The notes under the pieces: generated by a model
What the model saw: only the letters and a program-made list of their open reading frames with translations
The model's database searches: none
What the model was told of the DNA's origin: nothing
Assembly (NCBI GenBank): GCA_902536555.1
Contig: CACAXR010000006.1
Location: 1-57,292 of the forward strand
DNA from: an uncultured Prochlorococcus sp.
GTDB taxonomy: Bacteria; Cyanobacteriota; Cyanobacteriia; PCC-6307; Cyanobiaceae
Reading direction: 5' to 3'
Length of the DNA: 57,292 nucleotides
Made by a program: the position numbers and the translations under genes
Shown: positions 1-57,292 of the stretch, in pieces
How the letters are laid out: the number at the start of each line of letters is the position of its first letter
Position numbering within the stretch: position 1 is the stretch's first letter

Positions 1-121
1 GTGAATTTTTAAGCTCGCAAGCTAGCCGAGCCTCTGTAAAATTTCACATTTTTTAGCGTTTCGTTAAAAAACATAGGTGGGTTTATCCCAAGAGATACTA
101 TCTATTTTTCAGATAAGTCTC
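1..121 (+). promoter_or_regulatory. Structured leader region upstream of rplC
   Basis: This stretch holds no gene. Bases 1-10 can pair with 38-47 around one T/T mismatch, and inside that GCTCG (13-17) pairs with CGAGC (27-31). A second imperfect hairpin pairs GAGA (92-95) with TCTC (118-121) and ATCT (100-103) with AGAT (111-114). It precedes the first gene of the ribosomal protein cluster, so it may be a 5' leader or the end of an upstream transcript. The window edge hides the rest. No T-run follows either hairpin, which argues against a simple terminator. Confidence 0.35.
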
Positions 122-215
122 AACCTTAATTAATTGTTTTTTTATTAACTTCACCTTGATAACTACTAGGTCTAGATAATTTAAAAATCATTACGAGCTA
201 GTCTAATTTAGTCTT

Positions 216-869
216 ATGTCTATAGGAATTTTAGGAAAGAAATTGGGAATGTCCCAACTTTTCGACGAGAAAGGTCATTCGGTGCCAGTTACTCTTATTG
301 AGGCTGGTCCTTGCCGTATCACTCAATTGAAAACAAACGCTTTGGATGGTTATACTGCCGTTCAAATAGGTTATGGCTTGTCCAAAGATAAGTATATAAG
401 TAAGCCTAAAAAGGGACATTTGTTGAAATCAGGTGAAGAACTTTTAAAGCATTTGAAAGAATATAGGGTCGAAGAAACTTCATCTTATGAAATCGGAAAT
501 CAAATAACTGTAAAAAACTTTGAGGTTGGTCAAAAAGTTGATATCAGTGGCAAGTCTATGGGTAGAGGTTTTGCTGGTTATCAGAAAAGACATGGTTTTA
601 GCAGAGGTCCTATGAGTCATGGTTCAAAAAATCATAGAGCACCTGGATCTACAGGTGCAGGAACAACTCCAGGCAGAATTTATCCTGGAAAAAGAATGGC
701 AGGAAGATATGGAGGAAAACAAATTACTACTAAAGGTTTGTTAGTTCTAAAGATTGATGATCAGAAAAATTTGCTTGTAGTTAAGGGTTCTGTCCCAGGT
801 AAGCCCGGCTCAATTGTAAATATTAAACCAAATAATGTTGTAGGCAAAAAAGGAGGTGAAAAATCATGA
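216..869 (+). CDS. rplC: 50S ribosomal protein L3
   Basis: L3 is an early-assembling 23S rRNA-binding protein of the large subunit. The 217-residue length fits the family. The N-terminus ([15 protein letters not shown]) and the central glycine- and basic-rich loop around residues 112-150 ([25 protein letters not shown]), which reaches towards the peptidyl transferase centre, are typical. It is the first gene of the ribosomal cluster; rpsJ, which heads the S10 operon in Escherichia coli, lies instead after tufA. The start has no Shine-Dalgarno sequence. Its stop codon overlaps the rplD start as ATGA. Confidence 0.98.
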
Positions 870-1498
870 CAATACTCGAAACTCTTAAGTGGGATGGTAA
901 AAAATCCGGCAAAGTCACACTTGATCTAGCAGTTGCTAAAGAAACTTCTTCGTCAGACTTAATACATAGAGCAGTTCTCAGGCAGCTAGCAAATAAAAGA
1001 CAGGGGACAGCATCAACTTTGACAAGATCGGAAGTGCGTGGGGGTGGAAGAAAGCCTTACAAACAGAAAGGTACAGGAAGAGCCCGTCAAGGATCAATTA
1101 GAACACCCTTGAGACCTGGTGGTGGAATTATATTTGGCCCCAAGCCACGTTCTTACAATCTTGATATGAATCGTAAGGAACGTAGATTAGCTCTCAGAAC
1201 TGCACTTATGTCTAGAGTATCTGATATGAAGGCCGTTGAAGATTTTGGATCTACTCTTAAGCAGCCTAAAACAAGTGACATCATCAATGGCCTTGCTCGA
1301 TTAGGAATACAAAAAACTGAAAAAGTTTTGGTTATTCTTGATAGTCCGTCCGATGTTATAAAAAAATCCATTAATAATATTGAAAAAGTAAAATTAATTG
1401 CCGCAGATCAATTAAATGTATTTGATATCCTCAATGCTAATAAGTTGGTAATAGGGCAATCAGCGATAGATAAAATTCAGGAGGTTTATGCATCATGA
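866..1498 (+). CDS. rplD: 50S ribosomal protein L4
   Basis: L4 binds domain I of 23S rRNA, and its long loop lines the nascent-peptide exit tunnel. The 210-residue product shows that loop at about residues 45-80 ([25 protein letters not shown]). The ATG overlaps the rplC stop and has a strong AGGAGGTG ribosome binding site at 851-858 inside rplC, so translation is probably coupled. In E. coli L4 also represses its own operon; nothing here shows whether that applies. It overlaps rplW by four bases. Confidence 0.98.
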
Positions 1499-1797
1499 GT
1501 AAATTATTCGATTCTCGTTTAGCTGATGTAATACGAAAGCCAGTTATTACTGAGAAAGCTACGAACGCGCTAGATCTAAACCAATATACTTTTGAAGTAG
1601 ATCATAGAGCGGCAAAACCACAAATAAAGGCAGCCGTTGAAGCCTTATTCAGTGTTAAAGTCGTAGGAGTTAACACTATGAATCCTCCTAGGAGAACAAG
1701 AAGAGTCGGGAAATTTTCCGGTAAACGTTCTCAGGTCAAGAAGGCTATTGTGCGTCTTGCTGAAGGAGACAAAATCCAACTATTTCCAGAATCTTAA
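1495..1797 (+). CDS. rplW: 50S ribosomal protein L23
   Basis: L23 sits at the exit of the polypeptide tunnel and docks trigger factor and the signal recognition particle. The 100-residue length is normal. Family signatures are the N-terminal [13 protein letters not shown] and the basic [17 protein letters not shown] segment around residues 57-74. The start overlaps the rplD stop and is served by AGGAGG at 1479-1484 within rplD. It lies between rplD and rplB, as in nearly all bacteria. Confidence 0.98.
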
Positions 1798-1809
1798 GGA
1801 GTTTTAATC

Positions 1810-2673
1810 ATGGCGATCCGTAAATTTAAACCTTATACACCTGGTACTAGGCAGAGAGTAGTTACTGACTTTAATGAAATAACAAGTGCAAAACCCGAAA
1901 GATCACTAATAGTTTCAAAACATAGAGTTAAAGGCAGGAATAATCGTGGAGTTATCACTTGTCGTCATCGTGGAGGTGGTCACAAAAGGCAATACAGATT
2001 AGTTGACTTTAGAAGAGATAAAAGAAACATCAACGCTAAAGTTGCAGCAATACACTATGATCCTCATAGAAATGCAAGGCTGGCACTTTTATTCTACGAA
2101 GATGGGGAAAAAAGATATATTATCGCTCCAGCAGGAGTAAAAGTTGGACAAAATGTCATTTCTGGAGAAAGTGTTCCAATTGAAGATGGTAATGCAATGC
2201 CACTTTCCGTTATGCCATTAGGATCTAGTGTTCATTGTGTTGAGTTATATGCAGGTAGGGGTGCTCAGATGGTTAGATCCGCAGGAGCTAGTGCTCAAGT
2301 TATGGCAAAAGAGGGAGATTATGTTGCTTTAAAACTCCCATCTACCGAGGTAAGACTTGTAAGAAAAGAATGCTACGCAACTCTTGGTGAAGTTGGTAAT
2401 TCTGAAATAAGAAATACTAGCTTAGGTAAAGCAGGAAGAAGACGATGGCTTGGCAGAAGGCCACAAGTAAGAGGTAGTGTAATGAACCCATGTGATCATC
2501 CACATGGCGGAGGAGAGGGAAAAGCGCCAATTGGTAGAGCAGGCCCAGTTACTCCTTGGGGTAAGCCAGCTCTTGGACTAAAGACACGTAAAAAGAACAA
2601 ACCAAGTAATAAATTAGTAGTTCGAAGACGTCGTCGAGTTTCTAAGAGGAGTAGAGGAGGAAGAGACTCTTGA
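1810..2673 (+). CDS. rplB: 50S ribosomal protein L2
   Basis: L2 is a core 23S rRNA-binding protein needed for subunit association and peptidyl transfer. At 287 residues it is full length. The C-terminal [18 protein letters not shown] segment (around residues 222-242) contains the conserved histidine region near the peptidyl transferase centre, and the C-terminus is strongly basic ([13 protein letters not shown]). AAGGAG at 1796-1801, overlapping the end of rplW, sets the start. A gap of 37 bases follows before rpsS. Confidence 0.98.
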
Positions 2674-2710
2674 TTACTTCATTTATTATTTCAATTTCTA
2701 TTTTATAACC

Positions 2711-2989
2711 ATGGGACGTTCACTAAAAAAAGGACCTTTTATCGCAGATAGCCTGCTCAAGAAGGTAGAAAAACAAAATACTGATAATGACAAGTCTGTT
2801 ATCAAAACTTGGTCGAGATCCTCTACGATTTTACCTTTAATGATTGGTCATACAATCGCAGTACATAATGGCAAGACTCATATCCCTGTATTCATAACTG
2901 AACAAATGATCGGTCATAAACTCGGTGAGTTTGCTCCTACACGCACTTATCGTGGTCACATAAGAGATAAGAAAGGAGCAAAATCATGA
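2711..2989 (+). CDS. rpsS: 30S ribosomal protein S19
   Basis: S19 sits in the 30S head, pairs with S13 and contacts A-site tRNA. The 92-residue protein has the standard opening [18 protein letters not shown] and the conserved core [17 protein letters not shown] and [15 protein letters not shown]. The start follows an AT-rich gap without a Shine-Dalgarno sequence, unlike the overlapping genes on either side. Its last codons carry AAAGGAG, which serves rplV, and the two genes overlap as ATGA. Confidence 0.98.
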
Positions 2990-3372
2990 CAAAAACACCT
3001 GAAACAACAAAAACAGCTATTGCTCATGGAAATTATGTTCGTGGATCAGCCTCTAAAGTGAGAAGAGTTTTAGATCAAATAAGGGGTCGTTCATATAGAG
3101 ATGCATTAATTATGCTGGAATTTATGCCTTATAGATCTACTGAACCTATTACTAAAGTTTTAAGATCTGCAGTTGCTAACGCAGAGCATAATCTTGGCAT
3201 GGATCCATCCACCTTAGTTATTTCCTCTGCTTGGGCTAATAGTGGTCCTGTAATGAAAAGGTATAGGCCAAGAGCTCAAGGAAGAGCTTTTTCTATCAAA
3301 AAACAGACTTGCCATATTAGTATTTCAGTTGAGTCTGCTCCTACCCAAATAAATGCGGAGGTACAAAACTAA
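2986..3372 (+). CDS. rplV: 50S ribosomal protein L22
   Basis: L22 binds all domains of 23S rRNA, and its beta-hairpin lines the exit tunnel next to L4. The 128-residue protein has the conserved [19 protein letters not shown] helix and the hairpin [19 protein letters not shown] at about residues 89-107. The start overlaps the rpsS stop, with GGAG a few bases upstream. The final base of its stop codon is the first base of the rpsC start. Confidence 0.97.
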
Positions 3373-4103
3373 TGGGACACAAAATACATCCTTCTGGATT
3401 GAGATTAGGGATTACACAAGAACATCGTTCTAAGTGGTTCGCCACATCTAAAACATATCCAATTCTTCTCCAAGAAGATTTTAAAATTCGTACTTTCATA
3501 CAGAAAAAGTATGGTGCAGCAGGAATTAGCGATGTACTAATATCTAGAAAGGCTGATCAACTGGAACTTGAATTGAAAACAGCGAGACCAGGAGTGATAG
3601 TTGGGAGACAAGGAAGTGGGATTGAAGAATTAAGATCTGGAATTCAAAAAACGATAGGAGATCGCACTAGACAAGTCAGAATAAATGTTGTTGAAGTTGA
3701 GCGTGTTGATGCCGATGCTTTTTTATTGGCTGAATATATTGCGCAACAACTTGAAAAAAGAGTCGCCTTTAGAAGAACTATTAGAATGGCCTTACAAAGA
3801 GCTCAAAGAGCTGGAGTATTGGGTCTAAAAATACAAGTTGGGGGAAGGTTAAATGGCGCTGAAATCGCTAGATCAGAATGGACTAGAGAAGGTAGAGTTC
3901 CTTTACATACTTTGAGAGCTGAAATTGATTATGCAACACGTGAAGCTAATACAACATACGGTGTTCTAGGCATTAAAGTTTGGGTTTTCAAAGGTGAAGT
4001 TCTCCCTAAAGAAGAACAAACTATCCCTGTGGGTGCAAGCCCTAAGAGGAAAGCTAGTAGAAGACCTCAGCAATTTGAGGATCGTTCAAATGAGAATTCA
4101 TAG
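3372..4103 (+). CDS. rpsC: 30S ribosomal protein S3
   Basis: S3 lies at the mRNA entry site of the 30S head and takes part in the ribosomal helicase activity. The 243-residue protein starts [16 protein letters not shown], has a KH domain with [17 protein letters not shown] at about residues 75-91, and the conserved C-terminal domain ([19 protein letters not shown]). The last 30 residues are a charged tail of the kind seen in cyanobacteria. GGAGGT at 3357-3362, within rplV, precedes the start. Confidence 0.98.
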
Positions 4104-4114
4104 GAGGTATAAAA

Positions 4115-4597
4115 ATGCTTAGTCCAAAACGTACTAAATTCCGTAAACAACATAGAGGCAGAATGAGGGGTGTAGCCTCAAAAGGTAATACTATTGCGTT
4201 CGGTCAATTTGCTCTCCAAGCTCAAGATTGTGGCTGGGTAACAGCACGTCAGATTGAAGCAAGCAGAAGAGCCATGACCAGATATATTAAACGTGGTGGT
4301 CAAATCTGGATAAGAATATTTCCTGATAAACCCGTAACCATGAGACCTGCCGAAACCAGAATGGGTTCTGGTAAAGGTAATCCAGAGTTTTGGGTCGCAG
4401 TTGTAAAACCGGGAAGAATACTTTTTGAAATGGGTGGTGAGGATATCACTGAGGAAATTGCAAAGGAGGCTATGCGTCTCGCTCAATACAAACTTCCTGT
4501 AAAAACTAAATTTATCTCCATTGATAAAAATCTAGAAAATTCCTCACAAGAAAATACAAAAAATAGCAAAAAATCTCAAGAGGAGGTTAAACAATGA
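4115..4597 (+). CDS. rplP: 50S ribosomal protein L16, with C-terminal extension
   Basis: L16 supports the A-site and the elbow of incoming tRNA. Residues 1 to about 137 match the universal protein ([55 protein letters not shown]). The protein then runs on to 160 residues with a Lys/Asn/Ser/Glu-rich tail that most bacterial L16 proteins lack; this looks lineage-specific. AGGAGGT just upstream sets the start. Its end overlaps rpmC, whose AGGAGGT lies inside the tail-coding DNA. Confidence 0.98.
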
Positions 4598-4812
4598 AAA
4601 ACTCAGAGTCACTGAAGGAATTTAAAAAATTAAATTCTGAACAAATTACTGCAAAGATTGACCAATTGCGAAAAGATCTTTTTGACTTGAGATTCAAGCA
4701 AGCTACAAGACAGCTCAATGAAACTCATAAATTTAAAATTATCAAGAAACAAGTTGCGCAATTACTTACTCTCAGTAAGAGTCAATCTGCTTCTAAAACA
4801 ACTTCTGATTAA
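4594..4812 (+). CDS. rpmC: 50S ribosomal protein L29
   Basis: L29 is a small helical protein at the tunnel exit beside L23. The 72-residue product is mainly alpha-helical and highly charged, with the family core [22 protein letters not shown] at about residues 20-41 interrupted nowhere, and a short basic C-terminus. The start overlaps the rplP stop codon and has a strong AGGAGGT site. The gene sits in the standard rplP-rpmC-rpsQ order. Confidence 0.96.
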
Positions 4813-4821
4813 TTATTAATT

Positions 4822-5088
4822 ATGGCACTTAAAGAAAGAATTGGTACTGTTGTCAGCGACAAAATGGATAAAACAGTTGTTGTTGCTGTTATTAACAGAT
4901 ATCCACATCCAATTTATAAAAAAATTGTAAGTAGAACTACACGATATAAGGCGCATGATCCAGAAAATACATGTGTTTTAGGTGATCGAGTTAAAATTAG
5001 AGAAACTAGACCGCTCAGTGCTCATAAAAGATGGGCAATAGAAGAGATTCTCAATAAAACAACTCAGGCTAAGGAGGTTAAAAAATGA
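4822..5088 (+). CDS. rpsQ: 30S ribosomal protein S17
   Basis: S17 is a primary 16S rRNA-binding protein with an OB fold. The 88-residue protein carries the signatures [20 protein letters not shown] and [22 protein letters not shown]. Nine AT-only bases separate it from rpmC and it has no Shine-Dalgarno sequence. The 3' end overlaps rplN by four bases and supplies the AAGGAGGT site for that gene. Confidence 0.97.
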
Positions 5089-5450
5089 TTCAACAAGAAA
5101 CTTATTTAACAGTTGCCGATAATAGCGGAGCAAAAAGACTCCAATGTATTAGGGTTTTAGGTTCTAATAGAAGGTATGCTCATGTCGGAGATGTAATCGT
5201 AGCAACTGTAAAAGATGCCCTTCCTAACATGGGAGTTAAGAAATCTGAAGTTGTTAAAGCTGTTATCGTCAGGACTAAAGCAACATTAAGAAGAAATACT
5301 GGTAATTCAATCAGATTTGATGACAATGCGGCAGTATTGATTAATGAAGATAAGAATCCAAAAGGTACGAGAGTCTTTGGTCCTGTAGCTAGAGAACTGC
5401 GGGATAAAAATTATACAAAGATTGTTTCTCTTGCTCCGGAGGTGATTTAA
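5085..5450 (+). CDS. rplN: 50S ribosomal protein L14
   Basis: L14 forms part of inter-subunit bridges B5 and B8 and binds 23S rRNA near the factor-binding region. The 121-residue protein is nearly invariant in character: [19 protein letters not shown] at the N-terminus, and [20 protein letters not shown] followed by SLAPEVI at the C-terminus. It overlaps rpsQ at its start. GGAGGTG at its very end (5438-5444) is placed for rplX, which begins on the next base after the stop codon. Confidence 0.98.
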
Positions 5451-5807
5451 ATGTTGGATTCATTAAAGCAAAAGAAAAATTTCCAGAGAATAAAAATGAG
5501 AATCAAAACTGGAGATTTGGTAAAAGTAATTAATGGTAAGGACAAAGGGAAAACTGGTGAGGTTTTAAAAACTATCCCTCTTGAAAATAGAGTAGTTGTA
5601 AAGGGAATTAACCTTAGGACTAAACATGTAAAACCAACTCAGGAAGGAGAAACTGGAAGAATACTTACAGAAGAAGCATCTTTACATGCATCAAATGTAA
5701 TGTTCTTCTCAAAGGATAAAAATCTTACAAGTAAGATTGAATACTTTATTGATAAAGAGGGGGTTAAGAAAAGAAGATTGAAGAAAACTGGTGAAGTAAT
5801 TGATTAA
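5451..5807 (+). CDS. rplX: 50S ribosomal protein L24
   Basis: L24 starts assembly of the 50S subunit and lies at the tunnel exit. The KOW motif is clear ([20 protein letters not shown], about residues 20-39). The 118-residue form has about 15 residues before the usual start; an internal ATG at 5496 would give a standard-length protein. I kept the longer form because GGAGGTG at 5438-5444 is correctly spaced for the ATG at 5451, which directly follows the rplN stop. A 74-base gap with a hairpin separates it from rplE. Confidence 0.95.
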
Positions 5808-5848
5808 TTTTTCATCAGAAACCAGATTTCAACTTTTTCTAATTTATC

Positions 5849-5870
5849 AATTCTGACAAAGACCAGAATT
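5849..5870 (+). repeat. Hairpin in the rplX-rplE gap
   Basis: AATTCTG (5849-5855) and CAGAATT (5864-5870) form a perfect 7-bp stem with an 8-nt loop, 12 bases before the rplE start. No T-run follows. It is one of the larger gaps within the ribosomal cluster, so it could be an RNA-processing or attenuation element, but this is only inferred from symmetry. Confidence 0.35.
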
Positions 5871-5881
5871 AACAAAAAATT

Positions 5882-6421
5882 ATGACTCTAAAAAATCGCT
5901 ACAAAGAATCAATAAGACCAAAACTTTTAAAGGACCTTGGTCTTAAAAATATTCATCAAGTACCTAAAGTTGTCAAAGTCAACGTTAATAGAGGTCTTGG
6001 TGAGGCAGCTTCAAATTCAAAAGCTTTAGAGGCTTCTCTGAATGAAATGGCAACAATTACAGGGCAAAAGGCACTAGTAACTAGGGCCAAAAAAGCTATC
6101 GCGGGTTTTAAAATTCGTGAGGGTATGCCAATTGGTTGTACTGTAACTTTGAGAGGTGACAGGATGTATTCCTTTTTAGAGAGATTTATAAATCTAGCTT
6201 TACCAAGAATAAGAGACTTTAGAGGAGTTAATCCAAAAAGTTTTGATGGGAGAGGGAATTACACCGTTGGAGTGAAAGAGCAATTAATTTTTCCTGAAAT
6301 CTCTTTTGATAAAATTGATTCAATAAGAGGTATGGATATAACTATTGTCACAAGTGCGAGATCAGATCAAGAGGGCAAAGCTCTCCTTCAAGAGTTAGGA
6401 ATGCCTTTTAGTAAGAATTAA
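5882..6421 (+). CDS. rplE: 50S ribosomal protein L5
   Basis: L5 binds 5S rRNA and contacts P-site tRNA through bridge B1b. The 179-residue protein has the family features [36 protein letters not shown] at about residues 62-80, and [18 protein letters not shown]. There is no Shine-Dalgarno sequence before the ATG. rpsH follows directly: rpsN, which sits between rplE and rpsH in many bacteria, is absent here, as is usual for cyanobacteria, where it is encoded elsewhere. Confidence 0.98.
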
Positions 6422-6430
6422 ATTAAAACC

Positions 6431-6832
6431 ATGTCAAATCACGATCCTATTTCAGATATGCTTACTCGAATTAGAAATGCGAGTCAAAAAAAGCATACAA
6501 CCACATCAATTCCAAGTTCAAAAATGTCCCTAAGTATTGCAAAAGTGCTTCAAAAAGAGGGTTTCATTTCTGACATTAATGAAGAAGGTGAAGGCTATAA
6601 GTCAGAAATAATACTTGGTCTGAAATATAGTGGCAAGAATAAATTCCCTACTATCCGATCCATGCAAAGAGTTAGTAAACCTGGTTTGAGAATTTATAAA
6701 AATACCAAAGCTTTACCAAAAGTACTAGGAGGTCTTGGAGTTGCTATTATATCTACTTCTAAAGGTGTCATGAGTGATCGTGATGCTAGGAAGCAAGGTA
6801 TAGGTGGTGAAGTACTTTGCTATGTTTATTAA
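6431..6832 (+). CDS. rpsH: 30S ribosomal protein S8
   Basis: S8 binds the central domain of 16S rRNA and organises the platform. The 133-residue protein starts with [16 protein letters not shown] and ends with [21 protein letters not shown], both diagnostic. In E. coli S8 represses the spc operon; whether that happens here cannot be seen. It starts nine bases after rplE without a Shine-Dalgarno sequence. AAGGAGGA at its end serves rplF. Confidence 0.98.
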
Positions 6833-6844
6833 GGAGGATTAATC

Positions 6845-7384
6845 ATGTCAAGAATTGGAAAAACACCAGTACTAATACCAGATAAAGTATCTGTTGATTT
6901 TGATGGATTAACAGTTACAGTTAAAGGTCCTAAGGGTGAGTTAAAACGTCAGATGCCAGAAGGAGTTAGTTTTGATAAAAAAGATAATACTGTTGTCGTA
7001 AGTCCCACTACTACCAAAATCTTCTCAAGGCAAAGACATGGTTTATGTAGAGCTTTAATTGCAAATATGGTTGAAGGGGTTAGTCAAGGTTTTTCAAAAA
7101 AACTTGAAATTGTAGGCGTTGGATCGAGAGCACAAGTAAAAGGTAAAAATCTAGTTGTTAGTGCAGGATATAGTCATCCTATAGAAATGATCCCCCCTGA
7201 TGGTATAACATACAAGGTTGAGAGTAATACAAACGTTACTGTATCTGGAATTGATAAGGAAATTGTTGGTAATGAAGCAGCAAAAATCAGATCAATTAGA
7301 CCTCCAGAACCATATAAAGGTAAAGGAATTAAATACCATGATGAGAGAATTCTCAGAAAAGCTGGTAAATCTGGCAAAAAATAA
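6845..7384 (+). CDS. rplF: 50S ribosomal protein L6
   Basis: L6 lies near the factor-binding site of the 50S subunit and has two homologous domains. The 179-residue product shows both: the N-terminal [17 protein letters not shown] and the C-terminal [24 protein letters not shown] signature. A good AAGGAGGA site just upstream fixes the start. Position between rpsH and rplR is standard. Confidence 0.98.
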
Positions 7385-7398
7385 TTCCAATTAAAAAA

Positions 7399-7767
7399 AT
7401 GACCAAACTTTCCAGGAAATTACAAACCCAAAAAAGACATAGAAGATTAAGGAGATTCTTAATTGGAGATGCAACTCGTCCAAGATTGTCTGTTTTCCGC
7501 TCTAATAACCATATATATGCTCAGGTTATAGATGATAGCGCTCAAACAACTATTTGCTCAGCTTCAACTGTTGATAAAGAATTAAGAGAAAAATCTGAGA
7601 AATTACCTTCTGATTGTAATTCTTCTTCCATTGTTGGAAAATTATTAGCAAAGAGAGCTATAAAAAAAGGTATTAAGCAAGTAATTTTTGACCGTGGAGG
7701 TAATTTATATCACGGGAGAGTAAAGGCACTTGCAGATGCTGCTCGTGAAGCTGGCCTGGAATTCTAA
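7399..7767 (+). CDS. rplR: 50S ribosomal protein L18
   Basis: L18 binds 5S rRNA together with L5 and L25. The 122-residue protein has an Arg/Lys-rich N-terminus ([18 protein letters not shown]), then [19 protein letters not shown] and the conserved C-terminal [21 protein letters not shown]. There is no Shine-Dalgarno sequence. Gene order and size are as expected for the spc operon. Confidence 0.98.
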
Positions 7768-7783
7768 CTCTTAATTTTTTACT

Positions 7784-8407
7784 ATGACTGACACTCCAAC
7801 AAAACAAGAAATTCAATCCAAGAACGACAATAATGTTCCTGGAGCTATGCCCGTAGAACAAAAAAAGAATAACCGTAATGATCGAAAAAGAAATAGAAGA
7901 GGTGATTCAAAAAATCTAGAGAGAGATTCTGATTGGCAAGAAAGAGTTGTTCAAATTCGACGTGTTTCTAAGACTGTTAAGGGTGGTAAAAAAATGAGTT
8001 TTAGAGCAATTGTTGTAGTAGGTAACGAAAAAGGTCAAGTTGGAGTTGGAGTTGGTAAAGCGGGGGATGTTATTGGTGCGGTGAGAAAGGGAGTTTCAGA
8101 TGGTAAAAAGAATCTTGTTAGGGTTCCTTTAACCCCAAATAATTCAATACCGACTTTATCTTTAGGTCGAGATGGAGCTGCTAATGTTCTAATTAGACCA
8201 GCTGCCCCAGGTACAGGTGTAATTGCTGGTGGTTCAATAAGAACAGTTTTAGAATTAGCCGGCATAAAAAATGTTTTAGCAAAAAGATTGGGTAGTAAAA
8301 CACCTTTGAATAATGCTAGAGCTGCTATGGTAGCTCTTTCTCAATTAAGAACACACAAATCTGCCTCTAGGGAGAGAGGCATCTCACTTGAACAGCTCTA
8401 TTCTTAA
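7784..8407 (+). CDS. rpsE: 30S ribosomal protein S5
   Basis: S5 acts in decoding accuracy and, with S3 and S4, at the mRNA entry channel. The double-stranded RNA-binding-like domain begins around residue 46 ([20 protein letters not shown]), followed by [20 protein letters not shown] and the C-terminal [14 protein letters not shown]. Its first 45 residues are a hydrophilic extension rich in Asn, Lys and Gln that E. coli S5 lacks. No Shine-Dalgarno sequence is present. Confidence 0.97.
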
Positions 8408-8411
8408 AATT

Positions 8412-8870
8412 ATGACTTCAACATTAAATACACTTAAATCAAACTCTGGCTCGAGAAAGAAAAAATTAAGAAAGGGTAGAGGAATTGCAGCCGGCCAGGG
8501 TGCATCATGTGGTTTTGGAATGAGAGGACAAAAGTCACGTTCTGGAAGACCAACACGTCCAGGTTTTGAAGGTGGCCAAATGCCCTTATATAGAAGAGTT
8601 CCAAAATTAAAGCACTTTGAAATAATTAATCAAAAGAACTTTTCCATAATTAATCTAGAAAAATTAAATGATTTCAAAGATAACGATACTGTTAACCTAG
8701 ACTCACTAGTAAAGAAAGGATTAATCTTCAAGCCAAAATTTCCTTTAAAAATCCTTGGTAACGGAAAACTTAATGTAAAGTTAAAAGTCCAAGCTCATGC
8801 ATTTACAAAAGTTGCAAAACAAAAAATTGAGGACGCAGGTGGATCCTGCGAGCTTATAAATAAAAAATAA
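8412..8870 (+). CDS. rplO: 50S ribosomal protein L15
   Basis: L15 is a late-assembly 23S rRNA-binding protein. The protein has the standard basic N-terminus ([20 protein letters not shown], then [12 protein letters not shown]) and [16 protein letters not shown] place the start at the ATG at 8412, giving 152 residues and the usual [11 protein letters not shown] beginning; an in-frame ATG at 8388 would overlap rpsE and add eight unconserved residues. It is followed by secY. Confidence 0.95.
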
Positions 8871-8898
8871 ATCTACTAAAATTTAGGTAAGCTTCAAA

Positions 8899-10218
8899 AT
8901 GTTTGTCAACAAAAGTAGAAATCCTAGCGCTTCTGAAATACTTTCCCAATTATTTTTAAATAAAGAGCTACGGAGTAGAGTTTTAACTACTCTAGGTCTC
9001 CTCCTTTTAGTAAGACTTGGTATATATATCCCTATGCCTGGTATTGATAGGGTTGCTTTTAAAAGTTTTATAGATCAGGGGGGGCAATTAATAGGTTTTT
9101 TAGATATTTTTACTGGAGGAGGAATTTCAACTTTAGGAATATTCGCATTAGGCATACTTCCCTTTATCAACGCATCAATTATTATTCAGCTTCTTACAGC
9201 TTCATTGCCTGTTCTTGAAGATTTACAAAAAAATGAGGGAGAAGCCGGTAGGAGAAAAATAGCTCAAATTACTAGATATGTTTCCTTAGGATGGGGGTTT
9301 TTGCAGAGTATAATTTTTTCTTTAATTCTCAGACAATATGCAATTGAAGGGATAAGTGAAACTACATTTGTCTTACAGACCTCTATTGCTTTGGTAACTG
9401 GCTCGATGTTAGTGATGTGGTTTAGTGAAATTATTACAGAGAAAGGAATTGGTCAAGGAGCTTCATTAGTTATATTTTTGAATATTGTGTCGACTTTACC
9501 AAAAGCCTTAAGTTCAACCATTGAAAAAGCTCAAACTGGAGATCGAGGAGATGTTTTAGGTATTCTAGTTTTACTTGGAGTATTTTTACTGACAATTGTC
9601 GGGATAATTTTTGTCCAAGAAGGAGCAAGACGTATTCCCATTGTTAGTGCTAAAAGGCAAATAGGTAATTCAACATTGCTTCCTACAAGGCAAAGTTATT
9701 TACCTTTAAAATTAAACGCAGGTGGAGTCATGCCTATTATATTTGCATCAGCCTTAATTTTTTTGCCCATAACAATTGCAAATGTTACTGGCAATCCAGT
9801 TTTAATCAAATTAGCTAGTAGTTTAAACCCTGGATCTGCAAACCCATGGCCATATGCTCTTACATTCTTCTCATTGATTTTGGGGTTCTCCTATTTTTAT
9901 GCATCCCTTACAATTAATCCAGTTGATGTAGCTTCAAATTTAAAGAAAGGAGGAGTAGCGATACCGGGAGTTAGACCAGGAACTAATACAGCAAACTACC
10001 TATCAGGTATACAAAATAGGTTGACTTTATTGGGAGGATTATTTCTGGGTTCAGTCGCTATAATCCCTGCTGCAGTAGAGAGAGCTACAAATGTTCAGAC
10101 CTTTCAAGGTCTAGGAGCAACATCATTACTTATTCTTGTGGGTGTTGCTATAGATACTGCTAAGCAAATTCAAACTTATGTTATTTCACAAAGGTATGAG
10201 GGATTAATTAATAATTAA
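8899..10218 (+). CDS. secY: Protein translocase subunit SecY
   Basis: SecY is the channel of the Sec translocon, exporting or inserting proteins at the cytoplasmic and, in cyanobacteria, thylakoid membranes. The 439-residue protein has about ten hydrophobic segments. Signatures include [12 protein letters not shown] near residue 40, [16 protein letters not shown] around residue 85, and [12 protein letters not shown] near residue 355. The spc-operon position between rplO and adk is typical. The last base of its stop codon is the first base of adk. Confidence 0.97.
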
Positions 10219-10766
10219 TGAAGAAAAATATACTATTTTTAGGAGCTCCCGGAGCAGGGAAAGGGACTCAAGCGGAATTGCTAAGTCAAAGTAATTCTTA
10301 TTTACACCTTTCTACGGGTGAATTATTAAGAAAAGAAATCGAAATGAATACTGCCCTTGGGATTCAGGTAAAAGATATTATGAATCGAGGTGAACTTGTT
10401 AGTGATGAACTCGTATTAAAGATAGTAAGACAAAATTTAGTAAAGGATAATAAAGGTTGGATTCTAGATGGTTACCCAAGAAATTTATCTCAAGCAAATT
10501 CATTGAATGAAGTCTTAAATGAAATAAATCAACCTTTGGAATTGGTTTTTTATTTGGATATTCCCGAAGAAGTACTAATTCAGCGTTTGCTTTTAAGAGG
10601 GAGAAAAGACGATACAGAAGAGACAATTAGGACAAGAGTTGATATTTATAAAAAAACTACAGAACCATTGATTCAATATTTTAAAGATCTCTCATTGTTA
10701 GAATATATTGATGCTGATAGAGATTTAAAAACCATTTCCTCTGATATCAAACAAAAAATGGCTTGA
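10218..10766 (+). CDS. adk: Adenylate kinase
   Basis: Adenylate kinase interconverts ATP plus AMP with two ADP. The 182-residue protein has the P-loop [12 protein letters not shown] at residues 9-20, the AMP-binding [11 protein letters not shown], and [10 protein letters not shown]. The LID is the short form ([19 protein letters not shown]), without a zinc finger. Its start shares one base with the secY stop, implying coupled expression with the translocon and ribosomal genes. Confidence 0.97.
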
Positions 10767-10767
10767 T

Positions 10768-10791
10768 GATGATGTAGAATATAGTATTAAC
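10768..10791 (+). promoter_or_regulatory. Promoter-like box upstream of rpmJ
   Basis: This 24-base stretch differs at only three positions from 14040-14063, upstream of rplM. Both contain TGTAGAAT, which resembles an extended -10 element, and end in TATTAAC. It begins just after the adk stop and lies 21 bases before the rpmJ start. A shared promoter for separate parts of the ribosomal cluster is the simplest reading; no -35 box is clear here. Confidence 0.45.
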
Positions 10792-10811
10792 GTTTTATTT
10801 GTTAAACCCCT

Positions 10812-10928
10812 ATGAAGGTCAGATCTTCAGTCAAAAAAATTAGTCCTGACGATCAGATCGTGAGGAGAAGAGGTAAAATCTATGTTATTAACAAGAAAAG
10901 ACCTCGCAATAAACAGCGTCAGGGTTAA
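10812..10928 (+). CDS. rpmJ: 50S ribosomal protein L36, cysteine-free form
   Basis: This 38-codon gene encodes [20 protein letters not shown]... and ends with NKQRQG, matching L36 at both ends. L36 normally binds one zinc ion through three cysteines and a histidine (CEKC and C...H); here those positions are Ser, Asp, Gln and other residues, and the protein has no cysteine. It is therefore a zinc-free form. It lies between adk and rpsM, the usual place. A promoter-like box precedes it. Confidence 0.96.
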
Positions 10929-10969
10929 ATTTCAACCCTTAAATTCAAACTTTTACTTATTCAAAACAC

Positions 10970-11335
10970 GTGGCCAGGATTGCAGGAATTGACATACCTC
11001 GCGAAAAGCGAGTTGAAATTGCACTTACATACGTCTATGGAATTGGTTTAACGAGATCAAAGCTAATTCTTGCTAATACGGGTGTAAACCCTGATACTCG
11101 CGTCAAAGACCTTTCAGATTCTGATGTACAAAAACTTAGAGGTGCCACCGAGGAATTCACATTAGAGGGAGATTTGAGAAGAAAAGAGGGAATGGCCCTA
11201 AAACGTTTACAAGATATAGGTTGTGTGAGGGGAAGAAGGCACAGAATGAGTCTTCCCGTAAGAGGCCAAAGAACTAGAACTAATGCAAGAACAAGAAGGG
11301 GTTCAAGAAAGACAGTTGCTGGTAGAAAAAAATAA
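10970..11335 (+). CDS. rpsM: 30S ribosomal protein S13
   Basis: S13 sits at the top of the 30S head and contacts P-site tRNA and L5. The 121-residue protein has [21 protein letters not shown] near the N-terminus with [11 protein letters not shown] following, and the basic C-terminal [19 protein letters not shown]. The start is GTG; no ATG upstream in frame restores the conserved N-terminus. It opens the alpha-operon group rpsM-rpsK-rpoA-rplQ; rpsD, often in this group elsewhere, is absent. Confidence 0.97.
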
Positions 11336-11379
11336 TTTATTAAATCTATTCACAAATTTCAGTATTAAATTAAAACATC

Positions 11380-11772
11380 ATGGCAGCTACAGTAAAAAAA
11401 ACAGGTTCAAAAAAATCCAAAAAAAATGTACCAAATGGAGTAGTGCATATTCAAAGTACATTTAATAACACCATAGTTTCAATCTCTGACACTTCTGGAC
11501 ATGTAATTTCATGGTCTTCTGCAGGAGCTAGCGGATTTAAAGGGGCTAGGAAAGGTACTCCATTTGCTGCTCAAACTGCGGCTGAATCTGCAGCCAGGAG
11601 AGCACTAGATCAAGGTATGAGACAAATAGAAGTATTAGTTAGAGGGCCAGGCTCAGGTAGGGAAACGGCCATAAGAGCTTTACAAATGGCTGGTTTAGAA
11701 ATAACTCTAATAAGAGATGTAACTCCATTACCTCATAATGGATGTAGAAGACCTAAAAGGAGACGCGTTTAG
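11380..11772 (+). CDS. rpsK: 30S ribosomal protein S11
   Basis: S11 forms part of the 30S platform beside the E-site. The 130-residue protein has the conserved [38 protein letters not shown] and C-terminal [19 protein letters not shown]. The start follows an AT-rich gap with no Shine-Dalgarno sequence. A homopolymer tract separates it from rpoA. Confidence 0.98.
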
Positions 11773-11789
11773 GTCTTAATTATTCTCCA

Positions 11790-11807
11790 CCCCCCCCCCA
11801 AAAAAAA
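11790..11807 (+). repeat. C10-A8 homopolymer tract in the rpoA leader
   Basis: Ten consecutive C (11790-11799) run directly into eight A (11800-11807), 21 bases upstream of the rpoA GTG start. Such a long C run is unusual in AT-rich DNA. It may be prone to length variation or to transcriptional slippage, and a length error in the assembly is also possible. Confidence 0.9.
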
Positions 11808-11828
11808 CTTTTAACCTTATTTTTTTCC

Positions 11829-12767
11829 GTGTTGCAATACCAAATTGACAGAATCGACCATCAAATATCAGATGATCGCTCCCAAACAGGAACTTTTTTA
11901 ATTGGCCCTTTAGAAAGAGGACAAGCTACAACTTTGGGTAATTCTCTTCGGAGAGTACTTATGGGAGGACTTGAAGGAAGTGCTGTAACTGCTGTAAGAA
12001 TTGCAGGAATTAACCACGAATATGCAACTATTCCTGGAGTTAGAGAAGACGTTTTGGATATTCTACTCAATTGTAAGCAATTATCACTTAATAGTTCTAA
12101 TCCAGAGCTTGAAATCGGCAGACTAGTTGCAAACGGACCAATGGATGTGAAGGCGAATGACATTCAATTCTCATCTCAAGTCGAAATTGTTGATGGTGAA
12201 AAACCTATTGCAACTATTCAGGAAGGTCATAAGTTAGAGTTAGAAATTCATGTTGAAAGGGGTACTGGATATAGACCAGTTGATCGCAAGAACGAGGAGA
12301 CAACTGCTATTGATTTACTTCAAATAGATGCTGTATTTATGCCAGTAAAAAGAGTTAATTTTACTATTGATGAAACTGCTGTAGCAGAGGGTGGAACAAA
12401 TAGAGAAAGATTAAAAATGGAAGTAGTAACAGATGGCTCAACAAGCCCTGATGATGCTATCGCTGAAGCTGCAAACCAGTTAATAGAACTCTTTCAACCT
12501 CTTGCTACTGTTACAATGGTCGAAGAAATTCCTGAAGAACCTGAACCATCTCCTGAAGCTCAAATTCCTCTTGAGGAACTAAACTTGTCCGTTAGAGCAT
12601 ATAATTGTTTAAAAAGAGCACAAGTTAACTCAGTTTCAGATTTAATGGGTTTTAGTTATGAAGATCTTCTCGAAATTAAGAACTTTGGCTCTAAGTCTGC
12701 AGATGAGGTTATTGAAGCTCTGGAGCGCATAGGAATTTCTATTCCACAAAGCAGAACCTCTGTTTAA
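11829..12767 (+). CDS. rpoA: DNA-directed RNA polymerase subunit alpha
   Basis: The alpha subunit dimerises to nucleate core RNA polymerase, and its C-terminal domain contacts UP elements and activators. The N-terminal domain (residues 1 to about 230) has [20 protein letters not shown] and [13 protein letters not shown]; after an acidic Pro/Glu linker (about 232-247), the C-terminal domain has [16 protein letters not shown] and [18 protein letters not shown]. Length (312) is normal. The GTG start gives the cyanobacterial N-terminus MLQYQIDRI. Confidence 0.98.
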
Positions 12768-12781
12768 CAATTTTTAAAATT

Positions 12782-13132
12782 ATGAGACACCAACTTCGAA
12801 TTCCATTGCTTAGTAAACCTGCTGATCAGAGGAAAGCACTCTTAAGAGGTTTAACTACCCAACTAATTAGGGAAGGTAGAGTAACTACAACAAAAGCCAG
12901 AGCAAAAGCTTTAAGAAACGAGGCAGAAAGGATGATTTCTCTAGCTAAAGATGGAAGTCTGGCCTCAAGAAGAAGAGCTATTGGATATATATATGATAAG
13001 AAATTAGTTCATTCATTATTTGAAAAAGCAATTGAAAGATATGGGGATAGAGAAGGAGGTTATACACGGATAGTGAGAACAGTCTCCAGGAAAGGTGACA
13101 ACGCTCAGATGGCTATAATTGAACTTGTTTGA
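12782..13132 (+). CDS. rplQ: 50S ribosomal protein L17
   Basis: L17 lies near the tunnel exit of the large subunit. The 116-residue protein matches the family: [20 protein letters not shown] with [20 protein letters not shown] and the C-terminal [19 protein letters not shown]. The gene closes the alpha-operon part of the cluster and starts 14 bases after rpoA without a Shine-Dalgarno sequence. Confidence 0.97.
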
Positions 13133-13170
13133 ATTAACTTTATTAAAGGGCTTTTATTAGAAAATAACTT

Positions 13171-13977
13171 TTGAAAAGAGTAGCTTTATTAGTCCAATAT
13201 GACGGATCTAAATATTCAGGTTGGCAAAAACAAAAAAATGCAATTACAGTTCAGGAAATTATAGAGAGAGCGCTTTTTAAGATTACACATAATGTAGTAA
13301 AGACTTTTGCTGCGGGCAGAACTGATGCAGGGGTTCATGCTTCTGGTCAAGTAGTTCACTTTGATATTGAATGTGTTATTCCAGGTTATAGTTATTCTGA
13401 TGTCCTAAATAGTCTTTTGCCCTCAACTATTCGAATCTTGGAATCAGTTGAGGTTAAAGATAGTTGGCATTCATGTTATTCAGCTATTTATAGACATTAT
13501 CGATATGTCATTAATAACAGTAAATTCCCTAACTTGTTCATAAATAATTGGTCATGGCATAGATACCAAAAAGTTTTAGACGAAGTTTTAATGTCAAGTG
13601 CATCAAAGAGAATGGAAGGAGAGCATGATTTTTTTGCTTTTCAAAAAAGTGGAAGCAATAGGACACACTCTATTACAAATATTAAAAATATTGATATTAA
13701 AAGAGTAGAGGATTTAATTTTAATTGATATTAAAGCTACAGGTTTTCTTTACGGGATGGTCCGTTTAATCGTTGGTCAATTAGTGTTAGTCGGAGAAAAA
13801 AAAATATCGCCTGAAATTTTTACAGATAGATGGGTAAATAAAAAGAAAAATGATGTTAGAGAATCTTCTCCAGCTAAGGGTTTATGTTTTGTTAATGCTG
13901 TTTATGAAGAAAATGTTTTTAAAAATATTAATAACAATGATTTTTTTCCAGTATTTTTAATTAAGGGTATTTCTTAA
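13171..13977 (+). CDS. truA: tRNA pseudouridine(38-40) synthase TruA
   Basis: TruA converts uridines 38, 39 and 40 in the anticodon arm of many tRNAs to pseudouridine. The 268-residue protein has the N-terminal VALLVQYDGSKYSGWQKQ and the catalytic motif AAGRTDAGVHASGQVVHFD with the nucleophilic aspartate at residue 52; FLYGMVRLIVGQL is a further conserved block. The start is TTG. It lies between rplQ and rplM, a common bacterial arrangement. The last 20 residues look lineage-specific. Confidence 0.96.
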   Translation: MKRVALLVQYDGSKYSGWQKQKNAITVQEIIERALFKITHNVVKTFAAGRTDAGVHASGQVVHFDIECVIPGYSYSDVLNSLLPSTIRILESVEVKDSWHSCYSAIYRHYRYVINNSKFPNLFINNWSWHRYQKVLDEVLMSSASKRMEGEHDFFAFQKSGSNRTHSITNIKNIDIKRVEDLILIDIKATGFLYGMVRLIVGQLVLVGEKKISPEIFTDRWVNKKKNDVRESSPAKGLCFVNAVYEENVFKNINNNDFFPVFLIKGIS

Positions 13978-14039
13978 GTAAAGTTCCTAAAGTCAATTTT
14001 TTGTTTAAATCATCCAAAATTGTTGTTTTATACTACTTC

Positions 14040-14063
14040 GATAATGTAGAATTTATTATTAAC
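14040..14063 (+). promoter_or_regulatory. Promoter-like box upstream of rplM
   Basis: This matches the box before rpmJ at 21 of 24 positions. TGTAGAAT would be an extended -10 element, and a weak -35-like TTGTTT lies 18 bases upstream of TAGAAT. The box ends 28 bases before the rplM start, inside a 114-base gap after truA, consistent with a separate promoter for rplM-rpsI-rpmE-prfA. Confidence 0.45.
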
Positions 14064-14091
14064 TTTAGATTTATTTGCATAAATTTAGTAA

Positions 14092-14523
14092 ATGAATAAA
14101 ACAATTACTCCGTCTTTAGAAACTATTGAAAGAAATTGGTTTTTAGTTGACGCAAAAGATAAGACACTTGGGAGACTTGCTACAGAAATTGCAACTGTAT
14201 TAAGAGGTAAAAATAAACCAACATTTACTCCACATTTAGATACTGGAGATTTTGTCATTGTTGTAAATGCTGAAAAAGTTGAGGTTACAGGTAAAAAAGC
14301 CTCACAAAAGTTGTATAGAAGACATTCAGGTAGACCAGGAGGAATGAAAATTGAAAAATTTGAATCTCTTCAAGATAGAGTTCCTGAAAGAATCATTGAG
14401 CAAGCTGTGAAAGGTATGTTGCCACATAACTCTTTAGGAAGACAGCAATTTAAAAAACTAAAAGTTTATAAAGGGGCTGATCATCCTCATGCTGCTCAGA
14501 ATCCTGTATTATTGAATAGTTAA
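14092..14523 (+). CDS. rplM: 50S ribosomal protein L13
   Basis: L13 is one of the first proteins to bind 23S rRNA in 50S assembly. The 143-residue protein shows [19 protein letters not shown] and [19 protein letters not shown] near the N-terminus and [19 protein letters not shown] towards the end. It is paired with rpsI as in almost all bacteria. A promoter-like box lies upstream. Confidence 0.98.
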
Positions 14524-14532
14524 TTAATCAAA

Positions 14533-14943
14533 ATGAATAGTCAAATAAAAAACAAAGCTGTTTATTGGGGAACTGGAAGAAGAAAAACTTCAGTGGCTAG
14601 AGTTCGTTTGATTCCCGGAAATGGTCAAATTAAAATAAATGGTCGTTCTGGAGATGATTACTTAAACTTCAATCCTCTTCATTTAAATTCAATAAAAGCA
14701 CCTTTGCAAACAATAGGTCTTGAGAATTCATATGATATTTTGGTAAATGTTTATGGTGGTGGATTGACAGGTCAAGCAGACGCTATTAAGCAAGGTGCAG
14801 CAAGAGCACTTTGCGAATTATCTCCTGATAATAGGAAACCTCTAAAAACTGAAGGTCATCTCAGTAGAGATCCTAGAGCTAAAGAAAGAAGAAAATATGG
14901 TCTTAAAAAAGCAAGAAAAGCTCCACAATTCTCTAAACGTTAA
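14533..14943 (+). CDS. rpsI: 30S ribosomal protein S9
   Basis: S9 is a 30S head protein whose C-terminal tail touches the P-site tRNA anticodon loop. The 136-residue protein has [19 protein letters not shown] near the start, [19 protein letters not shown] in the middle and the invariant C-terminus [12 protein letters not shown]. It lies nine bases after rplM. Confidence 0.98.
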
Positions 14944-14956
14944 AGAAATTTTAATT

Positions 14957-15217
14957 ATGCCAAAATCAGAAATTCATCCAAAATGGTACCCAGATGCAAA
15001 AGTTATTTGTAATGGAGAAGTTGTAATGACTACTGGCTCAACTCAGCCTGAATTACATGTCGATGTATGGAGTGGTAATCATCCTTTCTTCACAGGGACT
15101 CAGAAAATTCTTGATACAGAGGGAAGAGTTGATAGGTTCATGAAAAAATACGGCATGGGTTCAGCTAATTCAGCTACATCAAAAGAGCAAAAAGAAGAAA
15201 AAGATTCTAAAAAATAG
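14957..15217 (+). CDS. rpmE: 50S ribosomal protein L31, zinc-free form
   Basis: L31 forms an inter-subunit bridge with the 30S head. I use the ATG at 14957 (86 residues, starting MPKSEIHPKWYPDAKV), because a longer frame opening at 14897 lies inside rpsI. HPFFTGTQKILDTEGRVDRF identifies the family. Of the four cysteines that bind zinc in zinc-type L31 only one is kept (VICNGE); the usual CxxC before HPFFTG reads WSGN. The C-terminal 20 residues are a Lys/Glu/Ser tail. Confidence 0.95.
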   Translation: MPKSEIHPKWYPDAKVICNGEVVMTTGSTQPELHVDVWSGNHPFFTGTQKILDTEGRVDRFMKKYGMGSANSATSKEQKEEKDSKK

Positions 15218-15245
15218 AATTTTCAAAAATTAAGCATAATTTCAA

Positions 15246-16340
15246 TTGGAATACTCAACATTAATTGCAAGGTTGAAAACTGCTTCAGAAAGTTTTGAAA
15301 ATTTGGAAGTTCAGCTTGCAGATCCCGATATAGCTAATGATCCAAAAAAACTAGAATCAATAGCAAGAGAAAGGTCAAAATTGGAACCTTTGGTGATTGA
15401 TTTTAATAAGTTGCTTGATACTGATAAAGAAATAGAAGATTCAAAAAATCTACTTAGAGAGAATAGAAATGATAAAGAAATGGAATCTTTAATTAATGAG
15501 GAGTTAATAACTCTAGAGGAATGTAAGAATGAACTGATTCAAAAAACCACAATCGCCTTATTGCCAAAAGATCCAAGAGATGAGAGAAGTGTAATGTTAG
15601 AAATTAGAGCCGGTGCTGGAGGTAATGAGGCTTGTATCTGGGCGGGTGATTTAGCAAGAATGTATGAAAGATATGGACAAAAAATTGGATGGTCCGTAAA
15701 ACCTGTAAGTGCTTCCGAGTCAGATATGGGAGGATTTAAGGAGTTAGTTATCTCCGTTAAGGGAGATTCTGTATATAGTCAACTTAAATTTGAGGCTGGT
15801 GTGCATAGAGTTCAAAGAGTTCCAGCTACTGAATCGCAAGGTAGAGTCCATACCTCTACTGCTACAGTGGCAGTAATGCCTGAGGCTGATCCTGTTGAAG
15901 TTAAGATCGATCCAACTGATCTAGAGGTTGGTACAGCAAGATCAGGAGGGGCAGGGGGACAAAATGTTAATAAGGTAGAGACAGCTATTGATCTTCTCCA
16001 TAAGCCTACAGGAATAAGAGTTTTTTGTACTCAAGAGAGATCACAATTGCAAAATCGCGAACGAGCAATGGAAATTTTAAGAGCTAAATTATATGAAATT
16101 CAATTAAAAGAAGCTAATGCTAAAGAAAGATCACAAAGGCTTTCACAGGTTGGAACAGGCGATAGAAGTGAAAAAATCAGAACTTATAATTTTAAAGATA
16201 ACAGGACAACTGATCATAGATTAGGTTCCAATTTTTCTCTTGAGCCAATTCTTGCTGGTCAATTAGAAGAAGTGATTAATGCATGCATAGCGCAAGAACA
16301 AAAAAGAATGATGGAAGATTTTAATAAAGAAGTAAATTAA
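15246..16340 (+). CDS. prfA: Peptide chain release factor 1
   Basis: RF1 recognises UAA and UAG codons and triggers peptide release. The 364-residue protein has the codon-reading PAT tripeptide at residues 193-195 ([14 protein letters not shown]) and the catalytic GGQ at 237-239 ([15 protein letters not shown]). PAT rather than SPF marks it as RF1, not RF2. The start is TTG with no clear ribosome binding site. It ends the forward ribosomal block and faces the HNH gene. Confidence 0.97.
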
Positions 16341-16350
16341 GATTTTTTTA

Positions 16351-16857
16351 TTAAATTGCAACCCCTATAACGTATTTACTCCATTCTTTATGCTTGCCAG
16401 AGTCAATTTGTCTTGTAGCTTCAAAATTTAGATTACTTAATGGACGATAAGGTCGACGTTTTAAGGGCATATTCGCCTCCTCGGGGGTTCTATTACCTTT
16501 TTGTACATTACATCTTAGACATGCAGTCGTAACATTTTCCCAGTTATCTGTTCCACCTCTGCTTCTCGGTAAAACATGATCTATTGATAGGTCACTACCC
16601 CTATAGTTACAGTATTGGCAAGAATTATTATCTCTCAGAAGAATATTTTTTCTTGTTAAAGAAACCTCTCTAAAAGGAACTTTGACGTAGTAACGAAGTC
16701 TTATAACTGTCGGCAACTTTTTTCCGCTATGAATCGAATATGTTTTGTCTTCCTCTAAGCTTTCTGCTTTACCTTTAATCATCAAAATTACAGCTCTTCG
16801 CCAGGAAGTGATGTTTAAAGGTTCATAAGATGCATTTAAAACTAGAGTCTGGCCCAT
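16351..16857 (-). CDS. HNH endonuclease family protein
   Basis: A 168-residue protein with an HNH nuclease fold: CQYCNYRG, then SIDHVLPRSRGGTDNWENV, then CLRCNVQKGNRTPEEA. The two CxxC pairs bind a structural zinc and the histidines and asparagine form the active site. I start it at the ATG giving MGQTLVLNASYEPLN, a beginning I recognise from cyanobacterial members; a longer frame reaches back to 16944 but would overlap alr. It stands alone, is widespread in this group, and its cellular role is not known to me. Confidence 0.85.
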   Translation of the reverse strand: MGQTLVLNASYEPLNITSWRRAVILMIKGKAESLEEDKTYSIHSGKKLPTVIRLRYYVKVPFREVSLTRKNILLRDNNSCQYCNYRGSDLSIDHVLPRSRGGTDNWENVTTACLRCNVQKGNRTPEEANMPLKRRPYRPLSNLNFEATRQIDSGKHKEWSKYVIGVAI

Positions 16858-16925
16858 GCCAAAATACAATTTACATGTCATGCTAACTGTATATTTCAAT
16901 AAGCGCATATATTTGTGCAAAGTTA

Positions 16926-18125
16926 ATGCAAAATAGGCAAACAAATCAGGTATTTAATTTTGACAAATTTCGAAATTTTGAAAAAGATATAGATCTAAAA
17001 CAAAGAGCATGGATCGAAGTTAAAGGTAAAGCAATAGAAACAAACGTTAGACAGTTAAGATCAAAATTAAGTAAAAATTGTCAATTTATGGCAGTCGTTA
17101 AAGCTGATGGATATGGACATGATGCGAAATTAGTATCAGAGTATGCTATCAAAGGTGGAGCATCTCAATTAGGTGTTGCCACATTAAATGAAGGCATTAA
17201 GCTTCGTTCTTCTGGAGTTAAAAAACCAATACTTATACTCGGAAATCTTTATACGAAAAGGGATCTTCTTATATGTTTTAAAAATGATCTTATGCCAACT
17301 ATCAGTACTATAAGAGAATGTTTAATTTGCAATAACATTGGTAAGCAATTTGGATTGAAATTTCTTTTACATCTTAAAGTTGATACGGGAATGTCAAGAT
17401 TAGGATTTGAATACAGTAAATTTGTTCAGCAATTTGAAAAAATTAAATCTTTTGAGAACATTTTAATAGAAGGAATATATAGTCATTTATCTTCTGCAGA
17501 TGAAGCTAACGCATTAGATCCTGAAAGTATTACACAACTACAAAGACTTAAGTTTAATGAAATATTAAAGCAAATTAATTTTGATCGAAATAATGAAATT
17601 AAGATTCATTTGGCTAATTCTGCAGGAATGCTCATTAACAAAGATTTTCATTTTAAGATGGTACGTGTTGGGCTTTCTATGTATGGATACAGTCCTTTAG
17701 ACAAAATAGATAAAAATTTATCACTTAAACCAGCTTTATCTTTGAAGGTCAAAGTAGCTTTTATAAGAAATATTGATAAAGGTGTAAGTGTAAGTTATGG
17801 AGGCAAATTTGTAAGTCATAGAAAAACTAAGTTAGCTGTATTAAGTATTGGTTATGCAGATGGTGTACCAAGAAATCTTTCAGGCAAGATTAACGTAATT
17901 TACAATAATAAATTTTATCCTCAAGTTGGATCTATAACTATGGACCAAATGATGATAGACATAACAGATTCTAATGAAATTAAAGTTGGTAGTACCATGT
18001 TATTACTAGGATCTGATGGAGATAAAACAATTTCTCCTCTTGAATGGGCAAGAAAATCTAATACTATTCCTTGGGAAATTCTTTGTTCTTTTAAAAATAG
18101 ATTACCTAAAGTTCAAGTAGATTAG
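16926..18125 (+). CDS. alr: Alanine racemase
   Basis: Alanine racemase makes D-alanine for peptidoglycan using pyridoxal phosphate. The PLP lysine is in MAVVKADGYGHDAK (around residue 60), and the second catalytic base, a tyrosine, is in VSVSYGGKFVS around residue 300. HLKVDTGMSRLGF and SIGYADGVPR are further signatures. At 399 residues it is about 25 longer than usual at the N-terminus, so the true start could be further in. The gene points at the tRNA-Ser island. Confidence 0.95.
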   Translation: MQNRQTNQVFNFDKFRNFEKDIDLKQRAWIEVKGKAIETNVRQLRSKLSKNCQFMAVVKADGYGHDAKLVSEYAIKGGASQLGVATLNEGIKLRSSGVKKPILILGNLYTKRDLLICFKNDLMPTISTIRECLICNNIGKQFGLKFLLHLKVDTGMSRLGFEYSKFVQQFEKIKSFENILIEGIYSHLSSADEANALDPESITQLQRLKFNEILKQINFDRNNEIKIHLANSAGMLINKDFHFKMVRVGLSMYGYSPLDKIDKNLSLKPALSLKVKVAFIRNIDKGVSVSYGGKFVSHRKTKLAVLSIGYADGVPRNLSGKINVIYNNKFYPQVGSITMDQMMIDITDSNEIKVGSTMLLLGSDGDKTISPLEWARKSNTIPWEILCSFKNRLPKVQVD

Positions 18126-18186
18126 ACATTTCGATTAAATAAAAAATTTTGAATGTTTGCATAAAAATTGATAATGTATAAGAACT

Positions 18187-18275
18187 GGAGAGGTGGCTGA
18201 GTGGTTGAAAGCGGCTCCCTGCTAAGGAGTTACAGGAGGTAACTTTTGTCGAGGGTTCGAATCCCTCCCTCTCCG
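18187..18275 (+). tRNA. tRNA-Ser (anticodon GCT)
   Basis: A class II tRNA of 89 nt: acceptor stem GGAGAGG/CCTCTCC, D arm from GGCTGAGTGG, anticodon loop containing GCT for AGC and AGU codons, a long variable arm, and the T arm GAGGGTTCGAATCCCTC. CCA is not encoded. Its 3' end is partly repeated at 21823-21839, so it appears to have been used as an integration site while staying intact. Confidence 0.96.
18259..18275 (+). repeat. Left att-like core within the tRNA-Ser 3' end
   Basis: GAATCCCTCCCTCTCCG at the 3' end of tRNA-Ser matches 21823-21839 at 15 of 17 positions, with the last 12 identical. tRNA 3' ends are classic targets for tyrosine recombinases, and a partial copy at the far end is the expected mark of integration. 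Confidence 0.5.
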
Positions 18276-18517
18276 CTCTTTTGGAAGAGTATGGTAGTTC
18301 ATAATGTTCCTGAAGCTATTGATACTAATACTTTTGCAGAAAAAATAAAATCAGAGACATTCACAGAGTATCACTGAATTTCATGTTTTAGGGGTAGGAA
18401 AAAGGGTAGGAAATATAAGTGCAGAGGGTTGGAAATTTTTGGCGAAATCCAAGTCGTTGCAAGGTATGCCTGCATTACGACAAAACCACCCGACAGATAT
18501 GGCTACAAAAGGATGAA
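18276..18517. other. Gene-free left end of the island
   Basis: CTCTT/AAGAG (18276-18280 and 18285-18289) forms a small hairpin directly after the tRNA. A 28-codon frame (18291-18377) and a stop-free stretch of 55 codons without a start (18349-18516) are present, neither recognisable as a gene. The double repeat GGGTAGGAAA (18392-18401, 18404-18413) lies in the middle. It may be a decayed coding remnant or recombination site arms. Confidence 0.4.
18392..18413 (+). repeat. Left pair of GGGTAGGAAA direct repeats
   Basis: Two identical 10-mers start 12 bases apart, about 117 bases inside the left end of the island. A similar pair in the same orientation and with the same 12-base pitch occurs at 21739-21760. 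Pairs of short repeats inside both ends resemble integrase arm-type sites, though function is inferred. Confidence 0.55.
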
Positions 18518-20254
18518 TTAATCATTAAAACTTTCAATTATTTCTTTAGTTGAATAAATTCCTACAAATGGTGCTGTAAATTCTCTAATAACGCCCGTAC
18601 TTTTTCCTAAAAAACTATTTTTAACAGATATTAAATCTCCTTCTTTTACAAAAGGATTCCTTTTTGAACCTTTTTTTGCTCTAGCAGAATAAGAAATATT
18701 TTTGTTTAAAATTGTTCCATCTTTGTTGTACCTTATCAAAACAATTTTCCCTGATAGAGGTTTTATCGGTCCAGTTAAATTTATCGCATCTGATAAGGCA
18801 GCCTCTAGGGGTAATTTTATAGTTCCAGGATTTTCGACTCTACCAAATATATCTACTGTTATAAATCTTGGAGAAAGACCGCTTAGGATTGATTTTGGGA
18901 TGATATCAGAAGAAGCTATTGCAAGCTTTGGTAAAAATATTCTATCTCCGTCAAATAATCTAATATCGTTAGTAGGATCACTTTCATTTAGAAAAGAAGT
19001 AAAATCGATTACTGCTCTTTGTTTCCCACCTCCTTTTCCAATGGGTATATCTCTTATTATTTCGATGCGAGACAAATCAGTTTTAGAAGTTATTCCTCCA
19101 GCTTTTCTAAGTGCATTAGAAATAGTAGTGAAATTTTCGGATGGTCTTTTTATTTGGAAATTTTGCCTTGCAGTATTATTTTGTGCATTTTGATTTAAAG
19201 ATGTATTTGATTCCCTTCTATTCAATTCCACTTTAGTGATATTATCGCCATCAATTTCTTTTGAAATAGAATCTGCAGCATCATTTTTCATTTCGCCTTT
19301 TTGAGAAGTATCATCTTTTATATTTTCTACTGCAAGAAACTCTCCAGAACTATAACCTGGGAATTTATAGATTCCAGGATTTCTTATTTCGCCAGATATT
19401 AATATTCTTTGAGGTTTAAAGTTAGCTATTCTAATTTCTACTTCTGAAGAAATATATTCCGAATTTAAATATTTTTTACTTAATAAATTAGATATTTCAT
19501 TTGTAGTTAACCCCCTAACGTAAGTTTCTTTAAGGAGTGGGAGCATAAGCTCTCCTTCGTTATTAATTGAATAAATTCCAGAACCCATAAATCTAAATCC
19601 TGAAATTCGGATCTCAATTTCAGGATCAATAAGGAATTCTTTATATTTTTTCTCTAATAATTTTTTTAATTGATATATTTTAAGACCCTTTATATAAGTT
19701 GATTTCAATCGAGAAAGATATATTTCTCCTTCCTGATCAATTGTTTGGTTAACATTTAGTTCGGGAGCTTTAAAAAATCGAATAGATAAAGTATCTCCCT
19801 CATCTAATTTGTAATTTCTTAAATCATTCCTAGGGTTCAGATAGGATATATTTTCTGGATCATATTCCCATTCAATTAATCCTAATCCTCTTGGTTTATT
19901 TTTAAATTCTATTAATAGAGAATCTCCAGTATCAACAATGTAGTCCTCTAATTCATTCTTTGGATCTAAATAATCAATATCAATCTCAGTTCTATTTTTC
20001 GCATTTTCAAGAATTATTTCAATAGTTTCTGAATCAATATTGAGGTCTTTTAATTTATTTCTTGATTCTAAATAATCTAGTGCAAGCTCACCATTACTAC
20101 TATTCAAAGTTTTATTATCACTGCCTGCCTTGACGAGGTCAAATATAAAAACAGATATTAAAAAATTAAAAATAAAAAGGAAGTTTAAATTACTTCTAAA
20201 TGAGAGCAATTTTGAAAATATTTTTTTTGCTTCCTTTTGATTAGTCAAGAACAA
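18518..20254 (-). CDS. Polysaccharide export (OPX/Wza-like) protein with SLBB domains
   Basis: Proteins of this family form or feed the outer-membrane exit for capsular or extracellular polysaccharide. The 578-residue protein has a hydrophobic signal-like segment at about residues 24-41 (FLFIFNFLISVFIFDLV). DEGDTLSIRFFKAPELNVNQ around 151-170 begins a polysaccharide export domain, followed by a duplicated wing (181-220 and 240-279) and SLBB-type segments beginning ILISGEIRNPGIYKFPG (284-300) and DIFGRVENPGTIKLP. Three N-terminal repeats of the form YLxPxNxL occur near residues 61, 95 and 138. No partner Wzc or flippase gene is nearby. Confidence 0.85.
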   Translation of the reverse strand: MFLTNQKEAKKIFSKLLSFRSNLNFLFIFNFLISVFIFDLVKAGSDNKTLNSSNGELALDYLESRNKLKDLNIDSETIEIILENAKNRTEIDIDYLDPKNELEDYIVDTGDSLLIEFKNKPRGLGLIEWEYDPENISYLNPRNDLRNYKLDEGDTLSIRFFKAPELNVNQTIDQEGEIYLSRLKSTYIKGLKIYQLKKLLEKKYKEFLIDPEIEIRISGFRFMGSGIYSINNEGELMLPLLKETYVRGLTTNEISNLLSKKYLNSEYISSEVEIRIANFKPQRILISGEIRNPGIYKFPGYSSGEFLAVENIKDDTSQKGEMKNDAADSISKEIDGDNITKVELNRRESNTSLNQNAQNNTARQNFQIKRPSENFTTISNALRKAGGITSKTDLSRIEIIRDIPIGKGGGKQRAVIDFTSFLNESDPTNDIRLFDGDRIFLPKLAIASSDIIPKSILSGLSPRFITVDIFGRVENPGTIKLPLEAALSDAINLTGPIKPLSGKIVLIRYNKDGTILNKNISYSARAKKGSKRNPFVKEGDLISVKNSFLGKSTGVIREFTAPFVGIYSTKEIIESFND

Positions 20255-20279
20255 GAAATTTAATCTTCTTTCCTTTATA

Positions 20280-20297
20280 TTACTAGTATTTTACTAG
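20280..20297. promoter_or_regulatory. Tandem TTACTAG operator-like sites before the OPX gene
   Basis: TTACTAG occurs at 20280-20286 and 20291-20297, each inside the palindrome TACTAGTA, 11 bases apart, which is one helical turn. They lie 26-43 bases upstream of the OPX start. Two more copies lie upstream of the DUF3764-like gene. The neighbouring ribbon-helix-helix protein is a natural candidate to bind them. Confidence 0.45.
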
Positions 20298-20462
20298 TAA
20301 AGTACTTCAAAAATAGTAATTTTAAATATATTATTGTTAATTTTGTAACTATAAATCTAGTCTAAAGAAATTTTTCAGGCAAAAGTTCTGCTTTTAAATA
20401 TTCGAATATTCATAAAATTAATATTCATTTTTAATTTTATTTGGGTTTCTAATTAGATTTTT

Positions 20463-20984
20463 TTAAATTTTATCTTCTATGAGTAAAACCAAGGAACCTC
20501 CTAAGTTGCAAATTAAATCTTGAGTAGGATACTCATTAGAACCAATCCATTCTTTTAATCCTAAATATATTGGGCATTCACATTCTCTTTTTCTTGTTAT
20601 GGAATTTAATTCCTCTGCATTCCAAGGAGAAGTTGAGTCATCAAGCAAAATTTCTTTCAATCGTTTTGTATAGTCCTTATTCCATTGTTTGGAAGATGCT
20701 ATATGCTTTATAAGCTCATTAAATGCATCTATATCGCTTGAATAAGGCTTTTTAATACGCTTTTTTTGAAATAATGCCCTCATGAAATTAGTGCAATTCA
20801 AGGCGTCCATTTCCGAAAAAGGATTTTTTTTATTTGAGACATCTTCTCTTTTACTAGAAACTATTTTCCTAAGGGAATTTCTTATAAAAACACTTAAAGC
20901 TAAATCCTCGGACAAAGCACAAGTTTTTAATTGCTTTAGTAAAGCCTCATCGATATTTATATTTAACTGATGTCTTTTTTTCAA
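20463..20984 (-). CDS. Ribbon-helix-helix domain protein of unknown role
   Basis: A 173-residue protein. The first 45 residues (HQLNINIDEALLKQLKTCAL, then SVFIRNSLRKIV) fit a ribbon-helix-helix DNA-binding fold: a short strand followed by two helices. The rest is not recognised; it contains KKPYSSDIDAFNELIKHIAS, a central RKRECECP segment and a hydrophobic C-terminus (LICNLGGSLVLLIEDKI). It lies in the tRNA-Ser island between the export gene and the DUF3764-like gene, both of which have TTACTAG sites upstream. A role as local regulator is inferred, not shown. Confidence 0.7.
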   Translation of the reverse strand: MKKRHQLNINIDEALLKQLKTCALSEDLALSVFIRNSLRKIVSSKREDVSNKKNPFSEMDALNCTNFMRALFQKKRIKKPYSSDIDAFNELIKHIASSKQWNKDYTKRLKEILLDDSTSPWNAEELNSITRKRECECPIYLGLKEWIGSNEYPTQDLICNLGGSLVLLIEDKI

Positions 20985-21081
20985 ATCAAATTTAAAGATA
21001 ATTTAATTCTACTGAATTATTTGATTTTTAATAGACCCTTTTATCAGGATGATTTACGATGAAAGTTTGTATTCAAATAAA

Positions 21082-21107
21082 TTACTAGATATATACCAAT
21101 TTACTAG
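21082..21107. promoter_or_regulatory. TTACTAG pair between the RHH and DUF3764-like genes
   Basis: TTACTAG recurs at 21082-21088 and 21101-21107, 36-61 bases upstream of the DUF3764-like start and about 100-123 bases upstream of the divergent ribbon-helix-helix start. The same heptamer is doubled in front of the OPX gene. The arrangement fits autoregulation plus control of both flanking genes. Confidence 0.4.
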
Positions 21108-21142
21108 TTATATTCATCAGTAATTAAAGATGATAAATTTTT

Positions 21143-21418
21143 ATGGGAAGAAAGCTAACAACTGTCTTCACTTTCGCAATACACTCTACTTTTGATCAAT
21201 GGTTAGAATTCTTTGATAGCAAAGAAGCATTTGAAAGACTTTCTGAATTTGATATCAAGCCTCTTTATAGAGGTCAAAGCAAGCAAGATCCACAAAAAGT
21301 TATTGTTATTCATCAGGCTCCTGAGGGAAATATGCAAAAGTTCTTTGAAATACATGGCTCTTGGATAGCTACTCATGGAGTTAATATCTCGACAATAGAA
21401 GTTTCAGATTGGATATAA
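21143..21418 (+). CDS. DUF3764-like small protein
   Basis: A 91-residue protein resembling the DUF3764 family that I know from marine picocyanobacteria; its fold resembles small ferredoxin-like stress or signalling domains. Recognisable stretches are TTVFTFAIHSTFDQWLEFFD, FDIKPLYRGQSKQDPQKVIV and IHQAPEGNMQKFFE. It has no signal peptide or membrane segment. Function is unknown. It is the only forward gene in the tRNA-Ser island and has two TTACTAG sites upstream. Confidence 0.75.
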   Translation: MGRKLTTVFTFAIHSTFDQWLEFFDSKEAFERLSEFDIKPLYRGQSKQDPQKVIVIHQAPEGNMQKFFEIHGSWIATHGVNISTIEVSDWI

Positions 21419-21607
21419 AACGCTAACTAATTGTAATGAATTTACAACATCCCAGGCATTCTGAAAAAATTTAATAAATCTCTCTTATGTATCTCGTAAA
21501 TATCGACTAATTTGCCGCAACAAAAAGCCTTACTTTCCTAAATAGGAACTTTGATGGATGATAAATTTATAATTTTACCTTTCCGTGAACGATTTTTTTC
21601 TAGTCAT

Positions 21608-21661
21608 TCAGGAGTTGACTTCTAGCATTAAATTTTTAATCCTTGGTTAACTAACTCCTGA
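21608..21661. repeat. Nine-base inverted repeat in the island right end
   Basis: TCAGGAGTT (21608-21616) and AACTCCTGA (21653-21661) are perfect complements with a 36-base spacer. There is no T-run after the right arm. It may be an RNA hairpin or a protein-binding site belonging to the island. Confidence 0.4.
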
Positions 21662-21738
21662 TTCCACACAATCTCCATTATCCAAATACATTCCCAAATC
21701 ATGGAAATTAAGGGTTTAAATTGCATTAAAAACATAGA

Positions 21739-21760
21739 GGGTGGGATTTAGGGTAGGAAA
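21739..21760 (+). repeat. Right pair of GGGTAGGAAA-type direct repeats
   Basis: GGGTGGGATT (21739-21748) and GGGTAGGAAA (21751-21760) start 12 bases apart, the same pitch and orientation as the exact pair at 18392-18413. They lie about 65-90 bases inside the partial tRNA copy. Confidence 0.5.
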
Positions 21761-21783
21761 TCCTCCTTTTTTATTTTTTATGC

Positions 21784-21809
21784 TTCCATATAGTTCCATA
21801 TGCTTCCAT
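21784..21809 (+). repeat. Three TTCCAT repeats at 10-base pitch
   Basis: TTCCAT occurs at 21784-21789, 21794-21799 and 21804-21809, exactly 10 bases apart, so all three face the same side of the helix. They sit next to the right att-like core. This is how binding sites for small recombination or architectural proteins are often spaced. Confidence 0.5.
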
Positions 21810-21822
21810 TTAGGTTCACTCT

Positions 21823-21839
21823 GAAGTCCTCCCTCTCCG
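21823..21839 (+). repeat. Right att-like core, partial copy of the tRNA-Ser 3' end
   Basis: GAAGTCCTCCCTCTCCG matches the last 17 bases of tRNA-Ser at 15 positions, the final 12 being identical. Nothing upstream of it resembles the rest of a tRNA, so it is a 3' fragment, as left by site-specific integration. Confidence 0.5.
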
Positions 21840-21874
21840 TGATTTATTTAGAAAATTTTTAATTAATATTTGTT

Positions 21875-22663
21875 TTAAAACAAGTCAAGATCAACATCTT
21901 CTAGGTCATAAATAGAATTTAAAATCAAGTCAGCGCCTGCATTTCTAAGATTTGTTTCGTAAGAATTACGTTCTTTTAATCGAGAATCTAAATGTAAATG
22001 AGGGGGAGCTATTCCGATACTTATGAATTTCTGAGATGGTATTTCCTTTCTAGCGTTTATAACTGTATTTATATCTGCAATAGTATCTCCTACATATGCA
22101 ATGGGAATATTTGATTCACCAATTTTATCTCCAATAAGCTTTTTTGATAAGTTAATAAAACCTTTAGGATCAGGCTTATCAGGGGCATCTCCCATAGATA
22201 TTAATGGTGGTGATTTTAGTCCAAGTCTTTTTTCTAAAACAAATTTTGCAGAAGCAGACTCTGCACCACTAACAAAACCCCAGATTATTCCATTATCTTG
22301 AATTAAATCAAAAAACTTTTTATCAACTAATAACTCCTCATTTGTTATGTAACCCGACCAGTATTTACTATCTTTATTTGGATCTCCACCAAAGTAAAAC
22401 TTTTCAAAACATTTTACTATCTCCTCTCTTGGAGGAATTTTAAGGTTTAAGTTTTCTTTTTTTATACATCTTGTTATAAGTTCTAAACTTAAATCCCAGT
22501 CATTATTCCAGATCCCTTCATTTTTGGCATTATCAATATCTATATAACTTGGCTCCCATCCGGTAAATTTGTAGACAGTTTTTTTTAATGAAAGTCTGTA
22601 ACTATTCTCCACGCTGCGGATTACCCCATCAATGTCAAACAAAATTAAACCAATATTTTTCAA
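21875..22663 (-). CDS. HAD-superfamily hydrolase (subfamily IA type)
   Basis: A 262-residue phosphatase-like protein. Motif I is LILFDIDGVIRSVENSY (nucleophilic Asp at residue 9 and Asp 11), motif II falls in GFVSGAESASA, the motif III lysine in DKPDPKGFINL, and motif IV is AYVGDTIADINTV. It resembles the cyanobacterial TIGR01548 group, whose substrate is not known to me. It is co-directional with cbiG-cobJ upstream, with a gap of about 100 bases. Confidence 0.85.
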   Translation of the reverse strand: MKNIGLILFDIDGVIRSVENSYRLSLKKTVYKFTGWEPSYIDIDNAKNEGIWNNDWDLSLELITRCIKKENLNLKIPPREEIVKCFEKFYFGGDPNKDSKYWSGYITNEELLVDKKFFDLIQDNGIIWGFVSGAESASAKFVLEKRLGLKSPPLISMGDAPDKPDPKGFINLSKKLIGDKIGESNIPIAYVGDTIADINTVINARKEIPSQKFISIGIAPPHLHLDSRLKERNSYETNLRNAGADLILNSIYDLEDVDLDLF

Positions 22664-22760
22664 TTAATTTTCTTACATTACTATTATAAAAGATTAGTAT
22701 TCTTATAAAGAAAAAGCAAAGAAAAACATTCTATTTATAGAAATTATGGATTAGCGAAAC

Positions 22761-24563
22761 TTAATTTTGTAAATATCCTCTGGGAGTGAGAAATATTTCG
22801 TCAACTAAGGTTGTTTGAGAATTGCCAATAATAATGATTGATAACATATCAATATCTTTAAAAGGAATGGTATTTAAAGTAAAAAATTTTTTGGTTTGAT
22901 TTTCTCTCCCTACTTGTCTTGCTAATAAAACTGGAGTATCACCATGCCTAGATTGTAAACATATATCTATTACACTTTTAAGCTGCCAATTTCTCTCAAT
23001 GGATTGAGGATTAAATAAAGCTATTACAAAGTCGCCCATAAGAGCTCCTTTAATTCTTTTTTCTATTAAAGACCATGGAGTTAATTTATCGCTTAAGCTT
23101 ACTGAACAAAAGTCATTCATTAGTGGTGCTCCACTAATTGCAGCAGCTAATTGAACACTACTTATACCTGGATGGACTTCAAAGTAAGGTCTATATTCTT
23201 TTTTGATTTTTTGTAGTAATTCTAAAAGTAAACCTGCCATTCCATAAAATCCAGATTCACCTGAAGAAATTAAAGCCACTTTTATTCCTTCTTCAGCTAG
23301 TTTAATTGCTTTACTGCATCTCTCTTTTTCCTCAGTAAGTTTACTTTCAATTAAAACCTGATCATTCCTTTTTAAGGGTTTTATTAAATCTAAATACATT
23401 TTGTATCCAATCCAAACAGTAGATCTTGAAAGTGCTTTTCTTGCATTATTGGTTAGGTAGGAGATATCACCGGGCCCACTTCCAATAATATGGATCTCAC
23501 CATGGGTTGGATTATATTGATTTTTTGATTCTGCTACAGCGATAGTTACTGCTCCAGTTTGATTTTTGAAAATTCTTTTTTCTTCTAATAATTTTGATTC
23601 TTCTCCCGCTGCGAGTAAGCAAGAGGCTTCTGCTACGGAAGATGTACCAATTTCCTTTTGCACGACATTTGATGGATTTGGAACAATTATTGTTGAAAGA
23701 TCTTCTTTACTAAAAAACTTTATAGGCAAGTTTTTTTCTTCAGAAAGTTCTAAAATTCCTTTCTCATCTTTTTTTATATCTATAGTTGCAAATCCCGCAA
23801 TTGATTGCTGCGATAAATTTACTGACTCCAAAAGATTATTTAAAGAATTTACTATTAATTCTTTGCTTGTATTTCTTTCACATCCAATGCCAATCCATAA
23901 TACAGGCGGGTGCCAAGTTGTTCCATGATTTTCGAATATACTCACATGAAATGTTGAATCTGGTTTTTCAGTTTCTTTTTTATCAATTTGATTAATAATC
24001 TCAGCTGATTCTGAAGTTTTCCATAACCTATTGCCGGATAATTGTTTGCAAAATATTTCTTCGTTTTTAGCTTGTTTAATTACTAGTTTTGACCAATCGT
24101 TTATTTTGCCAGATCTTTTCCACCCCCATTGATTTCCAAATGCATCAAGATTTAAGAGGCTTTGATCATTGGAATTATTAGTTTCTATAATTTCGCCACC
24201 AAGTAAATTAGCAATTTGACATGAAATATTTTGCGTATTTGACTGATGTAAGCCAATTAATGGAACTATCTTGGAACATTTGTTATCTATAACTATTACT
24301 CCTGGATCTTTATCTTTAGAGGTTAAAAATGGATTTATTATGCGTATTGATGCAGCAATTGAGCCTATAAAAATTATTAAATCTATCTTCGGCCATTTTT
24401 TTAGTAATATTTCTCTAGGTTTTTCTACTTGAATAAGTTCATTTTCCTTTCCATCCTCTTTTGAAGAACTCGCAATATATATGTCTTTGACAAATTCCGT
24501 TTTTTTAAGCCTTTTTAAAATTTCTTTTGAATTATTAGATAGACCTATCGCAATGCCTTTCAA
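22761..24563 (-). CDS. cobJ: CbiG-CobJ fusion (cobalamin biosynthesis)
   Basis: A 600-residue two-enzyme protein of corrin-ring synthesis. Residues 1 to about 350 are CbiG-like: an N-terminal part with SNNSKEILKRL and IIFIGSIAASIRIINPFL, and a C-terminal part with IGIGCERNTSKELI and GTSSVAEASCLLAAGEES. From about 357 the CobJ methyltransferase follows (EIHIIGSGPGDISYLTNNAR, then SSGESGFYGMAGLL and VHPGISSVQLAAA). CobJ methylates C-17 and contracts the ring; CbiG opens the delta-lactone in the cobalt-early route. Such fusions occur in cyanobacteria. Divergent from psaA. Confidence 0.92.
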   Translation of the reverse strand: MKGIAIGLSNNSKEILKRLKKTEFVKDIYIASSSKEDGKENELIQVEKPREILLKKWPKIDLIIFIGSIAASIRIINPFLTSKDKDPGVIVIDNKCSKIVPLIGLHQSNTQNISCQIANLLGGEIIETNNSNDQSLLNLDAFGNQWGWKRSGKINDWSKLVIKQAKNEEIFCKQLSGNRLWKTSESAEIINQIDKKETEKPDSTFHVSIFENHGTTWHPPVLWIGIGCERNTSKELIVNSLNNLLESVNLSQQSIAGFATIDIKKDEKGILELSEEKNLPIKFFSKEDLSTIIVPNPSNVVQKEIGTSSVAEASCLLAAGEESKLLEEKRIFKNQTGAVTIAVAESKNQYNPTHGEIHIIGSGPGDISYLTNNARKALSRSTVWIGYKMYLDLIKPLKRNDQVLIESKLTEEKERCSKAIKLAEEGIKVALISSGESGFYGMAGLLLELLQKIKKEYRPYFEVHPGISSVQLAAAISGAPLMNDFCSVSLSDKLTPWSLIEKRIKGALMGDFVIALFNPQSIERNWQLKSVIDICLQSRHGDTPVLLARQVGRENQTKKFFTLNTIPFKDIDMLSIIIIGNSQTTLVDEIFLTPRGYLQN

Positions 24564-24722
24564 ATTAGAAACTATTGATAGTAACTTTGAAATTATATCC
24601 TGTCGCTGGATTTAAAAAATTTTCTTTGAAATATAAAAAAAAATTTAAGAAATTTATATAAATTATGAGTAAAAATACTCATAATTTAGTCATAGACTAG
24701 AATTTAACAAAATATTCATATA

Positions 24723-24748
24723 GTAACAATCATTAGAACATTTGTTAC
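24723..24748. promoter_or_regulatory. Dyad upstream of psaA
   Basis: GTAACAA (24723-24729) and TTGTTAC (24742-24748) are a perfect inverted repeat with a 12-base spacer in the cbiG-cobJ/psaA divergent gap. It does not fit the NtcA pattern GTA-N8-TAC, nor the HLR1 direct repeat of TTACA. It may be an operator controlling one or both genes. Confidence 0.35.
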
Positions 24749-24789
24749 GTTAATGCATAACGAAAGAATCTTTGCCTTATTATTTTTGA

Positions 24790-24867
24790 AACGAATATCT
24801 AAAGTTCCGAGGGATTCGTTTTCTTGAACATTATCATTAAAAATAGGTTCAAGATCCGATCAATCGG
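24790..24867 (+). promoter_or_regulatory. Structured psaA leader with three consecutive inverted repeats
   Basis: Three perfect stems follow each other: AACGAAT/ATTCGTT (24790-24796 with 24814-24820), TCTTGAAC/GTTCAAGA (24822-24829 with 24847-24854) and CCGAT/ATCGG (24856-24860 with 24863-24867). They end 30 bases before the psaA ATG, after which GAGGTG precedes the start. They are likely part of the psaA 5' untranslated region and could control stability or translation. Confidence 0.4.
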
Positions 24868-24897
24868 CTTTAATGTCAATTATTTTCGAGGTGCTAG

Positions 24898-27201
24898 ATG
24901 ACCATCAGCCCACCAGAAAGTGGAGAAAAAAACAAAAAAGTTTTGGAAGATCCTGTCAAGGCTGATCCAAGACCTATTGATTTTGCCAAATTAGATAAGC
25001 CAGGATTCTGGTCAAGTAAATTATCTAAAGGTCCGAAAACTACAACTTGGATCTGGAATTTGCATGCTGATGCACATGATTTTGATGTGCATACAGGCGA
25101 TGCTGAAGAAGCAACAAGAAAAATCTTTTCAGCTCATTTTGGACATCTTGCAGTCATTTTTATATGGATGAGCGCTGCATTTTTCCATGGAGCAAGATTT
25201 TCTAATTACTCAGGTTGGTTAGCTGATCCAACTCATGTCAAACCAGGAGCTCAGCAAGTATGGGCAATCGTTGGTCAAGAAATGCTTAATGCTGACCTTG
25301 GTGCTAACTACAACGGTATTCAAATTAGTTCAGGAATATTCCACATGTGGCGAGCATGGGGAATCACTAATGAGAGTGAACTTATGGCTTTAGCAATAGG
25401 TGCTGTAGTAATGGCGGCGCTTATGCTACATGCTGGAATTTTTCATTACCACAAAGCAGCTCCAAAAATGGAGTGGTTTCAAGATATTGAGTCTATGCTT
25501 AACCACCACATAGCTGGTTTAGTAGGTTTAGGATCTTTAGCATGGGCTGGCCATTGTATTCATATCGGAGCTCCTACTGCAGCTCTATTAGATGCAATTG
25601 ATGCAGGCTCTCCTTTAGTTATTAATGGAAAAGAAATAGCAACTATTGCAGATATGCCTATGCCGCACCAACTCTGCGATCCACAAATTATCGGTCAGAT
25701 ATTTCCAGGATTAGCAAGTGGTACAGGTAATTTCTTTAGTTTAAATTGGTTAGCTTTCTCAGACTTCCTTACTTTCAAAGGTGGACTTAACCCTGTGACA
25801 GGAAGCTTGTGGATGACTGATGTTTCACATCATCATTTAGCTTTTGGTGTAATAGCGATAATAGGTGGTCATATGTACAGAACCAACTACGGTATTGGTC
25901 ATAGTATGAAAGAAATATTAGATTCACAACAAGGAGACCCAATATTATTCCCTGCCCCTAAAGGTCATCAAGGTCTTTTTGAGTTCATGGCAGAAAGTAG
26001 ACATGCTCAGCTATCAGTAAACCTAGCGATGCTTGGATCAATAAGCATACTTGTATCTCATCACATGTATGCGATGCCTCCATATCCTTATATAGCTACT
26101 GACTACATGACAGTTCTTGGATTATTTACCCATCACATGTGGATAGGTGGATTATTCATAGTAGGAGCAGGTGCGCATGCTGGAATTGCAATGGTTAGAG
26201 ATTACGATCCGGCAAAACATATTGATAATGTATTAGACAGAATTCTTAAGGCAAGAGATGCTTTAATCAGTCACTTGAACTGGGTTTGTATGTGGTTAGG
26301 ATTCCATAGTTTTGGACTCTATATTCACAACGATACTATGAGAGCTTTGGGTAGACCCCAAGATATGTTTAGTGACTCTGCTATCCAACTTCAGCCAATC
26401 TTTGCTCAATGGGTACAGAGTATTCAAGCATCTGCTGTTGGAACTTCCCTTTTAGCAGGTACTGCAGAAGCTTTACCTCACAAAGCTTTAAGTGAAGTCT
26501 TTAATGGAAGTTTAGTAGAAGTTGGTGGAAAGGTAGCTATAGCGCCAATTCCACTAGGGACAGCTGATTTAATGATTCATCATATTCATGCTTTCCAAAT
26601 CCATGTAACTGTTTTGATACTTCTTAAAGGAGTTCTTTATGCAAGAAGTTCAAGGTTGATTCCTGACAAAGCTTCTTTAGGATTTAGATTCCCTTGTGAT
26701 GGTCCTGGAAGAGGTGGTACATGTCAAGTTTCTTCATGGGATCACGTTTTCTTAGCTCTCTTCTGGATGTATAACTGTTTATCAATAGTTATTTTCCACT
26801 TCTCTTGGAAAATGCAGAGTGATGTTTGGGGACTTACTGGTGGTAATTTTGCACAAAGTTCAATTACTATCAATGGTTGGTTAAGAGATTTCCTCTGGGC
26901 TCAAGCTTCTCAAGTATTAACAAGCTATGGTCAATCAATAAGCATGTACGGTTTGATGTTCTTGGGAGCTCACTTTATATGGGCGTTCAGTTTAATGTTC
27001 CTCTTCAGCGGAAGAGGATATTGGCAAGAATTGTTCGAATCAATTGTTTGGGCACACAATAAACTAAAGGTTGCACCAACTATTCAACCTCGAGCTCTAT
27101 CTATTACTCAGGGACGTGCAGTAGGTGTTACACACTTCCTTGTAGGTGGTATAGCTACCACATGGGCCTTCTTCCATGCTCGCCTTTTCGGGCTGGGCTA
27201 A
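24898..27201 (+). CDS. psaA: Photosystem I P700 chlorophyll a apoprotein A1
   Basis: PsaA forms with PsaB the photosystem I reaction-centre heterodimer that holds P700 and the electron carriers A0, A1 and FX in the thylakoid membrane. The 767-residue protein has about 11 membrane helices and many histidine chlorophyll ligands ([21 protein letters not shown]). The FX cluster loop [12 protein letters not shown] provides Cys600 and Cys609. GAGGTG precedes the ATG. Upstream is a structured leader; psaB follows after 27 bases. Confidence 0.99.
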
Positions 27202-27228
27202 TAACCTGAACTTCACCTTTTTAATTCA

Positions 27229-29457
27229 ATGGCAACAAAATTTCCATCATTTAACCAGGGTCTAGCTCAGGACCCCACAACCCGACGAATATGGTACGGA
27301 ATAGCTACCGCTCATGACTTTGAAAGTCATGATGGTATGACCGAAGAAAAACTTTATCAGAAGCTATTCTCTACACATTTTGGACATCTAGCAATAATTG
27401 CTCTCTGGGTAGCCGGTAACTTATTTCATATTGCTTGGCAAGGTAATTTTGAGCAATTTGTACTAGATCCAACTCATGTCCGCCCTATAGCTCATGCTAT
27501 TTGGGACCCTCATTTTGGATCTGGCATAACAGAAGCAATGACACAAGCTGGAGCAAGCGGTCCAGTAAACATCGCTTATTCAGGTCTCTATCATTGGTGG
27601 TACACAATTGGGATGAGAACTAACGAGCAACTCTTCCAAGCTTCAATATTCATGAGTATTTTGGCTTGTTGGACCCTATTCGCTGGTTGGTTACACTTAC
27701 AGCCAAAATTCAGACCTTCTTTAGCTTGGTTTAAAAATGCTGAGTCAAGATTAAATCATCATTTAGCTGTCTTATTTGGTTTTAGTAGTATCGCTTGGAC
27801 AGGCCATTTGGTTCATGTTGCTATACCTGAATCAAGAGGTCAGCATGTAGGTTGGGATAACTGGTTAACAGTGCTTCCTCACCCTGCAGGATTAGCTCCT
27901 TTCTTTACTTTAAACTGGGGAGCTTATGCCCAAAATCCTGATTCTTTAGATCAAGTATTTGGAACAGCTGAAGGAGCTGGAACAGCAATTTTTACTTTCT
28001 TAGGTGGTCTTCATCCTCAAAGTGAAGCATTATGGCTTACCGATATTGCGCATCACCATATTGCCATTGGAACAGTTTTTGTAATTGCTGGTCATATGTA
28101 TAGAAATACTTTTGGTATTGGTCATAGCCTCAAAGAAATTACAGAAGCCCATAATACAAGACATCCTAATGATCCTCATAAAGGTAGTTTTGGAATTAAC
28201 CACGATGGAATATATGAAACTGTAAATAATTCATTACATTTCCAACTTGGATTAGCATTAGCATCCCTTGGTGTAGCAACTTCTCTTGTAGCTCAACACA
28301 TGGGTGCACTTCCTTCTTACGCTTTTATTGCCAGGGACTACACTACACAATCTGCTTTATATAGTCATCATCAGTACATAGCAATGTTCTTGATGGTTGG
28401 TGCATTTGCACACGGAGCTATTTTCTTTGTAAGAGATTATGATCCAGAATTAAATAAAGATAATGTATTGGCAAGAGTTCTTGGAACAAAGGAAGCTTTG
28501 ATAAGCCATCTTAGTTGGGTAACAATGCTGCTTGGATTCCATACTCTAGGAATTTATGTTCATAACGACGTTGTTGTAGCGTTTGGTAATCCTGAAAAGC
28601 AAATTCTAATTGAGCCTGTATTTGCTCAATTTGTTCAAGCTGCTCAAGGTAAAATGATGTACGGCTTTAATGCTTTATTATCTGATCCAACAAGTTCAGC
28701 AAGTCTCGCTGCTAATTCATTGCCAGGTAATCACTACTGGATGGATTTGATCAATAGACAAGATGCATTAAGTGCTTTCTTACCTATCGGTCCTGCAGAT
28801 TTCTTAGTTCACCATGCTATCGCTTTAGGTCTTCATACAACCGCTTTAATACTTATCAAAGGAGCACTTGATGCTAGAGGAACAAAATTAATTCCTGATA
28901 AGAAAGATTTAGGTTATGCATTCCCTTGCGATGGTCCTGGACGTGGAGGTACTTGTGATAGTTCATCTTGGGACGCTATGTACTTAGCTATGTTCTGGGC
29001 ATTAAATTTACTAGCATGGGTAACTTTCTACTGGCATTGGAAACACTTAGCAATTTGGCAGGGTAACGTAGCACAATTTAACGAATCAGGAACTTATCTA
29101 ATGGGTTGGTTCAGAGATTATCTCTGGTTAAACTCTGCTCAACTTATTAATGGATATAATCCATTTGGAGTAAATTCTCTATCTCCTTGGGCTTGGATGT
29201 TCCTGTTCGGTCACTTAGTTTGGGCTACTGGTTTCATGTTCCTAATATCATGGCGTGGTTACTGGCAAGAATTAATTGAAACATTAGTTTGGGCACATCA
29301 GCGTACTCCAATTGCTAACCTTGTTGGCTGGAGAGATAAGCCAGTTGCACTTTCAATTGTTCAAGCTAGATTAGTTGGATTAGCACATTTCACGATTGGA
29401 AACATACTTACATTTGGGGCATTTGTTATAGCATCCACTTCAGGTAAGTTTGGTTAA
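27229..29457 (+). CDS. psaB: Photosystem I P700 chlorophyll a apoprotein A2
   Basis: PsaB is the second reaction-centre subunit, homologous to PsaA. The 742-residue protein starts [20 protein letters not shown], has 11 predicted membrane helices and the matching FX loop [12 protein letters not shown] with Cys567 and Cys576. It is co-transcribed with psaA; no promoter fits in the 27-base gap. A strong intrinsic terminator follows 18 bases after the stop. Confidence 0.99.
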
Positions 29458-29475
29458 ATTTCCCTTAAATAATTT

Positions 29476-29505
29476 AAATCACCACAAACGTGGTGATTTT
29501 TTTTT
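29476..29505 (+). terminator. Intrinsic terminator of psaAB
   Basis: A perfect 10-bp stem, AAATCACCAC with GTGGTGATTT, closes an AAAC loop, and the 3' arm runs into a nine-base T tract (29497-29505). It lies 19 bases after the psaB stop. This is the only classic rho-independent terminator I see in the window. Confidence 0.93.
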
Positions 29506-29561
29506 GTTTAATTTTAATGTTCTAAATTAAGTTAAAATTAGGTAATTATTATTAAATATAA

Positions 29562-30524
29562 ATGTCAGATATAAAACAATTAATTTCTATTATCGTCCCT
29601 GTTTTTAATGAAAGCGAGAGTATTGGTTATTTATTGGATGAAGTTATAAATGTAATGTCTTCTAATAAATTTAATTTTGAATTGATTGTTGTAAATGATG
29701 GTTCTAAAGATAATACTCATCAAGTATTAAAGCAACTAACTCTCAAAATTAAAGAATTGTCAGTAATTTCCCTTCGCAAAAATTATGGTCAAACTGCAGC
29801 AATGTCAGCTGGCTTTGATAATTCTAAGGGCGATATTGTTATTACTTTGGATGGTGATTTACAGAATGATCCAAATGATATTCCATTATTAATTTCAGAA
29901 ATTAATAATGGTTATGATTTGGTTTGTGGCTGGAGGTTTGATAGAAAAGATAAATTAATTAATAGAAAGATACCATCAAAGATAGCGAACAAGTTAATAG
30001 CTCACGTAACAGGTTTGAAGTTACATGACTATGGTTGCTCATTAAAAGCGTTTAGGAAAGAAATAGTAGAAGATATAAAGTTATATGGGGAACTTCATAG
30101 GTTTTTGCCCGTTTTAGCAAATATTGAAGGTGCAAGAATCAAAGAAATTAAAGTAAATCATAGAAGCAGGCAATATGGATCTAGTAAATATGGAATTGAT
30201 AGAACTTTTAGAGTTTTAATGGATTTATTAACTGTTTGGTTTATGACTAAATTTTTGACAAGACCGATGTATGGATTTGGTTTTGTTGGAATTGTAAGTA
30301 TTTTCTTTAGCCTTGCAATAAGTTCGTATTTGATAGTTTTAAAAATAATGGGTGCGGATATTGGAAATCGTCCGTTGCTGATGTTCGCATTAATATTAGG
30401 GATTGCTGGTGTTCAATTATTTAGCTTTGGATTATTGAGCGAACTTTTAATTAGGACATATCATGAAAGTCAAAGTCGTCCAATTTACAGAATTAGATCA
30501 ATAAACAGTGCTAAGCAAAATTGA
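29562..30524 (+). CDS. Family 2 glycosyltransferase, polyprenyl-phosphate type
   Basis: A 320-residue membrane-anchored GT-A glycosyltransferase like GtrB or DPM1, which transfers a sugar from a nucleotide donor to polyprenyl phosphate. The catalytic domain shows SIIVPVFNESESIGYLL, VVNDGSKDNTHQVL and the metal-binding ITLDGDLQNDPNDIP (around residue 98); two membrane helices lie at about 238-262 and 270-292. It may supply lipid-linked sugar for glycan or lipid modification. It stands alone after the psaB terminator. Confidence 0.88.
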   Translation: MSDIKQLISIIVPVFNESESIGYLLDEVINVMSSNKFNFELIVVNDGSKDNTHQVLKQLTLKIKELSVISLRKNYGQTAAMSAGFDNSKGDIVITLDGDLQNDPNDIPLLISEINNGYDLVCGWRFDRKDKLINRKIPSKIANKLIAHVTGLKLHDYGCSLKAFRKEIVEDIKLYGELHRFLPVLANIEGARIKEIKVNHRSRQYGSSKYGIDRTFRVLMDLLTVWFMTKFLTRPMYGFGFVGIVSIFFSLAISSYLIVLKIMGADIGNRPLLMFALILGIAGVQLFSFGLLSELLIRTYHESQSRPIYRIRSINSAKQN

Positions 30525-30528
30525 TTGT

Positions 30529-30921
30529 TTACTTGAACTGTCTTATTAATAAAGCTGAAATTTCAACGACTTCAGGAGAAATATCTCTTAAGCCTTTTCG
30601 TAAAATTGGTAATGTTGATTTATCAGCCAATTCTTCCGCAATTTTTAATGCCTTTAATTTATTTTCTGTATCACCCTGAAAAAGACTAATCATTTTATTT
30701 TTTTGAGAATTTTTATAAAATACTGAGTACCTTTTTTCTTCGTGATTGTATAAATAACTATTTTTTTTAGCTAGGAATTTATTATTACTTTTTTTATTTT
30801 TCTTTAATTTAATAGAATTTAAATTGCTTTTATTTATTAACTTTTTAAAGCTTCTTTTTTTAAAAACTATAAGTAATATTCCTATAAAAATAATAAGCAA
30901 GATTGCGAAAAAATTTAACAT
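30529..30921 (-). CDS. Small membrane-anchored protein, HEAT-like C-terminus
   Basis: I do not recognise this 130-residue protein. It starts with one clear membrane helix (residues 3-20, FFAILLIIFIGILLIVF), followed by a very Lys/Asn/Ser-rich linker to about residue 75. The last 45 residues (ENKLKALKIAEELADKSTLP, then ILRKGLRDISPEVVEISALL) look like one or two HEAT-type helical pairs. It lies between a glycosyltransferase gene, which it faces with four bases between stop codons, and psaI. Confidence 0.6.
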   Translation of the reverse strand: MLNFFAILLIIFIGILLIVFKKRSFKKLINKSNLNSIKLKKNKKSNNKFLAKKNSYLYNHEEKRYSVFYKNSQKNKMISLFQGDTENKLKALKIAEELADKSTLPILRKGLRDISPEVVEISALLIRQFK

Positions 30922-30990
30922 GTAAAAAGTTAATAATTTTTATATCATCCAGTAATAAAATTAACATTATTTCGCTTATAAATACTAAAG

Positions 30991-31010
30991 TGTTTAAAGA
31001 TGTTTAAAGA
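30991..31010 (+). repeat. Tandem 10-mer just upstream of psaI
   Basis: TGTTTAAAGA occurs twice head to tail, ending three bases before the psaI ATG. Its position covers the place where a ribosome binding site would be. It may be incidental in AT-rich DNA or may affect translation. Confidence 0.6.
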
Positions 31011-31013
31011 ACT

Positions 31014-31127
31014 ATGCCATCTGATTTACCAAGTCTTTTACCCTCAATTTTTGTTCCATTAATTGGTATAGCAATGCCTGCTGTTTTTATCGTATTGATT
31101 GGAAGATTAATTACAGCAACTGAATAA
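31014..31127 (+). CDS. psaI: Photosystem I subunit VIII
   Basis: A 37-residue protein, MPSDLPSLLPSIFVPLIGIA followed by MPAVFIVLIGRLITATE: one membrane helix with PxIFVPLIGI and a C-terminal GR, as in picocyanobacterial PsaI. PsaI helps place PsaL and supports photosystem I trimer contacts. It lies 27 bases upstream of psaL, the usual pairing, and probably shares its transcript. Confidence 0.9.
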   Translation: MPSDLPSLLPSIFVPLIGIAMPAVFIVLIGRLITATE

Positions 31128-31154
31128 ATTATCAAACACTAAACTATTAAAAAA

Positions 31155-31754
31155 ATGAGCGACTTTCAAAAATCATTCTCTGAATCAACAAGTTCTATTA
31201 AGTTTGATGAGAAATACATAGATACTTCTGTACAACCAAATGATATTGGCGTAGCAGAACAATGGGCAGTAAAAACAGTTGCTGATCCTTGTGTTGGTAA
31301 TTTAGCTACTCCAGTTAATAGTGGTTATTTTACAAAAGCCTTTATAAATAATTTACCTTTTTACAGAGAAGGTATTTCCCCTAATTTTAGAGGTTTAGAA
31401 ACTGGAGCAGCTTTTGGATATCTTTTATACGGACCTTTTACCATGACTGGTCCATTAAGAAATTCTGAATTTGCTCTAACAGCTGGACTTCTCGCTACTA
31501 TTGGAGCTGTTCATATTTTGACAGCACTTTTTGTTCTATACAATGCACCTGGTAAAGCACCTAATGTTCAACCTCCAGATGCGACTGTTAATAATCCGCC
31601 AAAGGACTTATTTACAAGAGCTGGTTGGGCTGATTTTACAAGTGGTTTTTGGTTAGGAGGCTGTGGAGGAGCTGTTTTTGCTTGGCTACTTGTTGGGACA
31701 TTACACTTAGATACTATAATGCCAATTATTAAAAATATTTGGACTGCTGGGTAA
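31155..31754 (+). CDS. psaL: Photosystem I subunit XI
   Basis: PsaL lies at the centre of photosystem I trimers and binds PsaI. The 199-residue protein has a hydrophilic N-terminus (longer than in freshwater forms), [20 protein letters not shown] around 54-73, [18 protein letters not shown], and about three membrane segments, the last in the Gly-rich [18 protein letters not shown]. Co-directional with psaI. Confidence 0.96.
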
Positions 31755-31819
31755 TTCCTAAATAAAAGAATACATAATATTTAAAATTTAATATTAAATT
31801 AAAAGGTGAGCTCTACTTA

Positions 31820-32578
31820 CTAACGTATTGATCTGTCCCATCTATAATTTCTAACAACTCTTCCTGCCGAAATAAGCTTGGATTTATAATGCAATGAGAT
31901 TTTATCATTAGACTGTTTTAGGGTATCTAATCCTATTCCATTTCTACCAAAATCCTTTCCAGAGCTATGGTAATACAAACCGTCTCCTTTATAGATTCCA
32001 ATATGATCACATTTTTCTATATTTCCAAAAAATAAAAGATCGCCAGGTCTTAGAGCTGCATAAGGCTCTTTGAAATAAAAAAGATGTTTACAAAAACTTT
32101 TTATTTGATAAGAGTCTCGAGGTATATGAATGCGATGCTTTAAAAAAGCAGTCTGAATTAAACCGGAACAATCAAAATTGGGTCCTAATGTGCCTCCCCA
32201 AAGGTATTCATTAGTTAACTCAGCTTGATCCTTGATCCATTTTAAAATTGAGGTAATTTTATCTTTTATAAGGAAGTGTTCATTTTTTAAACTGTCAGTT
32301 TTATTGAATTCATATTTTTCAATAATCAATCCATCTAAATTTATCCAACAGATGTAACCATCTTCGTATAGTTGAACTAGTATTCTTGAAAATTTATGGT
32401 TGTTTTGATAAATATTTGGATAAATAAGCCTAAAAATTCTATTTTTAAATATTTCAGTAACTAGTTTATTTTCTGTTTCATTTTGATATCCAGAAATATT
32501 AACTTTTAATTTCCACCAAATAGTTTTTGAAAAATTAGTTTGTTTAAATAGTGAGATAGGATTTTTATAATTTTTCAT
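31820..32578 (-). CDS. NlpC/P60 family cell-wall peptidase
   Basis: A 252-residue protein with a C-terminal NlpC/P60 domain: catalytic cysteine in FDCSGLIQTAF, histidine in CDHIGIYKGDG and a further polar residue in YYHSSG. The N-terminal 90 residues resemble an SH3-like binding region. This family cuts gamma-D-Glu-diamino acid bonds in peptidoglycan. I see no signal peptide, so export is unexplained. Its start codon is only three bases from that of the divergent serine hydrolase gene. Confidence 0.87.
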   Translation of the reverse strand: MKNYKNPISLFKQTNFSKTIWWKLKVNISGYQNETENKLVTEIFKNRIFRLIYPNIYQNNHKFSRILVQLYEDGYICWINLDGLIIEKYEFNKTDSLKNEHFLIKDKITSILKWIKDQAELTNEYLWGGTLGPNFDCSGLIQTAFLKHRIHIPRDSYQIKSFCKHLFYFKEPYAALRPGDLLFFGNIEKCDHIGIYKGDGLYYHSSGKDFGRNGIGLDTLKQSNDKISLHYKSKLISAGRVVRNYRWDRSIR

Positions 32579-32581
32579 ACA

Positions 32582-33484
32582 ATGTCCTTTTACTATTTGA
32601 GTAAAGAGATGGGTCTAGCCCTAAATGATATTTTAGGGAGAGTATGTACTCATGATAAGGATTTTTCAAGAGAAGATATTGCCATAACTTGGATTAATTA
32701 TAAAAGTGAAAATAACAGTGTATTTAAAGGTTTTGGAACTGGTATTAATAATAAAAAAATGGTTTATCCTGCCAGCATAGTCAAGTTGGTTTATGGCCTT
32801 GCTGCATTTTATTGGATTAAAAAAGGAAGTTTATTATTATCAGATCAACTTAATGATGCTGTAAGGAAAATGTTGTCTTTCTCAAGTAATAACGCAACAA
32901 GCTTCTTAATTGATTTACTTACAGGAACAACAAGTGGACCCTGTATTGAAGGGGAATTATGGGAAAATTGGAAATATCAAAGAAGTATAATAAATGATTG
33001 GCTACATGATTTACATTGGGAGGAATTGAGTGGTATTAATTGCTGTCAGAAGACCTGGGATGATGGACCATATGGTCGTGAAAAAGAATTTTATGGGCGT
33101 GATAATAAAAATAGAAATGCTATGAATTCTGATTCAGCTGCAAGAGTTTTAGAGGAAATTATGATTCATATTGATTATCAAAAAAATGACTTAAATTTAC
33201 GAAGTTTTTTAAAAAGAAATTTAAATAAAGTTGTTCTTAAAAACGATTCTCTTAATCAAATAGATGGCTTTTTGGGTGAAGGATTACCAGAAAGCATTAA
33301 TCTTTGGAGTAAAGCAGGCTTAATGTCTGAAGTTAGACATGATTCAGCTTGGTGGACTAATAGTCAATCTTTACATACTTTATTAGTTGTTTTTTGTAAT
33401 GGAGAAAAATATTCTAAAGATACTTCCTTTTTACCATTAATAGCCAAAGAAGTTTACGAATTTAATAAGAGTTATAGTGTATAG
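32582..33484 (+). CDS. Serine hydrolase, class A beta-lactamase-like
   Basis: A 300-residue protein of the beta-lactamase/transpeptidase superfamily. The active-site SxxK is PASIVKLVYGL (Ser65, Lys68), a second motif resembles SDN (SSNNATSFLIDLL), and KAGLMSEVRHDSAW fits the KTG region. It lacks a clear signal peptide. Physiological substrate is unknown; a resistance role should not be assumed. An internal ATG at 32609 (residue 10) is an alternative start that would ease the very tight divergent spacing. Confidence 0.8.
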   Translation: MSFYYLSKEMGLALNDILGRVCTHDKDFSREDIAITWINYKSENNSVFKGFGTGINNKKMVYPASIVKLVYGLAAFYWIKKGSLLLSDQLNDAVRKMLSFSSNNATSFLIDLLTGTTSGPCIEGELWENWKYQRSIINDWLHDLHWEELSGINCCQKTWDDGPYGREKEFYGRDNKNRNAMNSDSAARVLEEIMIHIDYQKNDLNLRSFLKRNLNKVVLKNDSLNQIDGFLGEGLPESINLWSKAGLMSEVRHDSAWWTNSQSLHTLLVVFCNGEKYSKDTSFLPLIAKEVYEFNKSYSV

Positions 33485-33486
33485 GA

Positions 33487-33699
33487 CTAAAGTAAATCGT
33501 CTAAGTAATTAGAATCTAATTCATCAGTATATGCTTCATAAGGTAACATCATTACCTCATTAATATTTAAATCATTCAAAATCCATTCTCTATATTCTGC
33601 TAACAAACTTTTTCTATCTTCATTATCTAATTCATAAATACGCAATGCTGTATCTTTAAAGTTTTCTTTAATTAAATTTTCAATTTCTTTCTTCCTCAT
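33487..33699 (-). CDS. Small acidic protein next to a recombinase-like gene
   Basis: I do not recognise this 70-residue protein. It starts MRKKEIENLIKENFKDTALR and ends in an acidic stretch (DELDSNYLDDLL); it is probably helical and soluble. Its start lies one base after the stop of the upstream recombinase-like gene, so the pair is almost certainly co-transcribed. The 3' end nearly abuts the serine hydrolase stop. Confidence 0.65.
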   Translation of the reverse strand: MRKKEIENLIKENFKDTALRIYELDNEDRKSLLAEYREWILNDLNINEVMMLPYEAYTDELDSNYLDDLL

Positions 33700-33700
33700 T

Positions 33701-34375
33701 TTATGTTAATTCTCCTTCCATAATGACTCTTCTTATTGTTGACAATGCAATTCCTGTTTGAGATCTGATTGATCGATATGAATATCCCTCATTACGTAAT
33801 CTGATTACTAAAGATTCTTTTAAAGGACTTATTTTGGGCCTTCCTCCCAGATTATTCCCAGATAATTTTCTGCGTAATAGTTGTTCTTTTTTTCTTTCAC
33901 CTAGACTTTTGTCTTCTAAATTATCTAATTCATATAAAATCTTAAATATTAAAGAATTTGCTTTAGAGGATTCATTATCAGCAAAAAAGCCAGTCAAAGT
34001 TCGCAATTTAATATCCTTATTAATAAGCTTATTTATTGTCTGCAAACATTCTTTTTTATTTTTGAATGCTCTATCAAGCTGAGTTACTATTAATTGATCG
34101 CCTTTAGATAAGCAATTTATAGCTTGATTGAGTTGGGGTTTAATTTCTTCATCTAAACTTATAAATTCGGAGAAAACTAAACTGCAACCCTCTCCTTTTA
34201 AAATTTTTATTTGCTCTTCTAAATATTCATATTCACTATTAACAGCTCTTGCATAACCTATTGTTTTAGAGTTTTTATATTTTTCAGATAGTAAAAGACG
34301 TTTTCTTTTAAATTTAAAAGCCAATGTTTTATTACATATATTTTTTACTGTATCAATTAATAAATAAAAAAACAC
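33701..34375 (-). CDS. Serine-recombinase-like protein, catalytic residues altered
   Basis: A 224-residue protein with the resolvase fold: IGYARAVNSEYEYLEEQIKI (residues 39-58) and VTQLDRAFKN (97-106), plus a helix-turn-helix at the C-terminus (VIRLRNEGYSYRSIRSQTGI, then LSTIRRVI). Active resolvases read YARVS; here the catalytic serine position after YAR is Val45, with one extra residue before the conserved helix. The LDRLGR motif reads LDRAFK, losing the second arginine. A catalytically inactive, DNA-binding regulator is likely. About 38 extra residues precede the fold. Confidence 0.8.
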   Translation of the reverse strand: MFFYLLIDTVKNICNKTLAFKFKRKRLLLSEKYKNSKTIGYARAVNSEYEYLEEQIKILKGEGCSLVFSEFISLDEEIKPQLNQAINCLSKGDQLIVTQLDRAFKNKKECLQTINKLINKDIKLRTLTGFFADNESSKANSLIFKILYELDNLEDKSLGERKKEQLLRRKLSGNNLGGRPKISPLKESLVIRLRNEGYSYRSIRSQTGIALSTIRRVIMEGELT

Positions 34376-34667
34376 TTATTAGTACAAAAAATAATAATAA
34401 AAACAGCTTTTTATTTATTTTTCATGCTTTTAAAATGTTCTGATATCTGTATTAAAAATAACGTTCTATATTCTGTTCTTTTTTTAGTTGATGGAACAAA
34501 AATATAGTGTAACTTTATATTTAATAAGGATCTTTCAAAATGTCGAAAGATTAATTAAATTCATTTATTTACTTGAGCTGTATTGAGTAGTCTTCAATTT
34601 TTGAGATTATTAATAGTTAATTCAAAATGTTTTTAGTAAAATAAAATAAAGGTTTGAAAAAATTAAT
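34376..34667. other. Gene-free gap with two hairpins before lipA
   Basis: A 292-base intergenic region between the recombinase-like gene and lipA, which diverge. It contains CTATATT-C-TGTTC (34466-34478) pairing with GAACA-AA-AATATAG (34494-34507), and ATCTTTC/GAAAGAT (34530-34536 with 34545-34551). No short gene is evident. It could hold promoters for both genes and possibly a small RNA. Confidence 0.5.
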
Positions 34668-35561
34668 TTGACTAAAAATTCCAATAGTTTAATTTCAAAA
34701 CCTGATTGGTTAAGAGTAAAAGCTCCGCAAGTTGAGAGAATTGGGAATACTGCAAATTTGTTAAATGATTTAAATCTCAATACTGTATGTCAAGAGGCCA
34801 GTTGTCCAAATATTGGTGAATGTTTTGCAAGTGGCACTGCCACTTTTCTTATAATGGGACCTGGCTGTACTAGGGCATGTCCATATTGCGATATTGATTT
34901 TGATAGATCTAAAAGAGCATTAGATCCAACAGAACCATATCGTTTAGCCGAAGCTGTTTATAGAATGCAACTTAAACATGTTGTAATCACATCAGTTAAT
35001 AGAGACGATCTTGAGGATGGTGGTGCATCTCAATTTTTTGAATGTGTTTATCAAGTAAGAAAAAAATCTCCTGAAACTACTATTGAGCTTTTAATACCTG
35101 ATCTTTGTGGCAACTGGAAAGCGCTTGAAAAAGTTCTTGATTCAAATCCAAACGTTTTAAACCATAATATCGAGACTGTGTCTTCACTATATAAAAAAGT
35201 AAGACCTCAGGGTAAATATGAAAGAACTCTTGAGTTGCTTAAAAGGACTAGAGAATATTCTCCCAAAGTTTATACAAAGTCAGGATTTATGCTTGGTTTA
35301 GGGGAAAAAGATGAGGAGGTCTTAAGTCTTCTTAAGGATTTAAAAAGTAATTTCGTTGATATCGTTACTATTGGTCAGTACTTATCTCCTGGTCCTAATC
35401 ATTTACCTGTTCAAAGATTTGTGAGTCCCTCAAAATTTAATTATTATAAAGTTTTCGGGGAAAAAGATTTGGACTTTATGCAAGTAGTTAGTTCTCCTTT
35501 AACTCGTAGCAGTTACCATGCTGAAGAGATTCAAAAACTTATGAAAAAGTATCCAAGATAG
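34668..35561 (+). CDS. lipA: Lipoyl synthase
   Basis: LipA inserts two sulfur atoms into protein-bound octanoate using radical SAM chemistry. The 297-residue protein has the auxiliary-cluster motif [12 protein letters not shown] and the radical SAM motif CTRACPYC (around residues 68-75), with [15 protein letters not shown] and [16 protein letters not shown] further on and a C-terminal RSSYHAEE. The start is TTG, with no ribosome binding site seen. It converges on the YciI-like gene. Confidence 0.97.
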
Positions 35562-35567
35562 TTTTTT

Positions 35568-35861
35568 TCATTTATTTGAATCTACCCACTCATTTAATTT
35601 CCATTCAACTAGATTATTCTTAATCATTGGATCATCCTTAATTATTTTTAGTGCATTTTTATAATTATTCATTTCAATAATAAGTAATCCTCCGTCACCG
35701 GGCCTGTTTAACTCATCTACCAAAAAACCACTTTTTATATTAATTCCCTTTTTTTTTAATTTTTTTATCCAATCAATATGTTCGTTAATTATTTTTCGCT
35801 TGAAATCATTATTAATTAAATATTCTTTTTTTATGATTTCAGTTTTTACAAAGAAAGGCAT
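35568..35861 (-). CDS. YciI-like protein
   Basis: A 97-residue protein that fits the YciI/YCII small alpha-beta fold: MPFFVKTEIIKKEYL, HIDWIKKLKKKGI around residues 28-40 (the His and nearby Asp are the usual conserved pair), GFLVDELNRPGDGGLLIIE, and the C-terminal NNLVEWKLNEWV. Its ATG directly follows the glutamate synthase stop codon (TAA then ATG), so it is part of the same transcript. Its function is unknown. Confidence 0.72.
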   Translation of the reverse strand: MPFFVKTEIIKKEYLINNDFKRKIINEHIDWIKKLKKKGINIKSGFLVDELNRPGDGGLLIIEMNNYKNALKIIKDDPMIKNNLVEWKLNEWVDSNK

Positions 35862-38800
35862 TTACATTTTCTTTATGCCAAGGATCTCTTCTTCACTTGG
35901 GGGAACAATTAATTTGAAATTACTCTTGAAATCAGACCAATTTTCAATTATTTTGTTAGCCTTTAAGCTATTTGTTTTAGCTTGATATTCTCTAATAATT
36001 TCCAATAAAATATTTTCCTGCTTGGATGAAGTTATTTTATGAATGCTAACTATTTCTTTATTAACTTTATTACTTAAATCATTATTCTCATCGAGTATAA
36101 AAGCTATTCCACCAGTCATGCCCGCACCAATATTCCTTCCTGTCGAACCTAGAATAACTACTTTACCGCCAGTCATGTATTCACAACAATGATCACCTGC
36201 TCCCTCTGTTACTGCTGTAGCGCCACTATTTCTTACTGCAAATCTTTCTCCCGATTTTCCTAATGCAAATAATTTCCCTCCTGTTGCTCCATAAAGGCAG
36301 GTATTTCCAAGGATAACTTGCTCTGAGGAGATTTCATCTATTTTTGGTGGGATTATTGTGAGTATTCCTCCATTCATTCCTTTACAAACATAATCATTAG
36401 CTTCTCCCATTAATTGAACATTCATTCCCCTCAATAAAAAGGCACCAAAGCTCTGTCCTGCATACCCTTTGAAATTTAAGTTGAGTTCTCCATTAAAGCC
36501 GGTATTTCCATGAAGTTCTGCGATTTCGCCTGATATTTTCGCACAAACACTTCTGTCTGTATTTTTTATCTCAATTTCTTTGGTTAATTTTTTGTGGTTT
36601 TTAATTGAATCTATAAATTCAGTATTAGACAAAAACTCATCTTCTAATACAGAACCATTGCTATGAGCATTTTTTGAATGATTTAACCATGATCTAGGAG
36701 TGGTTGAATGTTCATTATTTACTAAAGAAGAAAGATCGATATTAGAAGTTTTTGGTAGACGGATATTTCTTGCAGAAAGAAATTCTTGATTACCAATAAG
36801 TTCTTCCATATTAGAAACTCCAATACTACTCATTATCTGTCTTACTTCTTCAGCAATATACAAGAAAAAATTGACAACATTTTCTGGAATACCTTTAAAT
36901 CTTTTTCTTAATTCTTCTTTTTGAGTGGCAACTCCAACAGGACACTTGTTTGTATGACAAACCCGAGCCATTATGCATCCTTCAGCAATCATCGCTACAG
37001 AACCGAACCCGTATTCTTCAGCACCTAGTAAAGCTGCAATAACTACATCCCAGCCTGTTTTAAGACCTCCATCAGTTCTTAAAATTACTCTTTCTCGTAA
37101 GTTATTTTCTAATAGAGATTTATGAACCTCAGCAACACCTAGTTCCCATGGTAAACCTGCATGTTTAATAGAACTTAGTGGTGAAGCCCCTGTACCTCCG
37201 TCATGGCCTGAAATTTGAATTACATCTGCATTAGCTTTGCTTACTCCAGCGGCAATAGTGCCTATACCAATTTCAGAAACAAGTTTAACGCTCACTTTTG
37301 CTTTTGGATGAACTTGGTGTAAGTCATGGATAAGTTGAGCTAAATCTTCAATTGAATAAATATCGTGATGTGGAGGAGGAGATATTAGAGCTACTCCAGG
37401 TTTGCTATTTCTTAGTTTTGCGATGTAAGAATCAACTTTTGGACCAGGCAATTGTCCCCCTTCTCCAGGTTTTGCACCTTGAGCCATTTTAATTTCGAGT
37501 TGTTTACCACTTCTTAGATATTCAGGTGTAACTCCAAATCTACCTGATGCTATTTGTTTAATAGCTGAGCATGCTGTGTCTCCATTTTCTAAACCTTTTA
37601 TAAATGGCAACGTCGCTGATTGAGTATTTTCATCTATGTCATTTAAAACATTAAAACGAGCTGGATCTTCTCCCCCCTCTCCACTATTACTTTTCCCACC
37701 AATTCTATTCATTGCAACTGCTAACACTTCATGTGCTTCTCTTGATAACGCACCCAAACTCATTCCTCCAGTACAGAACCTTTTGCAAATTGATTCAACA
37801 CTTTCAACTTCCTCTAATGGAATGCTTTTTCTTTTTGAATTAATTGTTAGTAAATCTCTTAGAGATGTTGTCGGTCTATTACTAATAAGTTTTTTGTAAG
37901 TTTCAAAATGATCGTATCCTGGTCCTTGTTTTACAGCTGAATGTAAAATTTTGGACATCTCAGGATTATTTGAGTGATATTCTCCATTATTTCTAAATTG
38001 TACAAATCCTAAAAATTCTAATTTTTTTAAATCGATCTCTGGATAGGCTTTCGTATGAATTGAAAGTGTTTCATTAGTTAATTCTTTTAATGTTATGCCA
38101 GCGATGCGACTTGTTGTACCATCAAAAGCCATTTTTATTAGGTCAGATCCAAGGCCTATAGCTTCAAAAATTTGCGCGCCATGGTAACTAGCTAAAAGTG
38201 AGATACCAATTTTCGAAAGAATTTTTCTTAGACCGTCTTCTAGAGCTTTTTTAATATTTTCTTGAACATCAATTATTGATAATGGATTTATTTTTTTGCT
38301 ATCAATGAGTTTTTGTATTTTTGGATGTTTTAACCAGTGTCTTCCTGCTTCGAAGGTCAACCAAGGGCAAACTGCACTTGCGCCATAACCAATCAAACAA
38401 GCCAAGTGATGTGTGCTCCAACATTGACCAGTTTCAATAATTAGAGAAGCTTTTAGCCTTATTTCTTTTTTTAAAAGATAATGATGAACTGCCCCAACAG
38501 CAAGTAAGGGAGGAATAAAAGTCTTTCTAGGATTTATTCCCTTATCAGAAATAATAATTAAAGAGCAACCTTCTTGTATAGCGAGCTCACTCTGTTTGCA
38601 AATTGCTAATAATTGGTTCTCTAAGCCTTGAACACCTTCCTCAATATCAAACAAACTTGAAATTGTTTGACATTTAATTTTTGATTTTTTAATGGAAATG
38701 AGTTCTTCCTCATTGAGAATTGGACTTTGTAAATGCACAAAAGGTTTAGGATCTTTAATCTTAAATGGTGTACATCTTTCTCCAAGATGCATTTCTAAAC

Positions 38801-40436
38801 TCATTACCAGTTTTTCTCTCAAAGGATCAATAGGAGGATTGGTAACTTGCGCAAATCTTTGCTTGAAATAGTCATATAAAATATGTGGCTTTGAAGAAAG
38901 TACTGCTAATGGGATATCATCGCCCATACAGTAGGTAGGTTCTTTAGCTAATGAAGCCATTGAATCTAAGATCAGATCATTATCTTCTGCTGAAAAACCG
39001 TACGCAGTTTGTTGTTGTAACAACTCAAGGTCTTTTAATTCGCATTCTTGAATCCACTCATTATTCTCAATTTTTATAGTTCTATTACTTAGGAGGTTTT
39101 TATAATCATGTCTTTGAGCTGCTTCAGATTTTACGTCCCAATTTCTTAGGATTTTATTTTTATCAAAATCAACTGCCAACATTTGTCCTGGTCCTAATCG
39201 ACCTTTTTCTATGACTTTTTCCTCTTCAAGATCTACTACTCCTGTTTCAGAACCCATTACTACAAAACCATCATTTGTGATTGAATATCTTGCTGGTCTT
39301 AGGCCATTTCTATCAAGTGTTGCTCCGACAAAATTTCCATCAGCGAATACGAGAAGTGCGGGACCATCCCAAGCTTCTTGTAGGCTTGCAGAATATTCAT
39401 AAAAAGCTTTTATATCTTCTCTCTGTTCGAGTTCCGGTTGATCTCTAAATGCTTCAGGAACGAGCTTTAATAATGAGTCAGTAATAGGCTGACCTGAACG
39501 AATATTGATTTCAAGAGTTGCATCAAGATTTGATGAATCACTTTTATTAATATCTACGATTGGCTTAATTTCGCTAGATAACTCTCCCCAAAAATCATCT
39601 ATGTGTGTTTCTGAAGCTTTTGCCCAATTAATATTTCCCAAAAGAGTATTGATTTCCCCGTTATGCCCCAAAAATCTCATGGGTTGAGCAAGTGGCCATT
39701 TTGGAAGAGTATTGGTACTAAATCTCCTGTGGTAAACAGAAAACGAGACCTTAAAATTCTCCTTTTTTAGATCTTGATAAAACTCAGATAATATTTCAGA
39801 ACGAACCATACCTTTATAAACAATTGTTTGAGAACTAAGGGAAGCAAAATAAAATTCACAATCGCCAACATCATTTTTAAAGGTTTCTCTTATTTTTTTT
39901 TCAATTCTTTTTCTTAACTGGAACAAAAGCTTTTCAATATTCTGATTATCTGATGTGTCTATGTATAAAATCCACTGACAGATGAATGGAGCATTTGCTC
40001 TAGCTAGAGGACCTAAGATTTCATTATTTACTGGAACTGTTCTCCAATATGTTTCTTTGACTTTTAATTTTTCTGCTTCCTCCTCACATATTGATTTACA
40101 TTCTTCAATTTTCTCTTTTTTATTAGGCATAAAAACCATACCTAAACCTCTGTTCAATTTATGTTTATTTGTTAGATTCATTTCCTCATCTAAATAATTC
40201 CATGGAATTGAGCATAAAATGCCTGCTCCATCTCCTGAGTCACTATCTCCTCCACAACCTCCTCTATGCTCCATGCAGTTAAGGCCCTTTAGTGATTGTT
40301 TTAGGACCCAGTTGCTTTCTATCCCTTTGACATTTGCTATGAAACCTACTCCACATGCATCTTTCTCCCCAATTATTCCATTTGGGGAACAACTATCTTG
40401 ATATGATCCAACGATTCTTTTGATACTCTCTCCCAT
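35862..40436 (-). CDS. glsF: Ferredoxin-dependent glutamate synthase
   Basis: Fd-GOGAT makes two glutamates from glutamine and 2-oxoglutarate with electrons from photosynthetic ferredoxin, the second step of ammonium assimilation. The 1524-residue protein has a 27-residue propeptide before the nucleophile Cys28 (KDACGVGFIANVKG), the amidotransferase domain, the central and FMN-binding domains, a 3Fe-4S motif with Cys1154, Cys1160 and Cys1165 (CIMARVCHTNKCPVGVATQ), and a C-terminal glycine-rich beta-helix (GAGMTGGIAFILD). No NADPH subunit gene is adjacent, as expected for the ferredoxin form. Confidence 0.96.
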   Translation of the reverse strand: MGESIKRIVGSYQDSCSPNGIIGEKDACGVGFIANVKGIESNWVLKQSLKGLNCMEHRGGCGGDSDSGDGAGILCSIPWNYLDEEMNLTNKHKLNRGLGMVFMPNKKEKIEECKSICEEEAEKLKVKETYWRTVPVNNEILGPLARANAPFICQWILYIDTSDNQNIEKLLFQLRKRIEKKIRETFKNDVGDCEFYFASLSSQTIVYKGMVRSEILSEFYQDLKKENFKVSFSVYHRRFSTNTLPKWPLAQPMRFLGHNGEINTLLGNINWAKASETHIDDFWGELSSEIKPIVDINKSDSSNLDATLEINIRSGQPITDSLLKLVPEAFRDQPELEQREDIKAFYEYSASLQEAWDGPALLVFADGNFVGATLDRNGLRPARYSITNDGFVVMGSETGVVDLEEEKVIEKGRLGPGQMLAVDFDKNKILRNWDVKSEAAQRHDYKNLLSNRTIKIENNEWIQECELKDLELLQQQTAYGFSAEDNDLILDSMASLAKEPTYCMGDDIPLAVLSSKPHILYDYFKQRFAQVTNPPIDPLREKLVMSLEMHLGERCTPFKIKDPKPFVHLQSPILNEEELISIKKSKIKCQTISSLFDIEEGVQGLENQLLAICKQSELAIQEGCSLIIISDKGINPRKTFIPPLLAVGAVHHYLLKKEIRLKASLIIETGQCWSTHHLACLIGYGASAVCPWLTFEAGRHWLKHPKIQKLIDSKKINPLSIIDVQENIKKALEDGLRKILSKIGISLLASYHGAQIFEAIGLGSDLIKMAFDGTTSRIAGITLKELTNETLSIHTKAYPEIDLKKLEFLGFVQFRNNGEYHSNNPEMSKILHSAVKQGPGYDHFETYKKLISNRPTTSLRDLLTINSKRKSIPLEEVESVESICKRFCTGGMSLGALSREAHEVLAVAMNRIGGKSNSGEGGEDPARFNVLNDIDENTQSATLPFIKGLENGDTACSAIKQIASGRFGVTPEYLRSGKQLEIKMAQGAKPGEGGQLPGPKVDSYIAKLRNSKPGVALISPPPHHDIYSIEDLAQLIHDLHQVHPKAKVSVKLVSEIGIGTIAAGVSKANADVIQISGHDGGTGASPLSSIKHAGLPWELGVAEVHKSLLENNLRERVILRTDGGLKTGWDVVIAALLGAEEYGFGSVAMIAEGCIMARVCHTNKCPVGVATQKEELRKRFKGIPENVVNFFLYIAEEVRQIMSSIGVSNMEELIGNQEFLSARNIRLPKTSNIDLSSLVNNEHSTTPRSWLNHSKNAHSNGSVLEDEFLSNTEFIDSIKNHKKLTKEIEIKNTDRSVCAKISGEIAELHGNTGFNGELNLNFKGYAGQSFGAFLLRGMNVQLMGEANDYVCKGMNGGILTIIPPKIDEISSEQVILGNTCLYGATGGKLFALGKSGERFAVRNSGATAVTEGAGDHCCEYMTGGKVVILGSTGRNIGAGMTGGIAFILDENNDLSNKVNKEIVSIHKITSSKQENILLEIIREYQAKTNSLKANKIIENWSDFKSNFKLIVPPSEEEILGIKKM

Positions 40437-40630
40437 AGATTATTTAATTCTATTTAGTTATTTATGTAATCCTATTATAAAAATAAATTGCAAAATAAAT
40501 CTAAAGATAATGAATATTTACCAAACAATATTAATTTCATGAATTTTTAAAAAATATGATTAAAAACTTTTAGTTGGTGCTCATTAAAGGTTATGATAGT
40601 CGAATGTTAACTCTTAACAAAAAATAATAG
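40437..40630. promoter_or_regulatory. Divergent gap between glsF and rpsL
   Basis: About 190 AT-rich bases must hold the promoters of glsF (leftward) and the str operon (rightward). A box at 40595-40618, ending in TTAAC, agrees with the rpmJ/rplM boxes at roughly 15 of 24 positions. I see no convincing NtcA site (GTA-N8-TAC). Confidence 0.3.
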
Positions 40631-41005
40631 ATGCCCACCATCTCACAATTAGTAGGTTCAGAAAGAAAACGTCTGACAAAGAAAACAAAATCTCCCGCAT
40701 TAAAAGCTTGCCCTGAAAGAAGAGGGGTATGTACAAGAGTCTATACATCAACACCAAAAAAGCCTAATTCAGCTTTGAGAAAAGTTGCGAGGGTGAGATT
40801 AACTTCTGGTTTCGAAGTAACGGCTTATATTCCTGGGATTGGACATAATTTGCAAGAACACTCAGTAGTATTACTTAGAGGAGGAAGAGTTAAGGATTTA
40901 CCAGGAGTTAGATACCATATAATAAGAGGAACTTTAGATACTGCTGGAGTCAAAGATAGACGTCAATCCAGATCTAAGTATGGAGCAAAAGCTCCAAAAG
41001 ATTAA
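40631..41005 (+). CDS. rpsL: 30S ribosomal protein S12
   Basis: S12 is the decoding-centre protein that controls accuracy. The 124-residue protein has the universal [20 protein letters not shown] at the N-terminus, [16 protein letters not shown] around residues 42-57 and [14 protein letters not shown] around 88-101, with the lysines where streptomycin-resistance changes arise in other bacteria being unchanged. First gene of the str operon. Confidence 0.98.
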
Positions 41006-41030
41006 TTTGTAAACATCACTTTTTAAAAAC

Positions 41031-41501
41031 ATGTCACGTCGTAATGCAGCAGTAAAAAGACCAGTTTTTCCAGATCCTCAATTTAATAGTCGTCTTGCTT
41101 CAATGATGATTTCTCGATTGATGAAACATGGAAAAAAATCTACGGCTCAAAGAATATTATCTGATGCTTTTTCTTTAATAAGTGAGAGAACAGGTGGTAA
41201 TGCAGTCGAATTATTTGAAACAGCAGTAAAAAACGCTACACCTCTTGTCGAGGTACGTGCTAGAAGAGTTGGTGGCGCAACATATCAAGTGCCTATGGAA
41301 GTTCGCCAAGAGAGGGGTACAGCAATGGCATTAAGATGGCTTGTTACTTTCTCTCGTGCAAGGAATGGCAAAAGTATGTCCCAAAAACTTGCTGGGGAGT
41401 TAATGGATGCAGCAAATGAAACAGGAAGTGCAGTTAAAAAAAGAGAAGACACCCATAAAATGGCCGAAGCTAATAAAGCTTTTGCACATTACAGATATTA
41501 A
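41031..41501 (+). CDS. rpsG: 30S ribosomal protein S7
   Basis: S7 nucleates the 30S head and lines the E-site. The 156-residue protein shows the conserved [39 protein letters not shown] and the C-terminal [20 protein letters not shown]. It lies 25 bases after rpsL. A gap of 96 bases to fusA contains a weak inverted repeat but no gene. Confidence 0.98.
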
Positions 41502-41597
41502 TTTCATCAAAAAGGTACTCAAGTAGTTTATTATTATTAAAGTTTACTTTTAGGGTGAACTATACTTATCAAAAATTATTTATTTGGAGCTTTAAAA

Positions 41598-43673
41598 TTG
41601 GCACGCGACTTTCCCCTAGAACGAGTAAGGAATATAGGTATAGCCGCTCATATTGATGCAGGGAAGACTACAACTACCGAAAGAATTTTGTTTTACTCGG
41701 GTGTGGTTCACAAAATAGGAGAGGTTCACGATGGTGCTGCAGTAACAGATTGGATGGCTCAAGAACGAGAAAGAGGAATAACTATTACTGCTGCTGCAAT
41801 ATCTACTAGTTGGCAAGATCACAGAATTAATATTATTGATACTCCTGGACACGTTGACTTTACTATTGAAGTGGAAAGATCAATGCGTGTCTTAGATGGA
41901 GTCATAGCTGTATTTTGCGCAGTTGGAGGAGTTCAGCCTCAATCTGAAACAGTTTGGCGTCAAGCGGATAGATACTCTGTCCCAAGAATGGTTTTTGTTA
42001 ACAAAATGGACAGAACTGGTGCAGATTTTTTAAAAGTTAATAAACAAATTAAAGATCGACTTAAAGCAAATGCGCTCCCCATTCAGCTACCTATTGGAGC
42101 TGAAGGTGATCTTACAGGTATTATTGATTTAGTTGCTAATAAAGCATATCTTTACAAAAATGATTTAGGTACTGATATCGAAGAAGCTCCAATTCCATCT
42201 GAAATGGAAGAGGAAGCTGCTGAGTGGAGATTTAAGTTGATGGAGAGTGTTGCTGAAAATGATGAAGAATTAATAGAAGTTTTCCTCGAATCAGGAGAAT
42301 TATCTGAAGAACAACTTAAAAAAGGCATAAGGGAAGGGGTTTTAAAACATGGATTGGTTCCAGTTTTGTGCGGGTCAGCTTTTAAAAATAAAGGAGTCCA
42401 ACTCGTGTTGGACGCTGTTGTCGATTACTTGCCAGCTCCAGTTGATGTAAAACCAATACAAGGTGTTTTACCAAGTGGCAAAGAGGATATTAGACCTTCA
42501 GATGATAATGCTCCCTTCAGTGCATTAGCTTTCAAAGTGATGTCAGATCCCTATGGGAAATTAACTTTTGTAAGAATGTATTCAGGTGTTCTTTCAAAGG
42601 GAAGTTATGTAATGAATTCTACAAAGGATGCTAAAGAGAGAATTTCTAGATTAGTGATTCTTAAGGCTGATGAAAGAGAGGAGGTTGATGAATTAAGGGC
42701 TGGTGATTTAGGAGCTGTATTAGGTCTAAAGAATACAACAACTGGTGACACTTTATGTAATACAGAAGATCCAATAGTTTTGGAGACATTGTTTATTCCT
42801 GAACCTGTTATCTCAGTGGCTGTTGAGCCAAAAACTAAAGGCGATATGGAAAAATTATCAAAAGCTTTAACAGCTTTATCCGAAGAGGATCCAACTTTTA
42901 GGGTTAGTACAGATCCCGAGACAAATCAAACTGTTATTGCAGGTATGGGTGAGTTGCACTTAGAAATTCTTGTAGACAGAATGCTGAGGGAATTTAAAGT
43001 GGAAGCAAATATAGGAGCTCCTCAGGTTTCATATAGAGAGACCATTAGGTCTAGTTCTAAAGGTGAAGGAAAATATGCAAGACAGACTGGAGGAAAAGGC
43101 CAATATGGTCATGTAATCATTGAAATGGAACCTGCTGAAGTTGGTAAAGGTTTTGAATTTGTAAACAAAATTGTTGGCGGAGCTGTACCAAAAGAGTATA
43201 TTGGTCCTGCATCTAATGGAATGAAAGAAACCTGTGAATCTGGTGTTCTTGCCGGTTATCCACTCATTGATGTAAAAGTAACACTAGTCGATGGTTCATT
43301 CCACGATGTAGACTCATCTGAAATGGCCTTCAAAATTGCAGGTTCAATGGCTTTTAAAGACGGGGTTAAAAAATGTAATCCTGTCCTTTTAGAGCCTATG
43401 ATGAAAGTTGAGGTCGAAAGTCCTGATGACTTTCTTGGATCTGTAATTGGTGATCTCTCTTCTAGAAGAGGTCAAGTAGAAGGACAATCTGTTGATGATG
43501 GATTGTCTAAGGTACAGGCCAAAGTGCCCTTAGCCGAAATGTTCGGTTATGCCACTCAACTCCGATCAATGACTCAAGGTCGGGGTATATTTTCAATGGA
43601 GTTCGCAAATTATGAGGAAGTTCCTCGTAATGTTGCTGAAGCTATCATTTCCAAGAATCAGGGCAACTCCTGA
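41598..43673 (+). CDS. fusA: Elongation factor G
   Basis: EF-G is the GTPase that drives translocation and, with RRF, ribosome recycling. The 691-residue protein has the P-loop [19 protein letters not shown], switch [16 protein letters not shown], and domains II to V ending near [18 protein letters not shown]. The start is TTG with GGAG at 41586-41589, which fixes it. Same transcript direction as tufA. Confidence 0.98.
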
Positions 43674-43718
43674 TCTCTAAACTAAAACACTCTTAAACCC
43701 TCGATTCTTTAATTCAAA

Positions 43719-44918
43719 ATGGCTCGCGAGAAGTTCGAAAGGAACAAACCACATGTCAACATAGGTACTATTGGCCATGTTGATCATGGAAAAACAACAC
43801 TAACTGCTGCTATTACAAATGTACTAGCCAAAAAAGGTCAAGCTCAAGCTCAAGACTACGGAGACATTGATGGTGCTCCTGAAGAAAGAGAGCGTGGCAT
43901 TACCATTAATACAGCTCACGTTGAATACGAAACGGAAGGCAGACACTATGCCCATGTCGATTGTCCTGGACATGCTGATTATGTGAAAAACATGATCACG
44001 GGGGCAGCTCAGATGGACGGTGCTATCCTAGTTTGCGCAGCTACAGACGGCCCTATGGCTCAAACAAAAGAACATATTCTTTTAGCTAAACAGGTTGGAG
44101 TGCCTGCTCTTGTAGTTGCTCTCAACAAGTGCGATATGGTCGATGATGAAGAAATTATTGAACTTGTAGAAATGGAAATCAGAGAACTGTTAGATAGTTA
44201 TGACTTCCCTGGAGATGACATTCCCATAGTTCAAGTTTCAGGTTTAAAAGCTCTGGAAGGAGATTCCACTTGGGAATCAAAGATTGAAGAATTAATGAAA
44301 GCAGTTGATGCTAGCATTCCTGAACCAGAAAGAGAAGTTGATAAACCATTCTTGATGGCTGTTGAAGACGTTTTCTCGATCACTGGTAGAGGAACTGTTG
44401 CTACTGGAAGAATTGAGAGAGGTAAAGTTAAGGTTGGAGAAGAAGTCGAAATAGTTGGAATAAGGGATACAAGAGTAACAACTGTTACTGGAGTTGAAAT
44501 GTTCCGAAAACTTCTTGACGAAGGTATGGCTGGTGATAATGTTGGTTTACTTTTACGTGGTGTCCAGAAAGAAGATATTGAGAGAGGAATGGTACTAGTT
44601 AAGAAAGGATCCATTACTCCTCATACTCAGTTTGAGGGAGAAGTTTATGTTCTCAAAAAAGAAGAAGGCGGAAGACATACTCCTTTCTTTGCAGGATATA
44701 GACCCCAATTTTACATCCGAACAACTGATGTGACAGGTCAAATAACCGCATTTACCTCAGATGATGGCTCCAATGTTGAAATGGTTATGCCAGGAGACAG
44801 AATTAAAATGACTGGAGAATTAATTTGTCCAGTAGCTATTGAACAAGGTATGCGATTCGCCATCCGTGAAGGTGGACGTACTATCGGAGCTGGAGTAGTC
44901 TCTAAAATTCTTAAATAA
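43719..44918 (+). CDS. tufA: Elongation factor Tu
   Basis: EF-Tu delivers aminoacyl-tRNA to the ribosomal A-site. The 399-residue protein has [14 protein letters not shown], the switch region [34 protein letters not shown], and the beta-barrel domains II and III ending [16 protein letters not shown]. Codon choice is noticeably less AT-biased than in the neighbours, in line with very high expression. Confidence 0.99.
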
Positions 44919-44972
44919 TATATTTGAATTTTAGAATTCAACCTCAATCATCTAGTATAGATATATGGGTAA

Positions 44973-44994
44973 GGGTCAATGCAATCATTGACCC
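44973..44994 (+). repeat. Strong hairpin between tufA and rpsJ
   Basis: GGGTCAATG (44973-44981) and CATTGACCC (44986-44994) form a perfect 9-bp stem with a CAAT loop, unusually GC-rich for this genome, 55 bases after tufA and 24 before rpsJ. No T-run follows, so it is more likely an RNA-processing, mRNA-end-stabilising or partial attenuation element than a full terminator. Confidence 0.65.
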
Positions 44995-45017
44995 TCCACT
45001 AGAATTTATTTGAAACT

Positions 45018-45338
45018 ATGACTGCATCAATTGCACAACAAAAAATAAGAATTAGATTGAAAGCATTCGATAGAAGAATGCTTGATTTATCTTGCGATAA
45101 AATAATCCAAACTGCTGATACTACCTCTGCATCAGCAATAGGTCCAATACCTTTACCTACAAAAAGAAAGATTTATTGCGTCCTAAGGTCACCACATGTT
45201 GATAAAGATTCTAGAGAACATTTTGAAACGAGAACACATCGAAGAATCATAGATATTTATAGTCCCTCTGCAAAAACTATTGATGCTTTAATGAAACTAG
45301 ATCTACCTAGCGGTGTAGATATAGAAGTTAAACTTTAA
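45018..45338 (+). CDS. rpsJ: 30S ribosomal protein S10
   Basis: S10 is a 30S head protein (NusE in transcription antitermination). The 106-residue protein has [40 protein letters not shown] and [18 protein letters not shown]. Its location after tufA instead of before rplC is the established cyanobacterial and plastid arrangement. A strong hairpin precedes it. Confidence 0.98.
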
Positions 45339-45393
45339 TAAATCCCGAAACTGCCCTAAATTGATTAGTATAACTAATAATGATGAGGTTTAA

Positions 45394-46050
45394 ATGGGAG
45401 AGCTTTCAGTAAGGGAATTACCGTTGTTCCCTTTGCCAGAAGTTGTGCTCTTCCCTCAAGAGGTATTGCCATTACATATTTTTGAATCTAAATACAGAAT
45501 AATGCTTCAATCTGTTCTCGAAAGTGATTCTATGTTTGGAGTTATTAAGTGGGATCCAACTACTAAAAGTATGGCTAACGTTGGATGTTGCGCACAAATC
45601 ATAAAACATCAAACTGCAGATGATGGGAGAAGTAATATTATCACCATCGGACAACAAAGATTTCAAGTCTTAGAAATTATTCGTTCGACGCCATTTTGCT
45701 CCGCGATGGTAAGTTGGATTAGTGATGATAATATTGATGACCTTCAAAGATTAGATTCTTTAAAAGATTCTGTAAAAGAAGCACTTAGTGATGTTATTAA
45801 TTTAACAAGTAAATTGACTAGTACAAAGAAAAATTTGCCTGATAAATTACCTGATAACCCCATGGATTTATCATTTTGGATAGGAGCTCATTTGGGCGGT
45901 CCTGTTGCGGAGGAACAGCAAAGACTTCTTGAAGAAAGAAATACTTTTACCCGTTTGCAAAGAGAATATGAAATGCTTGACCATACAAGAAAACAACTTG
46001 CAGCGAGAACTGCGTTGAAAGAAAGTTTTCCTGATATAAAAGAAAATTAA
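45394..46050 (+). CDS. LON substrate-binding domain protein
   Basis: A 218-residue protein consisting of the Lon N-terminal (LON/PUA-like) domain without ATPase or protease parts: RELPLFPLPEVVLFPQEVLP, LHIFESKYRIML, FGVIKWDP and a helical C-terminal bundle (EEQQRLLEERNTFTRLQREY). Such stand-alone forms are common in cyanobacteria and of unknown function. GATGAGG precedes the start. The stop codon is followed on the next base by the methyltransferase ATG. Confidence 0.87.
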   Translation: MGELSVRELPLFPLPEVVLFPQEVLPLHIFESKYRIMLQSVLESDSMFGVIKWDPTTKSMANVGCCAQIIKHQTADDGRSNIITIGQQRFQVLEIIRSTPFCSAMVSWISDDNIDDLQRLDSLKDSVKEALSDVINLTSKLTSTKKNLPDKLPDNPMDLSFWIGAHLGGPVAEEQQRLLEERNTFTRLQREYEMLDHTRKQLAARTALKESFPDIKEN

Positions 46051-46986
46051 ATGCTTGAGTTATTATTTACTTTTTTTTTACTGGTTTTATTCTTTCTAGT
46101 CCTATCTATAATTTGGAGAAAAAGTGCTAGAAAATATATTTCTTCCGGTACAGTTGCTTCTGCTTATGATGCTTGGACCCAGGATAAATTACTTGAGAGA
46201 TTGTGGGGAGAACATATACATTTGGGTTTTTATCCCTCAGGGAAAAAAAATATTGATTTTAGAGAGGCTAAAATTCAGTTTGTTCATGAATTAGTCAAAT
46301 GGAGTGGTTTAGATAAATTACCAAAAGGTTCAAGAATACTTGATGTAGGTTGCGGAATAGGAGGAAGTTCTAGGATTCTTGCAAAATATTATGGGCTTAA
46401 TGTTACTGGAATTACAATTAGTCCTGGCCAAGTTAAAAGAGCAAGAGAACTTACTCCTCTTGGATTAAATTGCAACTTCCTAGTTATGGATGCAATGAAT
46501 TTAAAATTTGATGATGGTTCATTTGATGCGATTTGGAGTGTTGAAGCTGGTGCTCATATGAATGATAAAACTAAGTTTGCAGATGAAATGCTTAGAACTT
46601 TGCGACCTGGAGGTTATTTGGCATTAGCTGATTGGAACTCGCGAGATCTAAGGTCTAATCCCCCATCTTTATTTGAGAAGTTGGTTCTTAAACAATTACT
46701 TGAACAGTGGGTTCATCCAAATTTTACTAGTATTAAAGAATTCAGAAACATACTTAGTGTTAATAAAAATAGTGCAGGAAAAGTTATCTCTGATAATTGG
46801 AATACCTACACAAATCCTTCTTGGTATGACTCTATTTTCGAAGGTATTAGAAGACCATTTGCAATTTTGTCTCTTGGTCCTTTAGCAATATTAAAGTCTG
46901 TTAGAGAAATACCCACTATTATTTTAATGAATTGGGCATTTAGAAAAGGTTTAATGGAGTTTGGAGTTTATAAATGCAGAGGTTAA
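46051..46986 (+). CDS. MPBQ/MSBQ methyltransferase
   Basis: A 311-residue SAM-dependent methyltransferase resembling Synechocystis sll0418, which methylates 2-methyl-6-phytyl- and 2-methyl-6-solanyl-benzoquinol in tocopherol and plastoquinone synthesis. An N-terminal membrane helix (LLFTFFLLVLFFLVLSIIW) anchors it. Signatures are AYDAWTQDKLLERLWGEHIH, motif I RILDVGCGIGGSSRILAKYY, NVTGITISPGQVKRA, IWSVEAGAHM and a C-terminal REIPTIILMNWAFRKGLMEF. It directly abuts the LON-domain gene. Confidence 0.88.
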   Translation: MLELLFTFFLLVLFFLVLSIIWRKSARKYISSGTVASAYDAWTQDKLLERLWGEHIHLGFYPSGKKNIDFREAKIQFVHELVKWSGLDKLPKGSRILDVGCGIGGSSRILAKYYGLNVTGITISPGQVKRARELTPLGLNCNFLVMDAMNLKFDDGSFDAIWSVEAGAHMNDKTKFADEMLRTLRPGGYLALADWNSRDLRSNPPSLFEKLVLKQLLEQWVHPNFTSIKEFRNILSVNKNSAGKVISDNWNTYTNPSWYDSIFEGIRRPFAILSLGPLAILKSVREIPTIILMNWAFRKGLMEFGVYKCRG

Positions 46987-47832
46987 TCAATCTAACTCAA
47001 TATTTTCAGAAAAATAATTTCCAAAATCTACAAAATTCTTGCAAAGAGGCTTGAGATGATTTTTTAATTTATGAATAGTTTCAATATTTCGTTGATTGTT
47101 TATTTCTAAATCAATATAAATTATATATTCGCCTAATTCTCTTTTGGAAGGTCTAGATTCTATTTTACTCATATTAAATCCAAATTCTGCAATATAATTA
47201 ATTGCTTTAAGTAAAGCACCAGGTTTATTTGAGATTAATGAGAAAGCAAAACTGGCAATGTTAGATGAATTAGAATTTGATTCTTTACTCAACAGGACAA
47301 ATCTAGTGCAATTCCCAGCGACATCATTAATAGGAAAGGCTAATTCTTTAAGTCCCTCAATTTGGATTAACGATTTTGAAGCGATAGCAGCTCTAAATTT
47401 ACTCCCCTTAACCATATTGACAGCTTCTGAAGTAGAATTTGTTGGAAGAGGAATTGCATTTGGAAGATTTTCAGATAACCATTCCGAACATTGAGCTAAT
47501 GCTTGTGGATGAGATAAGACTTCAGAGATCATTGTAAGTTCTCCATCGCTTATTAATGCATGTTTAATGGGTAATACAATTGCTTTATTGATATATATAT
47601 CAGGAAATTTCCAAAGAGCGTCTAGGGTGGATGTAACTCCTCCCTCTACAGAATTTTCGATGGGAACTACAGCAGCATCACAATTGTTGTAGGCTATTGA
47701 CTTAATAACCGAATGTAACCCATTACATGGTACAAATATAGGTGTCTGAAAATTGGCAAGCTTTGATAATATTTGAGCTGCTTTTTCTGCATACGTCCCT
47801 TTAGGGCCTAAATATGCAACTTGTTTGCGCAT
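46987..47832 (-). CDS. pheA: Prephenate dehydratase
   Basis: This enzyme turns prephenate into phenylpyruvate for phenylalanine synthesis. The 281-residue monofunctional form has the catalytic domain (VAYLGPKGTYAEKAAQ, VVPIENSVEGGVTSTLDALW, NCTRFVLLSKE with the TRF motif) followed by an ACT domain from about residue 200 (LISNKPGALLKAINYIAEFG, SKIESRPSK), which gives feedback by phenylalanine. No chorismate mutase domain is fused. An A-rich tract lies in the gap before DUF1997. Confidence 0.95.
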   Translation of the reverse strand: MRKQVAYLGPKGTYAEKAAQILSKLANFQTPIFVPCNGLHSVIKSIAYNNCDAAVVPIENSVEGGVTSTLDALWKFPDIYINKAIVLPIKHALISDGELTMISEVLSHPQALAQCSEWLSENLPNAIPLPTNSTSEAVNMVKGSKFRAAIASKSLIQIEGLKELAFPINDVAGNCTRFVLLSKESNSNSSNIASFAFSLISNKPGALLKAINYIAEFGFNMSKIESRPSKRELGEYIIYIDLEINNQRNIETIHKLKNHLKPLCKNFVDFGNYFSENIELD

Positions 47833-47885
47833 GATTAATTGTAAAAAAAAAAAGAGATCAATTAAGCATTGGAGGGATTTAGAAA

Positions 47886-48404
47886 ATGTTATTGTCTTTT
47901 GATGCTAAACAGAAACTAAAGCTCTCCATACCACGAAATCGAGAGTATCTCCCTAAATATCTTTTGGAAGAAGAAAGAGTTGTTGGAGCAATGCTGGACT
48001 CCAAAAAATTAGTACCTGAAGGGGAAGGTAAGTATAAGTATACAGTAACAAGTTTTAAGGTTTTTCAATTAGATATTAACCCTGTTGTTTCAATTGCGGT
48101 AGAGAATAATAATGGAATTTTAAGAATGAGTGCCCTTGAAAGTAAATTGGATGGTTTGGGTATGGTAGATGACTTTAATCTTATTCTGAATGCAAATTTG
48201 GAGGCAACTCATATTGGATTAGAAGGAGAGGCGCTTTTAGGGGTATCTGTAAGTCAACCACCTCTATTGAAGGTTGTGCCAAAGAAAATTTTGGAATCTA
48301 CTGGTCATTCGGTATTAAATGGGATTTTGTTAGGTATAAAGTCAAGAGTGCAACAGCAATTAGTTAAAGATTTTTTTAATTGGTGTGAGATTAATAATGT
48401 GTGA
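47886..48404 (+). CDS. DUF1997 family protein
   Basis: A 172-residue protein of the DUF1997 family, found in cyanobacteria and plastids and of unknown function. It contains [39 protein letters not shown] and the C-terminal [19 protein letters not shown] with DFFNWC. GGAGG lies upstream at 47872-47876. Its last 45 bases overlap the 3' end of rnhB on the other strand. Confidence 0.8.
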
Positions 48405-49007
48405 CTTTTTTAAAAAACTTCTCCTATGAAGATTAGTTATTCCTTTTTCTTTAATAATTGAAAGATGCTCTTGAGTTCCATAACCTTTATTTTTAAATAT
48501 TAAATATCCTGAGTATTTTTTTTCTAACCTCTCCATTAGATTGTCTCGAGAAACTTTTGCAACAATGCTTGCAGAAGCTATTGCGATAAATTTCGAGTCT
48601 CCTGATACTATATTTTTCTGATTTCCTTCCCATGGCCTTAATAATAATGGGCCATCAATCATTATTTCCGATGGTTTATCTTTTAATTTTTTTAAGGCTC
48701 TTATCATTGAAAGTTCAGTTGCAACTCTGATGCCTAACTGGTCTATTTCTCTTACGGAGGATTGCCCAATTCCATAATCTGAAGAAAGAAACAAAATTTT
48801 TGGCAGAAGTAATTTTCTTTTTTTTGGAGTTAATTTTTTGCTATCCTTTACCCCAAAATTTTTTAAATTAAATGTATTTTCTTTTGTCAATACTACAACT
48901 GCTGAAAAAACAGGACCAAAAACTGCTCCCCTTCCAACTTCATCTATCCCAACTTCCAATACCTTATTCACTACTTGCTGAAGATCTTCTCCTTTTTTTT
49001 CGTGCAT
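48360..49007 (-). CDS. rnhB: Ribonuclease HII
   Basis: RNase HII removes ribonucleotides from DNA and RNA-DNA hybrids. The 215-residue protein has the catalytic [20 protein letters not shown] (Asp and Glu of DEVGRG), [19 protein letters not shown] and [12 protein letters not shown]. The gene overlaps both neighbours: its first 44 bases lie within the rne 3' end, and its last 45 overlap DUF1997. A GTG start 12 codons in would keep all conserved residues and remove most of the overlap with rne. Confidence 0.93.
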
Positions 49008-50793
49008 TGTTTAATGAATCTGTGAGCTCAACTTCATCCGTCTTTTCTGAAAAGATGACTTCATCATTCTCATTAATATTATTTGTTTGTTTATCTTTTA
49101 AAAATGTATTTTCTTCAACATTCGTCTCAATTTCAGCTGGTTCTGTAGAGTTTAAGAATTTTTTTGCTTGTTTTGATATCGTTTTTTTGTTAACTGAAGT
49201 TTTATCTTGTTGATAACTATTATTGTCATTTAAACGCACATAATTATTGCTAGTGATATATTCTTTACCTAATTTTATAAGTGGATTAATACCTAATTGG
49301 CTGAAAACAATTTTTTCATTACTTGTTAGATCAACATTTATTATATTTTTTTCTTTTGAATTTAATGTACTCGAATTCTCATTATCATTTTCTTTTTTAA
49401 TAATAAAGGAATCCTCTTTATTTAGGTTCTTGGTGCTAAGTGATTCCTTATCAATCCTTTTTTCCTCATTATCAGTAGATTGAGAAGTATCTTTATCTAA
49501 AGATTTTATATTGGTTGATTTATTAGGCTTTTCTTCAACATTTTTAATTTTTGGATTAGTACTTTCAATATTCAATTGATTTTCTATATGACCTGTACCA
49601 TCGCACATGGAACATTTTGAACCAAATAATTCATATATATTTTGGCCTTGTCTTTTTCTGGTTAACTCTACTAAACCTAATTCAGTGAGCTGAGCTATCT
49701 GAGGTCTAGCAGAATCATCTTTTATTGCTGAAGTAAAATGCTCAAGTAACTGGAATTGATCTCTTCTAGATTCCATATCAATAAAATCCACTACGATAAC
49801 TCCACCAATATTTCTTAATTTCAATTGCCTTGAGATTTCCATTGCTGCTTCACAATTAGTCCACAAAACAGTTTGTCTAGAGTTTGCTGATCTTGTAAAT
49901 GATCCAGAGTTTACATCAATAACTGTTAAAGCTTCAGTTGGTTCAATAATTATATAGCCTCCTGATGGAAGATCTACTCTAGGTTGAAGAGCTTTTTGGA
50001 TTGTTTTTTTAATTTCGTACTTTTCTAAAATATGTTGGTTTAAATCGTTATCATGCAATTCAATGTCTACATTAGATTCAAAATTTATTAAAAAATCTTT
50101 GGCCCTTTCAACTGATAATTTACTATCGATAATTATGCTCTTAGTTGATTGTTTGATATGATCTCTTAAGATCTTAAGAGCAAAATCTTCATCTCTTTTT
50201 ATTAAGTTTGGAGGATTGGAAGTCTCAGAAAGTTTAATGATATTTTCCCATTGTTTAATTAAACTTTCTAAATCTTCAATAAGTAGTTCTTCTTTTATTT
50301 TTTCGGCTTCAGTTCTAAATAGTAAACCTGTGCTAGGTGGTTTTATCAAAACACCAAGAGCTTTTAAACGGCTTCTTTCTGTTTCGGTATTAATTTTTCT
50401 AGAAATGTTAACTCCTTGACCATGTGGCTGTAGTATTAAATATTTCCCAGGGATTGAAATACTTCCAGTAAGTCTAGGTCCTTTAGAACCTGTTGGTTCC
50501 TTCATTATCTGTACTAGAACTTTTTGTTTTGGTTCTAATAATTCAGTTATCCCTAATATTCCTTTTTTGAGTCTTAATGGTCCAAGATCTGATACATGGA
50601 TGAATCCATTTTTATCACTTTCACCAATATTAATGAAAGCGGCATCAATGCCAGGAAGAACATTTTCAACTGTTCCTAAAAAAATATCGCCAATTTGATA
50701 TTGACCTTTTGCGACGATTAGTTCATCAACTCGATCATCCGTGAGTAGTGCTGCAATTCGAGCCTGCTCAGCGATGATAATTTGCTGAGACAT
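48964..50793 (-). CDS. rne: Ribonuclease E/G
   Basis: The main endoribonuclease for mRNA decay and RNA processing. The 609-residue protein has an S1 domain within residues 35-120 ([20 protein letters not shown]), the DNase I-like catalytic region with [10 protein letters not shown] and [13 protein letters not shown], and the zinc-link CSMC at 394-397. The rest is a low-complexity Asn/Lys/Glu-rich tail ending in RKKRRRSSA, which matches the C-terminal basic motif reported to bind polynucleotide phosphorylase in cyanobacteria. Confidence 0.95.
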
Positions 50794-51092
50794 ATAGTTA
50801 ATTCTGAGTGATTTGGAATTTTGAAAATGATCTAAAGTAAAGATTTTAAATTTTTTTATCTTTTAAGAAAGAAATTCTTTATAGCTAGTATTACTTACTT
50901 TTTAAAATTGAAGTTAATAGCAATTAGTTTTGCTATATATCAAACTTTAGAGGACTTTCAAGCGATTTGAAGTTGAATTAAAAGCTATGATTATCTCTTG
51001 GTTTAATCATAACCACCATAATATTAACATCTAATTACCACTAAAGCACGTTGATCCATTATTCTTATATTGATTAAAAAATTTTTACTAAC
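50794..51092. promoter_or_regulatory. Divergent gap between rne and dapL
   Basis: Nearly 300 AT-rich bases without a gene. It must contain the promoters of rne (leftward) and dapL (rightward). ATGATT (50987-50992) and AATCAT (51005-51010) form a short inverted repeat. RNase E genes are commonly autoregulated through AU-rich leaders; the AT-rich DNA next to the rne start is compatible with that, but no specific element can be named. Confidence 0.35.
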
Positions 51093-52319
51093 GTGGTTCA
51101 AGTAAACGAAAATTATTTAAAACTCAAAGCCGGCTATTTATTTCCTGAAATTGCTAAAAGAGTAAAACTATATTCAGAATCTAACAGGTGTGCTGACATT
51201 ATTAAGCTGGGTATAGGAGATGTGACAGAGCCATTACCAAAAGCATGTAGAGATGCTATGACTAAAGCTTTAGATGATATGGGAACAACGGAAGGTTTTA
51301 GAGGTTATGGCCCAGAACAAGGTTATTCTTGGCTTAGAGAAAAAATATCTGAGCATGATTTTATTTCAAGAGGCTGTAAAATTCTTCCTGAAGAAATCTT
51401 TGTTTCAGATGGTTCGAAATGCGATAGTAGCAATATTTTAGATATTCTTGGCAAAGATAATTCAATAGCTGTAACAGATCCTGTATATCCTGTTTATGTA
51501 GATAGTAATGTCATGACTGGAAGAACTGGCGATGCTATCGAAAATGGCACTTATCATGGTTTGACATACCTTGCAATAAACGAGGAAAATAACTTTCTTC
51601 CAGAACTACCTAAAAATAAAGTTGATATTTTGTATCTTTGTTTCCCAAATAACCCTACTGGAGCAACCATTACTAAGGAAAACTTAAAAAAGTGGGTTGA
51701 CTATGCTCTTCAAAACAAATCTTTAATACTTTTTGATGCAGCTTATGAAGCATTTATTACAGACAAAGATATTCCGCATTCAATATACGAGATTGAGGGA
51801 GCAAAGGAATGTGCTATTGAATTTAGATCTTTTTCAAAGAATGCAGGATTCACCGGAGTAAGATGTGCCTATACAGTAATACCAAAAAATCTATCAGGTT
51901 TAAATTCATCAAATGAGGAAATTAAATTATGGCCTCTGTGGAATAGGCGGCAATCTACAAAATTTAATGGTGTAAGTTATATTGTTCAGCGAGGAGCAGA
52001 GGCAGTTTATTCTCTTGAAGGAAAGAAAGAGGTGAAAGGTTTAATTGATTTTTATATGGAAAATGCAAAAATTATGAAAAATAAACTTCAGACCGCAGGA
52101 TATAAAGTTTATGGTGGAGATAATGCTCCCTATATATGGATAAAAGTTCCTGATCAAATGACATCTTGGGACTTTTTTGATTACCTTCTTCAAAAAGTTA
52201 GTGTTGTAGGCACACCTGGCAGTGGTTTTGGATTAGCAGGTGAAGGGTATTTTCGTTTATCAGCATTTAATTCCAGATCAAATGTCATGGATGCAATGAA
52301 AAGAATAATTAATATATAA
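51093..52319 (+). CDS. dapL: LL-diaminopimelate aminotransferase
   Basis: DapL makes LL-diaminopimelate directly from tetrahydrodipicolinate and glutamate, the short lysine and peptidoglycan route of cyanobacteria and plants. The 408-residue PLP enzyme has [37 protein letters not shown], the PLP lysine in [16 protein letters not shown], and [20 protein letters not shown]. The start is [23 protein letters not shown] matches known N-termini. Confidence 0.96.
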
Positions 52320-52348
52320 TTATTGTTATTAAGATTTTCAAAAATTTA

Positions 52349-52666
52349 ATGTTATCCATAAATTTTGAACAGAGTTTAAGTAATAATTCAGCGGTGATTG
52401 AAAAAAAACCTGCTGAATTAAAAAATAAATCACCTAAATATAAGGTTTTACTTCATAATGATCCAGTTAATTCTATGGAGTATGTTGCTATTTCACTTAG
52501 AGAAGTTGTGCCACAATTAAGTGAGCAAGATGCTATATCAATAATGCTAGAGGCTCACAATACAGGGGTTGGTTTAGTAATTGTCTGTGATCTAGAGCCA
52601 GCGGAATTTTATTCAGAATCATTAAAGTCCAAAGGAATATCTAGTTCAATTGAGAAAGAAGATTAA
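52349..52666 (+). CDS. clpS: ATP-dependent Clp protease adaptor ClpS
   Basis: ClpS recognises N-degron substrates and passes them to ClpC/ClpP. The 105-residue protein has the core YKVLLHNDPVNSMEYVAISL, then SEQDAISIMLEAHNTGVGLV, with the Asn-Asp pair of the amino-terminus binding pocket. A flexible N-terminal extension of about 30 residues is typical. It follows dapL by 29 bases and converges on the radical SAM gene. Confidence 0.93.
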   Translation: MLSINFEQSLSNNSAVIEKKPAELKNKSPKYKVLLHNDPVNSMEYVAISLREVVPQLSEQDAISIMLEAHNTGVGLVIVCDLEPAEFYSESLKSKGISSSIEKED

Positions 52667-52681
52667 TAAGAGTTAAATTGA

Positions 52682-54331
52682 TTATTTCATATGAGCTAAT
52701 TTCCTTTCTGATAAGGGACGGACTTTTAAGGATTCTTTTAGGGATGACTTACCATATTCTCTTTCAAGAATGTTAATAACCGTTTTACCAAATTCATCTT
52801 CTTTATTATCAAAAGCTTCTAAGCAAATTTGACCAAGTTTTTTACCTAAAGTGCCTGGGTTCCATAAAAGTTTTCTTGCTGTCCATGGCATCATACTCAT
52901 TGGATTGTAATTCGGTTTCAAAATTTTATGATCTAGGGCGTATTTCTCAAGAAGAGTATGAGGCTGTAATCCTATAAAGAAAATTGCTGGGTCAACTAAG
53001 CCTTTCCCAAAAATATTTTCTAATTCTCTGTGGTAAGCGATAGTTTGTCTTATCGTGCTTGGTGTTTCATCAAAAACATTAAATGAATAATTTACTGAAA
53101 CATGATTCTTGAAACCTGATTTGACAAGCATTCTGCAATTATTTAATACCGTTTCAAGGTTATAGGCTAAGCTCATTTTTCTTACAAGTTCTTGAGATCC
53201 TGAAGTGATGCCTATTTCAAAATAGCTCATACCTGTATCCACCATAAGCTGTGCGAGATCAGCATCAATATTGTCTGCTCTTATGTATGCAGCCCAATGA
53301 ATGTCATCCCAACCTTGATCTTTAATAGCTTGCAATAGTATTTTTGCATCTTCAATGTGTTTTTTTGCTGGTATAAACTGTGCATCAGTGAACCAGAATC
53401 CTCTGACTCCGAGATCATATAATTGCTTCATTTCTTTGATTACTTCTTCAACAGGATTAACACGAACCTTTTTACCCTCTACGACTGTATAAACACAGAA
53501 ACAACAATTATGAGGACAACCTCTTTTGGTTTGTACTCCTACATAATATTCTCCATCTTCTATGTACCAATTGAATTCTGGCCATATGGATTTGATGTAT
53601 TTATAGTTGCAGGCAGTCTTATTAGTGCCTGAAGGTTGTTCATGTATTAATTTATTTCGAGGTTTTTGTCCCGCAACATAACATCTTTCTTTCTCTATAG
53701 AGTCATTCCTAATAATTTTCTCTATTAGATTTTCTCCCTCTCCAACAGAAATAATAGTTCCTTTTGGAAGTAGATTACCTAATTGTTCGTAGAAAACACT
53801 TACTGCTCCGCCGCCTAAAATAATTTTTATATCTTTATTATATTTTTGAGCTCTTCTAAGCCCCATCTTGACTAATGAAGTATTTCTGTATATTTCTCCA
53901 TAATGAGATGCAATTAATTTTAGTCCGCCCCAAGAACCTCTAATTTTTTTTAGGAAATTTTTTGAATAGAAAACTTCAAAAGAGTTTTGTAGTGGATTTC
54001 CACTCCTACCATCGACGGGTGCATAAATTTGTATATCTCTCCACGAAAAAATGATTAGATGAGGTCTAAATTGATCAATTTTTCTAGCTAAATATTTGGC
54101 AACTTTATTTGATGGAATTATTGCTAAATCAATAAATTGTTGCTCAATTTTTGGGAAACATTTGTGAATATGATCTGATAAGTAAATCGGCCCTATTGGA
54201 AATATCGGATTACATGGGAGTCTTACAGTAAGAATTTTTCCATAGTGCTTTCTGTAGGAATTTCTTTTATTTGATTTTTTAAACTTGAAATTAAAATTCA
54301 TGCTTTGAAGTACTAATGAATTTATCTTCAT
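52682..54331 (-). CDS. B12-binding-domain radical SAM protein, unknown substrate
   Basis: A 549-residue radical SAM enzyme. The cluster motif CPHNCCFC (CX3CX2C) lies near residue 270 in TKRGCPHNCCFCVYTVVEGK, followed by GVRGFWFTDAQFIP and YFEIGITSGSQELVRKMSL. Upstream is a cobalamin-binding-like domain (LIIFSWRDIQIYAPVDGRSG, KIILGGGAVSVFYEQLG, VGEGENLIEKII). The C-terminal 120 residues are unassigned. Cyanobacteria have conserved members with no function I can name. An in-frame Met at residue 11 is an alternative start. Confidence 0.83.
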   Translation of the reverse strand: MKINSLVLQSMNFNFKFKKSNKRNSYRKHYGKILTVRLPCNPIFPIGPIYLSDHIHKCFPKIEQQFIDLAIIPSNKVAKYLARKIDQFRPHLIIFSWRDIQIYAPVDGRSGNPLQNSFEVFYSKNFLKKIRGSWGGLKLIASHYGEIYRNTSLVKMGLRRAQKYNKDIKIILGGGAVSVFYEQLGNLLPKGTIISVGEGENLIEKIIRNDSIEKERCYVAGQKPRNKLIHEQPSGTNKTACNYKYIKSIWPEFNWYIEDGEYYVGVQTKRGCPHNCCFCVYTVVEGKKVRVNPVEEVIKEMKQLYDLGVRGFWFTDAQFIPAKKHIEDAKILLQAIKDQGWDDIHWAAYIRADNIDADLAQLMVDTGMSYFEIGITSGSQELVRKMSLAYNLETVLNNCRMLVKSGFKNHVSVNYSFNVFDETPSTIRQTIAYHRELENIFGKGLVDPAIFFIGLQPHTLLEKYALDHKILKPNYNPMSMMPWTARKLLWNPGTLGKKLGQICLEAFDNKEDEFGKTVINILEREYGKSSLKESLKVRPLSERKLAHMK

Positions 54332-54595
54332 TAAGAATCTAACTACTTTATTACTAATTTGGTTAAATTAAAAATCTTTAGAAAATACTAGTAAATTGCG
54401 ATTCTAAGAAATTTCAAAGAAATAATGAACATTCAGAGAAGTTTTTTATCTATCAATATATCCAATTTTTATTAATCGCTATACTTATTTAGCAAAAGGA
54501 ATTTATCTTCTTTTGCAGAAAAATATGAAATGAATATATTTTAAAAAGACATTTAAATTTTATAAATCATAATTATTTTTAACTTGCTTTTGAAA
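54332..54595. other. AT-rich gap between the radical SAM gene and tRNA-Thr
   Basis: No gene is visible. GCAAAAG (54492-54498) and CTTTTGC (54510-54516) form a perfect 7-bp inverted repeat with an 11-base loop, about 80 bases downstream of the tRNA on its transcribed strand, without a T-run on either side. The promoter of the radical SAM gene must lie at the left end. Confidence 0.45.
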
Positions 54596-54667
54596 TGCCG
54601 AAAATTGGAATTGAACCAATGACCTACTGTTTACGAGACAGTTGCTCTACCACTGAGCTATATCGGC
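54596..54667 (-). tRNA. tRNA-Thr (anticodon CGT)
   Basis: A 72-nt tRNA on the minus strand: acceptor GCCGATA paired to the 3' TTTCGGC-type end with discriminator A, D arm GCTCAGTGGTAGAGC, anticodon stem ACTGT/ACAGT with loop CTCGTAA, so anticodon CGT reading ACG, and T arm TTGGTTCAATTCCAA. The acceptor stem may contain a mismatch. CCA is not encoded. I see no repeat of its 3' end nearby. Confidence 0.93.
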
Positions 54668-54722
54668 AATATAAAAATATTGATTTTTTCATATAGACTT
54701 GATTTTATAATTAAAAGAATTT

Positions 54723-54959
54723 ATGTCAAAAATAGATCCTGAATTAAAAAAGAAATTGTTAAGGGAATCTCAGACTCCTTTCAAAGGATTAAGAAAAGTA
54801 TTGTGGATAGCTTTTAGTGGTTCGGCATTTTTAGGACTTCTAATAATGCTTTCTAAAATAGCAAGCGGAAATGAATTACAGCAGAGTAACCTTATTATTC
54901 AAATAAGTGCTTGTATAGTATTTCCTAGTTTATTATTCCTTGATAGGAATAAAGATTAA
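54723..54959 (+). CDS. DUF3493 (low-PSII-accumulation-like) membrane protein
   Basis: A 78-residue protein resembling the DUF3493 family, related to the plant and algal LPA1/REP27 region implicated in photosystem II assembly. It has the conserved ESQTPFKGLRKVLWIAFSGS start and two membrane helices at about residues 28-44 and 57-72. It is single and converges on infB. Function in cyanobacteria is not established, to my knowledge. Confidence 0.78.
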   Translation: MSKIDPELKKKLLRESQTPFKGLRKVLWIAFSGSAFLGLLIMLSKIASGNELQQSNLIIQISACIVFPSLLFLDRNKD

Positions 54960-54976
54960 TAAGTTAATTTTTTGAA

Positions 54977-57292
54977 TTATTGAGTTAAAGTCCTTTTTTT
55001 AGTAACAAGTTTGAATGCTTCGATTATGTCTCCTTCAATCCATGAAGAAAATTTATCGCAGCCAACTCCACACTCAAATCCTGTATTTACTTCTTTTACA
55101 TCATCTTTAGATCTTTTTAGGGAATCTAAATTACCTTCAAAAATTACCTTATCTGATCTTATAACTCTCAGAGAACAATTCCTTTGTAACTTGCCAATTT
55201 GTATATAACAGCCTGCGATAGCTCCTTTACCAACTGCAAAAGTTGCTCTAACTTCGGCTTTACCTAACGATTCTTCCACAAGATCTGGTTCAAGTAGACC
55301 CTCCATAGCTAATTGAATATCTTCTAAAAGTTTATAGATTACTTCATATTCTCTTATATCAACATCATTAGCATCAGCTGCTCTCTTTGCTCCAGATGCC
55401 ATTGACGTATTAAACCCAATGATTACTGATCCTGATGCAGCTGCGAGATCAATATCTGTTTCAGTTATTTCTCCTGGAGCAGAGAGTAAAACTCTTACTT
55501 GAACTTCATTTTTTGGTAATTGTTCTAGTGACCCTAATATCGCTTCAACACTGCCTTGAACATCAGCTTTGAGGATTAAGTTTAACTCTTTTAATTCTCC
55601 ATCATTTGCTTGCGTTGATAAGGATGATAAGCTGACTCTTCTAGAGGCCATTTGCTGAGCTAATTTTGTAGCTCTGGCATCTGTTGCTCTATCTCCGACA
55701 ATAGCTCGAGCAGTTTTCTCGTCAGGGTAAACTTCAAATTCATCGCCTGCGGTTGGTACTTCGCTGAATCCTAGTGCTTCCACTGGGAATGATGGTCCTG
55801 CTTCTTTGATTCTATTGCCATGTTCGTCGACCATTGCTCTAATTTTTCCAAGGACTGAACCTGCCGCCAAAACATCCCCCGATTTTAAGGTCCCATTTTG
55901 TACTAATAAAGTAGCTACAGGACCTTTAGCTTTATCGAGGTGGGCTTCTATTACAGTGCCTTTGGCTGACCTGTCGGGGTTAGCTTGTAGATCTTCAACT
56001 TCCGAAACTAATAAAATCATTTCTAGCAATTTATCAATATTTTGTTTTTTGATTGCACTTACTGGAACCATCACAGTATCCCCCCCCCAATCCTCAGCAA
56101 TTAAATCTTTTTCTGAAAGTTCTTGCTTGACTCTTTCGGGAGATGCTCCTTCTTTATCAATTTTATTTATTGCAACAACAATAGGAACTTTTGCAGCTCT
56201 TGCATGACTAATTGCTTCAAGTGTTTGAGGTCTGCAACCATCATCTGCTGCAACTACAAGAACAGCTACATCAGTCACTTTTGTACCTCGAGCTCTCATT
56301 GCTGTAAAGGCCTCATGACCAGGGGTATCAAGAAAAGTTAATTTTTTATTTTTAGATTCATGTTTAAATTCAACTTGATAGGCTCCTATGTGTTGAGTTA
56401 TTCCACCAGCTTCTCCTGAAGCTACTCTTGATTCTCTGATGGAATCTAAAAGACTTGTTTTACCATGATCTACATGACCCATTACTGTAATAACAGGTGG
56501 TCTTTTTATTAGATTATCAATATCATCAGATTCGATCATCTCCACTGTTTTCTCAGCAGCTTCCTGGATATCATCTTGTAAAACAGGTACTCCAAATTCT
56601 TCTGCAACTGTTTCGATAGTCGCTAAGTCTAGAGATTGAGTTACAGTTGCTGTTATTCCTTTAAAGAAAAGAGATTTTATTATTTCAGAACTTTCAAGAC
56701 TTAATTTATCTGCTAATTCTTGAACAGTTAAATTATCTTCAGGAACTATAATCATCTCAGGTCTTACTTGTTTGGCCTCTTTTGCAGCCTTTAACTCCAT
56801 AGCTCTTCTTTTCTGTCTTTGTCTAGTGGTCTCCTTTTTTTTCTTCTTAAATTGTTTTATAGATTTTTGAGATTTAGTTTCTTCAGACTTTTCTTTCTTA
56901 GGACGCGCCAGACTTGCTGATAAAATTGAAATTTTCTCGCCTGAATATCCACTGGTTTCAGATGTTAATGAATCATCATTTTCACCAATAATATGAACTT
57001 TCTGCCTTTGTTTCTGGGGATTTTTATTTCTTAATGCTTCTAATTTTGCACTATCATCCCAATCTGTTTTTCCTGTTTTCTTTGAACTATTTGAAAATGC
57101 TCTATGAGGAGGTTTTTTGGAACTTGGAGTAGCATTAGGACGATTACTAGGCGCTTTCGCCTTCTGCTTAGGTGCATCGATATTTTGTTTTGCGGTATTC
57201 TTTTTACCTAGATTGTCTTTCTCAGAGTTACTATTTTTTTGAAGTTGTAAAAGTTCGTTGGGTGATACTGGCTTCCTTATCCCAGAAGAATT
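54977..57292 (-). CDS. infB: Translation initiation factor IF-2 (5' end beyond the window)
   Basis: IF-2 is the GTPase that brings initiator tRNA to the 30S subunit. The frame stays open to the window edge, giving 771 residues without the N-terminus; an internal ATG at 56800 is not the start. The visible N-terminal part is a basic, low-complexity Lys/Ser/Asn-rich region, followed by the IF2N domain ([20 protein letters not shown]), G domain motifs [29 protein letters not shown] and NKID, and domains II to IV. A G9 run codes for Trp-Gly-Gly in the G domain. Confidence 0.97.

Follow-up and report, generated by a model that had tools for sequence, protein, structure and literature searches.

What kind of element occupies the DNA downstream of tRNA-Ser(GCT) in an uncultured Prochlorococcus, and how could it have arrived there when it carries no integrase? 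The locus lies in a stretch of 57,292 nucleotides (here, the window), for which an original prediction had proposed a tRNA-anchored island of the tyrosine-recombinase type (features in Table 1). The predicted duplication of the tRNA 3' end is real: GAATCCCTCCCTCTCCG (18259-18275) reappears as GAAGTCCTCCCTCTCCG (21823-21839), with 15 of 17 bases shared and the last 12 identical, and at ≤3 mismatches this 17-mer occurs at two places in the whole window, compared with 0.02 expected. The island spans 3,564 bp (~3.6 kb) from copy to copy. Paired direct repeats with the same 12-bp pitch and orientation at both ends had also been noticed, and we recovered them: at ≤3 mismatches, their pattern matched twice in the window, in the same orientation, against 0.00 expected from 100 shuffles. 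We refer to the repeated unit as a word, which is GGGTAGGAAA in the window.

Table 1. Coordinates of the tRNA-Ser(GCT) island, its ends and its flanking genes in the window
Feature	Position	Strand	Remark
Conserved left-flank ORF, presumably alr (alanine racemase-like)	16926..18125	+	Same neighbor at related loci
Intact tRNA-Ser(GCT), proposed integration target	18187..18276	+	ARAGORN
Left core CTCCCTCTCCG, the tRNA 3' end	18265..18275	+	Single copy in 52 empty sites
Conserved block TCAGAGACATTCACAGAGTATCAC	18351..18374	+	Upstream of left arm pair
Left arm pair GGGTAGGAAAAA-GGGTAGGAAAT	18392..18414	+	12-bp pitch, +117 from core
Third left copy GGGTTGGAAAT	18426..18436	+	Read from sequence
OPX family polysaccharide export protein (Poly_export + SLBB), cargo	18518..20254	-	
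173-aa protein, ribbon-helix-helix-like N terminus (by look), cargo	20463..20984	-	
DUF3764 protein, cargo	21143..21418	+	Pfam 3.6e-32
Right arm pair GGGTGGGATTTA-GGGTAGGAAAT	21739..21761	+	90 nt ahead of right core
10-bp-phased repeats (TTCCATATxx type)	21779..21818	+	Beside right core
Right core copy	21828..21839	+	12 bases identical to tRNA 3' end
HAD-type hydrolase (name from first reading), conserved right flank	21875..22663	-	

In the right pair, the leading unit, GGGTGGGATTTA, is degenerate and reads GGGTAGGATTTAGGGTAGGAAAT in most relatives; third copies of the repeat occur in relatives too. Blocks similar to TCAGAGACATTCACAGAGTATCAC stand ahead of many left arms with other words, and this block is a possible site for an accessory protein. 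The phased TTCCATATxx repeats, which are conserved more strongly than any other block at the right end, are a possible excisionase or integrase site. With gaps counted, the right arm block ranked 17 of 193 windows for conservation. The left arm block ranked 124 of 189, and we rejected the idea that it is more conserved than its surroundings; with gaps left out, the value was 0.93 for the left arm against 0.86 for those surroundings.

Two of the labels first given to the cargo stood, as the OPX protein matched Poly_export (2.7e-22) and has SLBB domains, and the DUF3764 protein matched its family. The third concerns the 173-aa protein, which matched nothing in Pfam at E ≤ 0.001, so its "RHH" label rests on the look of the N terminus. 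Residues 1 to 62 of this protein are 42% identical to a translated stretch in the L037 island. The island had been read as devoid of an integrase, and we found in it neither a P4-type match at E ≤ 1e-3 nor, among its listed ORFs, any that resembles a recombinase; PF00589 had no match in the source genome assembly, which is 58% complete. With an att core at both ends and integrase and transfer genes absent, the island has the makeup of a cis-mobilizable element.

We looked for empty sites and alternative cargo at 76 related Prochlorococcus loci, located through the conserved HAD flank, and both are present. At 52 loci the HAD gene is joined directly to tRNA-Ser(GCT) with a single core, and the other 24 hold inserts of 0.25 to 8.3 kb that differ in gene content; a P4/lambda-type integrase was found in just 4 of these 24 and was absent from 20. 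In most occupied islands, a pair lies ~110 to 130 nt inside the tRNA end and another 80 to 105 nt inside the far end. Such pairs (≤2 mismatches, at the expected place) occur in 24 of 32 distinct occupied sites, in none of 41 distinct empty sites, and in 82 of 3,200 random places. Integrase-less units also form tandem arrays, each unit with its own word and with a core between units. These observations bear on the view that cargo was swapped by homologous recombination between the flanks, the repeats being due to chance. The flanks are indeed conserved on either side and the divergence of several islands follows theirs, but at empty and full sites alike the junctions run from core to core, which makes this view unlikely for the locus overall, and the distribution of pairs and the cores that separate tandem units also speak against it; we consider it highly improbable.

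The word is the same at both ends of one island and different from island to island. A left-right score of ≥13 was reached within 27 of 35 elements, versus 7 of 922 comparisons across different words, with the word classes grouped by eye; cross-element comparisons sharing a word reached it in 117 of 200 cases. With the words left unsplit, 204 of all 1,190 cross-element comparisons scored ≥11, and the ends of 5 of the 35 elements failed to match at that score. The integrase-less element L068, for example, has the word AGGGGATAAAAT. Each end of L077 has its own, different word.

Similar pairs flank integrase-bearing elements at several tRNA genes. Their enzymes are P4/lambda-type tyrosine integrases that possess an arm-binding domain, the L125 integrase (word AGGGGATGAAAT) among them. 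A pair at +100 to +152 (≤1 mismatch) was present at 28 of the 39 integrase loci having a tRNA, compared with 40 of 7,544 random windows. Nineteen of 33 integrase members contain the Arm-DNA-bind_3 domain, and profile searches matched 3ju0 and 3jtz, which are N-terminal integrase fragments, as well as lambda Int, which is also closest to the predicted fold. For 34 integrases, Mantel tests related word similarity to the N-terminal domain (r = 0.47) and to the catalytic domain (r = 0.42; P = 0.0002 for each); in partial tests, the correlation with the N-terminal domain given the catalytic domain was 0.24 (P = 0.006) and the converse was 0.09 (P = 0.13). Since the word co-varies with the N-terminal domain even after correction for the catalytic domain, the paired repeats are most likely arm-type integrase sites. 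They might instead be bound by another protein, such as an excisionase (AlpA), a repressor, or a promoter factor, as an AlpA-family gene adjoins one integrase (L119) and phased motifs are situated near the cores. However, the N-terminal domain follows the word better than the catalytic domain does, and the pairs stand at a fixed distance from the core at both ends, like the arm-type repeats of an att site, which leaves binding by another protein unlikely.

The GGGTAGGAAA pattern is present in 6 of 266 genomes of the genus and, with 1 mismatch, in 7 of 400 genomes of the family, a partly identical set. No intact integrase with GGGTAGGAAA arms was found in the stretches around the pattern matches (L183 to L191). 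In L183, from another genus, the word and a core, CACCCTCTCCG, as in tRNA-Ser(CGA), adjoin a broken integrase-like gene with a weak match (best tblastn E value of 0.007, the remainder being judged by eye). The original prediction had suggested a search for a recombinase beside the same repeats in other genomes; the build and spacing recur there with N-terminal arm-binding integrases for other words, and the exact word stands beside integrase-like sequence once, at this broken gene. Its reading of the locus as a tyrosine-recombinase-type element at a tRNA gene is supported by the empty sites, the alternative cargo and the integrases with like-built repeats elsewhere. L184 (genome G465) has a single pair 2.4 kb from tRNA-Ser(CGA), and a second pair was not found in it. 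The word match in L186 (G028) sits in a repetitive coding stretch, and the only match of a paired-word scan of IMG/VR (L133) lies in or beside coding sequence on a contig that has phage-like genes and lacks a tRNA; we dismissed both as chance. In viral contigs, 15 pattern stretches yielded no relative of the OPX protein, and the 9 phage records that matched the island did so by the tRNA gene alone.

We propose that the window island is, with good probability, tycheposon-like and non-autonomous, inserted at the 3' end of tRNA-Ser(GCT), with arm-type sites addressed by word. A P4/lambda-type tyrosine integrase would fuse the element core to the tRNA end, placing CTCCCTCTCCG at both edges; its N-terminal domain would hold the paired 12-bp repeats, with cleavage of the core left to its catalytic domain. 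The choice of word would vary among integrase lineages, so that the word acts as an address. The island would have retained two GGGTAGGAAA-addressed ends, which may still be functional, and, its integrase being missing, could be moved only by an outside enzyme that shares its address. At lambda- and P4-type attachment sites, the N-terminal domain acts on the arms and the C-terminal domain on the core. KplE1 sites are likewise described as having arm-type sites bound by the N-terminal domain and a core recombined by the C-terminal domain (PMC2951348). In contrast to lambda, KplE1 and P4 sites, many words here share one layout and are carried by integrase-less elements too.

Tycheposons of Prochlorococcus were reportedly presented by Hackl et al. 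in Cell in 2023. Like the window island, they are tRNA-anchored and carry cargo genes, and a tyrosine recombinase marks their kind (PMC10872708). The tycheposon-type label fits the island's position at a tRNA gene and the copy of the core at its other end, but neither its lack of the hallmark recombinase nor its size, which is below the quoted 4 to 200 kb (PMC10872708); paired arm words go unmentioned in the available portion of that source. In Dehalococcoides, 15 islands without an integration module and 16 with one lie behind a single RNA gene, ssrA, and the authors suggest cis-mobilizable elements (PMC3146451). Integrase-less and integrase-bearing islands thus share one RNA gene, as here, whereas the enzyme at ssrA is a serine recombinase and the Prochlorococcus locus has a tyrosine integrase and a changing arm word. 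CALIN, which are integron cassette arrays without an integrase that are mobilized in trans (PMC11389934), resemble our integrase-less arrays of cargo units, but the ends here lie at a tRNA gene and combine a core with arms. Paired words were undescribed in the literature that we searched on tycheposons, Prochlorococcus arm-type sites and tRNA islands, with most subscription papers outside its scope. As a tentative generalization, which we hold to be possible rather than probable, arm words could serve marine picocyanobacteria as an address code for mobility: small cassettes of a few genes, without an integrase, would lie at tRNA genes, each with a private word at either end, and be moved in trans by a word-reading integrase, and differing words would let cassettes stack at one core, safe from a neighbor's integrase. 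If true, such cassettes would parallel those of integrons, but be double-stranded and anchored at tRNA genes. Shuffling of the flexible genes of Prochlorococcus is attributed to tycheposons, yet most occupied sites here are without such an integrase; a readable end address would tell which integrase moves which cargo, making movement in trans predictable from sequence.

Does the island still move? The evidence speaks against recent movement of its cargo, as OPX islands are at least as diverged as their flanks (window pairs, 88 to 90% versus 89 to 95% for the flanks), also toward a distant clade. This divergence is consistent with a relic, an island from which a deletion removed its own integrase and which has since been passed on by vertical descent with occasional losses, the arms being left over, a scenario to which we give an even chance. 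The GGGTAGGAAA element of another genus, with its seemingly internally broken integrase, points the same way, as do the second element of L081, whose left arm is short of one 12-nt unit, and both L040 and the third unit of L227 (207 nt and one pair each), which resemble products of arm-to-arm deletion. Against such a loss, an integrase remnant (tblastn, E ≤ 1e-3) is absent from the window island and from all 20 census sites without an intact integrase, 14 of which keep a left-right match at a score of ≥11 (in L079, the best match falls outside the pair), and the integrase-less unit of L043 and L175 is more alike (87%) than its flanks (78 to 80%). The movement of some neighboring elements postdates their flanks, and the window cargo is without such a sign. 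We lean slightly toward a long-resident relic and give continued movement in trans a little less than an even chance. Absent from the plus-strand comparison, a stretch of 365 nt is common to L162 and L185 at 99%.

The tRNA-Ser(GCT) locus is a real integration site. Scanning genome contigs with the neighboring HAD protein gave 557 confirmed stretches, the best 80 of which were kept; the HAD gene and tRNA-Ser(GCT) were both present in 76 of them, the tRNA being missing from the stretch in 4 (the window, L001, and L004 were obtained elsewhere and lie outside this 76-locus census). Empty sites and alternative cargo, which the original prediction called for, both exist: in 52/76 loci the HAD gene joins the tRNA through a single CTCCCTCTCCG, followed by TGATTTATT in 34 of the 52, and 24/76 sites are occupied by inserts of 0.25 to 8.3 kb. 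An exact CTCCCTCTCCG recurs at the far edge in 17/24 occupied sites and is altered or not found in the rest. Their cargo varies from OPX proteins (polysaccharide export) and unknowns to several enzyme-like long ORFs, which by look, rather than by family search, resemble carbamoyltransferase, sulfotransferase, methyltransferases, and acyltransferase. A P4-type integrase is present in 4/24 occupied sites (L008, L015, L029, and L081), and tblastn (E ≤ 1e-3) for this type only revealed no remnant in the other 20.

In the window, the tRNA gene, the copy of its 3' end, and the paired repeats lie where they were first noted, all beyond chance. The island measures 3,564 bp from core copy to core copy and encodes three proteins: one for OPX export, one of DUF3764, and one of 173 aa that has no match in Pfam. 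Neither a PF00589 gene nor a match to our integrase profile was found in the window's genome assembly, which is 58% complete. Judged from its sequence, the island is a non-autonomous element with complete-looking ends. Repeats phased at 10 bp (TTCCATATxx or GTTC type) adjoin the right core in the window and at the right ends of several islands; no other block at the right end of the OPX type is as well conserved, and the repeats are a candidate excisionase or second integrase site.

The new feature is the arm word: its layout is common to all, its sequence changes, and it co-varies with the arm domain of the integrase. At the ends of occupied islands stands a tandem pair with a pitch of ∼12 bp, at +107 to +133 (mostly +112 to +126) on the left and at -78 to -108 on the right. 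The word is mostly the same at both ends of one island and different from island to island (GGGTAGGAAAT, GTGTGGCGAA, GGGGGACAATT, TGTTGTTGGGA, AGGGGAT[A/G]AAAT, GGTGGGTAAATT, and TGTTGTGA[C/G]GAA). With ≤2 mismatches, the pair was in place in 24/32 distinct occupied sites, 0/41 distinct empty sites, and 82/3,200 random places; the counts were 18/32 and 0/41 (occupied and empty) with ≤1 mismatch and 30/32, 1/41, and 312/3,200 with ≤3. Left-right match scores of at least 13 were reached by 27/35 two-ended elements versus 7/922 different-word comparisons (at least 11, 30/35 versus 46/922), words being grouped by eye and one element without a clear word being omitted from the cross pairs. These 35 include elements from integrase or pattern searches (e.g., L162, L171, L173, and L185) and some close relatives (L015/L029 and L019/L060); in L079, the best match falls outside the pair. 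L077 has a GGGGGACAATTT-type word at its left end and AGGGGATAAAAT at its right end and is perhaps a recombinant.

A profile built from eight integrases matched 26 places in 23/266 genomes of the genus and also 68/400 genomes of the family (22/59 genera), the two samples overlapping. From the family list, 33 places outside the genus were fetched (the 31 best plus those of G524 and G371, weaker ones being omitted). As anticipated, integrases in other genomes adjoin paired repeats of like layout: a pair with ≤1 mismatch was found at +100 to +152 in 28/39 integrase loci that have a tRNA nearby versus 40/7,544 random windows, and a looser pair is visible in several of the remaining loci. Matched pairs at both ends occur at tRNA-Asn(GTT) and at three serine tRNA genes, Ser(GCT), Ser(TGA), and Ser(CGA); a single locus, L200, has them beside tRNA-Thr(GGT). 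Pairs at Ser(GCT) have a pitch of 12, and those at the other tRNA genes have a pitch of 11 or 12. Among 33 aligned integrases, Arm-DNA-bind_3 was detected in 19 and PF00589 in 29 (E ≤ 0.01). The first 112 profile positions match 3ju0 and 3jtz; the profile also matches lambda Int, the nearest structure to a predicted integrase model (mean pLDDT, 91), with TM-scores of only about 0.3 to 0.65. Small resolvase-like genes lie within four integrase-bearing elements (see the table).

Word similarity was compared with domain identity for 34 integrases with a word (≤3 mismatches between units; 37 before near-identical ones were dropped), excluding L168, L203, and all loci without a tRNA. Correlations were 0.47 for the N-terminal, 0.41 for the core-binding, and 0.42 for the catalytic domain (all P = 0.0002), and partial correlations were 0.24 (P = 0.006) for N-terminal given catalytic and 0.09 (P = 0.13) for catalytic given N-terminal. 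At tRNA-Ser(CGA) alone (n = 23), the N-terminal value was 0.54, falling to 0.23 (P = 0.03) given catalytic, with 0.14 (P = 0.08) for catalytic given N-terminal. Co-variation of word and N-terminal domain is the pattern expected if this domain binds the arms, the partial test removing shared ancestry only partly.

At tRNA-Ser(GCT), pairs of the window's own word, GGGTAGGAAA, enclose OPX islands in L025, L187, and L191 and different small cargo in L037; they also enclose a 1-kb unit in L185, which has no ORF of 75 aa. In L183, from another genus, they have a CACCCTCTCCG core on either side, which corresponds to the tail of tRNA-Ser(CGA), but the contig has no tRNA. Because a seemingly broken integrase gene (34-residue tblastn match, E = 0.007; N-terminal part recognized by eye) adjoins the left arm there, L183 suggests that GGGTAGGAAA belongs to an integrase of the P4/arm-binding kind; an intact integrase with this word was not found. 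Genome G524 has a truncated integrase at tRNA-Ser(CGA) (L203) and the broken one in a tandem array (L183).

The integrase-bearing islands of L015/L029 are 93 to 96% identical to that of L171, versus 73 to 76% for the flanks, which reads as a clear transfer. Island and flank identities were 87% and 78 to 80% for L043 versus L175 (integrase-less), 90% (over 335 nt) and 86 to 87% for L083 versus L173, and, for L019 versus L060, 96% in the island and 88% and 94.5% in the flanks. The reverse pattern was seen for L019 and L060 versus L063 (island, 86 to 87%; flanks, 91 to 96%) and for L056 versus L079 (77%; 86 to 93%). OPX islands are 88 to 90% identical to the window in the main stretch (flanks, 89 to 95%), L081 adding a 70% stretch, and 70 to 77% identical to the distant L175 (flanks, 77 to 80%); some alr-side values for L191 come from short or failed alignments. 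This comparison gave no sign of recent transfer of the window cargo, which, since OPX island identity does not exceed that of the flanks, has the look of a long-term resident passed on by inheritance and by loss. Across the genus, 8/266 genomes have the AGGGGATRAA pair, and 5 of these 8, most such genomes being incomplete, have no integrase-profile match at all. Among the integrase loci examined, this word lies beside an integrase only in the G168 locus, and the six loci fetched for it (L227 to L232, three on contigs already in the census), mostly from incomplete genomes, gave zero integrase matches. The arm word may serve present-day movement in trans. L162 and L185 share 365 nt at 99% identity between their islands, apparently in opposite orientation (flanks, 87 to 89%).

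Elements also stand in arrays. In L125 (AG-347-K16, the same record as L081), the tRNA is followed by an integrase-bearing element with AGGGGATGAAAT at each end, a core, an OPX element whose GGGTAGGAAA ends are worn, another core, and HAD. L162 has an integrase element (TGTTGTTGGGAT) and then a 1-kb element without integrase (AGGGGATAAAAT), L173 has adjoining elements with similar words, and L227 has three integrase-less units in tandem, with AGGGGATAAAAT, GGTGGGTAAATT, and, in a 207-nt unit, one AGGGGATGAAAT pair. The 207-nt units of L227 and L040 look like minimal att-only elements and, by inference, like products of recombination between one element's two arms. A 166-nt unit in L057 lacks the arm pair as well. 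Between the two tRNA genes of L229 lie an alr-like stretch (partly masked as N) and one AGGGGATAAAAT pair.

Locations of resolvase-like genes, cargo-free units, and other features
Feature	Location	Remark
Resolvase-like gene	L125:7095-7670	PF00239 confirmed
Resolvase-like gene	L119:12255-12884	By look
Resolvase-like gene	L118:12787-13479	By look
Resolvase-like gene	L117:5530-6198	By look
207-nt unit between cores	L227:6784-6990	One arm pair, no cargo
207-nt unit between cores	L040 (same contig as L231)	One arm pair, no cargo
10-bp-phased repeats	Window:21779-21818	
Two full tRNA-Ser(GCT) genes	L229:6119-7292	∼1.1 kb apart
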